Below, in pieces: positions 1 to 64,000 of a stretch of DNA of 64,000 nt (within the stretch, counting starts at the first letter, position 1; each line of letters begins with the position of its first letter). Origin of the DNA: Bradyrhizobium sp. CCGB12 (GTDB taxonomy: Bacteria > Pseudomonadota > Alphaproteobacteria > Rhizobiales > Xanthobacteraceae); the NCBI RefSeq assembly GCF_024199845.1, contig NZ_JANADO010000001.1, positions 3,162,001-3,226,000 on the forward strand. The letters run 5' to 3'. The notes under the pieces were generated by a model. It had not been told where the DNA came from and did no database searches. It saw only the letters and a program-made list of their open reading frames with translations. Position numbers and translations under genes: made by a program.

Positions 1-1
1 C

Positions 2-43
2 GCGATCGAGAAAGGCCGCGTGATCGGGGTGCAGCGGGCTTAG
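2..43 (+). CDS. C-terminal tail of a truncated gene (product unknown)
   Basis: An open frame runs in from the window edge and stops at a TAG at 41-43. It encodes the last 13 residues, AIEKGRVIGVQRA. The frame has bradyrhizobial codon use, and the next features are a REP hairpin and an insertion sequence, as expected just after a gene end. Too little remains to name a product. Confidence 0.3.
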   Translation, partial: AIEKGRVIGVQRA

Positions 44-65
44 ACGGCCTCGATTCCTCCCCGCG

Positions 66-91
66 GTCGTCCTGGCGAAAGCCAGGACCCA
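66..91 (+). repeat. REP-like palindrome, left copy
   Basis: Positions 69-88 form a perfect 8-bp stem closed by a GAAA tetraloop (GTCCTGGC-GAAA-GCCAGGAC). The 26-nt unit 66-91 recurs as an exact reverse complement at 1545-1570. I recognise this as a dispersed intergenic palindrome typical of Bradyrhizobium. It lies directly after a gene end. Confidence 0.75.
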
Positions 92-171
92 TTGCCCCAG
101 CGAGGAATTTGGCGACGACTCGTCGTTCGGTACACCTACCGCGCTCGATCGAAAGATCACGCGGTGATGGG

Positions 172-184
172 GTGGACGGCCCCC
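172..184 (+). repeat. Left subterminal inverted repeat of the IS1111-type element
   Basis: GTGGACGGCCCCC at 172-184 is the exact reverse complement of 1529-1541. It lies 57 nt upstream of the GTG start of the transposase. Confidence 0.75.
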
Positions 185-240
185 TACGGCATCAGTGTGC
201 CAGAATGAGGTTGTCACACACTCATTCACAGGAGCCGTCC

Positions 241-1278
241 GTGGGTCAGATTATCCGCATTGGAATGGATACGTCGAAGTATATTTTCCAGCTCCATGGC
301 GTTGACGCCTCCGAGCAGGTCGTGTTGCGCAAGCGGCTCAGCCGCAAGGCGATGCTGGAGTTTTTTGCCAAGCTGCCGCCGACGGTGGTCGTGATCGAGG
401 CTTGCGGGGCCGCCCACCACTTGGCACGCGAGCTCGGCCGGCTGGGACACACGTTCAAGCTGATTGCGCCGCAGCTGGTGAAGCCCTACGTGCCGCGCAA
501 CAAGAACGACGGGCGCGATGCGGAAGGGCTGTGCGAGGCGGCGAGCCGGCCGCGGATGCGGTATGTGGCGGTGAAGACGGCGGAGCAGCAGGCTGCACTG
601 ATGCTGCTGGGCGTCCGCGAGCAATTGGTCGCGCGTCGCACGCAACTCTCCAACACGATCCGCGGGCATGCGGCGGAGTTCGGTCTGATCGCGGCCAAGG
701 GGCTGGACAAGCTCGCCGCGTTCCTGGCGGCGATCAGCCAGGACGAAGGCGTGCCGGCGCTGGCCCGCGAGCTGTTTGCGATGCTGGCTCGCCAATATGA
801 CCAGGTGCAGGTCGAGCTGAAGGCGGTCGAGGCCAAGCTGCTGGCCTGGCACCGGGCCGATGCCACGAGCCGGCGATTGGCGCAGATCCCGGGGATCGGT
901 CCGGTCACGGCGGCGGCGCTGGTGATGAAGGCGCCCGACCCACACGCCTTCCGCTCGGGGCGGCTGTTCGCAGCCTGGCTCGGCCTGACGCCCAAGGACC
1001 ATTCCACTGCGGGAAAGACCCGGCTCGGCAAGATCACCCGGGCAGGTGATGAGAGGCTACGTCAGCTGCTGGTGGTCGGGGCAACCTCGGTGGTGAAGAT
1101 GGCCAAAACCCGAGATCGCGGGCCTCGCTGGCTGATCGAGCTGTTGAAGCGCAAGACGCCGAAGCTGGCCGCAGTGGCGCTGGCCAACAAGATGGCTCGC
1201 ATCGCCTGGAAACTGATGACCACGGGGGAAAGCTACGATAGCGCGCGGATCGATGCCCAAATGGCCGTTGCCGCGTAG
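241..1278 (+). CDS. IS110/IS1111-family transposase (DEDD recombinase)
   Basis: This 345-residue protein is a DEDD-type transposase of the IS110 family. The N-terminal RuvC-like domain shows the acidic set D10 (GMDTSK), E53 (VVIEACG), D90 and D93 (NKNDGRDAEGL). The C-terminal Transposase_20 domain runs from about residue 213 (AQIPGIGPVTAAAL) through FRSGRLFAAWLGLTP, where S239 is the likely catalytic serine, to about residue 281. I chose the GTG at 241 because AGGAG lies at 230-234, six bases upstream; an in-frame ATG at 205 would add 12 residues. Family members insert circular intermediates guided by an element-encoded bridge RNA. No frameshift is seen, so the enzyme looks intact. Confidence 0.93.
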   Translation: MGQIIRIGMDTSKYIFQLHGVDASEQVVLRKRLSRKAMLEFFAKLPPTVVVIEACGAAHHLARELGRLGHTFKLIAPQLVKPYVPRNKNDGRDAEGLCEAASRPRMRYVAVKTAEQQAALMLLGVREQLVARRTQLSNTIRGHAAEFGLIAAKGLDKLAAFLAAISQDEGVPALARELFAMLARQYDQVQVELKAVEAKLLAWHRADATSRRLAQIPGIGPVTAAALVMKAPDPHAFRSGRLFAAWLGLTPKDHSTAGKTRLGKITRAGDERLRQLLVVGATSVVKMAKTRDRGPRWLIELLKRKTPKLAAVALANKMARIAWKLMTTGESYDSARIDAQMAVAA

Positions 1279-1528
1279 TTGAGAGATTCGGCCGGCCGGC
1301 GACTTAGTCCGCCGACCGAACCGGAGCTGCAGGAGCAGAGGAGATGGTGTGATCGGTCGACCCGAGACGCGAGCAAATCCGTGGGACCCATTGGCCGAGC
1401 AAGGTCGCAGCGGTGATTGGAACTCGTGTTGCGGAAACCATCTTGGCCAGCGGCTACAAAGCTGCATCAACAGGCCGCACATATGGATGCAAGCGATCCG
1501 ATCAAACCTCACAAAGCTCTTGTGCCAC
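1279..1528 (+). ncRNA. Candidate bridge RNA region in the IS right end
   Basis: About 250 nt between the transposase stop and the right inverted repeat carries no plausible gene. In the IS1111 subgroup the bridge RNA is expected from the right end. The stretch contains GGACCCATTG at 1384-1393, identical to REP positions 85-94, a natural candidate for a target guide. The RNA boundaries and fold are inferred, and I did not model the structure. Confidence 0.4.
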
Positions 1529-1541
1529 GGGGGCCGTCCAC
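1529..1541 (-). repeat. Right subterminal inverted repeat of the IS1111-type element
   Basis: GGGGGCCGTCCAC at 1529-1541 pairs exactly with 172-184. It ends only 3-4 nt before the REP homology begins at 1544. Confidence 0.75.
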
Positions 1542-1544
1542 ATA

Positions 1545-1570
1545 TGGGTCCTGGCTTTCGCCAGGACGAC
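1545..1570 (-). repeat. REP-like palindrome, right copy, abutting the IS
   Basis: This is the exact reverse complement of 66-91, with the stem-loop at 1548-1567. Its outer part is replaced by the IS end, so the REP homology starts abruptly at 1544. That points to insertion at the edge of the REP. Confidence 0.75.
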
Positions 1571-1616
1571 ACCGATGGTGTGGTGAGCCGCTCGGCTCAC
1601 GGTAGCACGTCAGCCT

Positions 1617-2999
1617 CTACGCCGGCGTCAGCTTCGCCACGTCCCCCTTCATGTCCTCCAGCACGCCCGAGATGGCGGCAACCAGCTCGTCGATCTGGCC
1701 CTTGGTCGCGATCAGCGGTGGGCAGATGGCGATGGCGTCCAGCATGTTGCGGGAGATCACGCCGCGCTCCTGGAGCATGCGGCTGGCGATGCCGCCGACG
1801 GCGCCGGGCGTCGCGGCTGCCGTCTTGCGGCCCTTGTCGAGCACGAGTTCGATCGCAGCGATCATGCCGACGCCGCGAACCTCGCCGACCAGCGGATGGC
1901 TGGTGAGCTTGCGCAGCTTGCCCTGCATGTAGCCGCCGAGCTCGGCGGCATGCGCGACCAGGCCGCGCTCCTCGATGATCTTGAGGTTCTCCAGCGCAAT
2001 GGCCGAGCCGACGGGATGGCCGCCCGCGGTGAAACCGTGGCCGAGCACGCCGATCTTGTTGCTCTCGTCCGCGATCGGCTCGAACATGCGGTCGTTCAGG
2101 ATGATCGCCGACAGCGGGAAATAGCTCGAGGTGATCTGCTTGGAGACCACGATCGCATCGGGCTTGATGCCATAGGTCTCGCAGCCGAACATCTTGCCGG
2201 TGCGGCCGAAGCCGCAGATCACCTCGTCGGCGACGAGCAGGATGTCGTACTTCTTCAGGACCTTCTGAATCTTGTCCCAATAGGTCGCCGGCGGCACGAT
2301 GACGCCGCCCGCCCCCATCACCGGCTCGCCGAAGAAGGCCGCGATCGTATCCGGCCCCTCCTTCTGGATCAGCGCGTCGAGCTCCTCGGCCCGCCGCGTC
2401 GCGAACGCCTCCTCGCTCTCGCCGGGCGCGCCGTCCTTATAGAAATGCGGCGAACCCGTGTGCAGGATGTTCGGCAGCGGCAGGTCGAACGAACGGTGAT
2501 TGTTCGGCAGGCCAGTGAGGCTGGCCGAGGCGATGGTGACGCCGTGATAGGCGCGCAGGCGGCTGATCACCTTCTTGCGCTGGGGCTGGCCGAGCGCGTT
2601 GGAGCGATAGGCGATCAGCTTCAGGACCGTGTCGTTCGCTTCCGAGCCGGAATTGGTGAAAAACACCTTGCTCATCGGCACTGGCGCGAGTGCAACCAGC
2701 TTCTCGGCGAGGTCGATCGAGGGCCCGTGCGACTTGGCCGAGAACGTGTGATAGAACGGCAGCGCCTGCATCTGCTTATGCGCGGCCTCGACCAAACGCT
2801 TCTCGTTGAAGCCGAGCCCGACGCTCCACAGACCCGCCATCGCCTCGAAATAGCGCTTGCCCGCCCCATCGAACACGTAAGGCCCTTCGCCGCGCTCGAT
2901 CACGAGGGGACCGGCCTGCTGGTGGGTGCGCGCGTTGGTGTAGGGATGGAGCTGGTAGGCCACATCCCGGGCCTCTTGCGAATTGGGCAGCATGGACAT
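1617..2999 (-). CDS. Class III PLP-dependent aminotransferase
   Basis: This 460-residue protein is a full-length fold-type I class III aminotransferase of the omega-transaminase group (beta-alanine, putrescine or related amines with pyruvate). The PLP phosphate-binding motif NSGSEAND lies at about 116-123. The cofactor aspartate is D258 in LLVADEVICGFGRTG, and the Schiff-base lysine is K287 (VVSKQITSSYFP). The C-terminal VRGVGMIAAIEL motif is also typical. The exact amine donor cannot be read from sequence. It stands alone, with 164 nt upstream to a short orphan gene, and no terminator is evident before the IS. Confidence 0.9.
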   Translation of the reverse strand: MSMLPNSQEARDVAYQLHPYTNARTHQQAGPLVIERGEGPYVFDGAGKRYFEAMAGLWSVGLGFNEKRLVEAAHKQMQALPFYHTFSAKSHGPSIDLAEKLVALAPVPMSKVFFTNSGSEANDTVLKLIAYRSNALGQPQRKKVISRLRAYHGVTIASASLTGLPNNHRSFDLPLPNILHTGSPHFYKDGAPGESEEAFATRRAEELDALIQKEGPDTIAAFFGEPVMGAGGVIVPPATYWDKIQKVLKKYDILLVADEVICGFGRTGKMFGCETYGIKPDAIVVSKQITSSYFPLSAIILNDRMFEPIADESNKIGVLGHGFTAGGHPVGSAIALENLKIIEERGLVAHAAELGGYMQGKLRKLTSHPLVGEVRGVGMIAAIELVLDKGRKTAAATPGAVGGIASRMLQERGVISRNMLDAIAICPPLIATKGQIDELVAAISGVLEDMKGDVAKLTPA

Positions 3000-3163
3000 T
3001 GCAGGGATCCCTTACAGTCGTGACGTCGCCGACACAGCCGGCGTCATCACTTGATGATCACGTTACCCGGCTATTGCGATGAGACGAAGCTTGCAACGCC
3101 AATTCGTCGGCAGCAAGCGCTCAGCAGCGTTGCACAAAGCCGCATATCGGGAATGGAGAGCTC

Positions 3164-3331
3164 TCAGGCCGCGTCGTCGTCATCCCCATTGTCAGCGGCG
3201 GCGGCCTCCCTCACCTCAACGAGCGCCATCGAGAGCAGATAGACCGTTGTGGGCAAGCCGACGCGGCGCGCCGTCTCGACGGCACGCGACAAATCGCTTG
3301 CCAGCTCCTTGAGCTGCTCTCCCCGTGACAA
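3164..3331 (-). CDS. Small conserved-type hypothetical protein
   Basis: This short reading frame encodes about 55 residues: a helical core (LKELASDLSRAVETARR, then GLPTTVYLLSMALVEV) and an acidic tail ending DDDDAA. I recognise the pattern as a small bradyrhizobial orphan, but no function is known to me. The frame is open back to an ATG at 3436, which would overlap the upstream isochorismatase-like gene by 74 nt. The TTG at 3331 avoids that overlap, so the start is uncertain. It is probably the last gene of the minus-strand cassette. Confidence 0.5.
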   Translation of the reverse strand: MSRGEQLKELASDLSRAVETARRVGLPTTVYLLSMALVEVREAAAADNGDDDDAA

Positions 3332-3362
3332 TGTCTCAACCCCACCCGCCGATCGCGGCCGC

Positions 3363-3926
3363 CTACACCGCAACAGCGCCGCTGGTTCTGATCTGTTCGG
3401 CGCTGGAATGGATCGTAGCAAAGTTCCCGACGACATTCACCACTGCACGCTTGTAGGCGGCCGCATCGCCCGTGCCCGGCTGACGGCAGGCCACCGCGTC
3501 AGTGACCACCTCGTAGCGATGGCTGCGGTGAAACCCGTCCACGGCGGTGGCCAGGATGGTCTCGTCCAGGGAAAAGCCGGCCAGCACGCAGCGCACATTG
3601 CGGATATTGGACATGTAGTCCACAAACCGCGACGAGCTGTAGGCCGACGGCAGCGGATGCTCGAACGTCATTTCTCCCGGGCGCGGCTTCGCCTCCGCGA
3701 TCCAATCGGTCAGCCTGGATGCCGGATTGAACCAGGCCGCCTGCGCGATGCGCTTCAGATGCATCACGGGCCAGAGGTTGCCGCGCCACAGGGTCAGCAG
3801 TTCCATGCAGCGCGCGGTGGCGGCGTCGCCGTCGAGGATGACGTGGCGGCGCCCCGGGGTCAGATATTCGACCTGGAGATCCGCGCAGACCAGGATCGGC
3901 GGGTCATCGTGAATGGAAACCGGCAT
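3363..3926 (-). CDS. Isochorismatase-like hydrolase fold, catalytic residues altered
   Basis: This 187-residue protein has the isochorismatase/cysteine hydrolase layout: the beta-strand aspartate motif VCADLQVEY (D16), a VMHLKR strand, and the nucleophile-elbow segment VLAGFSLDETILATAVDG at about 114-131. In active relatives this last segment has Cys (G-x-x-T-x-x-C); here T123 aligns with it. The family lysine before the S-A-F/Y motif is replaced by H90 (EHPLPSAY). The protein is therefore probably a non-catalytic member or uses different chemistry. It lies 25 nt downstream of a GNAT gene on the same strand and is likely cotranscribed. Its ribosome binding site is weak. Confidence 0.7.
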   Translation of the reverse strand: MPVSIHDDPPILVCADLQVEYLTPGRRHVILDGDAATARCMELLTLWRGNLWPVMHLKRIAQAAWFNPASRLTDWIAEAKPRPGEMTFEHPLPSAYSSSRFVDYMSNIRNVRCVLAGFSLDETILATAVDGFHRSHRYEVVTDAVACRQPGTGDAAAYKRAVVNVVGNFATIHSSAEQIRTSGAVAV

Positions 3927-3951
3927 TGTCTTGCGCGCAGCTGCACCTGTT

Positions 3952-4572
3952 TCAGCGGTCGGCGAGCGCGAGGTCCCGCAGCGGCGAGGTCACCGCCCGC
4001 CCCGCGGAGGCGTCGAGCACGCCCGGCCGATCCCAATCGCCTTCGGGCCGGATGATCACATAGGGATCGCTGTCCAGCGTAATGGCGTCCGGTCCCGGCT
4101 CGATCTCCAGCAGCATCTCCGTGTACGAGAAGTCGGAGAAGGTGATTTTGCGGTTGTGGCCGAGCGGCTTGGCGCCGAAATGAGCCCAGAAATCGACCAG
4201 CCGGTCCTGCGCCTGCCCGTAGATCTTGCGAAAACCCTTGCGCTTCACGTAGTCGACGCTGGCCTGCACCAGCTTGAACGAGACGCGCGAGCGCCGGTGC
4301 TGGTGACGCACCGCAAGCCGCTCCACCTTGGCGAAATCGCCGAAGAAGCGCACCCGCAGGCACCCCGCGGGCTCGCTGCCGACGAAGCCGATGAAATGCG
4401 CGGCGACCATGTCGTTGCCGTCGAACTCCTCCTCGAACGGACAATCCTGCTCGGCGAGATAGACCGCAGAGCGGATGGCGGTGACCAGCATGAGATCGCT
4501 GGGATCGCGCGCTAGGCGGATGGTGATGGCGCGGGAGTCGGGCTTGGCGACAGGAATTCTAGTACCGTGCAT
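3952..4572 (-). CDS. GNAT-family N-acyltransferase (ElaA-like N-terminus)
   Basis: This 206-residue protein has GNAT features: an N-terminal IRSAVYLAEQDCPFEEEFDG segment like those of ElaA-type acetyltransferases, a GFVGSEPAGCLRVRFF strand pair, and the acyl-CoA loop VERLAVRHQHRRSRV, where the usual glycines are partly replaced. A further 60 residues continue after the usual fold. The ATG at 4572 is favoured over 4602 because AAGGAG sits eight bases upstream. The start overlaps the end of the upstream gene by 14 nt, so the two are probably translationally coupled. The substrate is unknown. I considered an acyl-homoserine-lactone synthase, but the LuxI residues are not evident. Confidence 0.75.
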   Translation of the reverse strand: MHGTRIPVAKPDSRAITIRLARDPSDLMLVTAIRSAVYLAEQDCPFEEEFDGNDMVAAHFIGFVGSEPAGCLRVRFFGDFAKVERLAVRHQHRRSRVSFKLVQASVDYVKRKGFRKIYGQAQDRLVDFWAHFGAKPLGHNRKITFSDFSYTEMLLEIEPGPDAITLDSDPYVIIRPEGDWDRPGVLDASAGRAVTSPLRDLALADR

Positions 4573-5170
4573 TTGCAAAACTCCTTGCTTGGATGATCGC
4601 ACCCGGCATCGGCATCTGTTGGCGGTGCCAGGGGCGCTCGTAGCACCAGAGGTCGGGTTGGAAGCTCGGAACGGGCGAAAAGCCCGTCGCCTTCATGATG
4701 TCGCGTCCGGCCACGGTTGACGGCTGCGCATAGCAATCGGCGCCACGAAACCTTAGCTGTCGCAGATGAGCCGCCGCCTTGCCGAGACCAGCGATGCCAC
4801 GCCCGGTCGCCGCGATTGCCCAGATGTAGATGGCTGCAACGTCATCCTTCGCCGATGCGAGATAGCGCGTCTCGGGCGCGGTGAGGCAGATCTCGTCGAG
4901 CAGCAGCGCGTCATGCCCGCGCTCGTTGAGGAACAGGAAGGCCATGCCGCCGAGCAGGCGGCCCTTCCGGCTGAAGGTCAGGATGCTCTCGGGATCGAAC
5001 GTGAAATATCTTGCAAGCTCGGCTGTTCCAATCCGCACGCCCGGCACCAGGCGATGCGCCATCTGCGAAAGTGCGGCGATTTCGGAAAATTGCGCGCAAC
5101 GGACATCGACGTCCGGACTCAGCGGCAGCGCGTCGAAATCGTGCCTTGCGGCAAACGAGCCCCTTTCCAT
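4559..5170 (-). CDS. GNAT-like hypothetical protein, first gene of the cassette
   Basis: This 203-residue protein has an N-terminal segment (VRCAQFSEIAALSQMAHRLV) and a central strand-loop-helix (GRLLGGMAFLFLNERG, then DALLLDEICLTAPETRYLAS) that suggest a divergent GNAT fold. The acyl-CoA loop is poorly conserved. The late motif MKATGFSPVPSFQPDLWCYER resembles the final strands of acetyltransferases. It leads a minus-strand group of three or four genes facing away from a LysR regulator, so it is a natural target of that regulator. Function and substrate are unknown. Confidence 0.6.
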   Translation of the reverse strand: MERGSFAARHDFDALPLSPDVDVRCAQFSEIAALSQMAHRLVPGVRIGTAELARYFTFDPESILTFSRKGRLLGGMAFLFLNERGHDALLLDEICLTAPETRYLASAKDDVAAIYIWAIAATGRGIAGLGKAAAHLRQLRFRGADCYAQPSTVAGRDIMKATGFSPVPSFQPDLWCYERPWHRQQMPMPGAIIQARSFANARY

Positions 5171-5248
5171 ACCGATATCGCCCCTCTATCGTTTGCGGCT
5201 TCGTACCCCGCTATGAGGGCGAGCTTAGCGGTTGGGGATCAGGAGTAT

Positions 5249-5275
5249 GCAGCAGTTATTGCACCGGGGTGCTGC
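5249..5275. promoter_or_regulatory. Inverted repeat upstream of the LysR gene
   Basis: GCAGCA (5249-5254) and TGCTGC (5270-5275) are perfect arms 15 nt apart. They lie just before the preferred LysR start and between the divergent transcription units. LysR sites are usually interrupted dyads of this kind, so this is a candidate autoregulatory and cassette-control site. Confidence 0.35.
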
Positions 5276-5276
5276 G

Positions 5277-6287
5277 ATGATGCAGCACCGTGAAGAAGCC
5301 CTGGATGCGTCCTGGGATGATTTGAAGCTGTTTTTAGCATGCGCAAAATATAAAAGTTTTCGCAATGCGGCCGAAGAGCTCGGGCTCACCTCAACCACGT
5401 TGATGCGCAGGATCGACCGGCTCGAGGAGAGTATCGGCTGCAAGCTGTTCCTGCGCGACCAGAGCGGACTCACGCTCAGCGATGAAGGCACCGCGATGAT
5501 CGCCGACGTTGCGCATATGGAGCGTCACGCCTTCAACGTCTTCCGCCGTGCCTCGCGTTCGTCGAACGACACCGCAGGCACCGTGCGCGTCGCGGTCACG
5601 GAGGGGCCCGGCAATTTCTGGATCCTGCCACGCCTGATCGATTTCCAGAAGACCTATCGCAAGATCACCGTCGATCTGCGCTGCGCCATGGAGCAGGCCG
5701 ACGTCGCGCGGCTGGAATCCGACATCGCGATCCAGCTCGAGCCGCCGACCAATCCGGATCTGATCGTCGCCAAGCTCGGCCGGCTGCACATCTATCCATT
5801 CGTCTCCAAGGAGTACGAGAACCTCTACGGCGTGCCGGCGACGCTCGCTGAGCTGAAGGACCACCGCATCATCAAGCAGAGCGCGCCGCAGGTCGACGAC
5901 GGCGCCTATGCGCGCGTGCTCGGGCTGAAATCGCTGGAAGGCGTCGTCGGGATCAAGACCAACTCCTCGGTCGGCGTGCTCTATGCTGTCGAACGCGGTG
6001 CCGGCATCGGCTTCCTGCCGACGGTGTCGATCGCGCTCGGTGCGCCGCTCGTTGCCGTCGATCTCGGCGTCAGCCACCACGCCGATCTCTGGCTGACCTA
6101 CCACAAGGAGTTCCGCACCTCCGAGCGGCACAAGATCGTGGTCGACTGGCTGAAGAAGATCTTCGATCCCAGGACCTATCCCTGCTTCCGCGACGAGTTC
6201 ATCCATCCGGACGCGCTGGTGCCGATGATGACGGCCGTACGCGAGGGCTTTGGGCTGACGGGGTATGTCGCGGCAACGCCGGCGTGA
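5277..6287 (+). CDS. LysR-family transcriptional regulator
   Basis: This 336-residue regulator has an N-terminal winged HTH (DLKLFLACAKYKSFRNAAEE, then a recognition helix in TSTTLMRRIDRLEE) at about residues 14-55. A periplasmic-binding-like effector domain (VRVAVTEGPGNFWILPRL onward) fills the rest. The HTH is typical, but the protein is longer than the usual 300 residues, with an extra C-terminal stretch. The ATG at 5277 has GGGG about 8 nt upstream; earlier in-frame starts at 5232 (TTG) and 5247 have no well-spaced site. It is divergent from the GNAT cassette and probably controls it and itself. Confidence 0.87.
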   Translation: MMQHREEALDASWDDLKLFLACAKYKSFRNAAEELGLTSTTLMRRIDRLEESIGCKLFLRDQSGLTLSDEGTAMIADVAHMERHAFNVFRRASRSSNDTAGTVRVAVTEGPGNFWILPRLIDFQKTYRKITVDLRCAMEQADVARLESDIAIQLEPPTNPDLIVAKLGRLHIYPFVSKEYENLYGVPATLAELKDHRIIKQSAPQVDDGAYARVLGLKSLEGVVGIKTNSSVGVLYAVERGAGIGFLPTVSIALGAPLVAVDLGVSHHADLWLTYHKEFRTSERHKIVVDWLKKIFDPRTYPCFRDEFIHPDALVPMMTAVREGFGLTGYVAATPA

Positions 6288-6288
6288 G

Positions 6289-7359
6289 TCACCACCTGTA
6301 TTCGAAGCCGAGTGTGCCCTGGTGCGAGGTGAGCTGGTTGCGGAACTTGCCGTCGTAATTGACGTAGAGCCGTGCGACGCTGGTGAGGCTGAGCGAGGCC
6401 GAGGCGCCGGCGTCCATGCCGTAGCGGCTCTCGCCGATGCCGGGCACGACGATGCTCTGGGTTCCCAGGCTGACCTGGATCGATCCGAGATCCTGGTGGA
6501 AATTGTCGACGAACTTGCCGTAGGCGGACAGGTCCAGGATTTTCTGGTCGATGACGAAGTAGCGGCCGATCTCGGCTCCGATCATCACGCGCGCGCGTGA
6601 CAGCGCTGTCGATCCCACGTTCAACGGATCGAGCCCTCCGGTCTCCTGGAACGCGGCGCTGGTGGCGCGCACATATTCGAGGGCGGCCTTGGGCACGATG
6701 CGCATCTGGTCCTTGGTCCAGTAATAGCTGATCTCGGTCAGCGCGCCGTCGACGGCTGCGCGATAGCCTGCGGTCGCAAGGCCAAAGCCAGTATCGCGGC
6801 TGGAGCGGACCTTGCCGAAACCGTGCACTACCGCAAAGGCCCAAGTCCACGGCCCCTTGTCGACCGAGCCGTTAAACCCGACCTGGGTCAGGTCGAGCGT
6901 CGCCGACTGCAGCGCCAGCGGCACGTCGATGTCGGTGTGGCTCTGGTCGACCGAGAAGCCGAGATTGACACCAGGCGCAACTCGCGCGCCAAAACCGGCG
7001 ACGCCGCCAAACGTCTTGCGCTTGTCGCCGACGAAGTCGCCCTGCGGATCGGTCCGCACCGAAATGCCGTAGCCTTCAAACCAGGTGCGATAGCGCGGAT
7101 CTTCGGTGGCCGCCGATGCTCCGCCCCCGTCGGGATTGGTGCGGAACACCCGGTTGACGCCGCCAGATGCCTGGTTGCCAAGGCGCTCCAGAAAATTCGA
7201 GCCGAGATTGAGTGCGGCGTTGCCGGACGACTGATCATAATTGGTCGAGATCGCAGACGGTGTTGGAGGCGGTGGCGGCGCCGGGCCGATCTGAGCGAAA
7301 CCGGGAGTGGCCGTCGCCATCAAGCCAAACACGACAATACTCGCGACCTTGGCCGTCAT
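6289..7359 (-). CDS. Autotransporter-type outer-membrane beta-barrel protein
   Basis: This 356-residue protein starts with a signal peptide (MTAKVASIVVFGLMATATPGFA, cleavage before Q). A Pro-rich linker (PAPPPPPTP) and about 60 residues without clear structure follow. From about residue 95 (WFEGYGI) to the end there are alternating amphipathic strands like an autotransporter beta domain, ending FEYRW with the C-terminal aromatic used by the BAM complex. The barrel is normal in size, but there is almost no passenger. The ATG at 7359 begins the signal peptide; the frame is open 49 codons further upstream, but that part looks non-coding. The stop lies one base past the convergent LysR stop. Confidence 0.72.
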   Translation of the reverse strand: MTAKVASIVVFGLMATATPGFAQIGPAPPPPPTPSAISTNYDQSSGNAALNLGSNFLERLGNQASGGVNRVFRTNPDGGGASAATEDPRYRTWFEGYGISVRTDPQGDFVGDKRKTFGGVAGFGARVAPGVNLGFSVDQSHTDIDVPLALQSATLDLTQVGFNGSVDKGPWTWAFAVVHGFGKVRSSRDTGFGLATAGYRAAVDGALTEISYYWTKDQMRIVPKAALEYVRATSAAFQETGGLDPLNVGSTALSRARVMIGAEIGRYFVIDQKILDLSAYGKFVDNFHQDLGSIQVSLGTQSIVVPGIGESRYGMDAGASASLSLTSVARLYVNYDGKFRNQLTSHQGTLGFEYRW

Positions 7360-7792
7360 CCGACGAACCCGGTCCCCTCCAATCACCTGCCGTGTCCCGG
7401 AGAGCTGCGACGTGCAGCACATGACATGAATCCCGAAGCAAAGTGGCGGCGCGCAAAAATGCAACAGGACTTGCGGCGCATGCGGCGATTTGTGCCGAAC
7501 TGCCACGGAGGGTCAACGCTTGGCGCGCCGTGGCCGAGCCTATTGCCCACGATTGTGGTTCCGCGGCCACAGGTCGAAAATTGCACGCGGGCGCTCGCGA
7601 TGCGATCTTGAAATTCGCCCTCTGCTTGCTTATGCGCGATTTTCATGTTGCAATATTCGACACAATCGGAATTGGCCGCTCGGCTGTGCGTTTCGCGACG
7701 ATGAGACTCGAACAGACTTCCGGAAGCCCGTTTGTGGCGTGGCACGCGAAAAGCGGCCGCGTCTTTTTTGTATCTAGCGGAGGAGACGAACG
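7360..7792. other. 433-nt divergent intergenic region upstream of the cold-shock gene
   Basis: I see no gene here. The region must hold the promoters of the barrel gene (minus) and the cold-shock gene (plus). A weak sigma-70-like pair is TTGAAA at 7608-7613 and TTATGC at 7630-7635. It would give a leader of about 150 nt, the sort of long 5' UTR common for cold-shock genes. Confidence 0.4.
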
Positions 7793-7999
7793 ATGCCACA
7801 AAAGGGCACGGTTAAATGGTTCAACCCGACCAAGGGCTATGGGTTCATCAAGCCGAACGGCAGCGATAAGGACGTGTTCGTCCACATCTCCGCCGTCGAG
7901 CGCGCCGGACTCTCCACCCTCAACGAGAACCAGGTGGTTGAATACGACCTCGTGGAGAACCGCGGCAAAGCATCCGCGGAGAACCTCAAGGTCTCCTGA
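7793..7999 (+). CDS. cspA: Cold-shock protein, CspA family
   Basis: This 68-residue protein is a single cold-shock domain that binds single-stranded RNA and DNA and melts RNA structure. RNP1 (KGYGFIKP) and RNP2 (VFVHIS) are intact, as is the leading GTVKWFN motif. A strong ribosome binding site (GGAGGAG) precedes the ATG. The gene is monocistronic, with a long leader upstream and a terminator 34 nt after the stop. Bradyrhizobia have several paralogs, so the cspA symbol is a family label only. Confidence 0.95.
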   Translation: MPQKGTVKWFNPTKGYGFIKPNGSDKDVFVHISAVERAGLSTLNENQVVEYDLVENRGKASAENLKVS

Positions 8000-8033
8000 T
8001 TTCTCTCAGGATACGCGAGAGATCATGACGTTG

Positions 8034-8059
8034 CCCCCGGCTCTGCCGGGGGATTTCGT
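8034..8059 (+). terminator. Rho-independent-type terminator after the cold-shock gene
   Basis: CCCCCGGC (8034-8041), loop TCT and GCCGGGGG (8045-8052) form a perfect 8-bp stem followed by ATTTCGTTT. It lies between convergent genes. Confidence 0.8.
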
Positions 8060-8083
8060 TTGGGGCGACCAAGCAGCGGCGGG

Positions 8084-8737
8084 TCAGCTCACCACCGGCG
8101 CAATTAGGAAATTCTCCGAAGCAGAGCTTCCCGCTGTCTTGCAGACGTCGCCCTCGATCCGGACCTTACCGGTCGCGAGCAGACGCAGCGCCTCGGGATA
8201 GATGCGGTGCTCGACTTCGAGGATGCGCTCCGACAGCGTGTCCGCCGTGTCGTGATCGCTGACAGGCATTGCGCCCTGCATCACAATCGGCCCGGCATCG
8301 GTCTCGGGGATGACGAAGTGAACCGTCGCCCCGGACAGCTTGACGCCGGCGCGCAAGGCTTGGCCGTGCGGGTCGAGGCCAGGGAAGGACGGCAGGAGCG
8401 AGGGATGGATGTTGAGCATCCGCCCGTGCCAGGCCCTGGTGAATTCGGCCGTGAACAGGCGCATGAAGCCGCCCAGACAAATCAGCTCGATGCCGTGCCG
8501 GTCGAGCGCGGCCTGCAGCACCTTCTCGAAGCCGGCGCGGTCCTTGCCGAACGGCTTGCTCTCGATCACCTCAGTCGTCACGCCGCTCGCCCTGGCCCGT
8601 TCGAGTCCGAGCGCATCGGCCTTGTTCGAGACGACCAGCGAAATCTCCGCCGGAAAATCCGCAGCAGCGGCGGCCCTGATCAGCGCGGACATGTTGGAGC
8701 CGCGGCCGGAAATCAGGATGGCGACGCGGCGCTTCAT
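8084..8737 (-). CDS. purN: Phosphoribosylglycinamide formyltransferase (GART)
   Basis: This 217-residue enzyme transfers a formyl group from 10-formyl-THF to GAR in purine synthesis. The start MKRRVAILISGRGSNM is canonical. The catalytic Asn/His motif NIHPSLLPSFPG and the aspartate motif ETDAGPIV are intact. I used the ATG at 8737. A GTG at 8755 and an ATG at 8752 lie in the same frame and would overlap the purM stop; the short repeat GGCGCTGTGATG occurs twice here, making three possible starts. It is cotranscribed downstream of purM. Confidence 0.95.
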   Translation of the reverse strand: MKRRVAILISGRGSNMSALIRAAAAADFPAEISLVVSNKADALGLERARASGVTTEVIESKPFGKDRAGFEKVLQAALDRHGIELICLGGFMRLFTAEFTRAWHGRMLNIHPSLLPSFPGLDPHGQALRAGVKLSGATVHFVIPETDAGPIVMQGAMPVSDHDTADTLSERILEVEHRIYPEALRLLATGKVRIEGDVCKTAGSSASENFLIAPVVS

Positions 8738-8751
8738 CACAGCGCCAGACA

Positions 8752-9825
8752 TCACAGCGCCATGTCGAGATGGCCGTTATAGACGACGCGGTGCTCGCCC
8801 TCGGCCGGGATCACGGTGCCGAGCTGCGCCACCGTCTCGCCGGCGTCGGTGAAGACTTCGACCACCTTGTCGACCTTGTCAGGCTCGACGATCGCGATCA
8901 TGCCGATGCCGCAATTGAACGTGCGCAGCATTTCGAGCTCCGCGATGCCGGCCTGCGCCGCCAGCCATTTGAACACCGGCAGCACCGGCAGGCGTGCGAG
9001 GTCGATTCCGACGCCGAGGTTCTTCGGCAGCACGCGCGGAATGTTGTCCGTAAAACCGCCGCCGGTGATGTGGGCGAGCCCCTTCACCGCGCCAGTCTCG
9101 CGGATCGCGCGCAGGCAGGATTTGACGTAGAGCCGCGTCGGCGTCAGCAACGCGCCGCCCAGCGTCATCACGGGCGCGAACGGCGCCTGCGCCTCGAAGC
9201 CGAGACCGGATTGTTCCACGATCTTGCGCACCAGCGAAAAACCGTTGGAATGCACGCCCGAGGAGGCGAGCCCGATCACGGCATCGCCTGCGGCGATGTC
9301 CTTGCGCGGCAGCAGCGTACCGCGCTCGGCGGCGCCGACGGCGAAACCGCCGAGGTCGTAGTCGCCGTCCTTGTACAGGCCGGGCATCTCGGCGGTCTCG
9401 CCGCCGATCAGGGCGCAGCCGGATTCGCGGCAGCCTTCCGCAACGCCCGCGACAATAGCAGCCGTGGCCTCCGGGTCGAGCTTGCCGCAGGCAAAATAAT
9501 CCAGGAAGAACAGCGGCTCAGCGCCCTGCACCACCAGGTCGTTGACGCTCATGGCGACGAGGTCAATGCCGATCCCGCCATGCAGGCCGGTCTCGATCGC
9601 GATCTTGACCTTGGTGCCGACGCCGTCGGTCGCCGCGACCAGGACCGGGTCCTTGAAACCGGCCGCCTTGAGGTCGAACAAGCCGCCGAAGCCGCCGATC
9701 TCGGCATCGGCGCCGGGCCGTGCGGTGGCGCGGACCATCGGCTTGATTAGGTCGACCAGGCGGTTGCCCGCGTCGATATCGACGCCTGAATCGGCGTAGG
9801 TGAGGCCGTTTTTGCGGTCGGTCAT
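8752..9825 (-). CDS. purM: Phosphoribosylformylglycinamidine cyclo-ligase (AIR synthetase)
   Basis: This 357-residue ATP-dependent enzyme closes the imidazole ring (FGAM to AIR). Typical segments are [15 protein letters not shown] near the N-terminus, GVGTKVKIA, the [17 protein letters not shown] loop and [13 protein letters not shown]. Length and domains match the family. It is first in a purM-purN pair, with the next gene nearly touching the stop. The CDP-alcohol transferase gene is divergent, with about 156 nt between starts. Confidence 0.96.
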
Positions 9826-9981
9826 GCCCGATTTCCAGTGGGTTTTGCGGCTGGTTACGTCGAATTCCGGGGACGCGCAATGGCTCGCATGGCGCTCCGC
9901 CCTATACTATGTAGACATATCAACCGGTTCAGCCCTGGGACGGGCCGAATTTGCGGTCAGATCGGTGCCGGGAAGCGCTGC

Positions 9982-10524
9982 GTGAGTATTCCGAATATCA
10001 TTACCCTGGGCCGCATCATGCTGGTCCCGATCATCGTCTGGGCCATCGTGTCGAGCCAAATGGAGGTGGCGTTCGCCGTCTTCCTGATCGCCGGCATCAG
10101 CGACGCCGTCGACGGCTTCCTGGCCAAGCGCTTCAACATGACGAGCGAGCTCGGCGCCCTGCTCGATCCGCTCGCCGACAAGGCGCTGCTCGTCTCGATC
10201 TACCTGGCACTCGGCATCTGGGGCGACATCCCGCGCTGGATCGTGATCCTGGTGGTCTCGCGCGACATCATGATCGTCGCCGCCGTGATTGTATCCTGGC
10301 TGTTCGACAAGCCGGTCGAGATGAAGCCGTCGAAGGTGTCGAAGCTCAACACCGCAGCCCAGGTATCGTATGCGGCGCTGGTGCTGGCGTCCCTCGCCTT
10401 CGGCTTCAAGCCGCAGCCCTATGATATGATCATGATGGGCCTCGTCACCATCTTCACGCTCTCCTCCGTGTCGCTCTATCTCGTCGGGTGGCTGCGGCAC
10501 ATGAGCACGATCGAGGCCAAATGA
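9982..10524 (+). CDS. CDP-alcohol phosphatidyltransferase (PgsA-like)
   Basis: This 180-residue inner-membrane enzyme has the family signature D-G-x2-A-x(n)-G-x3-D-x3-D in SDAVDGFLAKRF...GALLDPLADK at about residues 40-66, and four to five hydrophobic helices. It probably makes phosphatidylglycerol phosphate or a related lipid from CDP-diacylglycerol. The head-group acceptor cannot be assigned, and a separate pgsA may exist elsewhere. The GTG at 9982 (SIPNIITLGRI follows) has GGGAAG upstream. The frame is open to 9838, but the extra N-terminus looks spurious. It precedes hda by 92 nt. Confidence 0.88.
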   Translation: MSIPNIITLGRIMLVPIIVWAIVSSQMEVAFAVFLIAGISDAVDGFLAKRFNMTSELGALLDPLADKALLVSIYLALGIWGDIPRWIVILVVSRDIMIVAAVIVSWLFDKPVEMKPSKVSKLNTAAQVSYAALVLASLAFGFKPQPYDMIMMGLVTIFTLSSVSLYLVGWLRHMSTIEAK

Positions 10525-10616
10525 ATGGGATGCGGCCCCGCAAAAGGCCAACTCCCGCTCGATGAAGTCGACTCTTTTCAAACCAGGCCGGCGCGCCGGC
10601 ACGGAGCAAGGCAAGC

Positions 10617-11294
10617 GTGGCAGGCCGCGTTCATCCCCGACAATTGGCGTTCTCGCTCCCACACGCGGAAAGCCTCAGCCGGGACAATTTCCTGGAGGGC
10701 CCCGCCAACGCGGCCGGTCTCGGCCTGATCGACAGCTGGCCGGAATGGCCGCACCGCATCATGTGGCTGGCCGGCCCCGAAGGAAGCGGCAAGAGCCATC
10801 TCGCCGCGATCTGGGCCGAGGTATCAGGCGCGCGCTCGACCACGGCCGGTGCGCTGACCGCCGCTGATGTTCCCGGTGCGCTCGCTACCGGTGCGCTGGT
10901 GGTCGAGGATCTCAGGGCGAAGGATTTTGACGAACGCGCCCTCTTCCACCTGATGAACCTCGCCCGCGAGGATGGCGCCCACGTCCTCTTCACCGGGCGC
11001 GAGGTGCCGGCATCGCTCGTGATCGAGCTTCGCGACCTGCGCTCGCGGCTGCGGGCGGTGCCCGTGGTCTCGCTGCTGCCCCCCGACGACCAGCTCTTCC
11101 GCGGCCTGATCGTCAAATTCTGCGCCGACCGCCAGCTCAATGTGGACGAGAGCGTGGTCAGCTACCTCGCCACCCGCCTCGAGCGATCCTCGGCGGCCGC
11201 CCGGCAGGCCGTGGAGTTGCTCGACAGCGAGGCCCTGCGGCTCGGCCGCCCCGTCACCCGGGCACTGGCCGCCGAGCTGCTTCGCGACGCCTGA
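10617..11294 (+). CDS. hda: DnaA regulatory inactivator Hda (HdaA)
   Basis: This 225-residue AAA+ DnaA paralog stimulates ATP hydrolysis by DnaA, together with the sliding clamp, after initiation. The N-terminal RQLAFSLP contains a QL-x-F clamp-binding motif. Walker A is GPEGSGKSHLA at about 53-63, and the Walker B region is ALVVEDL. A C-terminal helical lid (RLERSSAAARQAVELLDSEAL) follows. There is no DNA-binding domain IV, as expected. The start is a GTG preceded by a weak AAGGCAAG. It lies between the phosphatidyltransferase and ppk, an order I associate with bradyrhizobia. Confidence 0.88.
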   Translation: MAGRVHPRQLAFSLPHAESLSRDNFLEGPANAAGLGLIDSWPEWPHRIMWLAGPEGSGKSHLAAIWAEVSGARSTTAGALTAADVPGALATGALVVEDLRAKDFDERALFHLMNLAREDGAHVLFTGREVPASLVIELRDLRSRLRAVPVVSLLPPDDQLFRGLIVKFCADRQLNVDESVVSYLATRLERSSAAARQAVELLDSEALRLGRPVTRALAAELLRDA

Positions 11295-11511
11295 GCGGCC
11301 TGCGGGTCGCCAAGGCCGCTTGACGCGGCGCGGCAGCGGAACGTCAATGTCATCGAAATGATTGCGCCTGTAGCGTTACAGCCCGATGGCGGGGGAACCA
11401 TGCTTTTGGGCCGCTGGCGAGTTACTCTATCGGCTGCGTCATCGAAACGTCATCGGACTAACACATGCTCCCGCCGGTTTTGCGCGTAAGTCGCAAATCG
11501 GGGTGAACTGG

Positions 11512-13719
11512 ATGGATCGACTTCTCATGGACTCTGCGCAAGCCGTTGAAATTAAAGAGAAAGGCCCGGAACCCGAGGGCCTGCCGGCGATCGCTACGAG
11601 CCCCGAGCGGTTCATCAACCGTGAGCTCTCCTGGCTGCATTTTAACCGCCGCGTCCTGGAGGAATCGGTCAATCCCAGCCACCCCATGCTGGAGCGGGTG
11701 CGATTCCTGTCGATTTCAGCGAATAACCTCGACGAATTCTTCATGGTCCGCGTCGCCGGCATCAAGGCCCAGGTGCGCGAGGGCATTGCCGAACGCAGCC
11801 CCGACGGCCTGACGCCGTCCGAACAGCTCGCGCTGATCAACCGCACCGTCTCCGAGCTTGCCTCCGACCAGCAGGCGATCTGGCGCGACCTGCGCGGTAC
11901 GCTGGCCGATGTCGGCATCGTGCTGGTCGACGGCAGGGACGTCACCAAGACGGAACGGACCTGGATCGAGGACTACTTCCTCCACAACGTGTTCCCGCTG
12001 CTGACGCCGCTCGCCATCGATCCGGCCCACCCCTTCCCGTTCATTCCGAGCCTCGGCTTCACCATCGCGCTCCAGCTCACGCGCGCCGCCGACGGCAAGC
12101 AGATGAACGCGCTGATCCGCATGCCCGGCAAGATCGACCGCTTCATCCGCCTGCCGGCCGAAGGCAAGGTCGTCCGGCTGATCTCGCTGGAGCAGGCAAC
12201 CGCCCTGTTCATCAACCGCCTATTCCCCGGCTACAATCTGCACGGCCAGGGCGCCTTCCGGATCATCCGCGACTCCGAGCTCGAAATCGAGGAAGAGGCC
12301 GAAGACCTCGTCCGCCTGTTCGAGACGGCGCTGAAGCGCCGCCGCCGCGGGTCGGTGATCCGTCTCGAGATCGACGCCAAGATGCCGGAGGAGCTGCGCA
12401 GCTTCGTGCAGCACGCGCTGTCGGCCGCCGACGACGAAGTGTTCCTGGTCGACGGCGTGCTCGCCATGAACGAGCTCTCGCAGCTCACCCGCCTCGACCG
12501 TCCCGACCTCGAATTCACGCCTTACGTGCCGCGCCATCCCGAGCGCGTGCGCGAGCATGGCGGCGACATTTTTGCCGCGATCCGGCAGAAGGACCTTGTC
12601 GTCCATCATCCCTACGAATCCTTCGACGTGGTGGTGCAGTTCCTCCAGCAGGCCACGCGCGACCCTGATGTCGTCGCGATCAAGCAGACGCTCTACCGCA
12701 CCTCCAACAACTCGCCGATCGTGCGCGCGCTTGCGGAAGCCGCTGAGGCCGGCAAGTCTGTCACCGCATTGATCGAATTGAAGGCGCGCTTCGACGAGGA
12801 AGCCAACATCCGCTGGGCGCGCGATCTCGAGCGCGCCGGCGTGCAGGTCGTCTACGGCTTCCTCGAGCTGAAGACGCACGCAAAGCTCTCGATGGTGGTG
12901 CGCCGCGAAGGCGGCAACCTCACGACTTACGTCCACACCGGCACCGGCAACTATCATCCGGTGACCGCGCGCATCTACACCGACCTCTCCTACTTCACCT
13001 CGGACCCGACCATCGGCCGCGACGCCGCCCGCGTGTTCAATTTCATCACCGGCTATGCCGCGCCTAGCGATCTGGAAAAGATGGCCGTGTCGCCATTGAC
13101 CTTGCGCAAGCGCATCATCGAGCACATCCAGGGCGAGACCGCGCACGCAAGGCACGGCCGGCCCGGCGCGGTTTGGATGAAAATGAATGCGCTGGTCGAC
13201 CCTGATATCATCGACGCGCTCTACGAGGCCTCGCAGGCCGGCGTCCAGGTCGAGCTCGTGGTCCGCGGCATCTGCTGCCTCAGGCCCGGAATTCCAGGCC
13301 TGTCGGAGAACATCCGCGTCAAGTCGATCATCGGACGCTTCCTGGAACACGGTCGAATCTACTGCTTTGGCATGGGCCAGGGCCTGCCGAGCGCGAAAGC
13401 GGCTGTGTATATCTCCTCAGCCGACATGATGCCGCGCAACCTCGACCGCCGCGTCGAGGTGCTGTGTCCGCTGCAAAATCCCACGGTGCATCAGCAGGTT
13501 CTCGAACAGATCATGGTCGCGAATCTCAAGGACAATGAGCAGAGCTGGCAATTGTTGCCGGACGGGTCCTCAACGCGTATGAAGACCGCGAAGGGCGAGG
13601 AGCCTTTCAACGTGCACAACTACTTCATGACAAATCCGAGTCTCTCTGGCCGTGGAAAGTCGCTCAAGGAATCCTCGCCGCGCCGTCTCACGCGCCGTAA
13701 TGAACGTCACCAATCCTGA
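11512..13719 (+). CDS. ppk1: Polyphosphate kinase 1
   Basis: This 735-residue enzyme reversibly polymerises the gamma-phosphate of ATP into polyphosphate. The N-terminal domain begins [19 protein letters not shown]. The autophosphorylated histidine lies in [12 protein letters not shown] and the second conserved histidine segment in [16 protein letters not shown]. The C-terminal domain ends with [19 protein letters not shown]. The ATG at 11512 is preceded by GGGGTG; an upstream in-frame start at 11386 is less likely. ppx follows 15 nt downstream, so synthesis and breakdown of polyphosphate are encoded together. Confidence 0.96.
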
Positions 13720-13734
13720 TTCCGGAATCGCGAC

Positions 13735-15237
13735 GTGAAGCGGCCGCGCAAGCGCGGCGCCAGCGTCGCGGTCATCGACATCGGTTCCAACTCGGTTCGT
13801 CTCGTCGTCTACGAGGCGCTGGCACGCAGCCTCATTCCGATCTTCAACGAAAAGACGCTGTGCGGCCTCGGGCGCGAGGTGCAGAGCACGGGCCTGCTCG
13901 CGCCCGACGCCGTCGACAAGGCGCTGACTTCGCTGAAACGGTTCCGCGCCCTATGCCGCGTGATGCAGGTCGGGCGCGTGTTCGCGATTGCGACCGCCGC
14001 CTGCCGCGACGCCTCCAACGGCGCCGATTTCATCGCCAAGGCTGAACGCATCTGCGCGGTGAAGATCGAGATCCTGTCGGGCCAGCGCGAAGCGCGGCTG
14101 TCGGCGCTCGGCGTGATCTCCGGCATCCATCATCCTGACGGCATCGTCGGCGATCTCGGCGGCGGTTCGCTCGAACTGATCGACGTCCGCAGGAACAGCG
14201 TGCGCAGCGGCGTGACGCTGCCGCTCGGCGGGCTCGCGCTCCAGGATCTCGCACACAAATCGCTCAAGCGCGCCGACCGCATCGTCCGCGAGGCGATCGA
14301 CGAGGTGCCGCAGCTCGCCGCGGGCCGCGGCCGCGCCTTCTACGCCGTCGGCGGCACCTGGCGCGCGCTCGCGCGCATCCACATCATCCAGAGCGGCTAT
14401 CCGCTCCAGGTGATGCACGGCTATTCGATTCCGGCGGCCGAAGCGCTCGACTTTTCGCGTCGTCTCCGCCGGCTCGCGGCCGCGGACATGCTTGCCGACA
14501 TCGAGATCGTCGCCGATGCGCGCCGCCCGCTCCTCACCTATGCGGCGCTGGTGCTCGAGCACATCATTCGCGTGGCGCAGCCGAAGACCATTGTGTTCTC
14601 CACCTTCGGCGTGCGCGAGGGCCTGTTGCATGAGAAGTTGCCGGAGGCCGAACGCAACAAGGACGGGCTGATCTGCGCCGCAGAAGAACTTAATCAGCTG
14701 CTGTCGCGTTCGGCGAAGCACGCCCGCGAGCTGATCGCCTGGACCGACCGCCTCGCCCGCGTGGTGAGGCTGCGCGAGACCGAAGAGGATCGCCGCCTGC
14801 GTCACACCGCGTGCCTGCTCTCCGACATCGGCTGGCGCGTGCACCCCGATCACCGCGGCGAGCAGACGCTGAGCCTCGTCGTCAACGGCAATTTCGGCGC
14901 GATCACCCACACCGAGCGCGCCTTTGTCGGCCTGTCGGTGTTCTACCGCTATGCGGGGCTCAGCGAGGAAAACCAGCCGCCGGCCACCATGCAGGGCCTG
15001 CTGACGCCGGCACAGCTTGAACGCGCCCGCCTCCTGGGCGCGGCATTCCGCGTCGCGCACCTGATTTCGGCGGCGCGCCCGGGTGTGCTGCCCGCGACGC
15101 ATTTCCGCAGCGTGGGCCGCAAATTGATGCTGGTGTTCGAGCACCGCCTCGTTGATCTCGTCGCCGACCGCGTCGGCAGCCGCTTCCGCGCGCTCGCGCG
15201 CCTCGTCGGTCGCGCGGGCTCGATCGTCAGGCGGTAG
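13735..15237 (+). CDS. ppx: Exopolyphosphatase, Ppx/GppA family
   Basis: This 500-residue ASKHA-fold phosphatase hydrolyses terminal phosphates of polyphosphate or ppGpp precursors. The phosphate-1 loop is AVIDIGSNSVRLVVYE and the phosphate-2 loop is VGDLGGGSLELIDV. The C-terminal half looks like an HD-type helical region (HTACLLSDIGWRVHPDHRGE). It starts with GTG 15 nt after the ppk1 stop, so the two probably form an operon. It converges on the TerC-family gene with a gap of only 4 nt. Confidence 0.93.
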   Translation: MKRPRKRGASVAVIDIGSNSVRLVVYEALARSLIPIFNEKTLCGLGREVQSTGLLAPDAVDKALTSLKRFRALCRVMQVGRVFAIATAACRDASNGADFIAKAERICAVKIEILSGQREARLSALGVISGIHHPDGIVGDLGGGSLELIDVRRNSVRSGVTLPLGGLALQDLAHKSLKRADRIVREAIDEVPQLAAGRGRAFYAVGGTWRALARIHIIQSGYPLQVMHGYSIPAAEALDFSRRLRRLAAADMLADIEIVADARRPLLTYAALVLEHIIRVAQPKTIVFSTFGVREGLLHEKLPEAERNKDGLICAAEELNQLLSRSAKHARELIAWTDRLARVVRLRETEEDRRLRHTACLLSDIGWRVHPDHRGEQTLSLVVNGNFGAITHTERAFVGLSVFYRYAGLSEENQPPATMQGLLTPAQLERARLLGAAFRVAHLISAARPGVLPATHFRSVGRKLMLVFEHRLVDLVADRVGSRFRALARLVGRAGSIVRR

Positions 15238-15241
15238 GAAG

Positions 15242-16102
15242 TTACTCCGCCGACGCCTTGGCATGGCGCTCGGAGGATGCCAGCGCGGCTGCACTCAGGC
15301 TGCGTCGGCGCCAGATGGTGCCGACGACCAGCACGACGACGACGCCGAGAAGCGCGCAGAGATATTCGCCACCTCCGCCGCCATGGGCGAATTGCGGCGG
15401 GATGCGAAGAGCGCCGAGCATGTTGTCCAGCGAGGCGCCGAGAGGACCATCGAACAGCGTGTGCAGCTTCGGCGCGATGCCAGGATCGGTCGCGATCACT
15501 TCGCCCGAGATCCAGCCGAGCAGCGCCGCACCCGCCCAGACCAGCACCGGCAGCTTTGCAAGCAGCGCCATGATCAGCGCGGCACCGGCGACGATCAGCG
15601 GCACGCTGATGGCAAGGCCGAGGATCAATAGCGGCACGCTGCCATTGGCGGCGGCGGCCACCGCAATGACGTTGTCCAGACTCATGACGATGTCGGCGAC
15701 CACCACGATCTGGATGGCCTGCCACAGATGCGAGGCGGACTCGACGTCGTCCTCGTCCTCGTTTTCGGGCACCAGGAGCTTTGCCGCGATCACGATCAGC
15801 GCGAGACCGCCGACCAGCTTGAGATACGGCAGCTCCATCAGGGTCGCGACGATGCCGGTGAAGATGATCCGCAGCATCACCGCAGCGCCGGCACCGAAGA
15901 TCATGCCCCACAGCCGATGCCGCGGGCTGAGGCCGCGGCAAGCGAGTGCGATCACCAGCGCATTGTCGCCGGAGAGCAGGATGTTGATCCAGATGATCTT
16001 GCCGACCGCGATCCAGAAGGTCGGCTCGGCCATCTCGTTGCGAAACTGGGTGAAGAATGCCCCGATCGTAGCGGGATCGAAGATCTGCCAGAGCCAGCTC
16101 AC
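15242..16102 (-). CDS. TerC-family integral membrane protein
   Basis: This 286-residue protein has seven or more hydrophobic segments and the two TerC-type acidic motifs, LLSGDNALVIALA (about 43-55) and VVVADIVMSLDNVIAVAAA (about 133-151). Members are linked to tellurite resistance and, in the YkoY/YceF/Alx branch, to manganese export. A Gly-rich loop (HGGGGGEY) precedes the last segment. The gap to ndk is only 43 nt, too short for the manganese riboswitch often found upstream of relatives. The metal specificity is inferred. Confidence 0.85.
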   Translation of the reverse strand: MSWLWQIFDPATIGAFFTQFRNEMAEPTFWIAVGKIIWINILLSGDNALVIALACRGLSPRHRLWGMIFGAGAAVMLRIIFTGIVATLMELPYLKLVGGLALIVIAAKLLVPENEDEDDVESASHLWQAIQIVVVADIVMSLDNVIAVAAAANGSVPLLILGLAISVPLIVAGAALIMALLAKLPVLVWAGAALLGWISGEVIATDPGIAPKLHTLFDGPLGASLDNMLGALRIPPQFAHGGGGGEYLCALLGVVVVLVVGTIWRRRSLSAAALASSERHAKASAE

Positions 16103-16145
16103 AATAAGTCCTTTCGCCCCGTCGTTTTAACTTATCAGCCGATGA

Positions 16146-16568
16146 TCAGCCGACGATCTCGTTGCCCGAGAAGAACTGCGCGATCTCGATCGCGGCGGTC
16201 TCCGGCGCATCGGAACCGTGCGCGGAGTTCTCGCCGATCGACTTTGCGTAGAGCTTGCGGATAGTGCCGTCGGCCGCCTTGGACGGATCGGTCGCGCCCA
16301 TGGCGTCGCGGTATTTGGCGATGGCGCCCTCGGCTTCCAGCACCTGGACCACGACCGGGCCCGAGGTCATGAACTCGACGAGCTCACCGAAGAACGGCCG
16401 CGCCTTGTGGACGGCATAGAAGGTCTCGGCCTGTTCCTTGGTCATGCGGATGCGCTTCTGCGCGACGATACGCAGGCCCGCCTTCTCGATCACGGCGTTG
16501 ACCGCACCGGTCAGGTTACGCGCGGTCGCATCGGGCTTGATGATCGAGAAAGTGCGTTCGATGGCCAT
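16146..16568 (-). CDS. ndk: Nucleoside diphosphate kinase
   Basis: This 140-residue enzyme equalises nucleoside triphosphate pools through a phosphohistidine. The start [13 protein letters not shown] and the active-site motif [12 protein letters not shown] (phosphorylated His near residue 117) are canonical. The ATG at 16568 has AAGGAT seven bases upstream. The frame is open to 16640, but the extra 24 residues are not family-like. It lies just upstream of the TerC-family gene on the same strand and may be cotranscribed with it. Confidence 0.96.
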
Positions 16569-16883
16569 AGTCTTATCCTTGAGGAGAAAGCGGTGGTTCG
16601 GAGTTGCGGGGCTTATATCGGCGCCTTCGCCGGACGGCAAGCGACCGCCGGAGCGGCCTCACAGGCGCTGCGCCGCAGGCGGCTGTCCGCCAGGATTCCA
16701 ACATGGATTACAACAATTTCACCCAGATGAACCCAATCTGAAACCTCCGTCAGGGTTCGGTTCAGCTTCGCCGGCGTAAGGTCTGGCCTATCGAAACCCA
16801 AGCCCTGATCACGAGGCAGACCGTTTCGGCGGCCTTTCCATCGACGCGATAGCGCCGCGCCAGCAGTTTTTGAGGAGATCACC

Positions 16884-17141
16884 ATGTTGAGGAAACTTTC
16901 GCTTGCCGCTGTCGCCGCGGTTGCGCTGGGTGCCGCGCTGGCACCGACCTCCGCCTCTGCCCACTGGCATGGCGGTGGCTGGCATGGTGGCGGCTGGCAT
17001 GGCGGCTATCACGGCTGGGGCGGACCGCGCTTTTATGCTCGCGGCCCCGTCGTCTCCTACGGTTATGGCGGCTGCTATGTGCGCCGGCTGGTCCCGACCC
17101 CCTGGGGACCCCGCTGGCGGATGATCAACCGCTGCTACTGA
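16884..17141 (+). CDS. Small secreted Gly/His/Trp-rich protein
   Basis: This 85-residue protein has a clear signal peptide (residues 1-26, ending SASA). The mature part begins with three HGGGW-type repeats (HWHGGGWHGGGWHGGYHGW), then VSYGYGGCYVRRLVPTPWGPRW and a final Cys-Tyr. The two cysteines could form a disulfide, and the His/Gly repeats could bind metal. Similar small secreted proteins are common in bradyrhizobia, but no function is established. GAGGAG precedes the ATG, and a strong terminator follows, so it is monocistronic. Confidence 0.82.
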   Translation: MLRKLSLAAVAAVALGAALAPTSASAHWHGGGWHGGGWHGGYHGWGGPRFYARGPVVSYGYGGCYVRRLVPTPWGPRWRMINRCY

Positions 17142-17203
17142 GCCCGGCAGCACCTTTTTCAAGTACCTCCAGGTACCTACCCCCCCAGGTACCTTCCAGG
17201 AGA

Positions 17204-17233
17204 AGCCCCGGCGATCCCCCCGCCGGGGCTTTG
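17204..17233 (+). terminator. Terminator after the Gly/His-rich gene
   Basis: AGCCCCGGCG (17204-17213), loop ATCCCCC and CGCCGGGGCT (17221-17230) make a perfect 10-bp stem followed by TTGTCT. Just upstream, at 17163-17196, GTACCT and AGGTACCT repeats form smaller palindromes. Confidence 0.85.
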
Positions 17234-17365
17234 TCTGTGGATGGATATGGCGCGACTTCATACAATTTTTACTAGAATGCCGAGCAATCTCCGCGAGTGG
17301 CGAAACCATTTTGGGGGCCAATGACTTGATATGGTGTCCTTGCTTTGAGAACACGGAACCCCGCG

Positions 17366-17539
17366 ATGGCTGGCCCTTTTGCCAATGACAGCGAACAGAT
17401 TGACCGGCGCACCAGTCGTTCGATTTGCGACGCCGTGGGCGAAAGGCTTCAGCAGAGCCTGCGCCCCGATCCCCGGCTCCCGACGCACCTTGAGCAGCTG
17501 CTCAACGAGCTGAAGCAGCGCGACCGCGAATCACACTGA
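17366..17539 (+). CDS. Small helical hypothetical protein
   Basis: This 57-residue protein ends in two predicted helices joined by a proline turn (ICDAVGERLQQSLRPDPRLPTHLEQLLNELKQRD). The pattern recalls NepR-type anti-sigma factors, which have a helix, a Pro turn and then an LLxxL helix. No phyR or ecfG gene is next to it, so this is only a resemblance. The ATG at 17366 is preceded by GGAA; a TTG at 17345 is also in frame. It lies 67 nt upstream of the ABC-F gene. Confidence 0.6.
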   Translation: MAGPFANDSEQIDRRTSRSICDAVGERLQQSLRPDPRLPTHLEQLLNELKQRDRESH

Positions 17540-17606
17540 CCGGAAGCTGACTGGAAGACGCGGAAAAACGGGTTGCGTTCGGCGCGCCTTGCGGTGACAA
17601 GGCCGC

Positions 17607-19469
17607 ATGCTTGCTATCACCGACCTCTCCGTCCGCCTCGCCGGACGCCTTCTGATTGACCAGAGTTCCGTGCAGATCACGCCCGGATCGCGCGTCGGCC
17701 TGGTCGGGCGCAACGGCACCGGCAAGTCCACCCTGTTCAAGGTGATCCGTGCCGAGCTGGCGGCCGAGCACGGCTCGGTCACCCTGCCGCCGCGCTGGCG
17801 CGTCGGCAGCCTGGCGCAGGAAGCTCCGAACGGCCCCGAAAGTCTGATTTCCGTCGTGCTCAAGGCCGATCTCGAACGTGACGCGCTGCTCGCCGAGGCC
17901 GAGCGCGCGACCGATCCGCATCGGATCGCCGAGATCCAGACCCGCCTCGTCGACATCGACGCACATTCGGCGCCGAGCCGTGCGGCCGCGATCCTCTCCG
18001 GCCTCGGCTTTTCCGCCACCGATCAGCTCCGCCCCTGCGCCGAATTTTCCGGCGGCTGGCGCATGCGCGTCGCACTGGCCGCGACGCTGTTCGCGGCCCC
18101 CGACCTTCTGCTGCTCGACGAGCCCACCAACTATCTCGACCTCGAAGGCACGCTGTGGCTGGAGGACCATCTCGCGCATTATCCGCGCACGGTGATCGTG
18201 ATCAGCCACGACCGCGACCTCCTGGAAAGCTCGGTCGACCAGATCCTGCATCTGGAGCGCGGCAAGCTCACGCTCTACAAGGGCACCTACTCCTCGTTCG
18301 AGGAGCAGCGCGCCGCGCGCGAGCTGCTCGACGCCAAGCAGGTCAAGCGCCAGGAAGCCGAGCGCGCGCGGCTGCAAGCCTTCGTCGACCGCTTCAAGGC
18401 CAAGGCCTCCAAGGCGCGGCAGGCACAATCTCGCGTGAAGATGCTGGAGCGGCTGAAGCCGATCACGGCGCTGGTCACCGAGGACGTGCGCGAGATCAGC
18501 TTTCCGGCGCCGGAGAAGATCCTGTCGCCGCCGATCATCGCGGCGGACAACGTCTCGGTCGGCTACGACCCGGCCAGCCCGGTGCTCAGTCGCGTCACCT
18601 TGCGCATCGACGATGACGACCGCATCGCGCTTCTCGGCGCCAACGGCAACGGCAAGTCGACGCTGGTCAAACTGCTCGCCGGACGCCTCGCGCCGTTCTC
18701 CGGCCGGGTGACGCGCGCGGACAAGCTGTCGATCGCCTATTTCGCCCAACATCAGCTCGACGAGCTCAACGAGGACGCCTCCGCCTACGACCACGTCCGC
18801 AAGCTGATGGGCGATGCGCCCGAAGCAAAAGTGCGCGCGCGTGCTGGCGCGATCGGCTTTTCCGGCAAGGCGGCCGACACCAAGGCCGGCAGGCTGTCGG
18901 GCGGCGAGAAGGCGCGGCTCCTGCTTGGCCTTGCCACCTTCTTCGGCCCCAACATGATCATCCTGGACGAGCCGACCAACCATCTCGACATCGACAGCCG
19001 CGCCGCGCTTGCGGAGGCCATCAACGAATTCCCCGGCGCGGTGATCATGGTCTCGCACGACCGCTACCTGATCGAAGCCTGCGCCGACCGGCTCTGGATC
19101 GTCGCCGACCGCACCGTGACCAATTACGACGGCGACCTCGACGAGTACCGCCGCCTGGTGCTGTCCGCGCGCAACGCCGACCCAGCTCCGCGCGAGCGCA
19201 GCGCCGCAAGCGAGAAGCCGCAGCGCGTAAGATCGGACAATCGCGGCTCGCTGAAGAAGCGCATCGCGGAAGCCGAAGCCGAGATCGCCCGCGTCAGCGA
19301 GATCATCACCAAGATCGATACTGCGCTCGCCCTGCCCGACATCTTCACCCGCGACCCCAAGCAGGCCGCGCAGCTGTCGAAAGCGCGCGCGAACGCCGCC
19401 GATGCGCTGGCGCGCGCCGAGGAACAGTGGCTCGAGGCGAGCACGCAGTTCGACGAGGCGGCGGGGTAA
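17607..19469 (+). CDS. ABC-F family ATPase (Uup/EttA-type)
   Basis: This 620-residue protein has two ABC ATPase domains in one chain and no membrane segments, the ABC-F layout of ribosome-associated translation factors. Domain 1 has GRNGTGKST, FSGGWRMRVALA and LLLLDEPTNYLDLE. Domain 2 has GANGNGKST, LSGGEKARLLLG and MIILDEPTNHLDID. The charged inter-domain linker (about 240-290) is rich in Arg, Lys and Glu. A C-terminal coiled coil (about 545-610) resembles the Uup tail. The exact subfamily cannot be fixed by eye. A 12-bp hairpin spans the stop codon. Confidence 0.93.
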   Translation: MLAITDLSVRLAGRLLIDQSSVQITPGSRVGLVGRNGTGKSTLFKVIRAELAAEHGSVTLPPRWRVGSLAQEAPNGPESLISVVLKADLERDALLAEAERATDPHRIAEIQTRLVDIDAHSAPSRAAAILSGLGFSATDQLRPCAEFSGGWRMRVALAATLFAAPDLLLLDEPTNYLDLEGTLWLEDHLAHYPRTVIVISHDRDLLESSVDQILHLERGKLTLYKGTYSSFEEQRAARELLDAKQVKRQEAERARLQAFVDRFKAKASKARQAQSRVKMLERLKPITALVTEDVREISFPAPEKILSPPIIAADNVSVGYDPASPVLSRVTLRIDDDDRIALLGANGNGKSTLVKLLAGRLAPFSGRVTRADKLSIAYFAQHQLDELNEDASAYDHVRKLMGDAPEAKVRARAGAIGFSGKAADTKAGRLSGGEKARLLLGLATFFGPNMIILDEPTNHLDIDSRAALAEAINEFPGAVIMVSHDRYLIEACADRLWIVADRTVTNYDGDLDEYRRLVLSARNADPAPRERSAASEKPQRVRSDNRGSLKKRIAEAEAEIARVSEIITKIDTALALPDIFTRDPKQAAQLSKARANAADALARAEEQWLEASTQFDEAAG

Positions 19470-19482
19470 CGCCGCCTCGTCG
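19451..19482 (+). terminator. Hairpin spanning the stop codon of the ABC-F gene
   Basis: CGACGAGGCGGC (19451-19462) pairs perfectly with GCCGCCTCGTCG (19471-19482) across an 8-nt loop that contains the TAA. There is no T tract, so it may protect the mRNA end or act with Rho rather than end transcription alone. Confidence 0.5.
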
Positions 19483-19624
19483 CGAGGCCGGGTCCATCAA
19501 ATTCGGAAAAACAACCCCATGCGCAGTACCGGTATTTCGATACCAGGCACTGAGTTATTGAACCAGCTTGTCTTTATCCGCTTAGCCAGCAACACCCCGC
19601 GCGGCGATTGCGCGCCGGAATGAC

Positions 19625-20590
19625 TCAGTCCGCGTACTGGCCGGCGGCCTTGATGATCGGCGCCCAGCGGTCGATTTCACTCGCCAGCATCGCACCGAGC
19701 GCCTCGGGCGTCGCCTTGTCCTGTGGGACCGGCTCGGTGTTGATGTCGTTGAACCGGGCGATCAGCGTCGGATCCTTGAGCGCGGTCTGGAGCGCCGCCG
19801 TCAGCTTCTGCACGACCGCAGGCGGCGTACCCTTGGGGGCATAGATGCCGTGCCAGACGCCGAGTTCGAAACCCTTGAGGCCGGCCTCGTCGGCGGTCGG
19901 CAGATCGGGCAGGCTCTTCAGCCGCTCCTTGGTGGTGATCGCATAAGCCTTGACCTGCTTGGCCGTGATCGGCCCCGTGGTGTTCGTCGCCTGGTCGCAG
20001 GTGAGATCGATCTGCTTGCCGAGCAGATCGTTCATGATCGGACCGTTGCCCTTGTAGGGCACCGTGGTGAGCTGCTTCTGGATCGCCGTCATGAACAGCA
20101 TGCCGCAGAGATGCGATGCCGCTCCAAGGCCGGCATTGGCGTAGGTCAGCTTGTCGCCCTGCTGCTGGGCGTAAGCGACCAATTCCCTCAGCGTGTTGGC
20201 CGGGAAGTCCGGACGCGCGATGATGGTCATCGGCGCGTTGGTCACGAGCCCGATCGGCGCAAAGGCCGTCTTCGTGTCATAGCTGAGGTTGCGGTACAGC
20301 GTGGCCGCGGTCGAGATGCCGACATGATGGACCAGCAGCGTGTAGCCGTCCGGCTGGGCACGCGCGGCGCGGGTCGTGCCGATCGTGCCGCCGGCGCCGG
20401 TCGCGTTCTCGACGATGACCTGCTGTCCCAGGGATTTCGCCATACCCGCCGCGGTCAACCGCGCGATGGTGTCGGTCGGTCCGCCGGCGGCGTATGGCAC
20501 CAGCACGGTGATGGTTCTCGTCGGGTAATCCTGCGCGACGGCCGCGCCGAGCGGCAGAAGCAGAGCCGAGATGATCGCGATGAACCGCAT
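19625..20590 (-). CDS. Tripartite tricarboxylate transporter substrate-binding protein (Bug family)
   Basis: This 321-residue periplasmic protein has a signal peptide (MRFIAIISALLLPLGAAVA, then QDYPTRTITVLVPYAAGG). Bug-family motifs are PYAAGGPTDTIAR, GAGGTIGTTRAARAQPDGYTLL and a late APKGTPPAVVQKL. Members capture carboxylates or other small acids for TctAB permeases or as sensors. The ATG at 20590 has GGAGGAAAG upstream. No tctA or tctB gene is adjacent, as is usual for the many orphan Bug proteins. The ligand is unknown. Confidence 0.92.
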   Translation of the reverse strand: MRFIAIISALLLPLGAAVAQDYPTRTITVLVPYAAGGPTDTIARLTAAGMAKSLGQQVIVENATGAGGTIGTTRAARAQPDGYTLLVHHVGISTAATLYRNLSYDTKTAFAPIGLVTNAPMTIIARPDFPANTLRELVAYAQQQGDKLTYANAGLGAASHLCGMLFMTAIQKQLTTVPYKGNGPIMNDLLGKQIDLTCDQATNTTGPITAKQVKAYAITTKERLKSLPDLPTADEAGLKGFELGVWHGIYAPKGTPPAVVQKLTAALQTALKDPTLIARFNDINTEPVPQDKATPEALGAMLASEIDRWAPIIKAAGQYAD

Positions 20591-20835
20591 GCTTTCCTCC
20601 AAATTTTCTTGTAGCGCCATATGAGCGCATTCTGGGCCGCGCGGCCATCAGGAAAGCTGCTTCAGCAAAAGTGTCGCGATCACGATCTGATCGCGCCGCC
20701 GACGCGGGTGGATGCCTGGAACGGTCGTCAGGCCTGACATTGCTCCGTCCCGAGAGGACGGGACGACGCCACGCCGAAGACAGGAGCGCGCATCTTCGGG
20801 ATGACCGCTTCCAGCATGACGAAGCTGTTGGGTAG

Positions 20836-21285
20836 CTATTGTCCCGTGAGACCAGGTTGACGCACGTAGTAGACGTCCCACTCCGCTTCGTCCGTCTGCT
20901 CGAAGCCGTGACGCTGATAGAAGCGGTTGGCCTCGCTGCCACGCAATGCGCCAAGCCGGATTGGAATGCGCTGCGCATCGGCATCGGCACAGATCCGTCG
21001 AAGGACTGCGGCTCCGACTCCCTGTCCCTGATGTTCGGGCACGATGTACAAATGGTCGAGGTGCCAGTGATCCTGCCCGGGGCGAACCAGGACAAAACCC
21101 ACGCGGACACCATCGGCTTCGATGAAGCGGCACAGCGCCGGGTCAAAGGTCGCCAAAAAACGATCCCGCGCACGCTGCGGATCAAAGCGCCCGACACGCT
21201 CCAGGCTCTCGCGCATCGCAGCGATGCGAATGGTCACGAGAAGATCAGCGTCCGACTGCGTCGTAGGCGCGAAAGTAAGGTTCAT
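20836..21285 (-). CDS. GNAT-family N-acetyltransferase
   Basis: This 149-residue protein is a compact GNAT enzyme. Motif A with the acetyl-CoA loop is clear (LDHLYIVPEHQGQGVGAAVL, about 77-96), followed by the late GSEANRFYQRHGFEQT motif. The acceptor is unknown. It is flanked by about 245 nt on the downstream side and 83 nt on the upstream side, both on the minus strand, and it has no strong operon partner. Confidence 0.88.
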   Translation of the reverse strand: MNLTFAPTTQSDADLLVTIRIAAMRESLERVGRFDPQRARDRFLATFDPALCRFIEADGVRVGFVLVRPGQDHWHLDHLYIVPEHQGQGVGAAVLRRICADADAQRIPIRLGALRGSEANRFYQRHGFEQTDEAEWDVYYVRQPGLTGQ

Positions 21286-21368
21286 GAGCTAGCCCGTCAG
21301 GTCGAACCCGCCACCGACGCTACGCGGCACGCTGGCGATGCGCGACAGAACGGCCCACAAGCTTTCGA

Positions 21369-21902
21369 TCAGGCCGCCGATTTCTTCTTCGGCTTCGGCT
21401 TCGTCGCCCTCGGCACCGGCTGCGGGTCCGGATTGCCCTCGATCGCGGACAGGCGACCGGAGGTGAAGGTGTAGGTGCCGGCACGCGGGCCGGTCGTCCA
21501 GGTCACCACGGCAACACGCCGGCCGGCCGCATCATTGGAAAGATTGACACTCGATGGCGCGCCGATGCCGCGCACCACGTCGCATTCGGTGTGGCCGAGT
21601 GCGACCGTGCCGCCCGTGGACGCCGGTGCCGTCGTCGATGCATTGGCGTCGGCCGGTCCCGGCGGCGGCGCCATTCCGGCACAGGCGCCGTCGGCGCTGA
21701 CAAGATCCTCGGCTCCGACAGGCTTGTCGGGGGTCAGCGGCGGCGATTCGATCGAGATGTTCTTGATGAAGAGACGGCCGGGTTTCTGGAACCATTCGGC
21801 ATCCCTCGACAACAGATCGCTCGCGCCCGAACAGCCCGCGAGCAACGGTGCTGCGGCAGCCAACGCAACCATGAGCGAGCTGGGAAGCTTTTGATGTCGC
21901 AC
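21369..21902 (-). CDS. Putative lipoprotein of unknown function
   Basis: This 177-residue protein has a lipoprotein signal with lipobox LLAGC (lipidated C24). A low-complexity Pro/Ala/Thr segment (about 75-95) precedes a conserved-looking C-terminal domain containing GHTECDVVRGIGAPSSVNLS and RAGTYTFTSGRLSAIEG, which recalls the small OmlA/BamE-like fold. The tail is basic (KPKPKKKSAA). The BamE resemblance is by eye only. It is upstream of a GNAT gene and downstream of holC on the same strand, with 127 nt on the holC side. Confidence 0.75.
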   Translation of the reverse strand: MRHQKLPSSLMVALAAAAPLLAGCSGASDLLSRDAEWFQKPGRLFIKNISIESPPLTPDKPVGAEDLVSADGACAGMAPPPGPADANASTTAPASTGGTVALGHTECDVVRGIGAPSSVNLSNDAAGRRVAVVTWTTGPRAGTYTFTSGRLSAIEGNPDPQPVPRATKPKPKKKSAA

Positions 21903-22029
21903 GATAAACCAAATTCCCCGCGTGAAGGACCCACCCTAAGCGTTTGTCCCAACATCACTTTGCGGCACGAAGGTGACCAAAGTCAGCATCGCCCGAAAAG
22001 TGCAAATTATCATTAATTGCGAACGCCCC

Positions 22030-22482
22030 CTAATTCCGCTTCTGCCACCGGCCCCGTTCGTCGGCCTGCCAATAGGTGACATCAAATCCCCGCGCCTTGC
22101 AATCCGTCCAGGCGCTGCGGGCGAGCGCGAGCGCGTCCGGATCGTCACCGTTGAACAGCAACACCATGCGCTCGTAGCCCTGCCCGTCCTGCGGCAGCGT
22201 GGCGCTGTCGATCAGGAAGCGGACATTGGCGCCGTTCGGATTGTCCTCCGCGATCGCCAGCACGATCGGTTGGTCGGCGGCATCGTTCACGCGCCATGTC
22301 GCGTGCGGCAGGAAGGAATCGTCGCGATAGGTCCACAAATGCGCGTCCAGCGCATCGGCGCGCTCCTCCGACGTCGACTGCACCACCACGCGCCAGCCGC
22401 GCTCGAGCGATTTCTCGAGAAGCGGCGGCAACACGTTCTCCACCGTCATGTTTTGCAGATGGTAGAACAGCACCTCAGTCAT
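22030..22482 (-). CDS. holC: DNA polymerase III chi subunit
   Basis: This 150-residue chi subunit links the clamp loader to SSB-coated single-stranded DNA. Family features are the start TEVLFYHLQN, the LEKSLERGWRVVVQS segment, LWTYRDDSFLPHA and the DDPDALALARSAW region. It begins 6 nt after the pepA stop on the same strand, an association (pepA-holC) seen in many proteobacteria, so the two are probably cotranscribed. Confidence 0.93.
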   Translation of the reverse strand: MTEVLFYHLQNMTVENVLPPLLEKSLERGWRVVVQSTSEERADALDAHLWTYRDDSFLPHATWRVNDAADQPIVLAIAEDNPNGANVRFLIDSATLPQDGQGYERMVLLFNGDDPDALALARSAWTDCKARGFDVTYWQADERGRWQKRN

Positions 22483-22488
22483 CTTGGC

Positions 22489-23988
22489 TCATTTGCGCTC
22501 GTAGTGATCTGCCACCAGGCGATCCAACAGGCGGACGCCGTAGCCGCTTCCCCAGCTCTGGTTGATGTCGGTCTTCGGCGCACCCATGGCGGTGCCGGCG
22601 ATGTCGAGATGTGCCCAGGGCGTGCCGTCGACGAAGCGCTGGAGGAATTGCGCCGCGGTGATCGAGCCGCCGTGACGGCCGCCAGTGTTCTTCATGTCGG
22701 CGAACTGGGAATCGATCAGCTTGTCGTATTCGGGGCCGAGCGGCATGCGCCAGACCTTCTCCCCGCTCTCGATGCCGGCCGCAAGCAGCCGTTCCGCGAG
22801 CTCGTCATTGTTGGAGAACATGCCGGCATGCTCGGTGCCGAGCGCGACCATGATGGCGCCGGTCAGCGTCGCCAAATCCACCATGAGTTTCGGCTTGGAC
22901 TTCTTGGCGACGTACCAAAGCACGTCGGCGAGCACGAGACGGCCTTCTGCGTCGGTGTTGATGATTTCGATGGTCTGGCCCGACATCGAGGTGACGATGT
23001 CGCCCGGCCGCTGCGCATTGCCGTCGGGCATGTTCTCGACGAGGCCGATGGCGCCGACCACGTTGGCCTTGGCTTTGCGCGCAGCGAGCGCATGCATCAG
23101 GCCGACGACGCAGGCAGCTCCCCCCATGTCGCCCTTCATGTCCTCCATGCTGCCGGCCGGCTTGATCGAAATGCCGCCGGTGTCGAAGCAGACGCCCTTG
23201 CCGACGAAGGCAACCGGCGCCTCGCCCTTCTTGCCGCCGTCCCAGCGCATGATCACGGTGCGGCTCGGCCGCACCGAACCCTGGCCGACGCCGAGCAGCG
23301 CGCCCATACCGAGCTTCTGCATCGCCTTGACGTCGAGCACCTCGACCTTGACGCCGAGCTTGCGGAGCTGGCCTGCGCGGCGGGCGAACTCCTCGGGGAA
23401 AAGCACGTTCGGCGGCTCGTTGACGAGATCGCGCGCGATGATCACGCCGTCGACGACGTGACCGGCCGCGGCGAACGCCTTCTTCGCAGCAGCGGCATCG
23501 CCGACCGCAAGCGAGACATCGGCCCGCGAGCCGCCCTCCTCGCCGTCCTTCTTCCTGGTCTTGTAGCGGTCGAACTTATAGGCGCGCAGCCGCAGGCCCG
23601 AGGCGACCGCGACCGCCTGCTCGCTCGTCATGGCGCCATCGGGCAGCTCCGCCATGATGGTCATGGCGGCGGTCCCGGCCGGAAGCTTGCTCGCCGCCAC
23701 GCCGCCGAATTTGAGAAAATCGTTCGCCTTCAGGCTGGCGGCCTTGCCCGCGCCGATCACGAGCAGACGGGTGGCCTTCATCCCCTCCGGCGCCAGGATG
23801 TCCAGCGCGGCCCCGCTCTTGCCCTTGAAGGCGGCCGCGGAAGCCGCCCGCTTCACCAGATCAGCGGCGCCACCGAGCGCCTTGGCCGTCGCCGGGCCGA
23901 GCTTCAGGCCGTCGTCACAGAACACGACCAGGATGCCACGGGGTGCGGCAGATAACGGGACAAAGCCGACCTTGATGGCATCGGACAT
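22489..23988 (-). CDS. pepA: Leucyl aminopeptidase (M17, cytosol aminopeptidase)
   Basis: This 499-residue enzyme is a two-domain M17 dimetal aminopeptidase. Metal-binding and catalytic motifs are [28 protein letters not shown] split around residue 270-295 and [14 protein letters not shown] near 350. The N-terminal domain begins [14 protein letters not shown]. The ATG at 23988 has GGAGGAG upstream; an in-frame ATG 42 nt further upstream looks unused. It is first in the pepA-holC pair and diverges from lptF. Confidence 0.96.
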
Positions 23989-24326
23989 GGGTAACTCCTC
24001 CAAAACATGGGGCTTTTCGCCATTGGGCAATCCCGGCCACGGGCCGGAGCTGAACGGCGATTCACTGCGCCTTCCGCACTATGGGCCAGCGCCCCGCCAG
24101 ATGCCAAGCACCCCCGTGGCCGCCAGGCCACAATGAGGGAAATATTAACCATATATTGAGGGTGCCACGGGGCAGCCATTTTGTTGACGGATCAAAGGGA
24201 TGCTAGAGAGAGTAAGCCGCCGGAACAGATGGCTGGCCGTCCCTTGGGGATCCCGTTTCGGGATTGGGGCGGGCAGCAAGGTCCGGGCCGGCATTGGGGT
24301 CTTGGTGGGGATTCGTGCGGTAGCGC
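23989..24326. other. 338-nt divergent intergenic region, pepA / lptF
   Basis: I see no gene. It must contain the pepA promoter (minus) and the promoter of the lpt operon (plus). An AT-rich patch at about 24135-24162 and a TTGACG at 24184-24189 are candidate promoter parts, but no good -10 lies at the right distance. A small hairpin (ATCCCG-TTT-CGGGAT) sits at about 24250. Confidence 0.4.
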
Positions 24327-25496
24327 ATGGGGTCGATCGATAGGTATATCTTCCGCACGACGCTGGCGTCGTTTGCGCTGGTCCTGGTCAGCCTCACCGG
24401 CGTGATCTGGATTACGCAGGCGTTGCGCGGCATCGACCTGATGACGAGCCAGGGTCAGACCATCCTCACCTTCCTCGGCATCACCAGCCTCGTGATCCCG
24501 GCCCTCGTCCTGATCATCTCGCCGATCGCGCTGATGATCGCGATCTCGCACACGCTGAACAAGCTGGCGACCGATTCCGAGATCATCGTGATGAATGCGG
24601 CGGGCTTCTCGCCGTTCCGGCTGTTCTATCCGTTCTTCTACGCCACCTGCGTGGTGGCGCTGCTGGTCGCCTTCATCGCGGCCTATCTCGCCCCCGACGG
24701 CATGCGGCGGATCAAGCAGTGGGACGCCGAGATCACCGCCGACGTGCTCACCAACATCCTCCAGCCCGGCCGCTTCGCCCAGCTCGACAAGAACCTGACG
24801 ATCCGGATCCGCGAGCGCCAGCCCGGCGGCATCCTCGCCGGCATCTTCATCGACGACCGCCGCGATCCGAACGAGCGCGTCTCGATCGTCGCCGAGCACG
24901 GCGAGGTCGTGAAGAACGAGACCGGATCATTCCTGGTGCTGGAGACGGGCAATCTCCAGCGCTTCGAGGCGGGCAAGCGCGATCCGGCGCTGGTGGCGTT
25001 CGGCCGCTACGGCTTCGACATGTCGAAATTCTCTGGCCAGGGTCGCGACGTCACCCTCGGCATCCGCGAGCGCTATCTGTGGGAGCTGTTCTCGCCGTCC
25101 GAGGACGACCCCGTCTACAAACAGATTCCCGGCCAGTTCCGCTCGGCCCTGCACGACAGCCTCCTGGCGCCGATCTATCCCTTCGCTTTTGCGGTGCTGA
25201 CCTTCGCGTTCCTGGGGGCGCCGCGCACCACCCGCCAGAGCCGCAACTTCTCGATCGGCGGTTCGGTGATCGCCGTGTTCGGCCTGCGCATGGCCGGCTT
25301 CGCCTGCTCGGTGATGGCGGTGAAGTCGCCGGGCGCGGTGCTGTTCCAATACGCGATGGTCCTGGGCGCTATCGGCGTCGGGCTATGGATGATCATCGGC
25401 GGCATCGTGGTCGAGCCGCCGCCCCGCCTCATGGAGGCCATCAACAGATCGAACGCGCGGATCGCGCGGCTGTTCGGACGGCCGGCCATCGCATGA
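24327..25496 (+). CDS. lptF: LPS export permease LptF
   Basis: This 389-residue inner-membrane protein is the YjgP/YjgQ-type half of the LptB2FGC transporter that extracts LPS. It has N-terminal membrane helices (to about residue 120), a periplasmic beta-jellyroll (about 130-270) and C-terminal helices. The start SIDRYIFRTTLASFALVLV is typical. The stop overlaps the lptG start as ATGA, so translation is probably coupled. It is the first gene of the envelope operon. Confidence 0.94.
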   Translation: MGSIDRYIFRTTLASFALVLVSLTGVIWITQALRGIDLMTSQGQTILTFLGITSLVIPALVLIISPIALMIAISHTLNKLATDSEIIVMNAAGFSPFRLFYPFFYATCVVALLVAFIAAYLAPDGMRRIKQWDAEITADVLTNILQPGRFAQLDKNLTIRIRERQPGGILAGIFIDDRRDPNERVSIVAEHGEVVKNETGSFLVLETGNLQRFEAGKRDPALVAFGRYGFDMSKFSGQGRDVTLGIRERYLWELFSPSEDDPVYKQIPGQFRSALHDSLLAPIYPFAFAVLTFAFLGAPRTTRQSRNFSIGGSVIAVFGLRMAGFACSVMAVKSPGAVLFQYAMVLGAIGVGLWMIIGGIVVEPPPRLMEAINRSNARIARLFGRPAIA

Positions 25497-26590
25497 GCAT
25501 GCTCACCAACACACTCGGGCGCTATTTCGCCGGCCGCTTCGTGGTCGCGGCGCTCGGCGTGTTCGCCAGCATCTTCCTGCTGCTGGTGCTGGTCGACTAC
25601 ATCGAGATGGTGCGCAAGACCTCGGGGCTGGCATCCGCCTCGGCCATCATGGTGGCCGAGACCTCGCTGTTCCGGGTACCGCAGCTTTTGGAGAAGCTGA
25701 CGCCGTTCTGCATGCTGATCGGCGCCATGACCTGCTATCTCGCCCTCTCCCGCCGGCTCGAGCTGGTGGTCGCGCGCGCCGCCGGCATCTCCGCCTGGCA
25801 GTTCATCTCGCCGGCACTCGGCAGCGCGCTGCTGATCGGGGTGATCGCCACCGTCGCCTACAATCCGATGTCGGCCAATCTGCGCGAACTCTCCAAGCGC
25901 ATGGAGGCGGAGCTGTTCGGCTCGGCACCCGGCGGCGGCATTCAGGATGCTTCCGGCTTCTGGCTCAATCAGGTGACCAGCGACGGCCAGACCATCATCA
26001 ACGCGGCGCGCAGCGAGCAGCAGGGCATCCGCCTCACCGGTCTCACGCTGTTCCGGTTTGACACAGAGCAGCACTTCAAGGAACGCATCGAGGCGCGCGA
26101 GGCGACGCTGGAGGCCGGCCATTGGCTGTTCAAGGGCGTCCGCCGTTTCTCGCTGGACTCGCCGCCGCTCGACCAGGCCCGCCTCGAGATTCCGACGACG
26201 CTGACCGAGGCGCAGGTTCGCAACAGCTTTTCCACACCGGAGACTGTGTCCTTTTGGCAACTACCGAGCTACATCCGCTCCTCCGAAAGCTCGGGCTTCG
26301 CGACAGCAGGATACCGACTCCAGTATCAGAAGCTTCTGGCGCAGCCGTTTTTGCTGGCAGCCATGGTGATGTTGGCGGCTTCCGTGTCGTTGCGCTTCTT
26401 CCGGATGGGCGGCGTGCAGAAGATGGTTTTGAGTGGCGTAGGCGCAGGCTTTCTGCTCTACGTTCTGTCGAAAGTAACTGAGGACTTGAGCAAGGCTGAG
26501 TTGATGCATCCGATCGCTGCGGCGTGGTTGCCCGTTGTGGTGGGCGGCCTCACCGGCTTTTTGGCCTTGCTCTATCAGGAGGACGGATAG
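25493..26590 (+). CDS. lptG: LPS export permease LptG
   Basis: This 365-residue partner of LptF has the same layout: N-terminal helices starting LTNTLGRYFAGRFVVAALG, a periplasmic jellyroll (about 140-270) and C-terminal helices with RMGGVQKMVLSGVGAGFLLY. The ATG at 25493 overlaps the lptF stop. A much longer upstream extension of this frame is only a shadow of lptF. Its TAG shares a base with the GTG start of lptD. Confidence 0.94.
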   Translation: MSMLTNTLGRYFAGRFVVAALGVFASIFLLLVLVDYIEMVRKTSGLASASAIMVAETSLFRVPQLLEKLTPFCMLIGAMTCYLALSRRLELVVARAAGISAWQFISPALGSALLIGVIATVAYNPMSANLRELSKRMEAELFGSAPGGGIQDASGFWLNQVTSDGQTIINAARSEQQGIRLTGLTLFRFDTEQHFKERIEAREATLEAGHWLFKGVRRFSLDSPPLDQARLEIPTTLTEAQVRNSFSTPETVSFWQLPSYIRSSESSGFATAGYRLQYQKLLAQPFLLAAMVMLAASVSLRFFRMGGVQKMVLSGVGAGFLLYVLSKVTEDLSKAELMHPIAAAWLPVVVGGLTGFLALLYQEDG

Positions 26591-29079
26591 TGACTGCCGT
26601 CCACCGAGGGCTCGTGTCTCGTTCGACGCGGCGCACATCGGTGCGCGCGAACGGGTGCGGTTTGTCCGTCCGCAGGTTGCTGCTCGCCGTCGTCACCGCC
26701 GCCTCGCTCGGCGGGCTGATGGACGTTGCCGCCGTGGTGCCGGCCTCCGCCCAGAGCTTCACCTACAATCCGCTGCCGCCGCGTCCGAAGCCGGCCGCCG
26801 TGCCTCACGACAACCAGATGCTGGTGCAGGCGACCGAGGTCGACTACGACTACAACAACTCGCGCGTCTCCGCGGTCGGTAACGTCCAGCTGTTCTACAA
26901 CGGCACCAGCGTCGAGGCCGACAGGGTCATCTACGACCAGAAGACCAAGCGGCTCCATGCCGAAGGCAACATCCGCATGACGGATGCCGACGGCAAGATC
27001 ACCTATGCCGAGATCATGGATCTCTCCGACGATTACCGCGACGGTTTCGTCGATTCGCTGCGCGTGGACACGGCCGACCAGACCCGCATGGCCGCGAGCC
27101 GCGCCGACCGCTCCAGCGGCAATTACACGGTGTTCGAGAACGGCGTCTACACGGCCTGCGCGCCGTGTAAGGACGATCCGAAGAAGCCGCCGCTGTGGCA
27201 GGTCAAGGGTGCCCGCATCATCCACGACCAGCAGGAGAAGATGCTGTATTTCGAGACGGCACAAATCGAATTCTTCGGCGTGCCGCTCGCCTACATGCCC
27301 TATTTCTCGACGCCCGACCCGACCGTGAAGCGCAAGTCGGGCTTCCTGATGCCCGGCTATTTCCCGGGCACGACGAACACCGGCTTTGGCGCCGAAGTCC
27401 CCTACTATTGGGCGATCGCGCCCGACATGGATGCAACGTTCACCCCCCGCTTCATGTCGCGGCAAGGCGTGATGCTGCAGGGCGAATTCCGGCAGCGCCT
27501 CATCGACGGCGCCTACCAGATCCGCGCTTATGGCATCTACCAGCTCGATCCCGGCGCGTTTGCCGGGCAGCCCGGGGACCGCCAGTTCCGCGGCGCCGTC
27601 GACACCAAAGGTCAGTTCGCGCTGAACGACAAATGGGTCTGGGGTTGGGACGGCGTCCTGATGTCCGACTACTATTTCTTCTCGGACTACCGCCTCTATC
27701 AGTACCGCGATCCGCTCGGCTCATTCCTGCTGCTGCCGACGGAAGCGCTGTCGCAGCTCTATCTGACCGGCGTCGGCAATCGCAGCTTCTTCGACGCGCG
27801 CACGATGTACTGGCTGAGCTATTCGGGTAACCAGAGCCAGGTGCCGATCGTCTATCCGGTGGTCGACTACTCGAACGTGCTCAACTATCCCGTCTTCGGC
27901 GGCGAGTTCAGCTACAAGACCAATTTCTTGAACCTGTCGCGCGACCAGGCGGTGTTCGATCCGATCACGACGGTGGCCAACACCAGCAGCCTGTGCACGA
28001 CGGCGTCGGCCGATCCGCTGGCCCGCACGCCCTCGCAGTGCCTGCTGCGCGGCTTCCCCGGCACCTACACCCGCCTCACCGCGGAAGCGCAGTGGCGCAA
28101 GTCCTTCACCGATCCGCTCGGCCAGATCTGGACGCCGTTCGCCAGCCTCCGCGCCGACGCGATCAATTCCTCGGTCTCCAACCAGCCGGGCGTGTCGAAC
28201 TACCTGCCCGTCGGCGACACTCAGGCGTTCCGCCTGATGCCGACCGTGGGCCTGGAGTACCGCTATCCGTTCATCAACGTTCAGCCCTGGGGCTCGACCA
28301 CCGTCGAGCCGATCGCGCAGATCATCATCCGGCCGAACGAGACCTATGCCGGCAAGCTTCCGAACGAGGACGCCCAGAGCATGGTGTTCGACGCCTCGAA
28401 CCTGTTCAGCGTCGACAAGTTCTCCGGCTACGACCGTGTCGAGGGCGGCGGCCGCGCCAATGTCGGCGTGCAGTCCACCACGCAGTTCGACAGGGGCGGC
28501 GCCGTCAAGGCGCTGTTCGGACAGTCCTACCAGTTGTTCGGCCTGAACTCCTTCGCGGTCCAGGACAGCATCAATACCGGCCTCGATTCCGGCCTCGACA
28601 AGCCGCGTTCCGATTATGTCGCGAGCGCCAGCTACTCGCCGAACCGCACCTATACGTTCAGCGTTCGCTCCCGCATGGACGAGCAGACCTGGAACATCCA
28701 GCGCTTCGAGGCGGAAGGTCGCGCCAACTTCGATCGCTGGTCGGTCGCCCTGCTGTACGGCAATTATGCCCCGCAGCCGGAACTCGGCTATCTCGCCCGC
28801 CGCGAGGGCATCCTGACCTCGGGCTCGCTCAAGGTCGCGGCCAACTGGGTGGTGTCGGGCTCGGCACGCTGGGATCTCGAGGCCAACAAGATCAACCAGT
28901 ATGTGGTCGGTGCCGGCTATGTCGATGATTGCTTCGTGCTGGCGGCGAACTATGTAACTTCGTATAGCTATTCGGCGGGCACCACACCGCCCGTGCTGAG
29001 CCATGCGTTCATGTTCCAAATCGGCCTGCGCACGCTCGCGACCTCGTCGACGAGCAGCGGTTACGCCGGCCTCCAGTGA
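26590..29079 (+). CDS. lptD: LPS-assembly outer-membrane protein LptD
   Basis: This 829-residue protein inserts LPS into the outer leaflet with LptE. A signal sequence (SVRRLLLAVVTAASLGGLM to PASAQ) follows about 25 basic residues. The OstA/LptA-like jellyroll (about 70-210) contains VEADRVIYDQKTKRLHAEG. The C-terminal domain, with GVPLAYMPYFSTPDP and the GFLMPGYFPG region, continues into a large beta barrel. Cysteines at ACAPC, SSLC and VDDCF could form the disulfides LptD needs. The start is GTG at 26590, overlapping the lptG stop by one base. Confidence 0.95.
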   Translation: MTAVHRGLVSRSTRRTSVRANGCGLSVRRLLLAVVTAASLGGLMDVAAVVPASAQSFTYNPLPPRPKPAAVPHDNQMLVQATEVDYDYNNSRVSAVGNVQLFYNGTSVEADRVIYDQKTKRLHAEGNIRMTDADGKITYAEIMDLSDDYRDGFVDSLRVDTADQTRMAASRADRSSGNYTVFENGVYTACAPCKDDPKKPPLWQVKGARIIHDQQEKMLYFETAQIEFFGVPLAYMPYFSTPDPTVKRKSGFLMPGYFPGTTNTGFGAEVPYYWAIAPDMDATFTPRFMSRQGVMLQGEFRQRLIDGAYQIRAYGIYQLDPGAFAGQPGDRQFRGAVDTKGQFALNDKWVWGWDGVLMSDYYFFSDYRLYQYRDPLGSFLLLPTEALSQLYLTGVGNRSFFDARTMYWLSYSGNQSQVPIVYPVVDYSNVLNYPVFGGEFSYKTNFLNLSRDQAVFDPITTVANTSSLCTTASADPLARTPSQCLLRGFPGTYTRLTAEAQWRKSFTDPLGQIWTPFASLRADAINSSVSNQPGVSNYLPVGDTQAFRLMPTVGLEYRYPFINVQPWGSTTVEPIAQIIIRPNETYAGKLPNEDAQSMVFDASNLFSVDKFSGYDRVEGGGRANVGVQSTTQFDRGGAVKALFGQSYQLFGLNSFAVQDSINTGLDSGLDKPRSDYVASASYSPNRTYTFSVRSRMDEQTWNIQRFEAEGRANFDRWSVALLYGNYAPQPELGYLARREGILTSGSLKVAANWVVSGSARWDLEANKINQYVVGAGYVDDCFVLAANYVTSYSYSAGTTPPVLSHAFMFQIGLRTLATSSTSSGYAGLQ

Positions 29080-30083
29080 GCGGTTTGAATTGCCGGCCGC
29101 GTTTGCCCGATCTCAGGCTCGACGCGGTTGACATGCGAGCGACCATCATGACGACGCCATTGCCTGTCTTGCGCCTCCTCCTCGCCCTCAGCGCCGGGCT
29201 GATCCTGACCGGCCTGCCCTCGCCGTCGCGCGCGCAGAACATCGTGGTCATGGTCAATGGCGATCCCATCACCGATTTCGACATCGAGCAGCGCTCCAAG
29301 CTCGACCAGCTGACGACGCAGAAGGCGCCGAGCCGGGAGCAGGTCATCAACGAGCTGATCGACGAAAAGGTGAAGATAAAGGAAGGCAAGAAGTACGGGG
29401 TCGATCCCGGCGTCTCCGACATCAACCAGTCCTACGAAGGCATGGCGCAGCGCATGCGCATCACGCCGGATCAGCTCACCAAGATGCTCGAAATCAAGGG
29501 CGTCCGCCCCGAGACGCTGAAGGGCCGCATGAAGTCCGAGATGGTCTGGACCAGCCTCGTGCGCGGCCGCTACAAGGAGCGCCTCCAGGTCGGCGAGCGC
29601 GACGTTGCGCAGGCCGTGCAGGCCCAGAGCGGTGAGAAGCTTCAGGTCGAAGGCACCGAATACAAGATGCAACCGATCGTGCTGATCGTGCCGCGCGGCT
29701 CGTCCGCGTCGTTCCTGGAAACACGCAAGAAGGAAGCCGAGAGCTATCGCTCACGCATCGGAAGCTGCGAGGAAGCCAACTCGCTGTTCCGCTCGACACC
29801 GAATGCCACCATCCGCGAAAGCGTCACCAAGACCACCGCGGAACTGCCCGAGGCGCTGCGCAAGGTGCTCGACGACACGCCGATCGGCCACCTGACCGCG
29901 CCCGAGATGACCAAGAACGGCATCGAGATGGTGGTGCTGTGCTCGCGCAAGCCGACCATGATCGACACGCCGAAGAAGCGCGAGGTCCGCGAGAAGATGT
30001 ATCAGGAGAAGTACGAGAAGACCCAGAAGGCCTATCTCGAAGAGCTCCGCAAGGCGGCGATGATCGAATATCGCAACCGCTGA
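29076..30083 (+). CDS. surA: SurA-like periplasmic chaperone/peptidyl-prolyl isomerase
   Basis: This protein of up to 335 residues has a signal peptide (PVLRLLLALSAGLILTGLPS, ending RAQ) and a SurA N-terminal chaperone domain (VVMVNGDPITDFDIEQR, then VINELIDEKVKIKEGKK). A degenerate parvulin-like region and a C-terminal helix follow. It probably guards barrel proteins such as LptD. The GTG at 29076 overlaps the lptD stop as GTGA; in-frame ATGs at 29133 and 29148 fit the signal peptide better, so the start is open. Only one possible PPIase domain is seen, against two in E. coli SurA. Confidence 0.87.
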   Translation: MSGLNCRPRLPDLRLDAVDMRATIMTTPLPVLRLLLALSAGLILTGLPSPSRAQNIVVMVNGDPITDFDIEQRSKLDQLTTQKAPSREQVINELIDEKVKIKEGKKYGVDPGVSDINQSYEGMAQRMRITPDQLTKMLEIKGVRPETLKGRMKSEMVWTSLVRGRYKERLQVGERDVAQAVQAQSGEKLQVEGTEYKMQPIVLIVPRGSSASFLETRKKEAESYRSRIGSCEEANSLFRSTPNATIRESVTKTTAELPEALRKVLDDTPIGHLTAPEMTKNGIEMVVLCSRKPTMIDTPKKREVREKMYQEKYEKTQKAYLEELRKAAMIEYRNR

Positions 30084-31108
30084 TGCCCGAGCCTTCCTCA
30101 GAGCGCCCGGCAAAACCTCTCGCCCTGACCCTGGGAGAGCCCGCCGGCATCGGCCCCGACATCACCATCGCGACCTGGCTCAGACGCCGCGAACTGAACC
30201 TGCCCGCCTTCTACCTGCTCGGCGACGAAGCGCTGATCGCCCGGCGCGCCAAGGCGCTCGGCGCCGACATCGGGATCGCCGCGGTCAGCGCCGGCGAGGC
30301 CGAGGCCGCCTTCACCGAGGCCCTGCCCGTGGTTGCCACCGGCGAGCGCGCCACGGCCGAGCCCGGCAAGCCCGACGCATCGAGTGCGCCGGCCGCGCTT
30401 GCCTCGATCCGCCAGGCGGTCACTGATGTCCGCGAGGGGCGCGCCGGCGCCGTCGTCACCAATCCGATCGCCAAGAGCGTGCTCTACCGCGCAGGCTTCC
30501 GCCACCCCGGCCACACCGAATACCTCGCCGAGCTCGCCGCAACGGACGGCCGCGTGCCGCAGCCGGTGATGATGCTGTGGTCGCCGCGGCTCGCCGTGGT
30601 GCCCGTGACCATCCACGTCTCGCTGCGCGAGGCACTGGCCCAGCTCACGAGCGAGCTGATCGTCTCGACCGTTCGCATCGTCGCGACCGAACTCAAATCC
30701 CGCTTCGGCATCGCCAGACCACGCATCGCGGTCTCCGGCCTCAATCCACACGCCGGCGAGGACGGCTCGCTCGGCCACGAGGAGCAGACGGTGATTGCGC
30801 CCGCGCTCAAGGTGCTGCGCAGCGGCGGCATCGAAGCCAGGGGCCCGTTGCCCGCCGACACCATGTTCCATGAAGCCGCACGCACTACTTACGACTGCGC
30901 GGTCTGCATGTATCACGACCAGGCGCTGATCCCGATCAAGACGGTCGCCTTCGACGACGCGGTCAACGTCACGCTCGGCCTGCCCTTCATCCGCACCTCG
31001 CCCGATCACGGCACCGCCTTCGACATCGCCGGCACGGGCAAGGCCAATCCGGCGAGCCTGATCGCGGCGCTCAGGCTCGCAAGCCGCATGGCGGCAGCGA
31101 AACTCTGA
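30083..31108 (+). CDS. pdxA: 4-hydroxythreonine-4-phosphate dehydrogenase
   Basis: This 341-residue NAD-dependent enzyme belongs to the DXP-dependent vitamin B6 pathway. It begins [16 protein letters not shown]. Metal-binding histidines lie in [14 protein letters not shown], in the [10 protein letters not shown] region and in [29 protein letters not shown] is a classic PdxA signature. The ATG overlaps the surA stop (TGATG), and its own stop overlaps the rsmA start in the same way. The surA-pdxA-rsmA order is widely conserved. Confidence 0.96.
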
Positions 31109-31965
31109 TGAGCGCGATCGACGACCTCCCGCCGCTGCGCGAGGTCATCCGCCAGCATGCGCTGTCGGCCCGCAAATCGCTGGGACAGAACTTCCTGCTC
31201 GATCTCAACTTGACCGCGCGCATCGCGCGCGCGGCCGCGCCGCTCGAGGAGGCCACCATCGTCGAGATCGGCCCCGGCCCAGGCGGGTTGACGCGCGCTT
31301 TGCTTGCGCTCGGCGCGAGGCGCGTCATCGCCATCGAGCATGATGAACGTGCGATCCCGGCCCTGCAGGATATCGCCGCGCGCTATCCCGGCCGCCTCGA
31401 GATCGTGCATGGCGATGCCATGTCCTTTGATCCACGCCCGCGGCTCGCAGGCGAACGCGCCAAGATCGTCGCCAACCTGCCCTACAACATCGCGACCCAG
31501 CTCCTGATCAACTGGCTCACCGTCGAGCCCTGGCCGCCCTGGTACGAGATGATGGTCTTGATGTTCCAGCGCGAGGTCGGCGAGCGCATCGTCGCATGCG
31601 AGGACGAGGAGGCTTACGGCCGTCTCGGCGTGCTCGCCAACTGGCGCTGCGAGACCAAGATCCTGTTCGACATCTCGCCGTCCGCCTTCGTCCCGCCGCC
31701 GAAGGTCACCTCCTCCGTCGTGCGCCTTAAGCCGCGCGCAAATCCACTCGCCTGTGATCGCCGGATGCTCGAACAGGTCGCCGCCGCGGCCTTCGGCCAG
31801 CGCCGCAAGATGCTGCGGCAAAGCCTGAAATCGCTGGGCACGGATCCCGCGCGGCTCGCGCAAGCTGCCGGCGTGGATGCAACGCGGCGCGCCGAGACGA
31901 TTCCGATTGCGGGCTTTGTTGCCATGGCCTGTGAATTGGCCAATATACGAAGCGAAGAAGCATGA
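31108..31965 (+). CDS. rsmA: 16S rRNA dimethyladenosine transferase (KsgA)
   Basis: This 285-residue SAM-dependent enzyme dimethylates two adjacent adenines near the 3' end of 16S rRNA. It shows [17 protein letters not shown], the SAM-binding motif [14 protein letters not shown] and the catalytic [12 protein letters not shown] (NLPY). The ATG overlaps the pdxA stop. The last codon and TGA fall inside a dispersed palindromic repeat at 31960-32005, so the exact C-terminus was set by repeat insertion. Confidence 0.96.
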
Positions 31966-32005
31966 TCCGGAAAAGTGCGCAGCGGTTTTCCGAGGGAGAT
32001 CATGC
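31960..32005. repeat. Dispersed palindromic repeat overlapping the rsmA stop
   Basis: GCATGATC (31960-31967) pairs exactly with GATCATGC (31998-32005), and inner GGAAAA pairs with TTTTCC. I recognise this ATGATCCGGAAAA... unit as a repeat scattered through Bradyrhizobium and Rhodopseudomonas intergenic regions. Its TGA ends rsmA. Confidence 0.7.
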
Positions 32006-32020
32006 TCAAACAATGAGCTG

Positions 32021-32044
32021 AAGCGCTGTGTAGCGCTTTAGAGA
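32021..32044 (+). terminator. Hairpin after rsmA
   Basis: AAGCGCT (32021-32027), loop GTGT and AGCGCTT (32032-32038) form a perfect 7-bp stem, followed by TAGAGATAATTT. It probably ends the lpt-rsmA operon, but it could be part of the adjacent repeat. Confidence 0.5.
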
Positions 32045-32063
32045 TAATTTCGGAGGAAAGAAT

Positions 32064-33122
32064 ATGGCGCTGATGCGCAGGCAATCCCTGGTCAAGTTCG
32101 ACGCGCCCTTGTGCGAGACCATCGTCGACACGCCCAAGCCGCAAGGCCGCGAAGTTCTGGTGCGCATCGAGCGCTGCGGCCTCTGCCATTCCGACCTGCA
32201 CATCCAGGACGGCTACGCCGATCTCGGCGGCGGCAGGAAGCTCGACACCACGCGCGGCATGACGCTGCCCTTCACGCTCGGCCACGAGATCGCCGGCGTC
32301 GTCGAGGAGGTCGGCGCGGACGTCGCCGCCGGACTCGTCGGCGCGAAGAAGGCGGTGTTTCCGTGGATCGGCTGCGGCCAGTGCCGCGACTGCCAGAACG
32401 GCGACGAGAACCTCTGCGTCAAGCAGCGCTTCCTCGGCGTCTCCATCGACGGTGGCTTCGCCACCCACGTGCTGGTGCCCGATGCAAAATATTTGCTCGA
32501 CTACGATCCCCTGCCTGTCAACCAGGCCGCGACCTTGATGTGCTCGGGCGTGACCGCCTACGGCGCGCTCAAGCGCCTGGTCGACCGGCCGCGCCAGCGC
32601 AACCTCCTGCTGATCGGCCTCGGCGGCGTCGGCATGATGGGCCTGTCGTTCGCGCAGGCGATGTTCAAGCAGCCGATCACGGTCGCCGACCTCTCACCGG
32701 CCGCGCGCGACACCGCGCTGAAGAACGGGGCCGCTGGCGCCTACGATCCGGCCGAGCCCGACGTCATCAAGCGCATCCTCAAGGAGACCGAGGGCGGCTT
32801 CGACGAGATCGTCGATTTCGCCGGCAACGAGAAGTCGATGGCCTTTGCCGTCGCGGTCGCCGCGCGCGGCGGCAAGATCGTGGTCTCCGGCCTGATGGGC
32901 GGCCAGTTCACGCTGCCGATGGTGCAATGGGTCTACAAGCGCATGACCATCGAGGGCTTCATGGTCGGCACGCTCGCGGAAGCCCACGAGCTGATGGCGC
33001 TGGCGCGCGCCGGCAAGATCAAGCCGACGCCGATGCGCGAGGAGCCGATGGGCGACGTGCAAAAATGGATCGACGAGCTGCGGGCCGGCAAGGTCGTCGG
33101 CCGCATCGTGCTGAAGAACTGA
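32064..33122 (+). CDS. Zinc-dependent alcohol dehydrogenase (MDR family)
   Basis: This 352-residue medium-chain dehydrogenase oxidises alcohols or reduces aldehydes with NAD(P). Catalytic zinc ligands are C41 (CGLCHSDLH) with H74-E75 (LGHEIAG). The structural zinc cysteines C104, C107, C110 and C118 lie in GCGQCRDCQNGDENLC. The Rossmann motif is GLGGVGMMGLSFAQ (about 186-199). GGAGG precedes the ATG. The substrate is not predictable. It stands alone after the repeat and hairpin. Confidence 0.94.
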   Translation: MALMRRQSLVKFDAPLCETIVDTPKPQGREVLVRIERCGLCHSDLHIQDGYADLGGGRKLDTTRGMTLPFTLGHEIAGVVEEVGADVAAGLVGAKKAVFPWIGCGQCRDCQNGDENLCVKQRFLGVSIDGGFATHVLVPDAKYLLDYDPLPVNQAATLMCSGVTAYGALKRLVDRPRQRNLLLIGLGGVGMMGLSFAQAMFKQPITVADLSPAARDTALKNGAAGAYDPAEPDVIKRILKETEGGFDEIVDFAGNEKSMAFAVAVAARGGKIVVSGLMGGQFTLPMVQWVYKRMTIEGFMVGTLAEAHELMALARAGKIKPTPMREEPMGDVQKWIDELRAGKVVGRIVLKN

Positions 33123-33196
33123 GTGACGCGCGGCGGGCCCGACGCAAGTCGTGCCCGCCACACGGAACGCCTGCGGCCGCGCCGCGTTGGCAGCGC

Positions 33197-33433
33197 ATGT
33201 CGATCCGTTGCACCGTCGAAAGCGCATTCTTCATCGCCTGGAGCTTCCTGGAGAAGAGCGGCGAGCTCGGTCCTCCGGACGAGAGCGCCAACGTCATTCT
33301 CGACGCCATCGAGGCGCAGCTTCGGCGCGGGGAGCGCCGGCAGCTGATGCTCGCCAACAAGGCGATCGACGCCTACCGCACGCATGTGGCGAAGGGCAAC
33401 GGCTCCGCGGAACGTGAAGCACGCATTGGATAG
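33197..33433 (+). CDS. Small helical hypothetical protein
   Basis: This 78-residue protein is soluble and mostly helical (CTVESAFFIAWSFLEKSGEL, then ANVILDAIEAQLRRGERRQL and MLANKAIDAYRTHV). I recognise the pattern as a small bradyrhizobial orphan, but no role is known. It has no clear ribosome binding site. It lies 74 nt after the alcohol dehydrogenase on the same strand. Confidence 0.6.
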   Translation: MSIRCTVESAFFIAWSFLEKSGELGPPDESANVILDAIEAQLRRGERRQLMLANKAIDAYRTHVAKGNGSAEREARIG

Positions 33434-33646
33434 CCTTCGGCGATCGCCCGGCACGCGCGATTCCGGTCGATTGCGGCGATGTGTTCACTTCCGCACAGAC
33501 AGGCCGCAGCCGCAGAGGCCGGATTCCCGTGGTTCTCCGGCCCAGAACAAAGTTTCAGTCGTGCCTCGAACGTGATGGCGCCGAATCTGGAACGTCGAGA
33601 ACGCTCATCGCTTGATCTCTCGTAGGCAACGATGGAGCCGATGTAC

Positions 33647-33838
33647 ATGACGAAGCCGCTGACGACGACAGCGCAACCCGTTCCCGAGCAGAACCGCAGC
33701 CCCAAGGGCGCCGGCAGCACGCCGTCGGTTCCGGTCGATACCACCAAGGGCCATCGCGACGACGAGAAGCAGAACATCCGTGAGCAGGCCGCACACGGCA
33801 ATCTCACCCAGAACACCAGCAACAGACGCATGGGATAG
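33647..33838 (+). CDS. Small disordered hypothetical protein
   Basis: This 63-residue protein has low complexity and is rich in Thr, Pro, Gln and Asn (PLTTTAQPVPEQ, QNIREQAAHGNLTQNTSN), with no signal or membrane segment. The ATG at 33647 has GGAG nine bases upstream; an ATG at 33632 is also in frame. No function is known. It is followed closely by another orphan on the same strand. Confidence 0.5.
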   Translation: MTKPLTTTAQPVPEQNRSPKGAGSTPSVPVDTTKGHRDDEKQNIREQAAHGNLTQNTSNRRMG

Positions 33839-33858
33839 ACGACGAAGGAGTGACTGAC

Positions 33859-34032
33859 GTGATGACCCTCGGCCAATGGTACGATCCGATCTCCGAGCGC
33901 TGGATCGAGCCACGTGACACGAAAATCGCGACGTCGCCTGGTGTGGAGGATGATGCCGTCTTCGACCGTCAACGGACATTGCAGGTCGAACGCATCTGGC
34001 GCGCGCTGGTCGATTGCTGCGCGCGCAATTGA
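33859..34032 (+). CDS. Small hypothetical protein
   Basis: This 57-residue protein (LGQWYDPISERWIEPRD, then DRQRTLQVERIWRALVDCCARN) is not recognised. AAGGAG at 33845-33850 lies eight bases before the GTG at 33859; an ATG follows at 33862. It starts 20 nt after the previous small gene and may share its transcript. Confidence 0.5.
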   Translation: MMTLGQWYDPISERWIEPRDTKIATSPGVEDDAVFDRQRTLQVERIWRALVDCCARN

Positions 34033-34093
34033 GACCAGTCAGACAGGAGCCAGGCCGGCGCCAAAGATGGCGCTGGCCGCGCCGCCGGCGGCC

Positions 34094-34321
34094 TCATTTT
34101 TTCTTGTCATTGGTCCGGTTCTCGCCTTTAGACACATCCTTCGTGCCGGGCTGGTTTGCCTGATTTGCATTCATGCCGGTGGTGTCCATCTTCCCTTTCT
34201 CCGTGGCGCCGTGCGTGTTCTCCGGCTTCTCCATGCCGCTCTGCGGCAAGGGCCCGGTATTCTGGGCGATGACGGATCCGGTCATGACCGCAAACGCGAT
34301 CGCTGCGATGAGCGCTTTCAT
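34094..34321 (-). CDS. Small secreted hypothetical protein
   Basis: This 75-residue protein has a signal peptide (MKALIAAIAFAVMTGSVIA) and a short hydrophilic mature part rich in Asn, Gly, Thr and Lys (GMEKPENTHGATEKGK), ending DKKK. GGAGGT lies just upstream of the ATG at 34321. It is of a type common in the periplasm of bradyrhizobia, with no known function. It is oriented like the Crp/Fnr gene upstream, 88 nt away. Confidence 0.68.
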   Translation of the reverse strand: MKALIAAIAFAVMTGSVIAQNTGPLPQSGMEKPENTHGATEKGKMDTTGMNANQANQPGTKDVSKGENRTNDKKK

Positions 34322-34409
34322 GGGCACCTCCCTCGTCCCATGAATGACGTCCCCGGGACGGAGTTGTTCCCTCTCGAGGGCTCGATCTCGGACTGGCGCG
34401 CATCGCCGC

Positions 34410-35141
34410 TTACTTCAAGGCTCGACGCTTCAGCTGCAGATAGGTTGGATTGAAATCGCCGATCCGCTGCAATTCGCGCCATTTCAGCACGATCAGCTCG
34501 CCCTCGCGAAGATCCATGGTCCCGCTCAGCCTGAGGTCAGCGAGTGTCCGGTTCACGGTCGCGATCGCCATACCCAGCGTCTCGCCGAGCTGCGCCAGGC
34601 TGATCGGGAAGCGGCAGCGACTGCCGCGGACGAGTTGCGCGACACGCGCGCGGTAGAACAGCTCGCAGAACAGATGAGCCATGCGCACCTGCATCGGCCG
34701 GGCGCTGTTGTTGGTGATGGCTTCGCGAAAGATCGCGGCATCGAGCAGCGTTTCGCGCCAGACAGCCATTCCGAATGTCGGTCGCCGCTGGAACGCGGCG
34801 AGCAATTCGCGATGCGGGATGAAAGCGACCGAAGCCGGCCCCAGCGCACTCAGCCCATGATCCATCTGGTCGATGAACAGGCCCTGCGCGTCCGGCAGAT
34901 CGCCGGTGAGATGAAACGCCAGATATTGCCGCCGCCCGTTGCCGAGCAGATGATAGCGGGCGATCAACCCGGACACGACCAGCGCCGAGACCTCGGGGCG
35001 GTCGCCCTGGCGGATGAAGTCCTCGTTCGGCTCGAAATCGCGCACCACGAAGGTGAGCGCCCGGATTTCGGCGATATCCTCCTCAGCCAGTGCGGTGTGC
35101 TCCCACAGGTTCCGGATCAGCACGTCGTGGGCTTTATCCAT
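34410..35141 (-). CDS. Crp/Fnr-family transcriptional regulator (first paralog)
   Basis: This 243-residue protein has a cyclic-nucleotide-binding-like N-terminal domain (FIRQGDRPEVSALVVSGLIA, about 42-61), a long dimer helix and a C-terminal winged HTH (SLAQLGETLGMAIATVNRTL, about 181-200). The cysteines do not form the Fnr iron-sulfur set, so it is not a classical oxygen sensor. The ligand is unknown. It is divergent from a small gene and a second Crp/Fnr gene, with a perfect 8-bp inverted repeat between them. Confidence 0.88.
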   Translation of the reverse strand: MDKAHDVLIRNLWEHTALAEEDIAEIRALTFVVRDFEPNEDFIRQGDRPEVSALVVSGLIARYHLLGNGRRQYLAFHLTGDLPDAQGLFIDQMDHGLSALGPASVAFIPHRELLAAFQRRPTFGMAVWRETLLDAAIFREAITNNSARPMQVRMAHLFCELFYRARVAQLVRGSRCRFPISLAQLGETLGMAIATVNRTLADLRLSGTMDLREGELIVLKWRELQRIGDFNPTYLQLKRRALK

Positions 35142-35195
35142 GCGGCCGCCAAAAATCGCACCGGTTCTATCAAATGATACATCTGACGCGCGTTC

Positions 35196-35231
35196 AGCAA
35201 CCTAGAACTCGCATCGGAAGCACAGGTTGCT
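35196..35231. promoter_or_regulatory. Perfect inverted repeat between divergent Crp/Fnr units
   Basis: AGCAACCT (35196-35203) and AGGTTGCT (35224-35231) are exact complements 20 nt apart. A second small palindrome, TATCAAATGATA, lies at 35168-35179. Either could be a binding site for one of the flanking regulators; the arms do not match the FNR consensus. Confidence 0.4.
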
Positions 35232-35246
35232 AACCGATCTGCGACC

Positions 35247-35528
35247 ATGACTGTCGCACCCCGTTACCGCCAGCGGAGCCAGCCCACCCGTCTCATGAGC
35301 CATACGACGATCCTCGAGCGCATCCGCCGCCAGTTCGCATCAGAGCCAAGCGAGCACCTGGACTGCATCAGCGACGCCCTCCTGAACGGGACGCTGCGGG
35401 AGCCGGTGCATCCGATGTCGGATCAGGAACTGGCCCGCGCCATCCGCGAGTTCCGTGCCCGGCCCGTCTCCGACAGGACCATCGCAAGGCTCTCGCGTCG
35501 CTTCGTCGAAATGCCGCAAGATCGCTGA
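35247..35528 (+). CDS. Small hypothetical protein
   Basis: This protein of up to 93 residues is basic and helical (ILERIRRQFASEPSEHLDCI, DQELARAIREFRARPVSDR). No domain is recognised. An ATG at 35295 would shorten it to 77 residues; neither start has a good ribosome binding site. It ends 18 nt before the second Crp/Fnr gene and probably shares its transcript. Confidence 0.5.
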   Translation: MTVAPRYRQRSQPTRLMSHTTILERIRRQFASEPSEHLDCISDALLNGTLREPVHPMSDQELARAIREFRARPVSDRTIARLSRRFVEMPQDR

Positions 35529-35546
35529 AGGCGCGCACCGGGTCTC

Positions 35547-36248
35547 ATGCCGCATCCGAAGTTCATCGCGCGTCTCCAGGCGATCGAAGGTCTTTCCGAG
35601 GACGAACGCCGGCAGATCGCCGGCTTGCCCTCCACGCTGCGCCAGGTTGCGGACGGCGAGATCGTGCTGCGCCAGGGCGAGGCCGTCACGCGCTGCGTCT
35701 TCGTCGTCAGCGGCTTCCTCTACCAAGCCCGCATCGTCGGAGATCGCAGCCAGATCCTCGCCTTCCACGTGCCCGGCGACATGCCGTGCCTGCACTCGCT
35801 GCTGATCTCGCCCATGGATGCGGATCTTGTCAGCCTCGGGCCAAGCGTCGTCGGCTACGTCGCGCACAGCCAGCTTCGGCAGCTTCTCGACAGCTCCATC
35901 CATCTCACTCGCGCGTTCTGGCGCGAGACGCTGATCGACGCGGCGATTTCGCGGCAATGGATCGCCCGCCTCGGCGCCCAGGCCGCGTTGCCCAAAGTGG
36001 CGCATCTGATCTGCGAGCTCGCCGCGAGGCTGGAGATCGTCGGCCTCCTCACCGACGGTTGCTTCCAGATGCCGATGACGCAGCGCCACGTCGCCGACGC
36101 CTGCGGACTGTCGATCGTTCATATCAATCGTACGATCCAGGAACTGAGGCACCGCGGATTGATTGCATGGGAGGGCAGCGAGATCGAGCTGCGGCGGCGC
36201 GAAGAGCTGCAGCAGCTTGCCGATTTTGCGCCTGACTATCTGACCTGA
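35547..36248 (+). CDS. Crp/Fnr-family transcriptional regulator (second paralog)
   Basis: This 233-residue protein is built like the regulator at 34410-35141. Shared segments include RQGE/RQGD, VVSG, LAFH..GD.P..., LGP and FWRETL/VWRETL, so the two are paralogs. The HTH is TQRHVADACGLSIVHINRTI (about 172-191). No Fnr cysteine cluster is seen. Two divergent regulators of one family suggest cross-regulation. Confidence 0.88.
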   Translation: MPHPKFIARLQAIEGLSEDERRQIAGLPSTLRQVADGEIVLRQGEAVTRCVFVVSGFLYQARIVGDRSQILAFHVPGDMPCLHSLLISPMDADLVSLGPSVVGYVAHSQLRQLLDSSIHLTRAFWRETLIDAAISRQWIARLGAQAALPKVAHLICELAARLEIVGLLTDGCFQMPMTQRHVADACGLSIVHINRTIQELRHRGLIAWEGSEIELRRREELQQLADFAPDYLT

Positions 36249-36291
36249 GCCAGGCGGATCAATGCACGCTTCGGGTGAGGCCCTTGAGGCG

Positions 36292-36612
36292 CTACCCGCT
36301 CCGCCGAATCTCCTCCCGGTGGGACTCGACTTCCTCGGCATCCTCGTCATCGACCTTCATCAGATGGTCGCGGCCGGCGGCCTTGAGCAACGCGTCGAGC
36401 TTGGCGTGGATCGCCTGGGTGTCGCGATGCTCGGCCCGCTGGATCACCAGCGTCATCCCCCATGTCGCCAGCGTCGCGAAGGAATGCCATTCGAGCCCGT
36501 TGCCGAACGTGACCCAGGCCATGCCATAGGCTACGAACACCGCAAACGCCGCCGGCCGCGAGGTGGCGACGCCGATGTCGGTAAGCCAGCTCTTCGGTGC
36601 GGCAGAGGCCAT
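36292..36612 (-). CDS. Low-affinity iron permease family membrane protein
   Basis: This 106-residue protein has two membrane helices (AFAVFVAYGMAWVTFGNGLE and FATLATWGMTLVIQRAE) and a charged cytoplasmic tail (KLDALLKAAGRDHLMKVDDE). This matches the bacterial branch of the fungal Fet4-type low-affinity iron permease family. Bacterial members are short and their transport role is unproven. The ATG at 36612 is preferred over one 18 nt upstream. Confidence 0.75.
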   Translation of the reverse strand: MASAAPKSWLTDIGVATSRPAAFAVFVAYGMAWVTFGNGLEWHSFATLATWGMTLVIQRAEHRDTQAIHAKLDALLKAAGRDHLMKVDDEDAEEVESHREEIRRSG

Positions 36613-37142
36613 GCGCGGCAACTCGCGCAATGCGCCGGTGTTCCAACGGCGGAGCCACGAGCACGCGATGCCGATCGCCTCACGATCGCGATGCCTGCCT
36701 CCGCCACGATTTGAGCAGCGGTCCGCCGGCCCCAGCGCTGAGCGGGGAGATAACCGTGACGAATGAGCCCGGCATTTGCGCCGGGCTGATCGTCAATATG
36801 CTTCGGTTCTCGGCAACGGAAGAATTAGAGTAGAGTCCCCACGTCCAGTCCGTTCGGATTCCGACATTGCGATGCTTGCCCAGGAGCTTCGCATAATCGT
36901 GTTGCTGCTCCGCACCTCTTCGACACGCGCGTTAGAGCGGAGACGCGCTTTAACGCGCAAGGAGATCCTGGCAAATAGCATTCGAAACGAATGTGAAATT
37001 TAAACCGAAAGCAGTTCCGATCAGCTTCTCGAAGGAACCGAATCGACCGCCATTAAATGATAAATTTCATTATGATTGATAATCATGATGACTCCATCAC
37101 AAGATTAAAAAATATGTTGGGGAAAACGATGGGAGGTTGGAA
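36613..37142. other. 530-nt gap with a hairpin and an AT-rich palindrome
   Basis: I find no convincing gene. A frame at 36776-37003 exists but has no ribosome binding site. AGCCCGGC (36766-36773) pairs with GCCGGGCT (36780-36787), but no T run follows. From about 36980 the DNA turns AT-rich and holds the palindrome at 37072-37086. Confidence 0.5.
37072..37086. promoter_or_regulatory. Fur-box-like palindrome
   Basis: ATGATT-GAT-AATCAT is a perfect 15-bp dyad containing GATAATCAT, part of the classical Fur consensus. It lies 56 nt upstream of a small gene and near the iron-permease-family gene. Rhizobial Fur (Mur), Irr or RirA could bind, but this is not shown. Confidence 0.35.
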
Positions 37143-37280
37143 ATGGAAGTTGCCCGCCGCTTTCGAGCAATGGCGCTGCTTTGTCGACAGGCTGCCGCGC
37201 GCCAACCTGAGAGAAGTTGGAAATTGCTCGCTGAGGCAGAGTACTGGGAGCATCTGGCGGCTACGGCTTTGGCTGACTGA
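37143..37280 (+). CDS. Very small orphan protein (45 residues)
   Basis: The protein reads MEVARRFRAMALLCRQAAAR, followed by a second half with SWKLLAEAEYWEHLA. This two-helix pattern (R-x-F-R-x-M-A-x-L-C-R-Q then LLAEAExWEHLA) is one I recognise from many short bradyrhizobial proteins of unknown function. GGGAGG sits just before the ATG. It lies in an AT-rich leader with a Fur-box-like palindrome. Confidence 0.65.
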   Translation: MEVARRFRAMALLCRQAAARQPERSWKLLAEAEYWEHLAATALAD

Positions 37281-37351
37281 GCGTCGGCCCAGCGATTTTT
37301 TCGTTCTTTCTCCTTCGACGTCTTAGTTCAAGTCATATTTTGAGGCGGGCC

Positions 37352-37528
37352 GTGTCCAGTCTTCGTGAGACGTATTCCTGTGCTGTTCTGAGTGAACGGC
37401 TCCAAGCGCTTGTAGCGGAGCTCAGAGAAGTGAAGATGCTTCGAAGCAAGCTCCGACACTTGGAAGCGAGAGCGATCGGCAGAAGACGCCGCGCCAAACC
37501 GGGCAGCAGAGCAAGAGCCGTGAACTAA
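37352..37528 (+). CDS. Small coiled-coil hypothetical protein
   Basis: This 58-residue protein is mostly helix with heptad-like leucines (SERLQALVAELREVKMLRSK) and a basic tail (GRRRRAKPGSRARAVN). The GTG at 37352 has GAGG about six bases upstream; a TTG at 37340 is also in frame. Its end overlaps the convergent gene by 4 nt. No function is known. Confidence 0.42.
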   Translation: MSSLRETYSCAVLSERLQALVAELREVKMLRSKLRHLEARAIGRRRRAKPGSRARAVN

Positions 37529-37758
37529 CCGGGAGGCGAGACCGGCCGTCTGTTCAGGACAGAGCCGTCGCACCGATTTCCGTTCGACGTTGCGCCTCGA
37601 AATACAGCAACGAGCCGATCACCGTCCCAAAGCTCCACGTCGTGCTCGACAATCATTTGCTCAGCTCGACGTCGCGCCGCCTGCTCGTCAATGCAGTCAA
37701 GCTTTGCGGCGCAGATAACTCGCCGGCTGCTGTCCACCACGAAAACTCTGAACCGCAT
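37525..37758 (-). CDS. Small hypothetical protein
   Basis: This 77-residue protein (RFRVFVVDSSRRVICAAKLD, then EQAARRRAEQMIVEHDVELW and DGDRLVAVF) looks like a small alpha-beta domain repeated across bradyrhizobial genomes with no known function. The ATG at 37758 gives the familiar start; an ATG at 37791 is also in frame. It ends with a Pro/Gly tail that may be a local extension. Confidence 0.62.
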   Translation of the reverse strand: MRFRVFVVDSSRRVICAAKLDCIDEQAARRRAEQMIVEHDVELWDGDRLVAVFRGATSNGNRCDGSVLNRRPVSPPG

Positions 37759-37926
37759 GATCGCAGTCCCATCCAAAAGGGGGACTGTCATCGTAATCGA
37801 ATGTCAGTCTAAGGCAGTGGGCAAACTAAGTGCAGGCGCGCGAAACCATTGTGCGTGTGACAATTCAGCTGCACTGCGCGCTAGAACTCATCGATCGCGT
37901 GGCGGCGCGTCATGAATCGCGCGACC

Positions 37927-38649
37927 TCAGTGGTGTAATCTCACCGCGAGCCGAAGCGTGCGGCTCGAGCTTAATACGGAGAGGATCCCCAGCGTCATCA
38001 GCAGCACGCCTAACCACATTGAAGTCCAGCTCCGCGCCTCGTCCGCAATCTGCACGCCGATCACCATAGCCGGCGGATCGGGCGAAGGCCCCGCATCGGC
38101 GGCCGCGAGAAGCTGCTCAACATCAACCTGGCTAGGCACGGAATGTTCGGGCATGGCCCGGCGACTGTGAAGCTCAGCAATGCGGGCCGCCGACGTCAGG
38201 ACGGGGCCCGTACCGAGTTCGGAAGCGGCATCAGCTACCTTGAGTTCACGCGCCGGCGGTGTCGGCGGAGCCCCCTCGGCCGGTGCAGAGCGTGATAACT
38301 CCGCGCGCGCATCGATCACCGGGCTCCGCCTTTGCCGCGCGGTCTCGTTCTCGTCGGGCCTGGCGGCACGGTTGGCGGGGCGACTAGGAATCGGTTTTCG
38401 CACCGTCGCGGCGCCCTCGGCCAAGAACCAGCATCTGCGGTGGCCGTCCAGCCGATACATCCAGCGCTGGCCGGCGCCGGGCGCGTTGCCGGGCCGCGCC
38501 AAGCATTCCGGCTGCGCCGGAGCCGTCGCAGCGGGCTCGCGAGGAGCAATACTGAAGAAGTCAGTAAACGTGTTGGAGAACGCAGGTGTCGTCGAAAGAC
38601 CTCCAACAAGGACCAAACTGGCCGAGTAAATTCGCAAATAACCGGACAT
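37927..38649 (-). CDS. Secreted/membrane protein with a Cys-Trp module (paralog of 43783-45045)
   Basis: This 240-residue protein has a signal peptide, then a compact Cys/Trp module (GQRWMYRLDGHRRCWFLAEG, about 60-79), a long Pro/Ala/Arg-rich linker, and a C-terminal membrane helix (SMWLGVLLMTLGILSVLS). The same order occurs in the larger gene at 43783-45045. GGGAG lies before the ATG at 38649. The topology suggests a periplasmic module tethered to the inner membrane. Function is unknown. Confidence 0.68.
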   Translation of the reverse strand: MSGYLRIYSASLVLVGGLSTTPAFSNTFTDFFSIAPREPAATAPAQPECLARPGNAPGAGQRWMYRLDGHRRCWFLAEGAATVRKPIPSRPANRAARPDENETARQRRSPVIDARAELSRSAPAEGAPPTPPARELKVADAASELGTGPVLTSAARIAELHSRRAMPEHSVPSQVDVEQLLAAADAGPSPDPPAMVIGVQIADEARSWTSMWLGVLLMTLGILSVLSSSRTLRLAVRLHH

Positions 38650-39071
38650 CGAAGACTCCCGGTGTTGCGCCCCCACCCGACACGAGCCTTCGCGACGACA
38701 TTGGCCACCATGCGGCTTAAATCTGGCGGCGCGATGGATTAAATATGCTCCAGGCCATCATTTAATAGGCCCGCCCGGCATTTCTGGGTTGCAAAGCGTG
38801 GTAACACACCCAACCAACCGAACCGTCTGCCCTCGGCCGGGCGTGGCTCCCGGCCGCAGCCTGCGACCGCCCGATTGATCGCCGTGGCAGCGGAAACACT
38901 GCACTCGTCTGCTGACAATGGCGATCCGAAAGCGGAGCTGGTCCGGGGGAAGCTTATGGGGGTGTCATGCCCCGGGTATGCGGCAAGCGCTACCCCCATA
39001 CCAGATTAAATGCTCCCGCCACGATATTACCTCTGTAATACCGCTGTCGTGCCTTTCTCCCTTCCACCTAA
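38650..39071. other. Gene-free gap with a long inverted repeat
   Basis: I see no gene in about 420 nt. TATGGGGGT (38955-38963) pairs exactly with ACCCCCATA (38992-39000) around a 28-nt loop rich in C and G. The remainder looks like the upstream region of the two divergent genes. Confidence 0.45.
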
Positions 39072-39111
39072 CACATTTAAATGTGGATAGCGCGGGTAAC
39101 ATTTAAGTGTC
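39072..39111. promoter_or_regulatory. Paired AT palindromes upstream of the H-NS-like gene
   Basis: CACATTTAAATGTG (39072-39085) is a perfect 14-bp palindrome. A near copy, ACATTTAAGTGT, lies at 39100-39111. Together they form a direct repeat of TAACA-ATTTAA-TGT about 63-100 nt before the start, a layout suiting autoregulation. Confidence 0.4.
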
Positions 39112-39173
39112 GGCTTGTCTGCTCATTCATAACTGACTTGTCTGCCTGGGCTTTCGCCCAAGAGGATCGAGCC

Positions 39174-39512
39174 ATGAACACCGAGCATCTCCACTCGCTC
39201 TCCCTTGACGAGCTCTGGATCATTCATCAGCAGGTCACCGCCAGCCTGACTCAGAAAATCTTGGTGCAAAAAGCACGATTGGAGGAACGGCTCCACATGA
39301 TCGGATCGGCCGACGAGGTCCCACGGTTCGATCGCAAGCGCCGCCCCTACCCGCCCGTTCGTCCCAAATATCGCAATCCGAAGAACCCGGCGGAGACATG
39401 GTCCGGTCGCGGCAGGCTGCCGCGGTGGTTGCGGCCGCAGCTTCGAGGCGGTCGGAAGTTGGACGATTTCCTGATCGAGCAGGCTTCGGTTCAAAAGCGG
39501 CAGACAAGTTGA
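39174..39512 (+). CDS. H-NS-family histone-like DNA-binding protein
   Basis: This 112-residue protein has an N-terminal oligomerising coiled coil (SLDELWIIHQQVTASLTQKI, about 10-29) and the C-terminal H-NS DNA-binding motif (KYRNPKNPAETWSGRGRLPR, about 65-84). Such proteins silence AT-rich DNA. AGAGGA lies seven bases before the ATG at 39174. It sits next to the AT-rich patches of the accessory region. The tail beyond the motif is slightly long. Confidence 0.88.
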   Translation: MNTEHLHSLSLDELWIIHQQVTASLTQKILVQKARLEERLHMIGSADEVPRFDRKRRPYPPVRPKYRNPKNPAETWSGRGRLPRWLRPQLRGGRKLDDFLIEQASVQKRQTS

Positions 39513-39851
39513 GCGACGCGGTCGCGAGCGCGTTGGGAAGACAGGCCAACGCACATCCTGTCTTATCTGTCGTTCGCTCGGCTTCTCGATCGAGTGAAAG
39601 AGCACGAGGGTAAGCGAGGCGATACCCACGGCTTCATCAAAATAGGAGTGATGGGATTCGCAAGGGCTCAACCCTCCTTACGGGTTGCGCTGATTGGGAC
39701 TGCGACTTCGTCCGGATATTGCTGAACGCCAGGCCGTGTACCTATAACCCGGCAACATCATTTGACCGGTGACTCATCCGCTTTGCTCCTATAGCGCCCA
39801 AGTTCGTGCGGTAGCGCAAAATGTTACGATGGGCCTGTTGCACATGAATTA
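39513..39851. other. 339-nt gap
   Basis: No gene is visible. CAACCC-TCCTTAC-GGGTTG at about 39671-39689 forms a 6-bp hairpin that could end the H-NS-like transcript. I see nothing else of note. Confidence 0.4.
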
Positions 39852-40226
39852 TTAGGCTCCGGCGCGGAGAGCGGTTGGCCAACCGACACGGACCAACGTT
39901 TCATCTGGGTCAGAGATCGCAAATTCGTACATCCCCCACGGCTTGTCTTCGGGTGATTGCTGAAATTCGCGCGCCGCAGCATCAACACTCTCGAGGTAAA
40001 GATAAAGCCCGAATGGGTTTCTGCCCGGCGTTAGCCATCCCTCGACCGCGTCCGTCAGATGTAGATATCCACCCTTCCCGTTCGACAGCATGCGATAGGT
40101 GTCGGGCTCTCCTGGAGCAGGCCTGTCGCTGTCCGGACGCGCAAAGCCCAACCGATTGTAGAACCGCTCCGACGCATCAAGGTCATTACACGGCAGGATC
40201 GCGATCAAAGCTCCCGAAGGGCTCAT
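39852..40226 (-). CDS. VOC-family protein (glyoxalase/bleomycin-resistance fold)
   Basis: This 124-residue protein shows the VOC start (AILPCNDLDASERFYNRLGF) and a C-terminal strand (MYEFAISDPDETLVRVGWP). Such domains dimerise and act as antibiotic-binding proteins or metal-dependent enzymes; the activity is unknown. GGAG lies seven bases before the ATG. A second VOC gene lies 320 nt upstream on the same strand, but the two are not closely alike. Confidence 0.83.
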   Translation of the reverse strand: MSPSGALIAILPCNDLDASERFYNRLGFARPDSDRPAPGEPDTYRMLSNGKGGYLHLTDAVEGWLTPGRNPFGLYLYLESVDAAAREFQQSPEDKPWGMYEFAISDPDETLVRVGWPTALRAGA

Positions 40227-40546
40227 TCGTACACTCCGACGTCATGCAAACAATTTTCGCCCGCTGTTCTCAATGTCTGAGAATTTGTCACCTTTAGGGT
40301 GGGAATTGCGGTTGGGACAGCCAGATCCTTGCCTTCGTCCAACTCGCATCTATCCGGCTGGCTGGCCGGGCGTCATGAGTCCGCGCCCTAGCTAGTTAGA
40401 GACGCTCAAAGTCGGCTATTGGTCAGACTCGGAAGTGCGAACTCTCGTCCGCTTCTCCGAACGAGTTGACTCAGCCATTTCTTCGCAGATGGGCGGCTTC
40501 CGGCCAAATCCGGACGTGTGGCCTGCCCCAGCGACCCGGCAGCTTC
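40227..40546. other. 320-nt gap between VOC genes
   Basis: No gene is visible. Part of the stretch (about 40395-40470, with AAGTCGGCTATTGGTCAGACT) resembles a sequence I associate with multi-copy non-coding debris in rhizobial genomes. This could be the relic of a decayed gene or element. Confidence 0.3.
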
Positions 40547-40951
40547 TTAGGTTCGAATGGGCTGCCCGATTCCAAGCAGGTTACCTTCGCTGTCGCGGAA
40601 CCACGCGCCACGTTCGCCAATACCTTTGCTCGGATAATTCCCCTCAATTTCCGCAATGCCGTTAACGGTCTTCAGGCCGGGCAGGTCGTAGTCTTCGAAC
40701 GCGACGCCTCGGGCGCGAAGCTCACGCACGGTCGCCTCGATATCCTCAACTTCCCAGCCCATCTGCGTGGACGTACCGAGTTGCACCCCGGATGAAACAA
40801 ATATCGCAAACTCGCCAGTTCCACAGACGTAGCGGAGCCCTCCGTCACGCTGCTCGACCGGCTCCAGGCCAAGCTTTTCCGAATAGAACGCGCGCGCCCG
40901 ATCTAGGTCCTTCGCCGGAAGCCTTGTTGCCACCCTCGCGTTCCCTAGCAC
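40547..40951 (-). CDS. VOC-family protein (glyoxalase/bleomycin-resistance fold)
   Basis: This 134-residue protein begins VATRLPAKDLDRARAFYSEK, the usual VOC opening, and ends RGAWFRDSEGNLLGIGQP, the last strand with a family glutamate. The start is GTG at 40951 with AAGGAG six bases upstream. It probably binds or turns over a small molecule, but the ligand is unknown. Confidence 0.87.
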   Translation of the reverse strand: MLGNARVATRLPAKDLDRARAFYSEKLGLEPVEQRDGGLRYVCGTGEFAIFVSSGVQLGTSTQMGWEVEDIEATVRELRARGVAFEDYDLPGLKTVNGIAEIEGNYPSKGIGERGAWFRDSEGNLLGIGQPIRT

Positions 40952-41142
40952 CTGTCTCTCCTTTGTGAGTCAGAAGGCCGGTAAGTTCCCCGGAATCGAC
41001 TGGTCATAAGGCGAAGAACCCGACTGAAATAATCTAGTCCGCTCTGGGCAACCAGGTGGACGCCAGTAACGGGTTTCGCCATTTCTCGCTGCAAGTGGAA
41101 TTGCTCGACACGACAAATGGAGGAGACGCCAACTGGACGGCC

Positions 41143-41361
41143 TTACTTTTCTTCATATCGGTTCTTGCTGGGAACGACGGATCCGAGAGCGGGTGGCAGC
41201 CGCGCTATCGCTTGCTCCAACTCTGCTGCGATGGCCCTGTAACGAGAGAGCGTCCGCGCGCAAACGTCGCGCTTGAGCTGGCTCGTTGCTGCCTCTTGAA
41301 GGCGCTCGTAGTCAGCGATTTCCACGCGGAGCAGTTCTAGATGGGCCAGCATCTCTTTCAT
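41143..41361 (-). CDS. Small coiled-coil hypothetical protein
   Basis: This 72-residue protein is almost entirely helical (KEMLAHLELLRVEIADYERL, SRYRAIAAELEQAIARL). The frame is open to an ATG at 41421. No ribosome binding site is clear. It is not recognised, and the call rests on coding character alone. Confidence 0.4.
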   Translation of the reverse strand: MKEMLAHLELLRVEIADYERLQEAATSQLKRDVCARTLSRYRAIAAELEQAIARLPPALGSVVPSKNRYEEK

Positions 41362-41421
41362 GTGCAGGTAGACTAGCCCATGTCGCTTTTGGTTCAATAG
41401 CGAACTTGGGACACCGCTCAT

Positions 41422-41747
41422 GGCAATTTAGGACACCCCGTGAGGCGTCGGGCAACACACCCCGTCAAGCCCGCGGCGCGAAGATATTTTACTTTTCCGA
41501 ATTTCGGATTTATGGCATATATCGCGGCATCCCGGCCCTGCCAAAGGGGCGTTCGCGACCGTCACGAGATGCGGGCCGGGTGGCGGTGGACGCGTCGGCG
41601 CGGATCGGGGCGAAACGCGCCGCGGGAGCGCGCAGCCATGCCCTGCCATTTCGGTGCGCGCCGGCCCGTGATCATACCGACTGTCGAACCGCTTTTCGCG
41701 CGCGCCCCGGGATGTTAGCTTGGTGCCATTGCCTTGAGGAATTTTTG
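41422..41747. other. Gap with a degenerate repeat upstream of the caspase gene
   Basis: There is no good gene in 326 nt. Positions 41477-41600 (AAGATATTTTACTTTTCCGA, then GGGGCGTTCGCGACCGTCAC) resemble a decayed sequence I recall as multi-copy in bradyrhizobia and Nitrobacter. The caspase promoter probably lies in the last 100 nt. Confidence 0.35.
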
Positions 41748-43094
41748 ATGCGCGCGAGGATTTTCAATCGCGTTGTCGGGCTGGCGGCGCTGGTTGCGGC
41801 AACGCTCGCCGCCGTAGCGCACCCGGCATCGGCCGAGAAGCGCATCGCGCTCGTGGTCGGCAACTCCGCCTACAAGAACATCACGCCGCTCGACAATCCC
41901 TCGAAGGATGCCAGCCTGATGGCGCAGACGCTCTCCGCGCTCGGCTTCGCGCTGGTCGGCGGCCGCGCCCAGCTCGATCTCGACAAGGGCGCGATGGACG
42001 TCGCGGTGCAGAATTTTGGCCGGCAGGTCCAGGGCGCCGACGTTGCGCTGTTCTACTACGCCGGTCACGGCGTGCAGGTCTCGGGCTCAAACTATCTCGT
42101 GCCTGTCGGCGCCAATCCGACGCGCGAGGCCGACGTCGACTTCCAGATGACCGATGTCAATCTCGTGCTGCGCCAGATGCAGGGCTCCGGCACGCGCCTC
42201 AACCTCGTGATCCTCGATGCCTGCCGCAACAACCCGTTCGGCTCACGCGGCTTGCGATCATCCGACGGCGGCCTTGCTCAAATGCGTGCGCCCGAGGGCA
42301 CGCTGATCTCCTACGCGACGCAGCCTGGCAACGTTGCCCAGGACGGCAGCGACGGCCACAGCCCCTACACGAAGGCGCTCGCCGCGACGATCCGGACCGC
42401 GGGCCTCGACGTGTTCCAGACCTTCAACCAGGTCGGCCTCGCCGTGAAGCGCGCCACCGCGGGCGCGCAGCAGCCCTGGGTCTCCTCCTCGCCGATCGAT
42501 GGCACCTTCTATTTCGTGCCGCCGACGCAAACCGCCCCGCCGCAGGTGGCGGCGCTGCAGCCCGATCCGCTGGCGGCGGAACGCCTGCGCGCCGATCCAG
42601 ATCGCGTGCCGCTGCGTGATGCCGCGTTGCTCAGCGAACTCAGCGAGCGGCTGTACGAGCTCAATTTCGACCCCGATACGCCCGATGGCCTGACGCGCGC
42701 CATCACGAAACTCCAGCAGCGGATCGCCATCGCGCCGACCGGCGAGGCGACCGAAGGCCTGCTGCTGCGGATGCGCAAGATGGAGGATCTCAGGCCCTGG
42801 GGCTCGATCGTCTATGGGCCCGATGACAGCAAATGGGGGATCTCGTGGAACCACGCCTCGCGGCGCGCGGCGGTGGCGGACGCGCGCGGCAATTGCGGCG
42901 GCGCCAAATGCCCGATCGAGCTCTCGTTTTACGGCAACCGGTGCGGCGCGTTCGCCATTTCCGACAAGTCCTGGTCGCTGGTCCAGCGCGAGAGCGTGCA
43001 GCGCGCGAAAGACGCCGCGCTTGACGATTGCGGCAAGGCTGGCAAAGCTTGCCGCATTATCGGGTCCGTCTGCGCCGACGGCTCGGGCCGCTGA
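41748..43094 (+). CDS. Secreted caspase-like protease with a C-terminal DUF4189-type domain
   Basis: This 448-residue protein has a signal peptide (to about residue 29) and a C14 caspase-like (metacaspase/orthocaspase) domain, about 31-245. The dyad is H107 in LFYYAGHGVQ and C159 in VILDACRNNPFG. A middle helical segment follows. A C-terminal Cys-containing domain (WGISWNHASRRAAVADARGN, GGAKCPIELSFYGNRCGAFA) matches the DUF4189 pattern. Export makes it an envelope or extracellular enzyme rather than a cytosolic death protease. GAGGA lies eight bases before the ATG at 41748. Two more secreted-protein genes follow. Confidence 0.88.
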   Translation: MRARIFNRVVGLAALVAATLAAVAHPASAEKRIALVVGNSAYKNITPLDNPSKDASLMAQTLSALGFALVGGRAQLDLDKGAMDVAVQNFGRQVQGADVALFYYAGHGVQVSGSNYLVPVGANPTREADVDFQMTDVNLVLRQMQGSGTRLNLVILDACRNNPFGSRGLRSSDGGLAQMRAPEGTLISYATQPGNVAQDGSDGHSPYTKALAATIRTAGLDVFQTFNQVGLAVKRATAGAQQPWVSSSPIDGTFYFVPPTQTAPPQVAALQPDPLAAERLRADPDRVPLRDAALLSELSERLYELNFDPDTPDGLTRAITKLQQRIAIAPTGEATEGLLLRMRKMEDLRPWGSIVYGPDDSKWGISWNHASRRAAVADARGNCGGAKCPIELSFYGNRCGAFAISDKSWSLVQRESVQRAKDAALDDCGKAGKACRIIGSVCADGSGR

Positions 43095-43125
43095 TCGCAT
43101 TTTTTCATTTCTGGATTGTTTGCTC

Positions 43126-43632
43126 ATGCCCCCTTCTGTCAATCGTACGACTGCCCTCTCCTTTCTCCTCACCGTCGCCCTCGGATCAATGTCTGCCTTC
43201 GCGCAGTCCGGCAGCGCCGGCGGCACGATCGGCAACGACGAGAAGTCGCTGTCCGGCTCGCGCCAGGATGGTGCTTCAGAGCGCTCGGCCGAGCCCGCCC
43301 CGTCCGCGCGCCGAAGCAAGCCGGCCGAAGAACCGCGCGCGTCATCGCGACGAAGCGGCGGGGGTGGCGGCGGTGGAGGCTTTGACGGAGCCTGGCACGT
43401 CACGAGCGTCGGCTGCGGCGGCTCGACGAGCGGCGCAGTCGTGGTCTCCTCGGGCAGGATCATCGGCCAAGGCGTCAGCGGAACCGTCAGCTCGAGCGGC
43501 TCGGTCAGCACGCGCGGCCAGGGCGAGGGCGTAACCTTCACCAGCGCGGGCCGCCTCTCCGGCCGCAGCGGGTCCGGGACCTGGCGCCGCTCCGACGGCT
43601 GCGGCGGAACCTGGACCTCCGCCAAGCAATAA
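43126..43632 (+). CDS. Secreted Gly/Ser-rich hypothetical protein
   Basis: This 168-residue protein has a signal peptide (TTALSFLLTVALGSMSAFA). A basic disordered region with eight consecutive glycines precedes a C-terminal domain (AWHVTSVGCGGSTSGAVVVS, SGSGTWRRSDGCGGTWTS) with four cysteine-glycine spots, which may be a small beta sandwich. It lies 31 nt after the caspase-like gene and is probably cotranscribed. A 7-bp hairpin (43656-43677) follows. Function is unknown. Confidence 0.72.
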   Translation: MPPSVNRTTALSFLLTVALGSMSAFAQSGSAGGTIGNDEKSLSGSRQDGASERSAEPAPSARRSKPAEEPRASSRRSGGGGGGGGFDGAWHVTSVGCGGSTSGAVVVSSGRIIGQGVSGTVSSSGSVSTRGQGEGVTFTSAGRLSGRSGSGTWRRSDGCGGTWTSAKQ

Positions 43633-43782
43633 CGTCAGAGAAATGCCCGATTTCGCTGCGGAACGAACGCTCCGCAGGCCCGATTCAAGCCACATCCTCT
43701 CCGGATTTGCGGCTCATTGCCACCCAAGTCTTTGATGACAAGGGGCCAGTAAAGAGTTGCGTCGCGTAACCGGGAGACCAGG

Positions 43783-45045
43783 ATGGGCAACCGCACCGCA
43801 AAGTTCATATCCGCGCTTGTCGGCAGCATCATTGCCGGCGCGCCACTGGCCGCCATGTCGCAGAACGCGCCTACGGCGACGAGCACAGTCGATACGGCCG
43901 CCGACTGCCTCGCCTCGCCGAGGGGCGTCGCCCCGGATGGGCAGCACTGGTACTATCGTCTGGAGCGCTCGACCAAGCAGAAATGCTGGTATCTGCGCGC
44001 CGAAGGCAGCAAGGCCACCCGGAGCGCGCGGACGGCGCCCGACGCAAAGGTTGCGCAAGATACAGATACCGCTTCACCGGCACCGCAGACGGTGCAGAAC
44101 GCGCGCGCCGAGTACGTTAAGCAGCAGACCGGTGCCGCGCCGGGCACTGCGAACGTGACCGCGCCCGTGCCGGCCGCAGCTAGCGCGCCGACGGTCGCGC
44201 AACAGCCGCCGGCCACCGACACCGCGCCTCAGCCTGCCGTCGCCACGCGCTGGCCTGATCCGACCACTGCGTCCCCTGCGCCCGCACCGCAACCGGCGCA
44301 AGTTCCCGTCGCGGCTGCACCGCAGCCGGCGCAGGCGCCCGTCGCGGCCGCGCCGCCGCCGAGCGCGAAGCCGGCAAAGTCCCCTGCCCCGGCGCCCCTC
44401 GGCGCAGCAGACAGCAGCACCGACAAGCCGACCGGCTCGCTCCCGACACTGCTGCTCGTGATTGGCGGCGCGCTCGCGCTCGCCGGCCTCCTCGGCAGCC
44501 TCATCTATCGTTTCGCCGGCGCGCGCGCCCGCCGCGTCAAGTTGACCGACCGGCACGCCTATTGGGACAATCATGCGACGCAGGATCAGGACGCAAGCCA
44601 CGCCCCCTGGCTCGCTGCAGGGTTGACCGACGCGCAGCCGCCGCGCCCCATCGACTTCGATGCCGCACGTCCGCAAGCGTCAAGACAGGTGACCAAACTT
44701 GCCGCGATCGGCCGCGAGCTCGATCTGATCGACGCGCGCAAACAGCGCGCCGCGGTCCCTGCCCCAGAACACGACGAGATCAGAAGCGACGAGGTCGAGA
44801 TCAAGATGTTCGACCGGGAATTCGAGATCCAGGCTGCTACGCCCCAGCTCGTCGCGAAGGAGATCGGCGAGGAGCGCAATGACGCGCCGGCAGGTCACGA
44901 CCAGGATGCGGTCGACGTCGACGTGGTCACGACGATGCTGGAACGGCTGGCCAAGGAAGGGCCGCGGCTGTCGCGGGCTAACCTTGAAGCTGACCTTGCA
45001 AACTTCGAACGAAGCCTACGAGGCCGATCCGCCGCTCGCGCTTGA
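43783..45045 (+). CDS. Membrane-anchored protein with a Cys-Trp module and Pro/Ala linker
   Basis: This 420-residue protein has a signal peptide, then the Cys/Trp module (GQHWYYRLERSTKQKCWYLR, about 53-72) shared with 37927-38649. A Pro/Ala/Gln-rich linker with near-repeats of QPAQ-PVAAAP follows, then a membrane helix (LPTLLLVIGGALALAGLLGS, about 221-240) and an acidic cytoplasmic tail with a leucine-rich end. Its last 68 nt overlap the convergent gmk gene. Function is unknown; a peptidoglycan or envelope tether is only a guess. Confidence 0.72.
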   Translation: MGNRTAKFISALVGSIIAGAPLAAMSQNAPTATSTVDTAADCLASPRGVAPDGQHWYYRLERSTKQKCWYLRAEGSKATRSARTAPDAKVAQDTDTASPAPQTVQNARAEYVKQQTGAAPGTANVTAPVPAAASAPTVAQQPPATDTAPQPAVATRWPDPTTASPAPAPQPAQVPVAAAPQPAQAPVAAAPPPSAKPAKSPAPAPLGAADSSTDKPTGSLPTLLLVIGGALALAGLLGSLIYRFAGARARRVKLTDRHAYWDNHATQDQDASHAPWLAAGLTDAQPPRPIDFDAARPQASRQVTKLAAIGRELDLIDARKQRAAVPAPEHDEIRSDEVEIKMFDREFEIQAATPQLVAKEIGEERNDAPAGHDQDAVDVDVVTTMLERLAKEGPRLSRANLEADLANFERSLRGRSAARA

Positions 45046-45637
45046 GCCGCTCGGCCTTCAGGATCGACTGCACCTCGGCGAAGGCCTCGTCGACGTCGTG
45101 ATTGATCACGATGTAGTCGTACTCGGCCCAGTGGCTCATCTCGTGGCTGGCCCGGCTCATGCGCTTGCGGATCACGTCGTCGGAATCCTGCGCGCGCGAG
45201 TGCAGGCGCTTCTCGAGATCGTCGGCCGAGGGCGGCAGGATGAAGACGCTGACGACGTCGGCGCGCGCCTTCTCGCGCAGCTGCTGCGTGCCCTGCCAGT
45301 CGATGTCGAACAGCACGTCCTGCCCGGCTGACAGGGCCGCCTCGACCGGCCCGCGCGGCGTGCCGTAGCTGTTGTCGAACACCGTCGCCCATTCCAGCAG
45401 CTCGCCCGCCTTCACCATCGCCTCGAACGTCGCCTTGTCGACGAACGAATAATCCTTGCCGTTGACCTCGCCCGGCCGCATCGCGCGCGTGGTCGCCGAG
45501 ACCGACATTTTCAAGCCGGGCATTCGCTCGATCAGGAGACGCGACAGCGTCGTCTTGCCCGCGCCCGAGGGCGAGGACAGCACGAACATCAGTCCGCGCC
45601 GCTCGACACCGTCAGTTCCGTGACCGCCCGTCGTCAT
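44978..45637 (-). CDS. gmk: Guanylate kinase
   Basis: This 219-residue enzyme phosphorylates GMP and dGMP with ATP. It has Walker A LSSPSGAGKTTLSRLL (about 20-35), the GMP-binding segment SVSATTRAMRPGEVNGKDY and the lid GTPRGPVEAALSAGQD. It is last in the fab-mltG-yicC-gmk series, starting 3 nt after yicC. Its 3' end overlaps the convergent membrane-protein gene by 68 nt. Confidence 0.96.
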   Translation of the reverse strand: MTTGGHGTDGVERRGLMFVLSSPSGAGKTTLSRLLIERMPGLKMSVSATTRAMRPGEVNGKDYSFVDKATFEAMVKAGELLEWATVFDNSYGTPRGPVEAALSAGQDVLFDIDWQGTQQLREKARADVVSVFILPPSADDLEKRLHSRAQDSDDVIRKRMSRASHEMSHWAEYDYIVINHDVDEAFAEVQSILKAERLKRERRIGLVGFVRSLQGQLQG

Positions 45638-45640
45638 CGA

Positions 45641-46528
45641 TCACTCCAGATTCTGGACCTGCTCGCGGAATTGCTCGACCACGTTCTTCATGGCGAGCCC
45701 CGTATTGGTGAGCTCGATGTCGTTCGACTTCGAGCAGCAGGTGTTGACCTCGCGGTGAAACTCCTGCGCCAGGAAATCGAGCTTGCGGCCGATCGGGCCG
45801 CCCTTGCCGATCAGCTCGCGCGCCTGCGCGACGTGCGAGGCAATGCGGTCGAGCTCCTCGCGGATGTCGGCCTTGGTCGCGATCAGGATCGCCTCCTGCA
45901 TCAGGCGATCGGCATCGAAACGGTCGGAGGTGTCGAGCAGCGCCGCGATCTGCTCGGCCAGCTTCGCCTTGATCGCCTCGGGCTTGCGGCCGGGCGATCC
46001 TTCCGCCTTGTTCGCCAGCTGCTCGATCTCGTCGACGCGCTGGGTCAGGATCTGCCCGAGCGAGGTGCCCTCGCGCTTGCGCATCGCGACGAGATCGGCG
46101 AGCGCCCGGTCGAAGGCCTCCGCTGCGGCCGTGCGCGCGGCCTGGTCCTCCTCCTCGTCGCCCTCGGGCTCGGCGACCTCGACGACGCCCTTGATGGCGA
46201 GCAGGCCGTCGATGCTCGGCGCGACAGCGTCGATCTTGCCGGAAATCACGGCGGCGGCCTTCAGGACGGCGTTGAGCACGTCCTCGTTGACGCGGACGGT
46301 GGCGGCGGCGTTGGCGCGCTTGACGTTGAGATTGGCGTAGACGGTACCGCGCGACAGCAGCTCGCCGGCGCGTTTCTTGGCGTGGGCCTCGACCTCGTCG
46401 AACCCCTGCGGCAACCGCACCCTGAGGTCAAAGCCCTTGGCATTGACCGACTTCAACTCCCATTCGAACGTGTACGGCCCGCTTGCGCCGTGGCTTCGGG
46501 CAAAGCCGGTCATGGACGACAGCGCCAT
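45641..46528 (-). CDS. yicC: YicC-family endoribonuclease-type protein
   Basis: This 295-residue protein has the YicC N-terminal domain (SSMTGFARSHG, then ELKSVNAKGFDLRVRLPQGF) and the conserved C-terminal DUF1732 region ending NTGLAMKNVVEQFREQVQNLE. Recent work describes YicC proteins as ribonucleases acting on small RNAs. It is between mltG and gmk, which it almost touches; yicC-gmk linkage is widespread. Confidence 0.92.
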   Translation of the reverse strand: MALSSMTGFARSHGASGPYTFEWELKSVNAKGFDLRVRLPQGFDEVEAHAKKRAGELLSRGTVYANLNVKRANAAATVRVNEDVLNAVLKAAAVISGKIDAVAPSIDGLLAIKGVVEVAEPEGDEEEDQAARTAAAEAFDRALADLVAMRKREGTSLGQILTQRVDEIEQLANKAEGSPGRKPEAIKAKLAEQIAALLDTSDRFDADRLMQEAILIATKADIREELDRIASHVAQARELIGKGGPIGRKLDFLAQEFHREVNTCCSKSNDIELTNTGLAMKNVVEQFREQVQNLE

Positions 46529-46642
46529 CGGTTGAGATTCTCCAGGAGCAGGGGATTCGCGAGGCCATCAAGCCACGCGAATCTTAAGACTATTTTGCCG
46601 GAAAGTGGAATCCGCAATGTCCGCGGGCAGGTCTGCGCCAGC

Positions 46643-47914
46643 CTAGCGCTGGACCACCGGCGGCGACGGCTGCACCGCGCCCTGCCGGGCCGGTGCGGGA
46701 TTGGCAGGCCGCGACGGCTGCTTTTTCTGCTGATTGGGCCGCGCCGGCGTGGTCGCCGTCGGCGGGTCGGTGGCGGCCGGAGCAGCAGCGGCCGGCGGCT
46801 GCGCGTCCTCGGCCGGCTCGACCGTGTCGTTCTGGATCTGCTTCTCCATCGCGCGGAGTTTCGCGACATTCTTCTGGTGCGCGTCGTAGGTCTCGGTGAA
46901 GGCATGCCCGCCGGTGCCGTCGGCGACGAAATAGAGATCGCGGGTGCGCGCCGGGTTGGCGGCAGCTTCCAGCGAGGCGCGGCCCGGATTGGAGATCGGG
47001 CCCGGCGGCAGGCCCTCGATCACATAGGTGTTGTAGGGCGAGGGCTGCGTGATCTCGCTGCGCTTGATCGGGCGGCCCAGCGTACCCTTGCCGCCGACGA
47101 GGCCGTAGATGATGGTCGGATCGGACTGCAGCTTGATCCGCTGCTTCAGGCGATTGGTGAACACGGCGGCGACACGGCTGCGCTCGTCCGGCTTGCCGGT
47201 TTCCTTCTCGACGATGGACGCCAGCGTCACCAGCTGCTCCGGCGTCTTCACCGGAATGTCCTGGTTGCGGCGCTCCCAGATCTCGGCCAGCACGCGCTTG
47301 TGCGCCTGCTGCATGCGCTGGATCACCTGCTCGCGCGTGGTGCCGCGCGGGAACTTGTAGGTCTCCGGTAACAGCGTGCCTTCGCGCGGCAGCTCACGCA
47401 CGCTGCCGGTGAAGATGTCGTTGTCGGACAGCCGCGCCACGATCTGCTCGGAGGTCAGGCCTTCCGGGATCGTGACGGCGTGCTGCACCACCTTGCCCTC
47501 GACGATGGTGGCGATGACGTCGCGCAAGGACGCGTTCTTCTGGAACGAATATTCACCGGGCTTGAGATCCGAACTCGCCTTCAACGCGGCGACGCTGGCA
47601 ATGAACACCCAGGGATTGATGTCGGTGACGCCTTCCCGGTTGAGTGTCTCGGCGATATCGCGCTTGCCCGCGCGCTGCGGGATGTTGACGATCTTGTCTT
47701 CCCTCAGCGGCCCGGGTGCTTCTAACACCTGCCGGCCGTAATAATAGACGCCGCCGGCGCCGAGCATGGCGATCAGCAGCAGCGTGATGATGGCGTTGCC
47801 GACCACCACGAAAGGATTGCGCGCGCGGTCCGATCGCTTCGGCGGCGGCGGGACCTGCTCGGGCTCCAGCGCAGCCCGCGGACTCCGGGGCGAAATGGGC
47901 GGCCTTTCACTCAT
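46643..47914 (-). CDS. mltG: Endolytic murein transglycosylase MltG
   Basis: This 423-residue enzyme cleaves nascent peptidoglycan strands. A cytoplasmic Pro-rich N-terminus and one membrane helix (VVVGNAIITLLLIAMLGAGG, about 36-55) precede the YceG domain. The catalytic motif is LASIVEKETGKPDERSRVAA near residue 235-255, followed by QSDPTIIYGL. The C-terminal 55 residues are Pro/Ala-rich and disordered. It follows fabF in the operon, the usual pairing. Confidence 0.93.
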   Translation of the reverse strand: MSERPPISPRSPRAALEPEQVPPPPKRSDRARNPFVVVGNAIITLLLIAMLGAGGVYYYGRQVLEAPGPLREDKIVNIPQRAGKRDIAETLNREGVTDINPWVFIASVAALKASSDLKPGEYSFQKNASLRDVIATIVEGKVVQHAVTIPEGLTSEQIVARLSDNDIFTGSVRELPREGTLLPETYKFPRGTTREQVIQRMQQAHKRVLAEIWERRNQDIPVKTPEQLVTLASIVEKETGKPDERSRVAAVFTNRLKQRIKLQSDPTIIYGLVGGKGTLGRPIKRSEITQPSPYNTYVIEGLPPGPISNPGRASLEAAANPARTRDLYFVADGTGGHAFTETYDAHQKNVAKLRAMEKQIQNDTVEPAEDAQPPAAAAPAATDPPTATTPARPNQQKKQPSRPANPAPARQGAVQPSPPVVQR

Positions 47915-48039
47915 CGAAGCAACCTGAATCCTGCCGGTTCAATCGCGGCCTGACAATCACTTGCCGAGCCAAATGCACGCGCCCACTTCTATGACTATCG
48001 CCGAATACGGCAAAACGGTGGATTCGTCTCAAAGTTAAA

Positions 48040-49305
48040 TTAACTGGCCAAACGCCGGACGATCACCGAGGCATTGGTGCCGCCAAAACCGAAAGAGTTC
48101 GACAATGCGACGTTGACCTCACGCTTCTTCGCCGTGTGCGGCACGAGATCGATCGCGGTCTCGACCGACGGATTGTCGAGGTTGATGGTCGGCGGCACGA
48201 CATTATCGCGAATCGCGAGAATGGCGAAGATCGCTTCGATCGCGCCGGCCGCGCCGAGGAGATGACCGGTCGACGACTTGGTCGAGGACATCGCAACCTT
48301 TGAGGCGGCATTACCGAGCAGACGCTCCACCGCTCCGAGCTCGATCTCGTCGCCGAGCGGTGTCGAGGTGCCGTGCGCATTGATGTAGTCGAGATCGGCT
48401 GCCGTCAGGCCGGCGCGTTTGAGCGCTGCCGACATGCTGCGGAAGCCGCCATCGCCGTCGGGCGACGGCGAGGTGATGTGGTAGGCATCGCCTGAAAGGC
48501 CGTAGCCGATCACCTCGGCGTAGATCTTCGCACCACGGCGCCTGGCGTGCTCGAGCTCCTCAAGCACCAGGACGCCGGCGCCCTCGCCCATCACGAAGCC
48601 GTCACGGTCCTTGTCATAGGGCCGCGAGGCCTTCTCGGGCGTCTCGTTGAAACCGGTCGACAGCGCCCGCGCGGCATTGAAGCCGGCAATGCCGATGCGG
48701 CTGATCGGCGATTCCGCGCCGCCGGCCACCATGACATCGGCATCGCCGAGCGCGATCAGGCGGGCGGCATCGCCGACCGCATGCGCGCCGGTCGAGCAGG
48801 CCGTGACCACCGAATGGTTCGGTCCCTTCAGCCCGTGCGCGATCGAGACATAGCCGGAGGCGAGATTGATCAGACGGCCCGGAATGAAAAACGGGGATAC
48901 CCGGCGCGGCCCGCGCTCCTTCAACAGGATCGCGGTGTCGGCGATACCGTTGAGGCCGCCGATGCCGGATCCGATCATGGTTCCGGTCGCGCACTTGTCC
49001 TCCTCGGTCTCGGGATGCCAGTTGGCATCGTCGAGCGCCTGGCCGGCTGCGGCCATGCCGAAGATGATGAAGTCGTCAACCTTGCGCTGGTCCTTCGGCT
49101 CCATCCACTTGTCGGGATTGAAGGTGTCGTTGGTGCCGTCCCCGCGCACGACGGTGCATGCGTATTTGGTCTGAAGATCGGAGACATCGAAGCTCTCGAT
49201 CAGTCGCGCACCGCTTTCGCCGTTGAGGATGCGTTTCCAGGTCGGTTCGACGCCGCAGCCGAGTGGCGACACCATGCCAAGACCCGTGACGACAACCCGC
49301 CTCAT
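48040..49305 (-). CDS. fabF: 3-oxoacyl-ACP synthase II
   Basis: This 421-residue condensing enzyme elongates acyl-ACP with malonyl-ACP. The active-site triad is C170 (VVTACSTGAHAVGDA), H311 (NAHGTSTPLGDEIE) and H348 (SSTKSSTGHLLGAAG). It starts RRVVVTGLGMVSPLG. It lies downstream of acpP, from which it is separated by a hairpin at 49347-49385 that may lower its expression relative to acpP. Confidence 0.97.
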   Translation of the reverse strand: MRRVVVTGLGMVSPLGCGVEPTWKRILNGESGARLIESFDVSDLQTKYACTVVRGDGTNDTFNPDKWMEPKDQRKVDDFIIFGMAAAGQALDDANWHPETEEDKCATGTMIGSGIGGLNGIADTAILLKERGPRRVSPFFIPGRLINLASGYVSIAHGLKGPNHSVVTACSTGAHAVGDAARLIALGDADVMVAGGAESPISRIGIAGFNAARALSTGFNETPEKASRPYDKDRDGFVMGEGAGVLVLEELEHARRRGAKIYAEVIGYGLSGDAYHITSPSPDGDGGFRSMSAALKRAGLTAADLDYINAHGTSTPLGDEIELGAVERLLGNAASKVAMSSTKSSTGHLLGAAGAIEAIFAILAIRDNVVPPTINLDNPSVETAIDLVPHTAKKREVNVALSNSFGFGGTNASVIVRRLAS

Positions 49306-49346
49306 ATCCGAAAACTCCGTATCGAAAGCCTCACGGCCAATAACAA

Positions 49347-49385
49347 GAAACCGGCTGACCGCTGGGAAGCGGCCCGTCCGGTTTC
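49347..49385 (-). terminator. Hairpin between acpP and fabF (attenuator or partial terminator)
   Basis: On the minus strand GAAACCGG pairs with CCGGTTTC (49378-49385 and 49347-49354). An inner CCGCT/AGCGG stem is included, and the run-out is TTGTTATT. A leaky terminator here would let acpP exceed fabF. Confidence 0.6.
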
Positions 49386-49412
49386 AATGTTGTCCCCGCG
49401 AAATGAAGAGCC

Positions 49413-49652
49413 TTAGCTCTTCGCGTTCTTCTCGAGAAACTTCGTGGCGTCGCCGACGGTGAGAATCGTTTCCGCGGCGTCGTCCGGAATCTCGCAACCG
49501 AATTCCTCTTCGAACGCCATCACCAGCTCGACGGTGTCCAGACTGTCGGCGCCGAGGTCGTCGATGAAGCTCGCGTTGTCGACAACCTTCTCGGGTTCAA
49601 CACCAAGGTGTTCGACCACGATCTTCTTAACCCGCTCGCCAATGTCACTCAT
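49413..49652 (-). CDS. acpP: Acyl carrier protein
   Basis: This 79-residue acidic protein carries the growing acyl chain on 4'-phosphopantetheine attached to S37 in [16 protein letters not shown]. Length and sequence match the essential fatty-acid ACP. It lies between fabG and fabF, with a 312-nt upstream gap suggesting its own promoter. Confidence 0.97.
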
Positions 49653-49964
49653 TGCTTAACCTCGTGTTGTTCCCTGTAGACCCGACCCCCCGGGACGATA
49701 CGAGCCGTCGTGGTCGTTTGACTGCCTTCGCTTACGAACTTTGATTTGGCCCCATCCTAACCGATGCAAGGCCCGGCGAACGACGGCCAAGGCTCCCCAT
49801 CGCCAATATACAGGGTTTCAAAAACCTGCAATGGCGTTCTTTGCCCATCCGTTGAAGGTCCGGTTATCATACTTCAATTGCCTTGACTACAAGCCTCATT
49901 TCGCACCGGAAACGGCCGTTTGCCGCATCCGGCGCCGGCTTCTGTGGGCAGTGCGGAATGAACG
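49653..49964. other. 312-nt gap between fabG and acpP
   Basis: I see no gene. The length suggests a separate acpP promoter; a candidate is listed at 49866-49893. It leaves a leader of about 200 nt. Confidence 0.5.
49866..49893 (-). promoter_or_regulatory. Candidate acpP promoter
   Basis: Reading the minus strand, CTTGTA (49893-49888) and TATGAT (49871-49866) are separated by 16 nt. The -10 is a good match and the -35 is weak. Confidence 0.35.
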
Positions 49965-50702
49965 TCAGATCATGGCCATGCCGCCGTTGACGTGGATGGT
50001 TTGCCCGGTGACGTAAGCCGCTTCGTTCGAGCTCAGGTAGACCGCGGCCGCCGCAATGTCTTCGGGTGTCCCCAGGCGGGCCGCCGGAACCTTGGTCAGA
50101 ATCGTTTCGCGCTGCTTGTCGTTGAGCGCATCCGTCATCGGCGTCTTGATGAAGCCGGGCGCGATGCAGTTCGCGGTGACGCCGCGCTTGGCGTATTCGG
50201 CGCCTAGCGTCTTGATCATGCCGATCAGGCCGGCCTTCGACGCCGTGTAGTTGCCCTGCCCCGGATTACCGGTGACGCCCACCACGGAGGTGATGGCGAT
50301 GATGCGGCCGAAGCGCTTGCGCATCATCAATTTGGTCGCGGCGCGAGCCAGGCGGAAGGTCGCGGTCAGATTGACGTTGATAACCTCCTCCCAATCCTCG
50401 TCGCGCAGCTGCACGAAGAGATTGTCCCGGGTGATGCCGGCATTGGCGATGAGAATGTCGACCTGGCCCATCGCGGCTTCCGCAGCGGGCACCAATGCCT
50501 CGACCTCATCGGCCTTGGAGAGATTGCAGGGCAGCACATGGGTGCGCTCGCCGAGCTTGCCGGCAAGCTCATCCAGCACCTCCTTGCGCGTTCCGGAAAT
50601 CGCGACGGTAGCGCCCTGCGCGTGCAGCGCCTGCGCGATCGCGCCGCCGATGCCGCCGGTCGCGCCGGTGACGAGCGCCTTTCGGCCAGTCAGATCGAAC
50701 AT
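49965..50702 (-). CDS. fabG: 3-oxoacyl-ACP reductase
   Basis: This 245-residue short-chain dehydrogenase reduces 3-oxoacyl-ACP with NADPH. The Rossmann motif is VTGATGGIGGAIA (11-23). Catalytic residues are S139, Y152 and K156 (NYTASKAG), with N88 in IANAGITRDNL. It lies 12 nt after fabD and before acpP in the fatty-acid operon, which supports FabG over other SDR roles. Confidence 0.95.
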   Translation of the reverse strand: MFDLTGRKALVTGATGGIGGAIAQALHAQGATVAISGTRKEVLDELAGKLGERTHVLPCNLSKADEVEALVPAAEAAMGQVDILIANAGITRDNLFVQLRDEDWEEVINVNLTATFRLARAATKLMMRKRFGRIIAITSVVGVTGNPGQGNYTASKAGLIGMIKTLGAEYAKRGVTANCIAPGFIKTPMTDALNDKQRETILTKVPAARLGTPEDIAAAAVYLSSNEAAYVTGQTIHVNGGMAMI

Positions 50703-50714
50703 CGATAAACTCCT

Positions 50715-51674
50715 TCAGGCCTGCTTCGCAGCGGCCAATGCATCCTTGGCAGCGGCAATGTCGTTAGGACCACCGACCGCAACACCGACGGCGCCGTCAG
50801 CGATGCGCTTGACGAGGCCAGTCAGCACCTTGCCGGCGCCGATCTCGAAGAAACGGGTGACGCCCTGCCCTGCCATATAGGCAACCGACTCGCGCCAACG
50901 CACCGTGCCGGTGACCTGCTCGACCAGGCGGCGGCGGATCTCGTCGGGATCGGTGATGGCGCTCGCCAGCACGTTCGACACCAGCGGCGCCGCCGGCGCC
51001 TTGATCGTGACCTTGGCAAGCGCTTCCGCCATGGCGTCGGCAGCCGGCTGCATCAGCTTGCAATGGAACGGCGCGGACACCGGCAGCAACATCGCCCGCT
51101 TGGCGCCCTTGCCCTTGGCGATTTCGACGGCGCGATCGACCGCGGCCTTGTCGCCGGAGACCACGACTTGCCCTCCGCCATTGTCGTTGGCGGCCTGGCA
51201 GACCTGCCCCTGCGCCGCCTCGCCAGCGACCGCCATGGCCGCCTCGTAATCGAGGCCGAGCAGCGCGGCCATCGCGCCGGCGCCGACCGGGACAGCCTTT
51301 TGCATTGCGAGACCGCGGGTGCGAAGCAGCCGCGCGGTGTCGGAGATCGTCAGGCTGCCGGAAGCGGCCAAAGCTGAATATTCACCGAGCGAGTGGCCGG
51401 CGACGAAGGCGGCGTCCCGCGCCACGGAAAAACCAGCCTCGGACTCAAGCACGCGCAGGGTGGCCATCGAGACTGCCATCAGTGCCGGCTGGGCGTTTTC
51501 GGTGAGCTGAAGGGTTTCGGCCGGACCATCCCAGATGGTCGCCGTCAACTTCTCCCCCAGCGCGGCGTCGATCTCGTCGAACACGGCGCGCGCCACCGGA
51601 AAGGCGTCGGCCAGAGCCTTGCCCATGCCCGCGGCCTGGGACCCCTGCCCCGGAAATGTGAATGCTGCCGTCAT
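50715..51674 (-). CDS. fabD: Malonyl-CoA:ACP transacylase
   Basis: This 319-residue enzyme loads malonyl groups onto ACP. It starts TAAFTFPGQGSQAAGMG; the nucleophile is S95 in VAGHSLGEYSALA, and the later VSAPFHCKLM gives the catalytic histidine. The ATG at 51674 has AGGGAG upstream; the frame continues to 51764, but those residues are not family-like. It is the first gene of the fab operon. Confidence 0.96.
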   Translation of the reverse strand: MTAAFTFPGQGSQAAGMGKALADAFPVARAVFDEIDAALGEKLTATIWDGPAETLQLTENAQPALMAVSMATLRVLESEAGFSVARDAAFVAGHSLGEYSALAASGSLTISDTARLLRTRGLAMQKAVPVGAGAMAALLGLDYEAAMAVAGEAAQGQVCQAANDNGGGQVVVSGDKAAVDRAVEIAKGKGAKRAMLLPVSAPFHCKLMQPAADAMAEALAKVTIKAPAAPLVSNVLASAITDPDEIRRRLVEQVTGTVRWRESVAYMAGQGVTRFFEIGAGKVLTGLVKRIADGAVGVAVGGPNDIAAAKDALAAAKQA

Positions 51675-51846
51675 CGGCGCTCCCTGCTTGTCGGGCGTGA
51701 TCCTCACGGGGACCGGCAGCCGATTACGCGCGGCCTTGGGCCAAGGTTCCGGATCACGCTCCAAAGGGGGCCGTAGACACTGTCCGGGGTCGGACTGTCA
51801 AGCCAAGATGGGAAACCCGGCGGCGTTCAACCGGGGATGTGGCTTG

Positions 51847-52872
51847 CTAGAATCCGCCGGCCGTCTGGTTGGCGTCAACCTCTGCCCCCGCCCGTGCGCG
51901 GCGAGCGCTGTTGACCAGTTGCCCCGGCCGATCGTCCTGGTTCGGCTTCGCGGTGGCGAGCCGCAGCACCGCGGCGTAGCCCGGCTGCACCTCCATGCGG
52001 CCGGCGTGCCGGCTGGCGCTCAGCAGGCGATGCACCTTCGGCAGATTGTAGCATGGCACGTAGAACAAGAGGTGATGCTCGAGATGATAGTTCACGTAGT
52101 ACGGCGCGATGAACAGGCGCTCGAGAAAACTGGCATGCGTGGTGCGGGTGTTGCGCAAGGGGTCATTGCTGTCAGGGACGACGGCATGCTCGGCGATGTT
52201 GCGGATGCGGGTGATGACCATCATCCAGGTCAGCAGCGGCACCAGCCAGAGCAGCGGATAGGCCCACCACACGCCAGCCGCAGCGAGCGCTGCAAACATG
52301 ATCCCATTGACCGCACATTGCGGGCCGAGCTGCTCCCAGAAATGCGTCGCACGCTGCCGCCATGACCAGTCCTTTGGCCCGAGCGCGTTGAGCAATTGCG
52401 ACTTGCGCTGCTGGTAGCCGGTCTGTCCGGTGATGTCGCGAATGAACTTGCGGCGATAGCTCAGCCTGGTGATCGGAAACGGCGCCGACAACACGAGATC
52501 GGGATCGTCTTCCTGCTGGGTGCGCGCATGATGCTGCAAGTGATAGCGCCGGTAGCTGCGGGTCTCCGCAAACAGCGGATAGGCGCAAAACCACTGGCTC
52601 AGCGTCAGATTGGTCTTCTCGTTCGCGGACAGGCAGCCGTGCGCGCCATCATGCATCAGAATCGACAGGCCCAGCTGGCGCGAGCCGATGATGGCGACAG
52701 CGAGAACATAGGTGAGCGGATTGGGCCACCACGCGACCAGCGCGATCGCGCCGATGATGAGCCCCCAGGCGTGCGCAATCATCGCGACGCCCTTCCACGT
52801 CACGCGCTGGCGCACGTCGGCCAGTTGATCGTCGGTCAGGAAATCGCGGGCACGCATGCGAAGCGCAGTCAT
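51847..52872 (-). CDS. Membrane fatty-acid desaturase-type protein
   Basis: This 341-residue protein is a di-iron membrane desaturase or hydroxylase. It has three histidine boxes: H74-x3-H78 (HDGAH), H111-x2-HH (HLQHH) and YHLEHH near residue 270. Several hydrophobic segments alternate with them. The C-terminal 40 residues are Arg/Gln-rich and variable. It starts 3 nt after a TetR gene, so it is probably expressed from the TetR promoter and repressed by it. The substrate (acyl lipid or carotenoid) is not known. Confidence 0.87.
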   Translation of the reverse strand: MTALRMRARDFLTDDQLADVRQRVTWKGVAMIAHAWGLIIGAIALVAWWPNPLTYVLAVAIIGSRQLGLSILMHDGAHGCLSANEKTNLTLSQWFCAYPLFAETRSYRRYHLQHHARTQQEDDPDLVLSAPFPITRLSYRRKFIRDITGQTGYQQRKSQLLNALGPKDWSWRQRATHFWEQLGPQCAVNGIMFAALAAAGVWWAYPLLWLVPLLTWMMVITRIRNIAEHAVVPDSNDPLRNTRTTHASFLERLFIAPYYVNYHLEHHLLFYVPCYNLPKVHRLLSASRHAGRMEVQPGYAAVLRLATAKPNQDDRPGQLVNSARRARAGAEVDANQTAGGF

Positions 52873-52875
52873 GGC

Positions 52876-53583
52876 CTAACCCTCCTCATCCGAAGTGGTT
52901 GACGCGTCGCGCTCGTCGACGAGACGCAAGCGCGCAGAATCTCCTGTGGATTTCGCCTGCTCGCCGAGCACGCGCAGCATCTCGGCGCAGAGCGCCTCGG
53001 GCGAGCGGCCCATGGCGTAGCCTTCGAGGATGACGCCGATGGCGACGGCCCAGAACCGCCGCGAGCTTTCATCGGGCGCGCGCAGGGAACGCCAGCCGTG
53101 CCGCGCCACCTGCCCCGCATAGGCGCGTGCGCCTTCGCTGTGCAGCCGCTCGATGGTGCGCTCGACCAAGGGCGCGAGATCTTGGCGCCGCCGCGTCAGC
53201 GTCAACGCCTCGGCGAAGAAGGCGATCGAATCGCTCGCGGTCACGGTCGCGGCCAGCGCGTGCGTGTAATCCTGCGGCGTCCGCGCCTTCAGCGCCGCCT
53301 GCTCGGTCGCACGCGCGAGGTACAAGAGATCGCGGCAGGCGCATTCGACGAACAGCGCCTCCTTGGTGCGGAAGTAATAGGTGATCTGGCTCGGGAACGC
53401 GTCCGCCGCGGCCGCGATGTCCGTGATTGCCGTGCCCGAAAGTCCCCGCTCGCGGAACAGCGGGCTTGCCGCATCCAACAGCAGCGAGCGCATCTTGCGG
53501 CCAGCCGACCGGGTGGCGCGTGCCGCGTGCTTGGGGTCGCTGACGCCCGTTTCGAGCGGCACATGGGCAGAATTGTCTGCCAT
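52876..53583 (-). CDS. TetR-family regulator, desaturase operon
   Basis: This 235-residue repressor has an N-terminal HTH (LFRERGLSGTAITDIAAAAD, then FPSQITYYFRTKEALFVE, about 40-80) and a C-terminal ligand domain of normal size. The ATG at 53583 follows a perfect operator-like repeat at 53604-53620. Its stop is 3 nt before the desaturase start. The layout suits a repressor that senses lipids or acyl-CoA; the ligand is unknown. Confidence 0.9.
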   Translation of the reverse strand: MADNSAHVPLETGVSDPKHAARATRSAGRKMRSLLLDAASPLFRERGLSGTAITDIAAAADAFPSQITYYFRTKEALFVECACRDLLYLARATEQAALKARTPQDYTHALAATVTASDSIAFFAEALTLTRRRQDLAPLVERTIERLHSEGARAYAGQVARHGWRSLRAPDESSRRFWAVAIGVILEGYAMGRSPEALCAEMLRVLGEQAKSTGDSARLRLVDERDASTTSDEEG

Positions 53584-53603
53584 CGGATCCTCCCGTTGAC
53601 TTA

Positions 53604-53620
53604 TTTGTATGCCATACAAA
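53604..53620. promoter_or_regulatory. Operator-like palindrome upstream of the TetR-desaturase operon
   Basis: TTTGTAT (53604-53610), GCC and ATACAAA (53614-53620) form a perfect 17-bp dyad, 20 nt before the TetR start. This is the size and place of a TetR autoregulatory operator. Confidence 0.65.
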
Positions 53621-53701
53621 CAAAGAAATCAAGCGGGGTAAGATTTGCGGGCCATGTACGGGCCCCAAGGTCCGTCCGAGCCGAAACTCGACCTCCAATC
53701 C

Positions 53702-53729
53702 TTGCAAAGCCGGCCAAAATCCGTATAAG
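53702..53729 (+). promoter_or_regulatory. Candidate rpsF operon promoter
   Basis: TTGCAA (53702-53707) and TATAAG (53724-53729) are 16 nt apart. The leader would be about 185 nt, long enough for an S6:S18 autoregulatory structure, which I did not fold. The 300-nt stretch 53621-53920 otherwise holds no gene. Confidence 0.5.
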
Positions 53730-53920
53730 GCGCGCATCCGCAGACTCCGGCCGGGAGCTGAACGGACGGTCTCAACAAATCATTCGTGATTTTGGTGTGG
53801 CAGGGCCAGTCGGCCCGTCGTCCCGTGTTTCCGCCTTCTGAGCTTAATCCCAGAGTCCTTTCCGAAGGTCTCTTAAGGGCTTGACGCCGGGCGATGCGCC
53901 AACATGAGGAAAGGACCACC

Positions 53921-54421
53921 ATGGCTCTTTATGAGCATGTTTTTCTCGCGCGTCAGGACGCGAGCCCGCAGCAGGTCGAGGAGCTGACTGCGCAGATGAC
54001 CGGTATCGTCGAGGGTCTCGGCGGCAAGGTCACCAAGACCGAGAATTGGGGCGTTCGCTCCCTCACCTATCGCATGAACAAGAACCGCAAGGCGCACTTC
54101 GTGCTGCTCAACATCGACGCGCCCGCTGCGGCGATCGCCGAGATCGAGCGCCAGGAGCGCATCAGCGAAGACGTGATCCGCTATCTCAGCGTCCGCGTCG
54201 AAGAGCTCGAGGAAGGCCCGTCCGCGATGATGCGCAAGGCGGATCGCGACCGCGAGCGTGACGATCGTGGCGGCGGCTTCCGCGACCGCGAAGGCGGCGG
54301 CTTCCGTGGCGACCGCGAGGGTGGTTTCCGTGGCGGCGATCGTGACGGTGGTGGCTTCCGCGGTGACCGCGGCCCGCGCCGTCCGCGCGAAGAAGCTGAA
54401 ACCACGACGGATGGGGAGTAA
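53921..54421 (+). CDS. rpsF: 30S ribosomal protein S6 with an RG-rich tail
   Basis: This 166-residue protein has a standard S6 domain ([20 protein letters not shown] to about residue 100), which pairs with S18 on the 30S platform. It continues into about 60 residues of Arg/Gly/Asp repeats (units of GGGFRDRE and GGFRGDRE). Such extended tails occur in alphaproteobacterial S6. The ATG at 53921 follows GAGGAAAGGA. Confidence 0.97.
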
Positions 54422-54426
54422 GATCA

Positions 54427-54666
54427 ATGGCTGAAGCTGGTGCACGCCGTCCGTTTTTCCGTCGTCGCAAGAGCTGCCCGTTCACGGGCGCCAATGCTCC
54501 GAAGATCGACTACAAGGACTCCAAGCTGCTGATGCGTTACGTCTCCGAGCGCGGCAAGATCGTGCCGAGCCGCATCACCGCGGTGTCCGCGAAGAAGCAG
54601 CGTGAGCTCGCCCGCGCCATCAAGCGCGCGCGCTTCCTGGGCCTGTTGCCCTACGTTATTCGCTGA
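54427..54666 (+). CDS. rpsR: 30S ribosomal protein S18
   Basis: This 79-residue protein shows the canonical [15 protein letters not shown] start and the [20 protein letters not shown] core. It binds 16S rRNA with S6 and is encoded 5 nt after rpsF. A strong terminator follows, which may separate it from the downstream membrane-protein and rplI genes. Confidence 0.97.
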
Positions 54667-54678
54667 TACGACCAATCC

Positions 54679-54716
54679 GACCGGCGGCCCTCGAGCCGCC
54701 GGTCGCTGCTTTCTTG
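54679..54716 (+). terminator. Terminator after rpsR
   Basis: GACCGGCGGC (54679-54688), loop CCTCGA and GCCGCCGGTC (54695-54704) form a perfect 10-bp stem, followed by GCTGCTTTCTTG. It may be partial, since rplI normally belongs to this operon. Confidence 0.7.
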
Positions 54717-54800
54717 AACTCATAAGGCTTCCGGGTCGTCCGGTCGCCGATGGTTGGGGCAAACGATGCCTCTAACCGCTCGAAGGGAGCGGGACAGCTG

Positions 54801-55781
54801 ATGATGGCCTTTGGACTGATAGCCCTGATCGCCGGCGCTGCGTCGGCCCTGATGTTCGCCTCGATCATTTCGGGCGCGCTGATCTCGCTCGTCCTGTTCT
54901 ATCTCGCACCGCTGCCGCTGATGGTCGCAGCGATCGGCTGGGGACCGCTTTGCGCGAGCCTGGGCGGCATCGCCGCCGCGGTCGGCCTCGGCGCCCTGTT
55001 CGGCCTGCCCTACTGCATCGCCTTCGCCGTCACCGTCGCGTTGCCAGCCTGGTGGCTCGGCCATCTCGTCCTGCTCGGAAGGCAGGTGGGAGGTGTCGCG
55101 CCGGATGCCTCCGCCGCCGAACCGCCGGCCGAGCCCGTGATCGAGTGGTATCCGGTCGGCCGCATCCTGCTCTGGATCGCAGGCTTCGCCACGCTGACCA
55201 CGATGGCCGCCCTGCTCACGCTCGGCACCGACGCCGAGACCATCACCGGCACGCTGCGGCGAGGCATGATTCGGCTGCTCCGCGCCGCCGACCCGCAAAC
55301 CTCCGGCGAAGCCAGCCAGTTCGTTGACGCACTCGTGCGCATCGCACCGGCCGCCGCCACCATCGTCGCGATGATGACGTTGACCCTCAACCTCTGGCTC
55401 AGCGCCAAGGTGACTGCGACGTCGGGCCGGCTGCGCCGTCCCTGGCCGGATCTGATGAGCGCCGAACTGCCGCCGATGACGCTGGTGGTGCTCTGCATCG
55501 CCCTCGCCTTCTGTTTCACCGGCGGGCTGCTCGCCATCGTCGCGCAGATCACCACGGCGGCGCTGATGATGGCCTATGCGCTGACCGGCTTCGCCGTGCT
55601 GCATACGCTGACGCTCGCGCTGAAGAGCCGCACGTTCTGGCTCGGCTCGACCTACGCCGTCGTCGTTGTGTTCGGATGGCCCGTGATCGCGATGGTGATC
55701 CTTGGCCTTGCGGATTCCGTGTTCGGCTTCCGCGAGCGCTTCCTGCGCAGCCGGCAGCCGCCGCCGCTGCCAACCCCTTAA
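54801..55781 (+). CDS. DUF2232 membrane protein
   Basis: This 326-residue protein has about eight membrane helices, beginning [18 protein letters not shown], and a charged loop near residue 95-120. It matches the DUF2232 (YybS-like) proteins that lie between rpsR and rplI in alphaproteobacteria. Its role is unknown. The ATG at 54801 is preceded by GGGAGCGGG; an ATG at 54750 would add 17 residues. Confidence 0.82.
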
Positions 55782-55828
55782 GTCCAACCCGAAATCTGCA
55801 ACTCAGATCACTTCAAAGGAGAACGAAT

Positions 55829-56431
55829 ATGGAAGTCATTTTGCTGGAACGCGTCAACAAGCTCGGCCAGATGGGCGAAGTCGTGAAGGTTCGCGACGGC
55901 TATGCCCGCAATTTCCTGCTCAAGCGCGGCAAGGCGCTGCGCGCCACCGCCGACAACCGTGCCAAGTATGACGGCATGAAGGCCGACCTCGAAGCGCGCA
56001 ACCTCCAGGCCAAGGGCGAGGCATCCAAGGTCGCCGAGAAGATCCAGGGCAAGAACATCATCGTGATCCGTCAGGCCTCCGAAGCCGGCCAGCTGTTCGG
56101 CTCGGTCACCGTGCGCGACATCGTCATGGCCTTCGAGGCCGACGGCGTCCATCTCGACCGTCCGCAGGTGCAGCTCGACGCGCCGATCAAGACCATCGGC
56201 AAGCACACGGTCACCGTTGCCGTTCACCCCGAGGTCGAGGTCGAGATCACCGTCACGGTCGCGCGCAGCCAGGACGAAGCCGAGCGCATCAACCGCGGCG
56301 AGGACATCTCGACCCGCAACGAGGACCGCGACGCGGCCGCCGAGGCCATCGCTGCCGCCGGCGAGTTCTTCGATCCGGAAGCCCAGCACGACGACGAGCC
56401 GGCGCCGGCTGCGGAAGCGACCGAGAAGTAA
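55829..56431 (+). CDS. rplI: 50S ribosomal protein L9
   Basis: This 200-residue protein has the N-terminal 23S-binding domain ([20 protein letters not shown], then [14 protein letters not shown]), the connecting helix and the C-terminal domain ([20 protein letters not shown]). An acidic, Ala/Glu-rich tail of about 45 residues is longer than in E. coli L9, which has 149 residues. AAAGGAG precedes the ATG at 55829. A terminator follows. Confidence 0.97.
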
Positions 56432-56455
56432 AGCCTCACGTTCGCACGAGCTGCG

Positions 56456-56489
56456 AAGCCCGGTCGCCTCAGGCGGCCGGGCTTTTCGT
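56456..56489. terminator. Bidirectional-type terminator between rplI and the thioesterase gene
   Basis: AAGCCCGG (56456-56463) with CCGGGCTT (56477-56484), plus inner CGCCT/AGGCG, makes a long stem followed by TTCGTTTT on the plus strand. It overlaps the end of the convergent thioesterase gene. Confidence 0.8.
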
Positions 56490-56936
56490 TTTGGCGGCGA
56501 CGTCCTCGCTCAGCATCGCGATCGAGGCGAGTGCCGTTGCCGTGTGCTTCTCGACGCCGTCGCTGACGCAGAATACGTCGGCCGCCACCACCGCGACCTG
56601 GCGGCCGGGCTTGATCACCTTTGCCCGGCAGATCAGCTTCTCGCCGACCGCGGGCGACAACAAATTGAGCTTGTATTCCGCCGTCAGCGCCGGCTGGCCG
56701 CGCGAGGTGGCGGCAGCGATCGTCGTGGCGTTGTCGACCAGGAAGGCGGTGACGCCGCCGTGGAAGAAGCCGTGCTGCTGAAGCAGCTCCGGCCGGCGCT
56801 CCACGGCGATGGTGCAGGTGCCGCGCGACAGTTCGGACAGCTCGGCACCGACCAGGTTCATGAAACCCTGCCGGCCGACATTGGCGTGAATGCGCTCGGC
56901 AACGGCTGCGAATTCCGGATCGGCTTCGGCTCGCAT
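56469..56936 (-). CDS. PaaI-family hotdog thioesterase
   Basis: This 155-residue protein has the single hotdog domain of PaaI-type acyl-CoA thioesterases. The key segment is QQHGFFHGGVTAFLVDNATT (about 49-68), with the HGG turn and an aspartate near the catalytic position. It probably hydrolyses aryl- or acyl-CoA; the preferred substrate is not known. It starts 11 nt after a TetR gene and is probably under its control. Confidence 0.88.
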   Translation of the reverse strand: MRAEADPEFAAVAERIHANVGRQGFMNLVGAELSELSRGTCTIAVERRPELLQQHGFFHGGVTAFLVDNATTIAAATSRGQPALTAEYKLNLLSPAVGEKLICRAKVIKPGRQVAVVAADVFCVSDGVEKHTATALASIAMLSEDVAAKTKSPAA

Positions 56937-56947
56937 GCGATCTCCTC

Positions 56948-57544
56948 CTATTGCTTGTTGATACGATCGAGTGGCCGTAGCGCACGGATGGCGCAGGCGA
57001 TCAGTGTGTCGGCCTCGATGCGCGGATCAGTGCGGTCGCGCCCCGACAGGAAGGCGCGGCAGAAAATCTGCGCCGGACCGATCAGCTGGCTGACGAACAT
57101 CACCGGGGTCATCGGCAAGAACTCGCCGCTTGCAACCAGCGGCGCGCGCCAGCGCTCGATGCCTTCGGCAAGGCGCGCATTCTGCGCGCGCTGGGCATCC
57201 CGCACGTCCTCGCCCCATTCGCTGCGGGAGATCTCGAAGAGATAGCGCGCCTCGCGCCGGCTGGTGACGACCCAGTCGAGATGCGCCCGGATCAGGCGAT
57301 CGATGCCCAGCTCCGCATCGGGCATGGGATCGAGCGCCGTCAGCACCGCGGCGTGATAGTGCCTGAGCACCTCCAGGAACAGCGCGCCGGCGAGCTCCTT
57401 CTTTGAGCCGAAGGCATGAAAGAAGCTGCCATTGGACGCACGCGCGCGGGCGCGGATCGCCGCCACCGTCGCGGCCTCGAAGCCGACGCGGTCGAACACG
57501 ACAAGCCCCGCCGCCAACAGATCGTCACGCACGCTCGCCGCCAT
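56948..57544 (-). CDS. TetR-family regulator, thioesterase operon
   Basis: This 198-residue repressor has an N-terminal HTH (VFDRVGFEAATVAAIRARAR, then SNGSFFHAFGSKKELAGALF, about 16-55) and a C-terminal ligand domain. The gene is first in a two-gene operon with the thioesterase. A nested double palindrome lies 12-53 nt upstream of the start, a strong sign of autoregulation. An acyl-CoA-like effector fits the partner gene but is not shown. Confidence 0.88.
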   Translation of the reverse strand: MAASVRDDLLAAGLVVFDRVGFEAATVAAIRARARASNGSFFHAFGSKKELAGALFLEVLRHYHAAVLTALDPMPDAELGIDRLIRAHLDWVVTSRREARYLFEISRSEWGEDVRDAQRAQNARLAEGIERWRAPLVASGEFLPMTPVMFVSQLIGPAQIFCRAFLSGRDRTDPRIEADTLIACAIRALRPLDRINKQ

Positions 57545-57555
57545 CGACGCCTTCC

Positions 57556-57597
57556 TAGAGTCATTGGTCTAGAGCATAACTCTAGAGCTACACTCTA
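57556..57597. promoter_or_regulatory. Nested operator upstream of the TetR-thioesterase operon
   Basis: An inner dyad TCTAGAG-CATAA-CTCTAGA (57568-57586) is flanked symmetrically by TAGAGT (57556-57561) and ACTCTA (57592-57597). All arms share the CTCTA/TAGAG half-site, so several dimers could bind. Confidence 0.7.
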
Positions 57598-57668
57598 CTT
57601 GTCGTCAAGACAATGCGGAGGCCGCGACGAACGCGACCTCCGCTACCTCTGGAGAAAATTTGGGTGGT

Positions 57669-58643
57669 CTAGCGCGAGATCGGCGGCGCGGGCGGTCCGG
57701 AGGACTCGGCTGGCGCCGCGGGCGGGGCCGCAGCGGTCGCAGCCGGCGCCGATTCCTGCGGTTTGGCCGCGGGCGCCGGTTCGGAACTGGCGGCAGGCGC
57801 GGCTGGCTTGGGGGCGGCCTCTTCCGCCGGCTTGGGCGCGGCCGGCTCGGCCGGCTTCGCGGCACTTGGAGTAGTCGGCGCGACCTGCGGGACCGGATCG
57901 GGGCGCGACGCCGGCGCTTCACTGCCGCGCGGCTCGACCTTCGCGCTATCAGGCTTGGCTTCGGGCTTGGCCTCGGGCTCGCCCCTGGCGCTGTCAGGCT
58001 TGGTCTCGGGTTTGGCGGTCTCAGGCTTTGACTCGGGCTTCGGCTCGCTCTTCTTGTCTTCAGTTGCCGGTGCGCCGGCGTCGACCTTCGGTGCTTCCTC
58101 GGTTCCAGGCTTGCTGCGGCGCTTGGCCTTACGCCCCTCGGGGGCTGCCTGGCCCTCGGGCTTCGCGCCCTCCTCGGCCGGCCGCGCAGCACGCTTCTGG
58201 CGCGCGCCCTCGGCGGCCGGAGCCGCACCCTCGCCCTCCGGCTTCGCGGCCTCCTGCGAGCGCTGGCGGCGGCCCTGATGTTCAGACGACTGGCCCGGAG
58301 CGGTGTTGGCTTCCTTCTCCTTGGCGCCGTCCTTCTTGTCCTTGCCGTCCTTGGCCTGGTAGCGGGTGTCGGTGGCACCATTGGAGACGAGATAGGAGGC
58401 GAGGACGCCCGCCATGTCCGAGCTTGTGGTGTAGTGTTGGCGCAAGAAGCCCGGCAGCGAACCCGGCGCCACGGACTTCAGAAGTCCACGCGGGCTCTTG
58501 TGGCAGGCGTTGCAGGTCTGAGTGAAAAGCTGGGACGGGGTCTTGCCGGCCTCGAGGTTCGTCGCCTGCGCAAGAACGGTATCGACCGCGCCGAAGCCAA
58601 TCAGAAGCAATACCGTCGCGAGGCTGAGCGCTCGGCTCGACAT
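57669..58643 (-). CDS. Cytochrome-c-like secreted protein with a long Pro/Ala/Glu/Lys tail
   Basis: This 324-residue protein has a signal peptide (SLATVLLLIGFGAVDTVLAQ) and then a short domain with one heme motif, C44-N-A-C47-H48 in FTQTCNACHKSPRGLLKS. About 215 residues of low complexity follow, rich in Pro, Ala, Glu and Lys (many KPE/KPD/PAA units). A distal Met ligand is not obvious in the roughly 75-residue domain, so heme binding needs proof. The ATG at 58643 has GGAG upstream; ATGs at 58649 and 58658 are also in frame. Confidence 0.72.
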   Translation of the reverse strand: MSSRALSLATVLLLIGFGAVDTVLAQATNLEAGKTPSQLFTQTCNACHKSPRGLLKSVAPGSLPGFLRQHYTTSSDMAGVLASYLVSNGATDTRYQAKDGKDKKDGAKEKEANTAPGQSSEHQGRRQRSQEAAKPEGEGAAPAAEGARQKRAARPAEEGAKPEGQAAPEGRKAKRRSKPGTEEAPKVDAGAPATEDKKSEPKPESKPETAKPETKPDSARGEPEAKPEAKPDSAKVEPRGSEAPASRPDPVPQVAPTTPSAAKPAEPAAPKPAEEAAPKPAAPAASSEPAPAAKPQESAPAATAAAPPAAPAESSGPPAPPISR

Positions 58644-58919
58644 TCCCATCATCTCCATTGAATTCCGTGATTGCAGTCGGCACCCGGCGCGGCGGCGGTC
58701 ACCTTTTAGCCGATTGAGCCGCGAATGGAAGCAGGCTCCACGCGCAAGGATGTGATTAAGCGATTTTCGAATATCGGCTGTGAACACAGCACACTAGCGG
58801 GGCCAGACCCCGCTCCCTAGATTTGGATGCAAACGCATAGGAACCGGAGCGGAACCTGAGCGTCAGATATGAAGGCCGTTGGTCGCATCTCTTCGGGTTC
58901 GCTCGGGAGGAAGGTGCTG

Positions 58920-60170
58920 ATGGACCGCTTGTTGCGTAAATTCCTGTCTCAATTCATCCGCCGCGGGTCGCTGACGGTGACCGGCGCAAGCGGGGTGAAG
59001 TTCACCGTTGGCGACGGCTCTGGCGAACCGGTCGCGGTGCGCTTCGTGACCGCGGAAGCCGAGCGGAAGGTCCTCGTCAATCCCGAGCTCGGGCTCGGCG
59101 AAGCCTATATGGACGGCGAGTTCGTGGTCGAGCACGGCACCATAGCTGATGCCCTCGCGGTCCTGCTCGATCAACCCGACCTATTGCCGCAGTGGGCAAA
59201 ACCCTGGTGGCACCTGCGCTACCTGACGCGGCACCTGAAACAGTTCAATCCGCGCTCGCGCTCCCGCAGCAATGTGGCGCACCACTACGACCTCGATGCC
59301 CGGCTCTATTCGCTCTTCCTCGACGCCGACAAGCAATATAGCTGCGCCTATTTCGAGACGCCGGAGACGACGCTCGACGATGCGCAGCTCGCCAAGAAGC
59401 GGCACATCGCCGCTAAGCTGCTCGTCAGGAGCGGTCTGCGCGTACTCGACATCGGCTCGGGCTGGGGCGGGCTCGGGCTCTATCTCGCGGAGATCGCCGG
59501 CGCCGACGTCACCGGAATCACGCTCTCGACCGAACAGTTGCAGATCGCCAATACCCGCGCTGCCGAAAAGGGTCTGACGGGCTCGGCCAAATTCCTGCTC
59601 GAGGACTACCGCGACATCGCCGGCCCATTCGACCGTATCGTCTCGGTCGGCATGTTCGAGCATGTCGGCGCCCGGTTCTACGACACCTACTTCCAGCGCT
59701 GTGCCGAGCTGCTGAGCGAGGACGGTGTCATGCTGCTGCATTCGATCGGCCGTTCGCAGGGTCCTGACTCGACCAATCCCTGGATCGCCAAGTACATCTT
59801 CCCCGGCGGCTACATCCCCGCGCTGTCGGAGGTGCTGCCGGCGATCGAGCGGGCGGGCCTGTTGGTCTGCGACATCGAGATCCTGCGCCTGCACTACGCC
59901 GAAACGCTGAAGGCCTGGCGGGAGCGCTTCATGGCGCGGCGAGAGGAGGCCGTGCAGCTCTACGACGAGCGCTTCGCGTTGATGTGGGAATTTTATCTGG
60001 CGGCCTGCGAGATGACGTTCCGCAAGCAGGACATGATGAACTTCCAGATCCAGCTCGCCCGGCATCAGGGCGTAGTGCCGATGACGCGCGACTACATCAT
60101 GAGCGACGAAGCCCGGCTGCGGGCCCTCGAACGCGGCGCCAAGCCCAGACTGAAGCTCGCAGGTGAGTAG
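58920..60170 (+). CDS. cfa: Cyclopropane-fatty-acyl-phospholipid synthase
   Basis: This 416-residue SAM-dependent enzyme methylenates double bonds of membrane phospholipids. The SAM-binding motif is VLDIGSGWGGLGLYLAE (about 180-196), with the conserved QYSCAYFETPETTLDDAQ segment before it and VGMFEHVGARFYDTYF after it. The ATG at 58920 follows GGGAGGAAGG; an ATG at 58869 is also in frame. Full length for the family. No operon partner is evident. Confidence 0.95.
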   Translation: MDRLLRKFLSQFIRRGSLTVTGASGVKFTVGDGSGEPVAVRFVTAEAERKVLVNPELGLGEAYMDGEFVVEHGTIADALAVLLDQPDLLPQWAKPWWHLRYLTRHLKQFNPRSRSRSNVAHHYDLDARLYSLFLDADKQYSCAYFETPETTLDDAQLAKKRHIAAKLLVRSGLRVLDIGSGWGGLGLYLAEIAGADVTGITLSTEQLQIANTRAAEKGLTGSAKFLLEDYRDIAGPFDRIVSVGMFEHVGARFYDTYFQRCAELLSEDGVMLLHSIGRSQGPDSTNPWIAKYIFPGGYIPALSEVLPAIERAGLLVCDIEILRLHYAETLKAWRERFMARREEAVQLYDERFALMWEFYLAACEMTFRKQDMMNFQIQLARHQGVVPMTRDYIMSDEARLRALERGAKPRLKLAGE

Positions 60171-60173
60171 GTC

Positions 60174-60482
60174 CTAGTGACGCAGGGTCGAAATCTGGGA
60201 GAGCCGGAAAGAGGCGGTGAGCGCCAGTTGCGCCCGCAGTTCCACGAGGAGTTCGGGGGCGACCGGCTGACGCCGCACCTCGGGTCGCTCGGCGTGCTCC
60301 ATGGCCGCAATGAGGCCTGCTAGCCAGCGCCGGCTGCCTGCCTCACTTCTCCACATTTGGTGCTGCCGTTCTGGCCGCATTGCCTGCCTCGTCTCCCTGC
60401 CGGCGGACGGGGACAACTCCGTGCCCTCCGGCCAGTTCCGGCTCTGCCCCGAAAGAATCCGGGAAGATGTGATCTGCTTCAC
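60174..60482 (-). CDS. Possible small hypothetical protein
   Basis: A frame of up to 102 residues converges on cfa, 3 nt from its stop. The last 42 residues (from an ATG at 60302: EHAERPEVRRQPVAPELLVE, then LRAQLALTASFRLSQI) look more protein-like than the rest. There is no ribosome binding site for either start. It is kept only as a possibility. Confidence 0.22.
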   Translation of the reverse strand: MKQITSSRILSGQSRNWPEGTELSPSAGRETRQAMRPERQHQMWRSEAGSRRWLAGLIAAMEHAERPEVRRQPVAPELLVELRAQLALTASFRLSQISTLRH

Positions 60483-60516
60483 ATAAGTCTGGTCGGAGCT
60501 GGCTTAGATCGTCGCC

Positions 60517-60636
60517 ATGAGCAAAGAGACCCAAACCTCATTCGACGTGCAGGACGACCTCCGCACCGATTACGCCTTGATCGTTACCGGCGTTGGGGCG
60601 GCCCTTGTTGCGCTGATCTACCTCCTGCTGGTCTGA
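60517..60636 (+). CDS. Very small membrane protein (39 residues)
   Basis: The protein reads SKETQTSFDVQDDLRTDYAL, then a single membrane helix (IVTGVGAALVALIYLLLV) that reaches the C-terminus. The polar head and one helix suggest a small inner-membrane tail-anchored peptide. No strong ribosome binding site is seen. It lies in the region before dnaB; the following 296 nt (60637-60932) hold no gene. Confidence 0.5.
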   Translation: MSKETQTSFDVQDDLRTDYALIVTGVGAALVALIYLLLV

Positions 60637-60932
60637 ATCCGAGCCGAAAGCTCCCAGCGTGCGTCAATTCGCGCTCTCTCTCCGGTACGTCTGCGCGCCA
60701 ATCCATTAGGTTCACGGGGTTCAGGATTTTTCCACGGCACGGTCGCGGCCGCTTCCAGCCCGCGTCGGGTTCCGCGAAAATCCGTCAAGCGCGGCGCGTG
60801 CCGCGGCTGCCAATCATCCACCATTTTTACTGAACGGTTGATAGCGGTCAGCTTTTGCTTCCGCTTTGGGCCGAGGCGGCGCTTTATCCCGGCCCCGCAT
60901 CTGCCCAAGAAAATTGCTAAGCACGTCCGACC

Positions 60933-62444
60933 ATGGCCCTGACTGATTCGAACGTCCTCAAACTCGCGCCCGAAGCCGGAACTCCCGCCTATCGGAGCGC
61001 GCCGCACAATATCGAGGCGGAACAGAGCCTTCTGGGCGCGATCCTGGTCAACAACGACGCCTTCTATCGCGTCTCGGACTTCCTGGAGGCGAAGCATTTC
61101 TTCGAGCCGCTGCACCAGACCATCTTCGAGACCGCCAGCAGCCTGATCCGGATGGGCAAGATCGCGACGCCCGTCACGCTGAAGACGTTCCTGCCCGCCG
61201 ATACCGATGTCGGCGGCATGACCATCGGGCAATATCTGGCGCGACTCGCGGCCGAAGCGACCACCATCATCAACGCCCAGGACTACGGCCGTACCATCTA
61301 CGACCTGTCGCTCAGGCGCGACCTGATCGGCATCGGCGAGGACATGGTCAACGTCGCCTACGATGCACCGGTCGATTTCCAGCCGCGGGCGCAGATCGAG
61401 GATGCCGAGCGTCGTCTCTACGAGCTCGCCGAATCCGGCCGCTATGACGGCGGCTTCCAGAAATTCTCGCAGGCGTTGGCGGTCGCGGTCGATCTCGCGG
61501 CCAAGGCGTTCCAGCGCGACGGAAAGCTGTCCGGCATCTCCACGGGCATGCGCGACCTCGACACCAAGATGGGCGGCTTACAGCACTCCGACCTCATCAT
61601 CGTGGCCGGACGCCCGGGCATGGGCAAGACGTCGCTGGCGACCAACGTCGCCTACAACGTCGCCAAGGCCTATGTCGGCGAGCTCCAGGCCGACGGCACC
61701 ATGAAGGCCGCCAATGGCGGCGTGATCGGCTTCTTCTCCTGCGAAATGTCGGCCGACCAGCTCGCCACCCGTATCGTGGCCGAGCGCACCGGCATCCCCT
61801 CCTCCCACATCCGTCGCGGCGGCATCTCGGAAGCCGATTTCGACAAGATCCGGGAGGTCTCGATTGAGCTGCAGTCGCTGCCTTTCTATGTCGACGCCAC
61901 CGGCGGCCTGTCGATCGCGCAGCTGATGGCGCGTGCGCGCCGGCTGAAGCGCCAGAAGGGCCTCGATCTGCTCGTGATCGACTACATCCAGCTGCTCTCC
62001 GGCTCAGGCAAGCGCGCCAGCGACAGCCGCGTGCAGGAAATCACGGAGATCACGACGAGCCTGAAGGCGCTGGCGAAGGAGCTCAACGTCCCCGTGATCG
62101 CGCTGTCGCAGCTCTCGCGTCAAGTCGAATCCCGCGACGACAAGCGGCCGCAGCTCTCCGACTTGCGTGAATCCGGATCAATCGAGCAGGACGCCGACGT
62201 CGTGCTGTTCGTTTACCGCGAGGAATATTACCTCGCGATGAAGGAGCCCCGCCCGGGCACGCCTGAGCACGAGAAGTGGCAACTTGACATGAGTCTTGCG
62301 CACGGAAAGGCCGAGGTCATCATCGGCAAGCAGCGCCACGGCCCGACTGGCACCGTCGATTTGGCGTTCGAAGCTTCGGTCACGCGGTTCGGCGACCTCG
62401 CGCCTGACAGTCAGCTGCCGGCTCGCAGCGGCAACGACTACTGA
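60933..62444 (+). CDS. dnaB: Replicative DNA helicase DnaB
   Basis: This 503-residue hexameric 5'-3' helicase has an N-terminal primase-interacting domain (APHNIEAEQSLLGAILVNND), a linker and the RecA-like domain. Walker A is GRPGMGKT (226-233), Walker B LLVIDYIQLLSG (about 346), and later SQLSRQVESRDDKRPQLSDL is typical. There is no intein. It precedes the alanine racemase gene by 40 nt. Confidence 0.97.
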   Translation: MALTDSNVLKLAPEAGTPAYRSAPHNIEAEQSLLGAILVNNDAFYRVSDFLEAKHFFEPLHQTIFETASSLIRMGKIATPVTLKTFLPADTDVGGMTIGQYLARLAAEATTIINAQDYGRTIYDLSLRRDLIGIGEDMVNVAYDAPVDFQPRAQIEDAERRLYELAESGRYDGGFQKFSQALAVAVDLAAKAFQRDGKLSGISTGMRDLDTKMGGLQHSDLIIVAGRPGMGKTSLATNVAYNVAKAYVGELQADGTMKAANGGVIGFFSCEMSADQLATRIVAERTGIPSSHIRRGGISEADFDKIREVSIELQSLPFYVDATGGLSIAQLMARARRLKRQKGLDLLVIDYIQLLSGSGKRASDSRVQEITEITTSLKALAKELNVPVIALSQLSRQVESRDDKRPQLSDLRESGSIEQDADVVLFVYREEYYLAMKEPRPGTPEHEKWQLDMSLAHGKAEVIIGKQRHGPTGTVDLAFEASVTRFGDLAPDSQLPARSGNDY

Positions 62445-62484
62445 GTTCCTTGAACCGGACCTGCCTCTTGCGTAAAACGGCGCC

Positions 62485-63768
62485 ATGACAATGGCGTCCG
62501 ACCCGAAAATGACCCCGCAATCCGGCCTTCTCTCCGCGGAGGCCAACCAGGCTGCCGCACTCGCTGCCTATGGCGGCGTGCTCACCGTCGATCTCGACGC
62601 CATCATCGCCAATTGGCGCAAGCTCGAGAAGACGGCGGTGCCGGCCGAATGTTCTGCGGTGGTCAAGGCCGACGCCTATGGCTGCGGCGCCGCCGAGGTC
62701 GCGCGTGCGCTGAGCAAGGCCGGCTGCAAGACCTTCTTCGTTGCGACCATCGAGGAGGCGCGCAAGGTGCGCGCGGCCGTGCCGGAGCCCACGATCTACG
62801 TGCTCGGCGGCTACTTCCAGAACACCGGCGAGCACTATGCAAAGATCAACTGCCGACCGGTGATCGGCGATCTCAACGAGCTCGCCGAATGGGACGTGTT
62901 CTGCCGCCGCACCGGCTGGAACGGCGGCGCCGCCGTTCACATCGATACCGGCATGAACCGGCTGGGCCTTACGCTTGCGGACGCGCAGGCCATCATCCCC
63001 CGCATCAATGCCGGCGATCACGGCATCACCCTGGTGATGAGCCACCTGGTCTCGGCCGAGCAACTCAACAGCCCGGTCAATGCACGACAGCTCGCTTCCT
63101 TCCGCGGCATCGCCAGCGAGTTCTCGGGCGTGCCGGCAGCGCTCGCCAACTCCTCCGGCATCTTCCTGGGCGCGCCCTTCCAGTTCGACCTGGTGCGGCC
63201 GGGGGCTGCGCTCTACGGTGTCAACCCGACGCCGGAGGCCGACAATCCGATGCAGCAGGTGGTCGACCTCAAAGCGCGCATCGTGCAGATCCGCAATGTC
63301 GAGCGCGGCGAGACCGTCGGCTATGGCGGCACCTGGACCGCACGGCGGCCGACCAAGCTCGCGATCATCGCGGTCGGCTATGCCGACGGCTACTTCCGCG
63401 CCGCCAGCTCCAATGACGGCACCCGCGGCGCCGAGGTCATCGTGGCCGGCAAGCGCTGCCCGGTCGCGGGCCGCGTCTCCATGGACCTGATCGCCATCGA
63501 CATCACCGACCTGCCGCCGAACGCCGTGCGGCGCGGCCACATGGTGACGCTGCTTGGCGAGGGCATCACCGTCGACGAGCTCGCGCATCATTTCGGCACG
63601 ATTGGCTACGAGGTGCTGACCAGCCTCGGCCACCGCTACGCCCGCGTCTACAGGGGCGGCAATGTGGAGGAGCCGCTGGCAAAGCCGGCTCCCACGCAGG
63701 CGGCCGAGCAACCTCCCTCACCGCCGCCGATCGAGCAGCCCGCGGCCCCGCCGCCGCTGCCGGGCTGA
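62485..63768 (+). CDS. alr: Alanine racemase with a Pro-rich tail
   Basis: This 427-residue PLP enzyme makes D-alanine for peptidoglycan. The PLP lysine is K61 in SAVVKADAYGCG; the second catalytic segment is ETVGYGGTWTARRPTKLAII. An extra C-terminal tail of about 35 residues is Pro/Ala-rich (PPSPPPIEQPAAPPPLPG), beyond the usual fold. An N-terminal extension of about 25 residues is also present. It follows dnaB on the same strand, a common order. Confidence 0.95.
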   Translation: MTMASDPKMTPQSGLLSAEANQAAALAAYGGVLTVDLDAIIANWRKLEKTAVPAECSAVVKADAYGCGAAEVARALSKAGCKTFFVATIEEARKVRAAVPEPTIYVLGGYFQNTGEHYAKINCRPVIGDLNELAEWDVFCRRTGWNGGAAVHIDTGMNRLGLTLADAQAIIPRINAGDHGITLVMSHLVSAEQLNSPVNARQLASFRGIASEFSGVPAALANSSGIFLGAPFQFDLVRPGAALYGVNPTPEADNPMQQVVDLKARIVQIRNVERGETVGYGGTWTARRPTKLAIIAVGYADGYFRAASSNDGTRGAEVIVAGKRCPVAGRVSMDLIAIDITDLPPNAVRRGHMVTLLGEGITVDELAHHFGTIGYEVLTSLGHRYARVYRGGNVEEPLAKPAPTQAAEQPPSPPPIEQPAAPPPLPG

Positions 63769-63780
63769 ACAACTCGCCGC

Positions 63781-63999
63781 TTACTTCTTCTTCCGATTAT
63801 CCAGCGCCGCCTTGCAGGTCGCGCTGAGCTGATCGCGCTTGGCGTTGAGACATGCGACGATGCCGCCGCCCGGCGCGATGCCGGCGCAGAATTTGTCATA
63901 GTCCGCCTTGCACGCACCGCGCGGATCGGACGATTGTGCCGCTGCGCCTCCGGAGAACGCGATGACGAGTGCGATGGCAACAAAGCTCAACTTGGACAT
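63781..63999 (-). CDS. Small secreted Cys-rich repeat protein
   Basis: This 72-residue protein has a signal peptide (SKLSFVAIALVIAFSGGAAA). Four cysteines lie in the mature part (ACKADYDKFCAGIAPGGGIV, ACLNAKRDQLSATCKAALDN), spaced like the Cys-rich Golgi-type repeat seen in many small bradyrhizobial secreted proteins. It probably folds as a disulfide-linked helical hairpin. Function is unknown. The start codon lies at the window edge, and upstream signals are not visible. Confidence 0.78.
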   Translation of the reverse strand: MSKLSFVAIALVIAFSGGAAAQSSDPRGACKADYDKFCAGIAPGGGIVACLNAKRDQLSATCKAALDNRKKK

Positions 64000-64000
64000 T

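Follow-up and report, generated by a model that had tools for sequence, protein, structure and literature searches.

Architecture and family placement of the element

Near the left end of the window (the whole 64,000-nucleotide stretch of DNA that was analysed), an insertion sequence with one recombinase gene stands at the edge of one member of a REP pair. The locus comprises the following features. Papers are cited by PMC number, and statements about them refer to the parts of each that were available.

66..92, + strand: partner REP, uninterrupted (repeat comparison)
161..164, + strand: left target half-site GCGG (own copies and empty counterparts)
165..1544, + strand: whole IS1111-group element (ends placed by repeats, copy comparison and the 7+3 extension rule of PMC11187229)
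172..184, + strand: left subterminal inverted repeat GTGGACGGCCCCC (repeat comparison)
241..1278, + strand: DEDD / Transposase_20 recombinase gene, 345 aa, GTG start, no internal stops (profile matches, relatives)
1520..1525, + strand: -35-like TTGTGC, 17 bp from a TATGAT box present only when 1544 is joined to 165, as in a circle
1529..1541, + strand: right subterminal inverted repeat (repeat comparison)
1544..1570, + strand: interrupted REP hairpin, inverse of 66-92 (repeat comparison)
1545..1551, + strand: right target half-site TGGGTCC (own copies and empty counterparts)

The REPs at 66-92 and 1544-1570 are perfect inverse copies over 27 nt, which bears out a preliminary description of this DNA in which the right flank opened with the same REP inverted. 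The perfect 13-bp subterminal repeats that it placed at 172-184 and 1529-1541 are 100% complementary (13/13), and its long non-coding right end is also as described, since past the transposase stop codon at 1278 we found no further transposase frame, just unrelated mechanical open reading frames. This non-coding stretch measures 263 bp from the stop codon to the end of the right repeat, versus 70 bp from the left repeat to the start codon. The description put the element at 169..1570, but its limits are better drawn at 165-1544 because positions 1545-1570 belong to the target REP. So delimited, the element has extensions of 7 bp on the left and 3 bp on the right outside its subterminal repeats, and its net gain relative to the empty site is 1378 bp.

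The recombinase matches PF01548, PF02371 and NF033542 (the last at 323.4 bits). Its DEDD/RuvC N-terminal and Transposase_20 C-terminal domains make up 345 aa, within the 330-350 aa reported for IS1111-group transposases (PMC11187229). Its motif GLTPKDHSTAG is the TA form of GL-P----S(T)G, a form termed occasional in PMC11187229 and the most frequent one among the relatives found here. The 13/13-bp subterminal repeats (usually 11-13 bp and perfect or nearly so in the IS1111 group) and the long non-coding stretch downstream of the transposase gene likewise agree with this group. The left-end bridge RNA and short subterminal repeats of the IS110 group (IS621-like) do not fit, with a left space of 70 bp and repeats of 13 bp. 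Judged by its sequence, the element is an intact and apparently recently active IS1111-group (IS110 family) insertion sequence.

Target guides and a predicted RNA in the right end

The right end contains a predicted bridge RNA, or seekRNA, with the following parts.

1340..1501, + strand: predicted bridge/seekRNA region (alignment A1; modelled extent, RNA ends not fixed)
1351-1355 with 1494-1498, + strand: outer stem (alignment A1)
1367-1372 with 1424-1429, + strand: target-loop stem (alignment A1)
1382..1390, + strand: target guide 1, predicted to pair with the top strand of the right half-site TGGGTCC; T1391 is one possible extra pair
1392..1407, + strand: hairpin separating both target guides, TGGCC...GGTCG (consensus fold, covariation)
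1408..1415, + strand: target guide 2 (CAGCGG followed by core TG), in the sense of the left half-site GCGG; GCGG-UG is 1410-1415
1438..1442, + strand: putative donor guide CCATC, which can pair with left-end GATGG and is invariant in 30 alignment rows
1478..1485, + strand: putative donor guide CACATATG, equal to the right end CACATA plus core TG; ACATATG is invariant in 30 rows

The 10-nt GGACCCATTG that had drawn attention to this region is indeed shared by 85-94 and 1384-1393, embedded in an 18-of-21 direct repeat; about 0.02 such matches would be expected by chance for an end and a REP of these sizes (260 x 35 x 2 / 4^10, calculated by hand). Only its GGACCCA(T) part, at 1384-1391, holds as guide 1, which addresses the right half-site. 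The remaining bases are surplus because the following base varies in relatives and the conserved GG hairpin arm comes next, and the relevant REP end is 1545-1551 rather than the untouched REP at 66-92. The earlier reading of an RNA-guided element programmed for REPs stands with this amendment and one addition: it had recognised one of two guides and overlooked guide 2 at 1408-1415. The order of the guides, with the top-strand match first, agrees with that reported for IS1111 seekRNAs (PMC11187229).

Guides in relatives were read from motif anchors, guide 1 as the nine bases between CCG and GG that form the reverse complement of the right flank, and guide 2 as the bases past the hairpin that equal the left flank, followed by TG. 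This parsed 88 of 111 elements and left 23 unparsed. Across 73 unique element-site combinations, guide 1 agreed with the right flank of its own site in 7.48 of 8 positions (4.75 when shuffled) and guide 2 with the left flank in 4.34 of 6 (1.93 when shuffled), and 0 of 20,000 shuffles scored as high for either guide. With one row per guide pair (n = 41), the values were 7.51 versus 4.30 for guide 1 and 4.37 versus 1.75 for guide 2. The 25 non-REP pairs gave 7.24 versus 3.73 and 4.72 versus 1.85. Among the 16 REP-targeting pairs, guide 2 scored 3.81 versus 2.18 (0/20,000), and guide 1, which is almost constant there, scored 7.94 versus 7.48 (10/20,000). These shuffles take no account of relatedness, although guides do change together with very different targets, and the test retains two elements (L064, L072) that are one base out of frame and score 2/8 for guide 1. 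The match between guide 2 and the left flank is short, at 4/6 in the own copies and 2 to 6 over the tested rows. These results demonstrate that the guide occurs in related copies, as the preliminary description required, and that where the targets of relatives differ the guide differs accordingly; thus two guide segments match both target strands and covary with the target, as in a seekRNA or bridge RNA.

Guide 2 also differs between near neighbours: the right end in genome G121 is 95% identical and reads AGGGT where the own element reads AGCGG, and the left flank of that copy runs past the contig end, which leaves its target unread. Two relatives (L191, L201) sit at the REP variants TGGGGTCC and TGGAGTCC, with an extra or changed base, and have the guide GGACCCC in both cases. 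In six Rhizobium-group relatives (L082, L083, L084, L087, L089, L099), guides and flanks resemble the tRNA T-arm, for example GGATTCGAACC.

The fold across related copies, proposed earlier as a check, revealed a conserved structure with compensatory changes in the right end. The consensus fold from alignment A1 (30 of 38 excised RNAs) comprises, besides the outer stem, a donor loop and a target loop; the target loop is closed by its own stem, and within it the two guides flank a small hairpin. Paired cells make up 96.0%, both-sided changes occur in 13 of 32 pairs, and cells with such changes number 62, compared with 16.0 in shuffled alignments and 2 to 11 for slid structures. The consensus was derived from the same alignment on which it was tested, and the test therefore favours it. 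Target and donor loops of the seekRNA or bridge RNA kind are thus evident by covariation and not from a single fold, as the window's RNA by itself folds no better than its shuffles (z -0.58). Searches against Rfam returned two chance-level matches far under the gathering scores, neither in the right end of the element, and the RNA was therefore judged by its own alignment.

Target sites, the missing TA and TA-less REPs

Six copies of the element, 100% identical over 1382 bp, are present in the own genome, which comprises 9.43 Mb in two contigs. All six lie at the same REP edge, GG-T...ATGGGTCC, with ...GG-TGATGGG-GTGGAC on the left, GTCCAC-ATA-TGGGTCC on the right and the REP next; copies at unrelated sequences, which were to count against the preliminary reading, did not appear. 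The left half-site of these occupied sites is GCGG in three, GGGG in two and GTGG in one, and the 16 unoccupied SNGGTATGGGTCC sites of the genome have GCGG (13) or GGGG (3). The REP edge SN7ATGGGTCCYGG has 116 matches in the genome, IS junctions counted in, and the bases ahead of ATGGG vary in the 100 tails among the matches listed. On contig G000:C1, 10 of these 100 tails lie below about 4.1 Mb of the chromosome and the others between 4.1 and 8.2 Mb. In the wider clade, the right flank is TGGGTCC at 35 of 37 unique related Bradyrhizobium element-sites (transposase identity at least 66%, both ends placeable) and TGGGCCC or TGGGGTC at one each. Ends were placed by motif anchors, which succeeded in 109 loci and failed in 47, many of them fragments or contig-end pieces.

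Comparison with empty sites revealed a discrepancy at the centre of the target. The guides spell GCGG-TG-GGTCC, with TG at the meeting point of nearly all parsed guides in the family, whereas empty sites in relatives read GCGG-TA-TGGGTCC, and TA is therefore absent once the element is inserted. Counterparts of the window's site in relatives read GATCACGCGGT-ATGGGTCC or nearly so, with GT-ATG in the best alignment at 19 of 21 loci; the other two read GTGGTTATGGGTCC and GTGGTGATGGGGTCC, and a second alignment of each gives GGT-ATGGG. CGG was joined to TGGG in 0 of these 21 counterparts. For a second copy (L002), TA precedes TGGG in 4/4 counterparts. For a third (L005), two of five counterpart loci align well and have the same TA-bearing form, one has GGTTATGGG, one is unalignable at the junction and one has no spanning match. 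The comparison thus covers three of the six copies; counterparts of the others (L001, L003, L004) had no alignment over the junction. This two-base offset between guides and target can be seen directly and departs from the reported IS1111 rule. G.T wobble could seat the UG of guide 2 on TA. An AT core (GCGGTG-AT-GGGTCC), suggested by GGTGATGGGTCC, which stands unoccupied three times in the genome (twice as a REP tail), was excluded by the empty counterparts in relatives.

Because the occupied site differs from the empty one by a net gain of 1378 bp, the element is either 1378 bp long with 6+2 extensions or 1380 bp long with 7+3 extensions and loss of TA. Joining 1544 to 165 creates TATGAT 17 bp from TTGTGC, and across 109 elements (not deduplicated) this junction box is TATGAT in 49 and TATGTT in 41, together 90. 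The 7+3 extensions fit this junction promoter, and 2 bp of target are then lost, against the IS1111-group rule of no loss or gain; published extensions are 7+3, occasionally 6+3, and insertion adds no bases (PMC11187229). Two more distant relatives (62%; L192, L193) at the same REP edge keep the left TA (...TA-TGTTGGG), and their insertion therefore appears to lose nothing. Sister IS1111 elements with 55-58% identity (L197, L198, L209, L214, L215, L217, L218) have guides spelling GCTCTCG-TG-AACCGAGC; a search for this target with 0-3 extra bases permitted was successful in 50 of the 117 genus genomes, with 0 extra bases in all 86 among the matches listed. Some genomes have two such intact sites that are oriented alike and separated by about 700-780 bp.

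We found that the natural edge without TA, CGCGGTGGGTCCYGG, has 38 matches in 25 of 257 genus genomes, compared with 2,350 for the natural form, CGCGGTATGGGTCCYGG, which occurs in 217 of the 257 (natural-form counts transcribed by hand). All 38 TA-less matches were read, and a rule based on a hairpin or REP body assigns 25 of them to REPs; one further match (L302) looks REP-like and fails the rule. TA-less REP sites number 11/76 in the three genomes in which a GCGG guide was read (own, G055, G072) versus 14/2,299 in the other 254, an enrichment of about 24 times (Fisher p 5e-11, with sites taken as independent, perhaps wrongly). The signal comes from the own genome (4/14) and G072 (5/11), and G055 alone is not significant (2/51). 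Among genomes whose close copy has a different or unread guide, the figure is 3/330, where a close copy means a right-end match at E up to 1e-20 with two candidates scored per genome, so that some copies may be missed. Nine genomes without a close copy have 11 TA-less sites (two each in G096 and G244; one each in G030, G033, G052, G078, G105, G148 and G155), for which earlier copies could account. In genome G203, one TA-less site (L289) lies in a REP pair whose partner REP bears an element end.

At L310 (G203:C113) and near 146240 on G072:C56, a TA-less REP shares its REP pair with an element end or lies next to one. Two unoccupied REP tails (L251, L252) read GGGGTGATGGGTCC, identical to the left junction plus REP, and may be natural variants or have arisen by deletion between ATGGG repeats.

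Taken together, guide-flank covariation, the conserved fold and identical copies at one kind of target make REP-edge targeting by RNA near certain, and the element is almost certainly an RNA-guided IS1111-group element whose guide pair is aimed at the REP edge. The recombinase would bind the right-end RNA; at the right half-site guide 1 would pair with the top strand, at the left half-site guide 2 would pair with the bottom strand, and the donor loop would pair with the joined ends of a circle, at whose junction the promoter-like box pair would arise. The circle would then insert at the edge of the REP hairpin, with a TG-like core as the insertion point. That the recombinase protein recognises the REP without RNA, the right-end match being a REP remnant, is very improbable: close relatives do lie nearly all at the same REP edge, as protein recognition would allow, but guides vary along with flanks among relatives, and in the relative L191, whose REP has an extra G (TGGGGTCC), the guide contains one additional C.

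The TA-less REP sites are plausibly excision scars, with the 11 such sites in nine genomes lacking a detected close copy counting against this reading. We tentatively suggest, as a possibility we hold somewhat short of belief, that the guides address half-sites two bases apart, that insertion drops the TA, and that excision rejoins the donor flanks at the TG core, so that the REP then inherited lacks TA and equals the guide-encoded sequence. It is rather unlikely, though a serious alternative, that extensions are 6+2 with an 8-nt circle junction, that insertion occurs between T and A with zero bases lost, and that TA-less sites are ordinary mutations. The net insertion of exactly 1378 bp with one T shared and the 11 TA-less REPs in nine genomes without a detected close copy are in keeping with 6+2 extensions, but TATGAT at 17-bp spacing requires a 10-nt junction, the box is TATGAT or TATGTT in 90/109 elements, the RNA contains CACATATG at 1478-1485, the published extensions differ (PMC11187229), and TA-less sites are about 24 times commoner in the three GCGG-guide genomes. 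Still less probable is that TA-less sites, as a gap-free match to both guides, are the true preferred target and the sole sites entered. In its favour, the guides spell exactly GCGG-TG-GGTCC, and four such REP sites stand unoccupied in the own genome. Against it, relatives have TA at the counterparts of three occupied sites and the TA-less rate in the other 254 genomes is about 0.6%, which together would require three prior losses at occupied sites; in addition, among the clade's 47 left flanks (not deduplicated), 0 end in TA. If TA-less sites are scars, donor-site rejoining does occur, at least rarely.

Relation to known RNA-guided and REP-targeting elements

With 41 distinct guide pairs, the family amounts to a natural collection of guides and their targets, and a guide rule that is relaxed or tolerates a gap would inform the understanding of guide reading. 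A rejoined target here would be recognisable through its missing TA, which offers a marked system for a question left open by the seekRNA authors, namely circle formation without an equivalent rejoined target; that of ISEc11 was undetected and listed among their unresolved points (PMC11187229). A mobilome study, in the part available, counted 5,248 circle junctions for IS4321 and 403 for IS5075, with 0 deletion junctions for either. If the scars are real, genomes contain a countable record of RNA-guided excision and of donor-site rejoining, the latter undetected in experiments with other IS1111 elements. The available portions of the literature on Bradyrhizobium REPs, IS110-family REP targeting and IS1111/IS110 excision gave no account of this element or of such scars.

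RNA-guided REP targeting is an already known kind of behaviour, and REP targeting by IS110-family elements has been reported since 2006 (PMC1525189). As with ISPpu9, ISPpu10, ISPa11 and ISRm19 (IS110-family elements of Pseudomonas and Sinorhizobium), every counted copy here lies in a host REP, but host and REP are different, and the 2006 analysis counted REP association and predates guides; ISRm22, an IS4-family element that also targets REPs, is unrelated. Bradyrhizobium REPs of the CGTC type (PMC3733652) and Br-REP1/2 have also been described. By motif, the target hairpin belongs with the CGTC-tagged REPs, as CGTC stands at its end and copies are scattered across the genus; unlike here, CGTC repeats are not associated with transposase genes according to the available part of PMC3733652.

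Like the IS621 bridge RNA (PMC11208160), the predicted RNA has separate target and donor loops and a dinucleotide core, whereas IS621, of the IS110 group, has a left-end RNA, short subterminal repeats and a CT core. The IS110-group element ISEc21 has a reversed guide order (PMC11187229). The closest likeness is to the seekRNA elements ISEc11, ISKpn4 and ISPa11 (PMC11187229), which share a DEDD recombinase of about 340 aa, long subterminal repeats, a downstream non-coding region and two guides with the top-strand match first, and ISEc11 also has a promoter at its circle junction. Unlike in those elements, the guides here meet gap-free and the natural target has TA between its half-sites.
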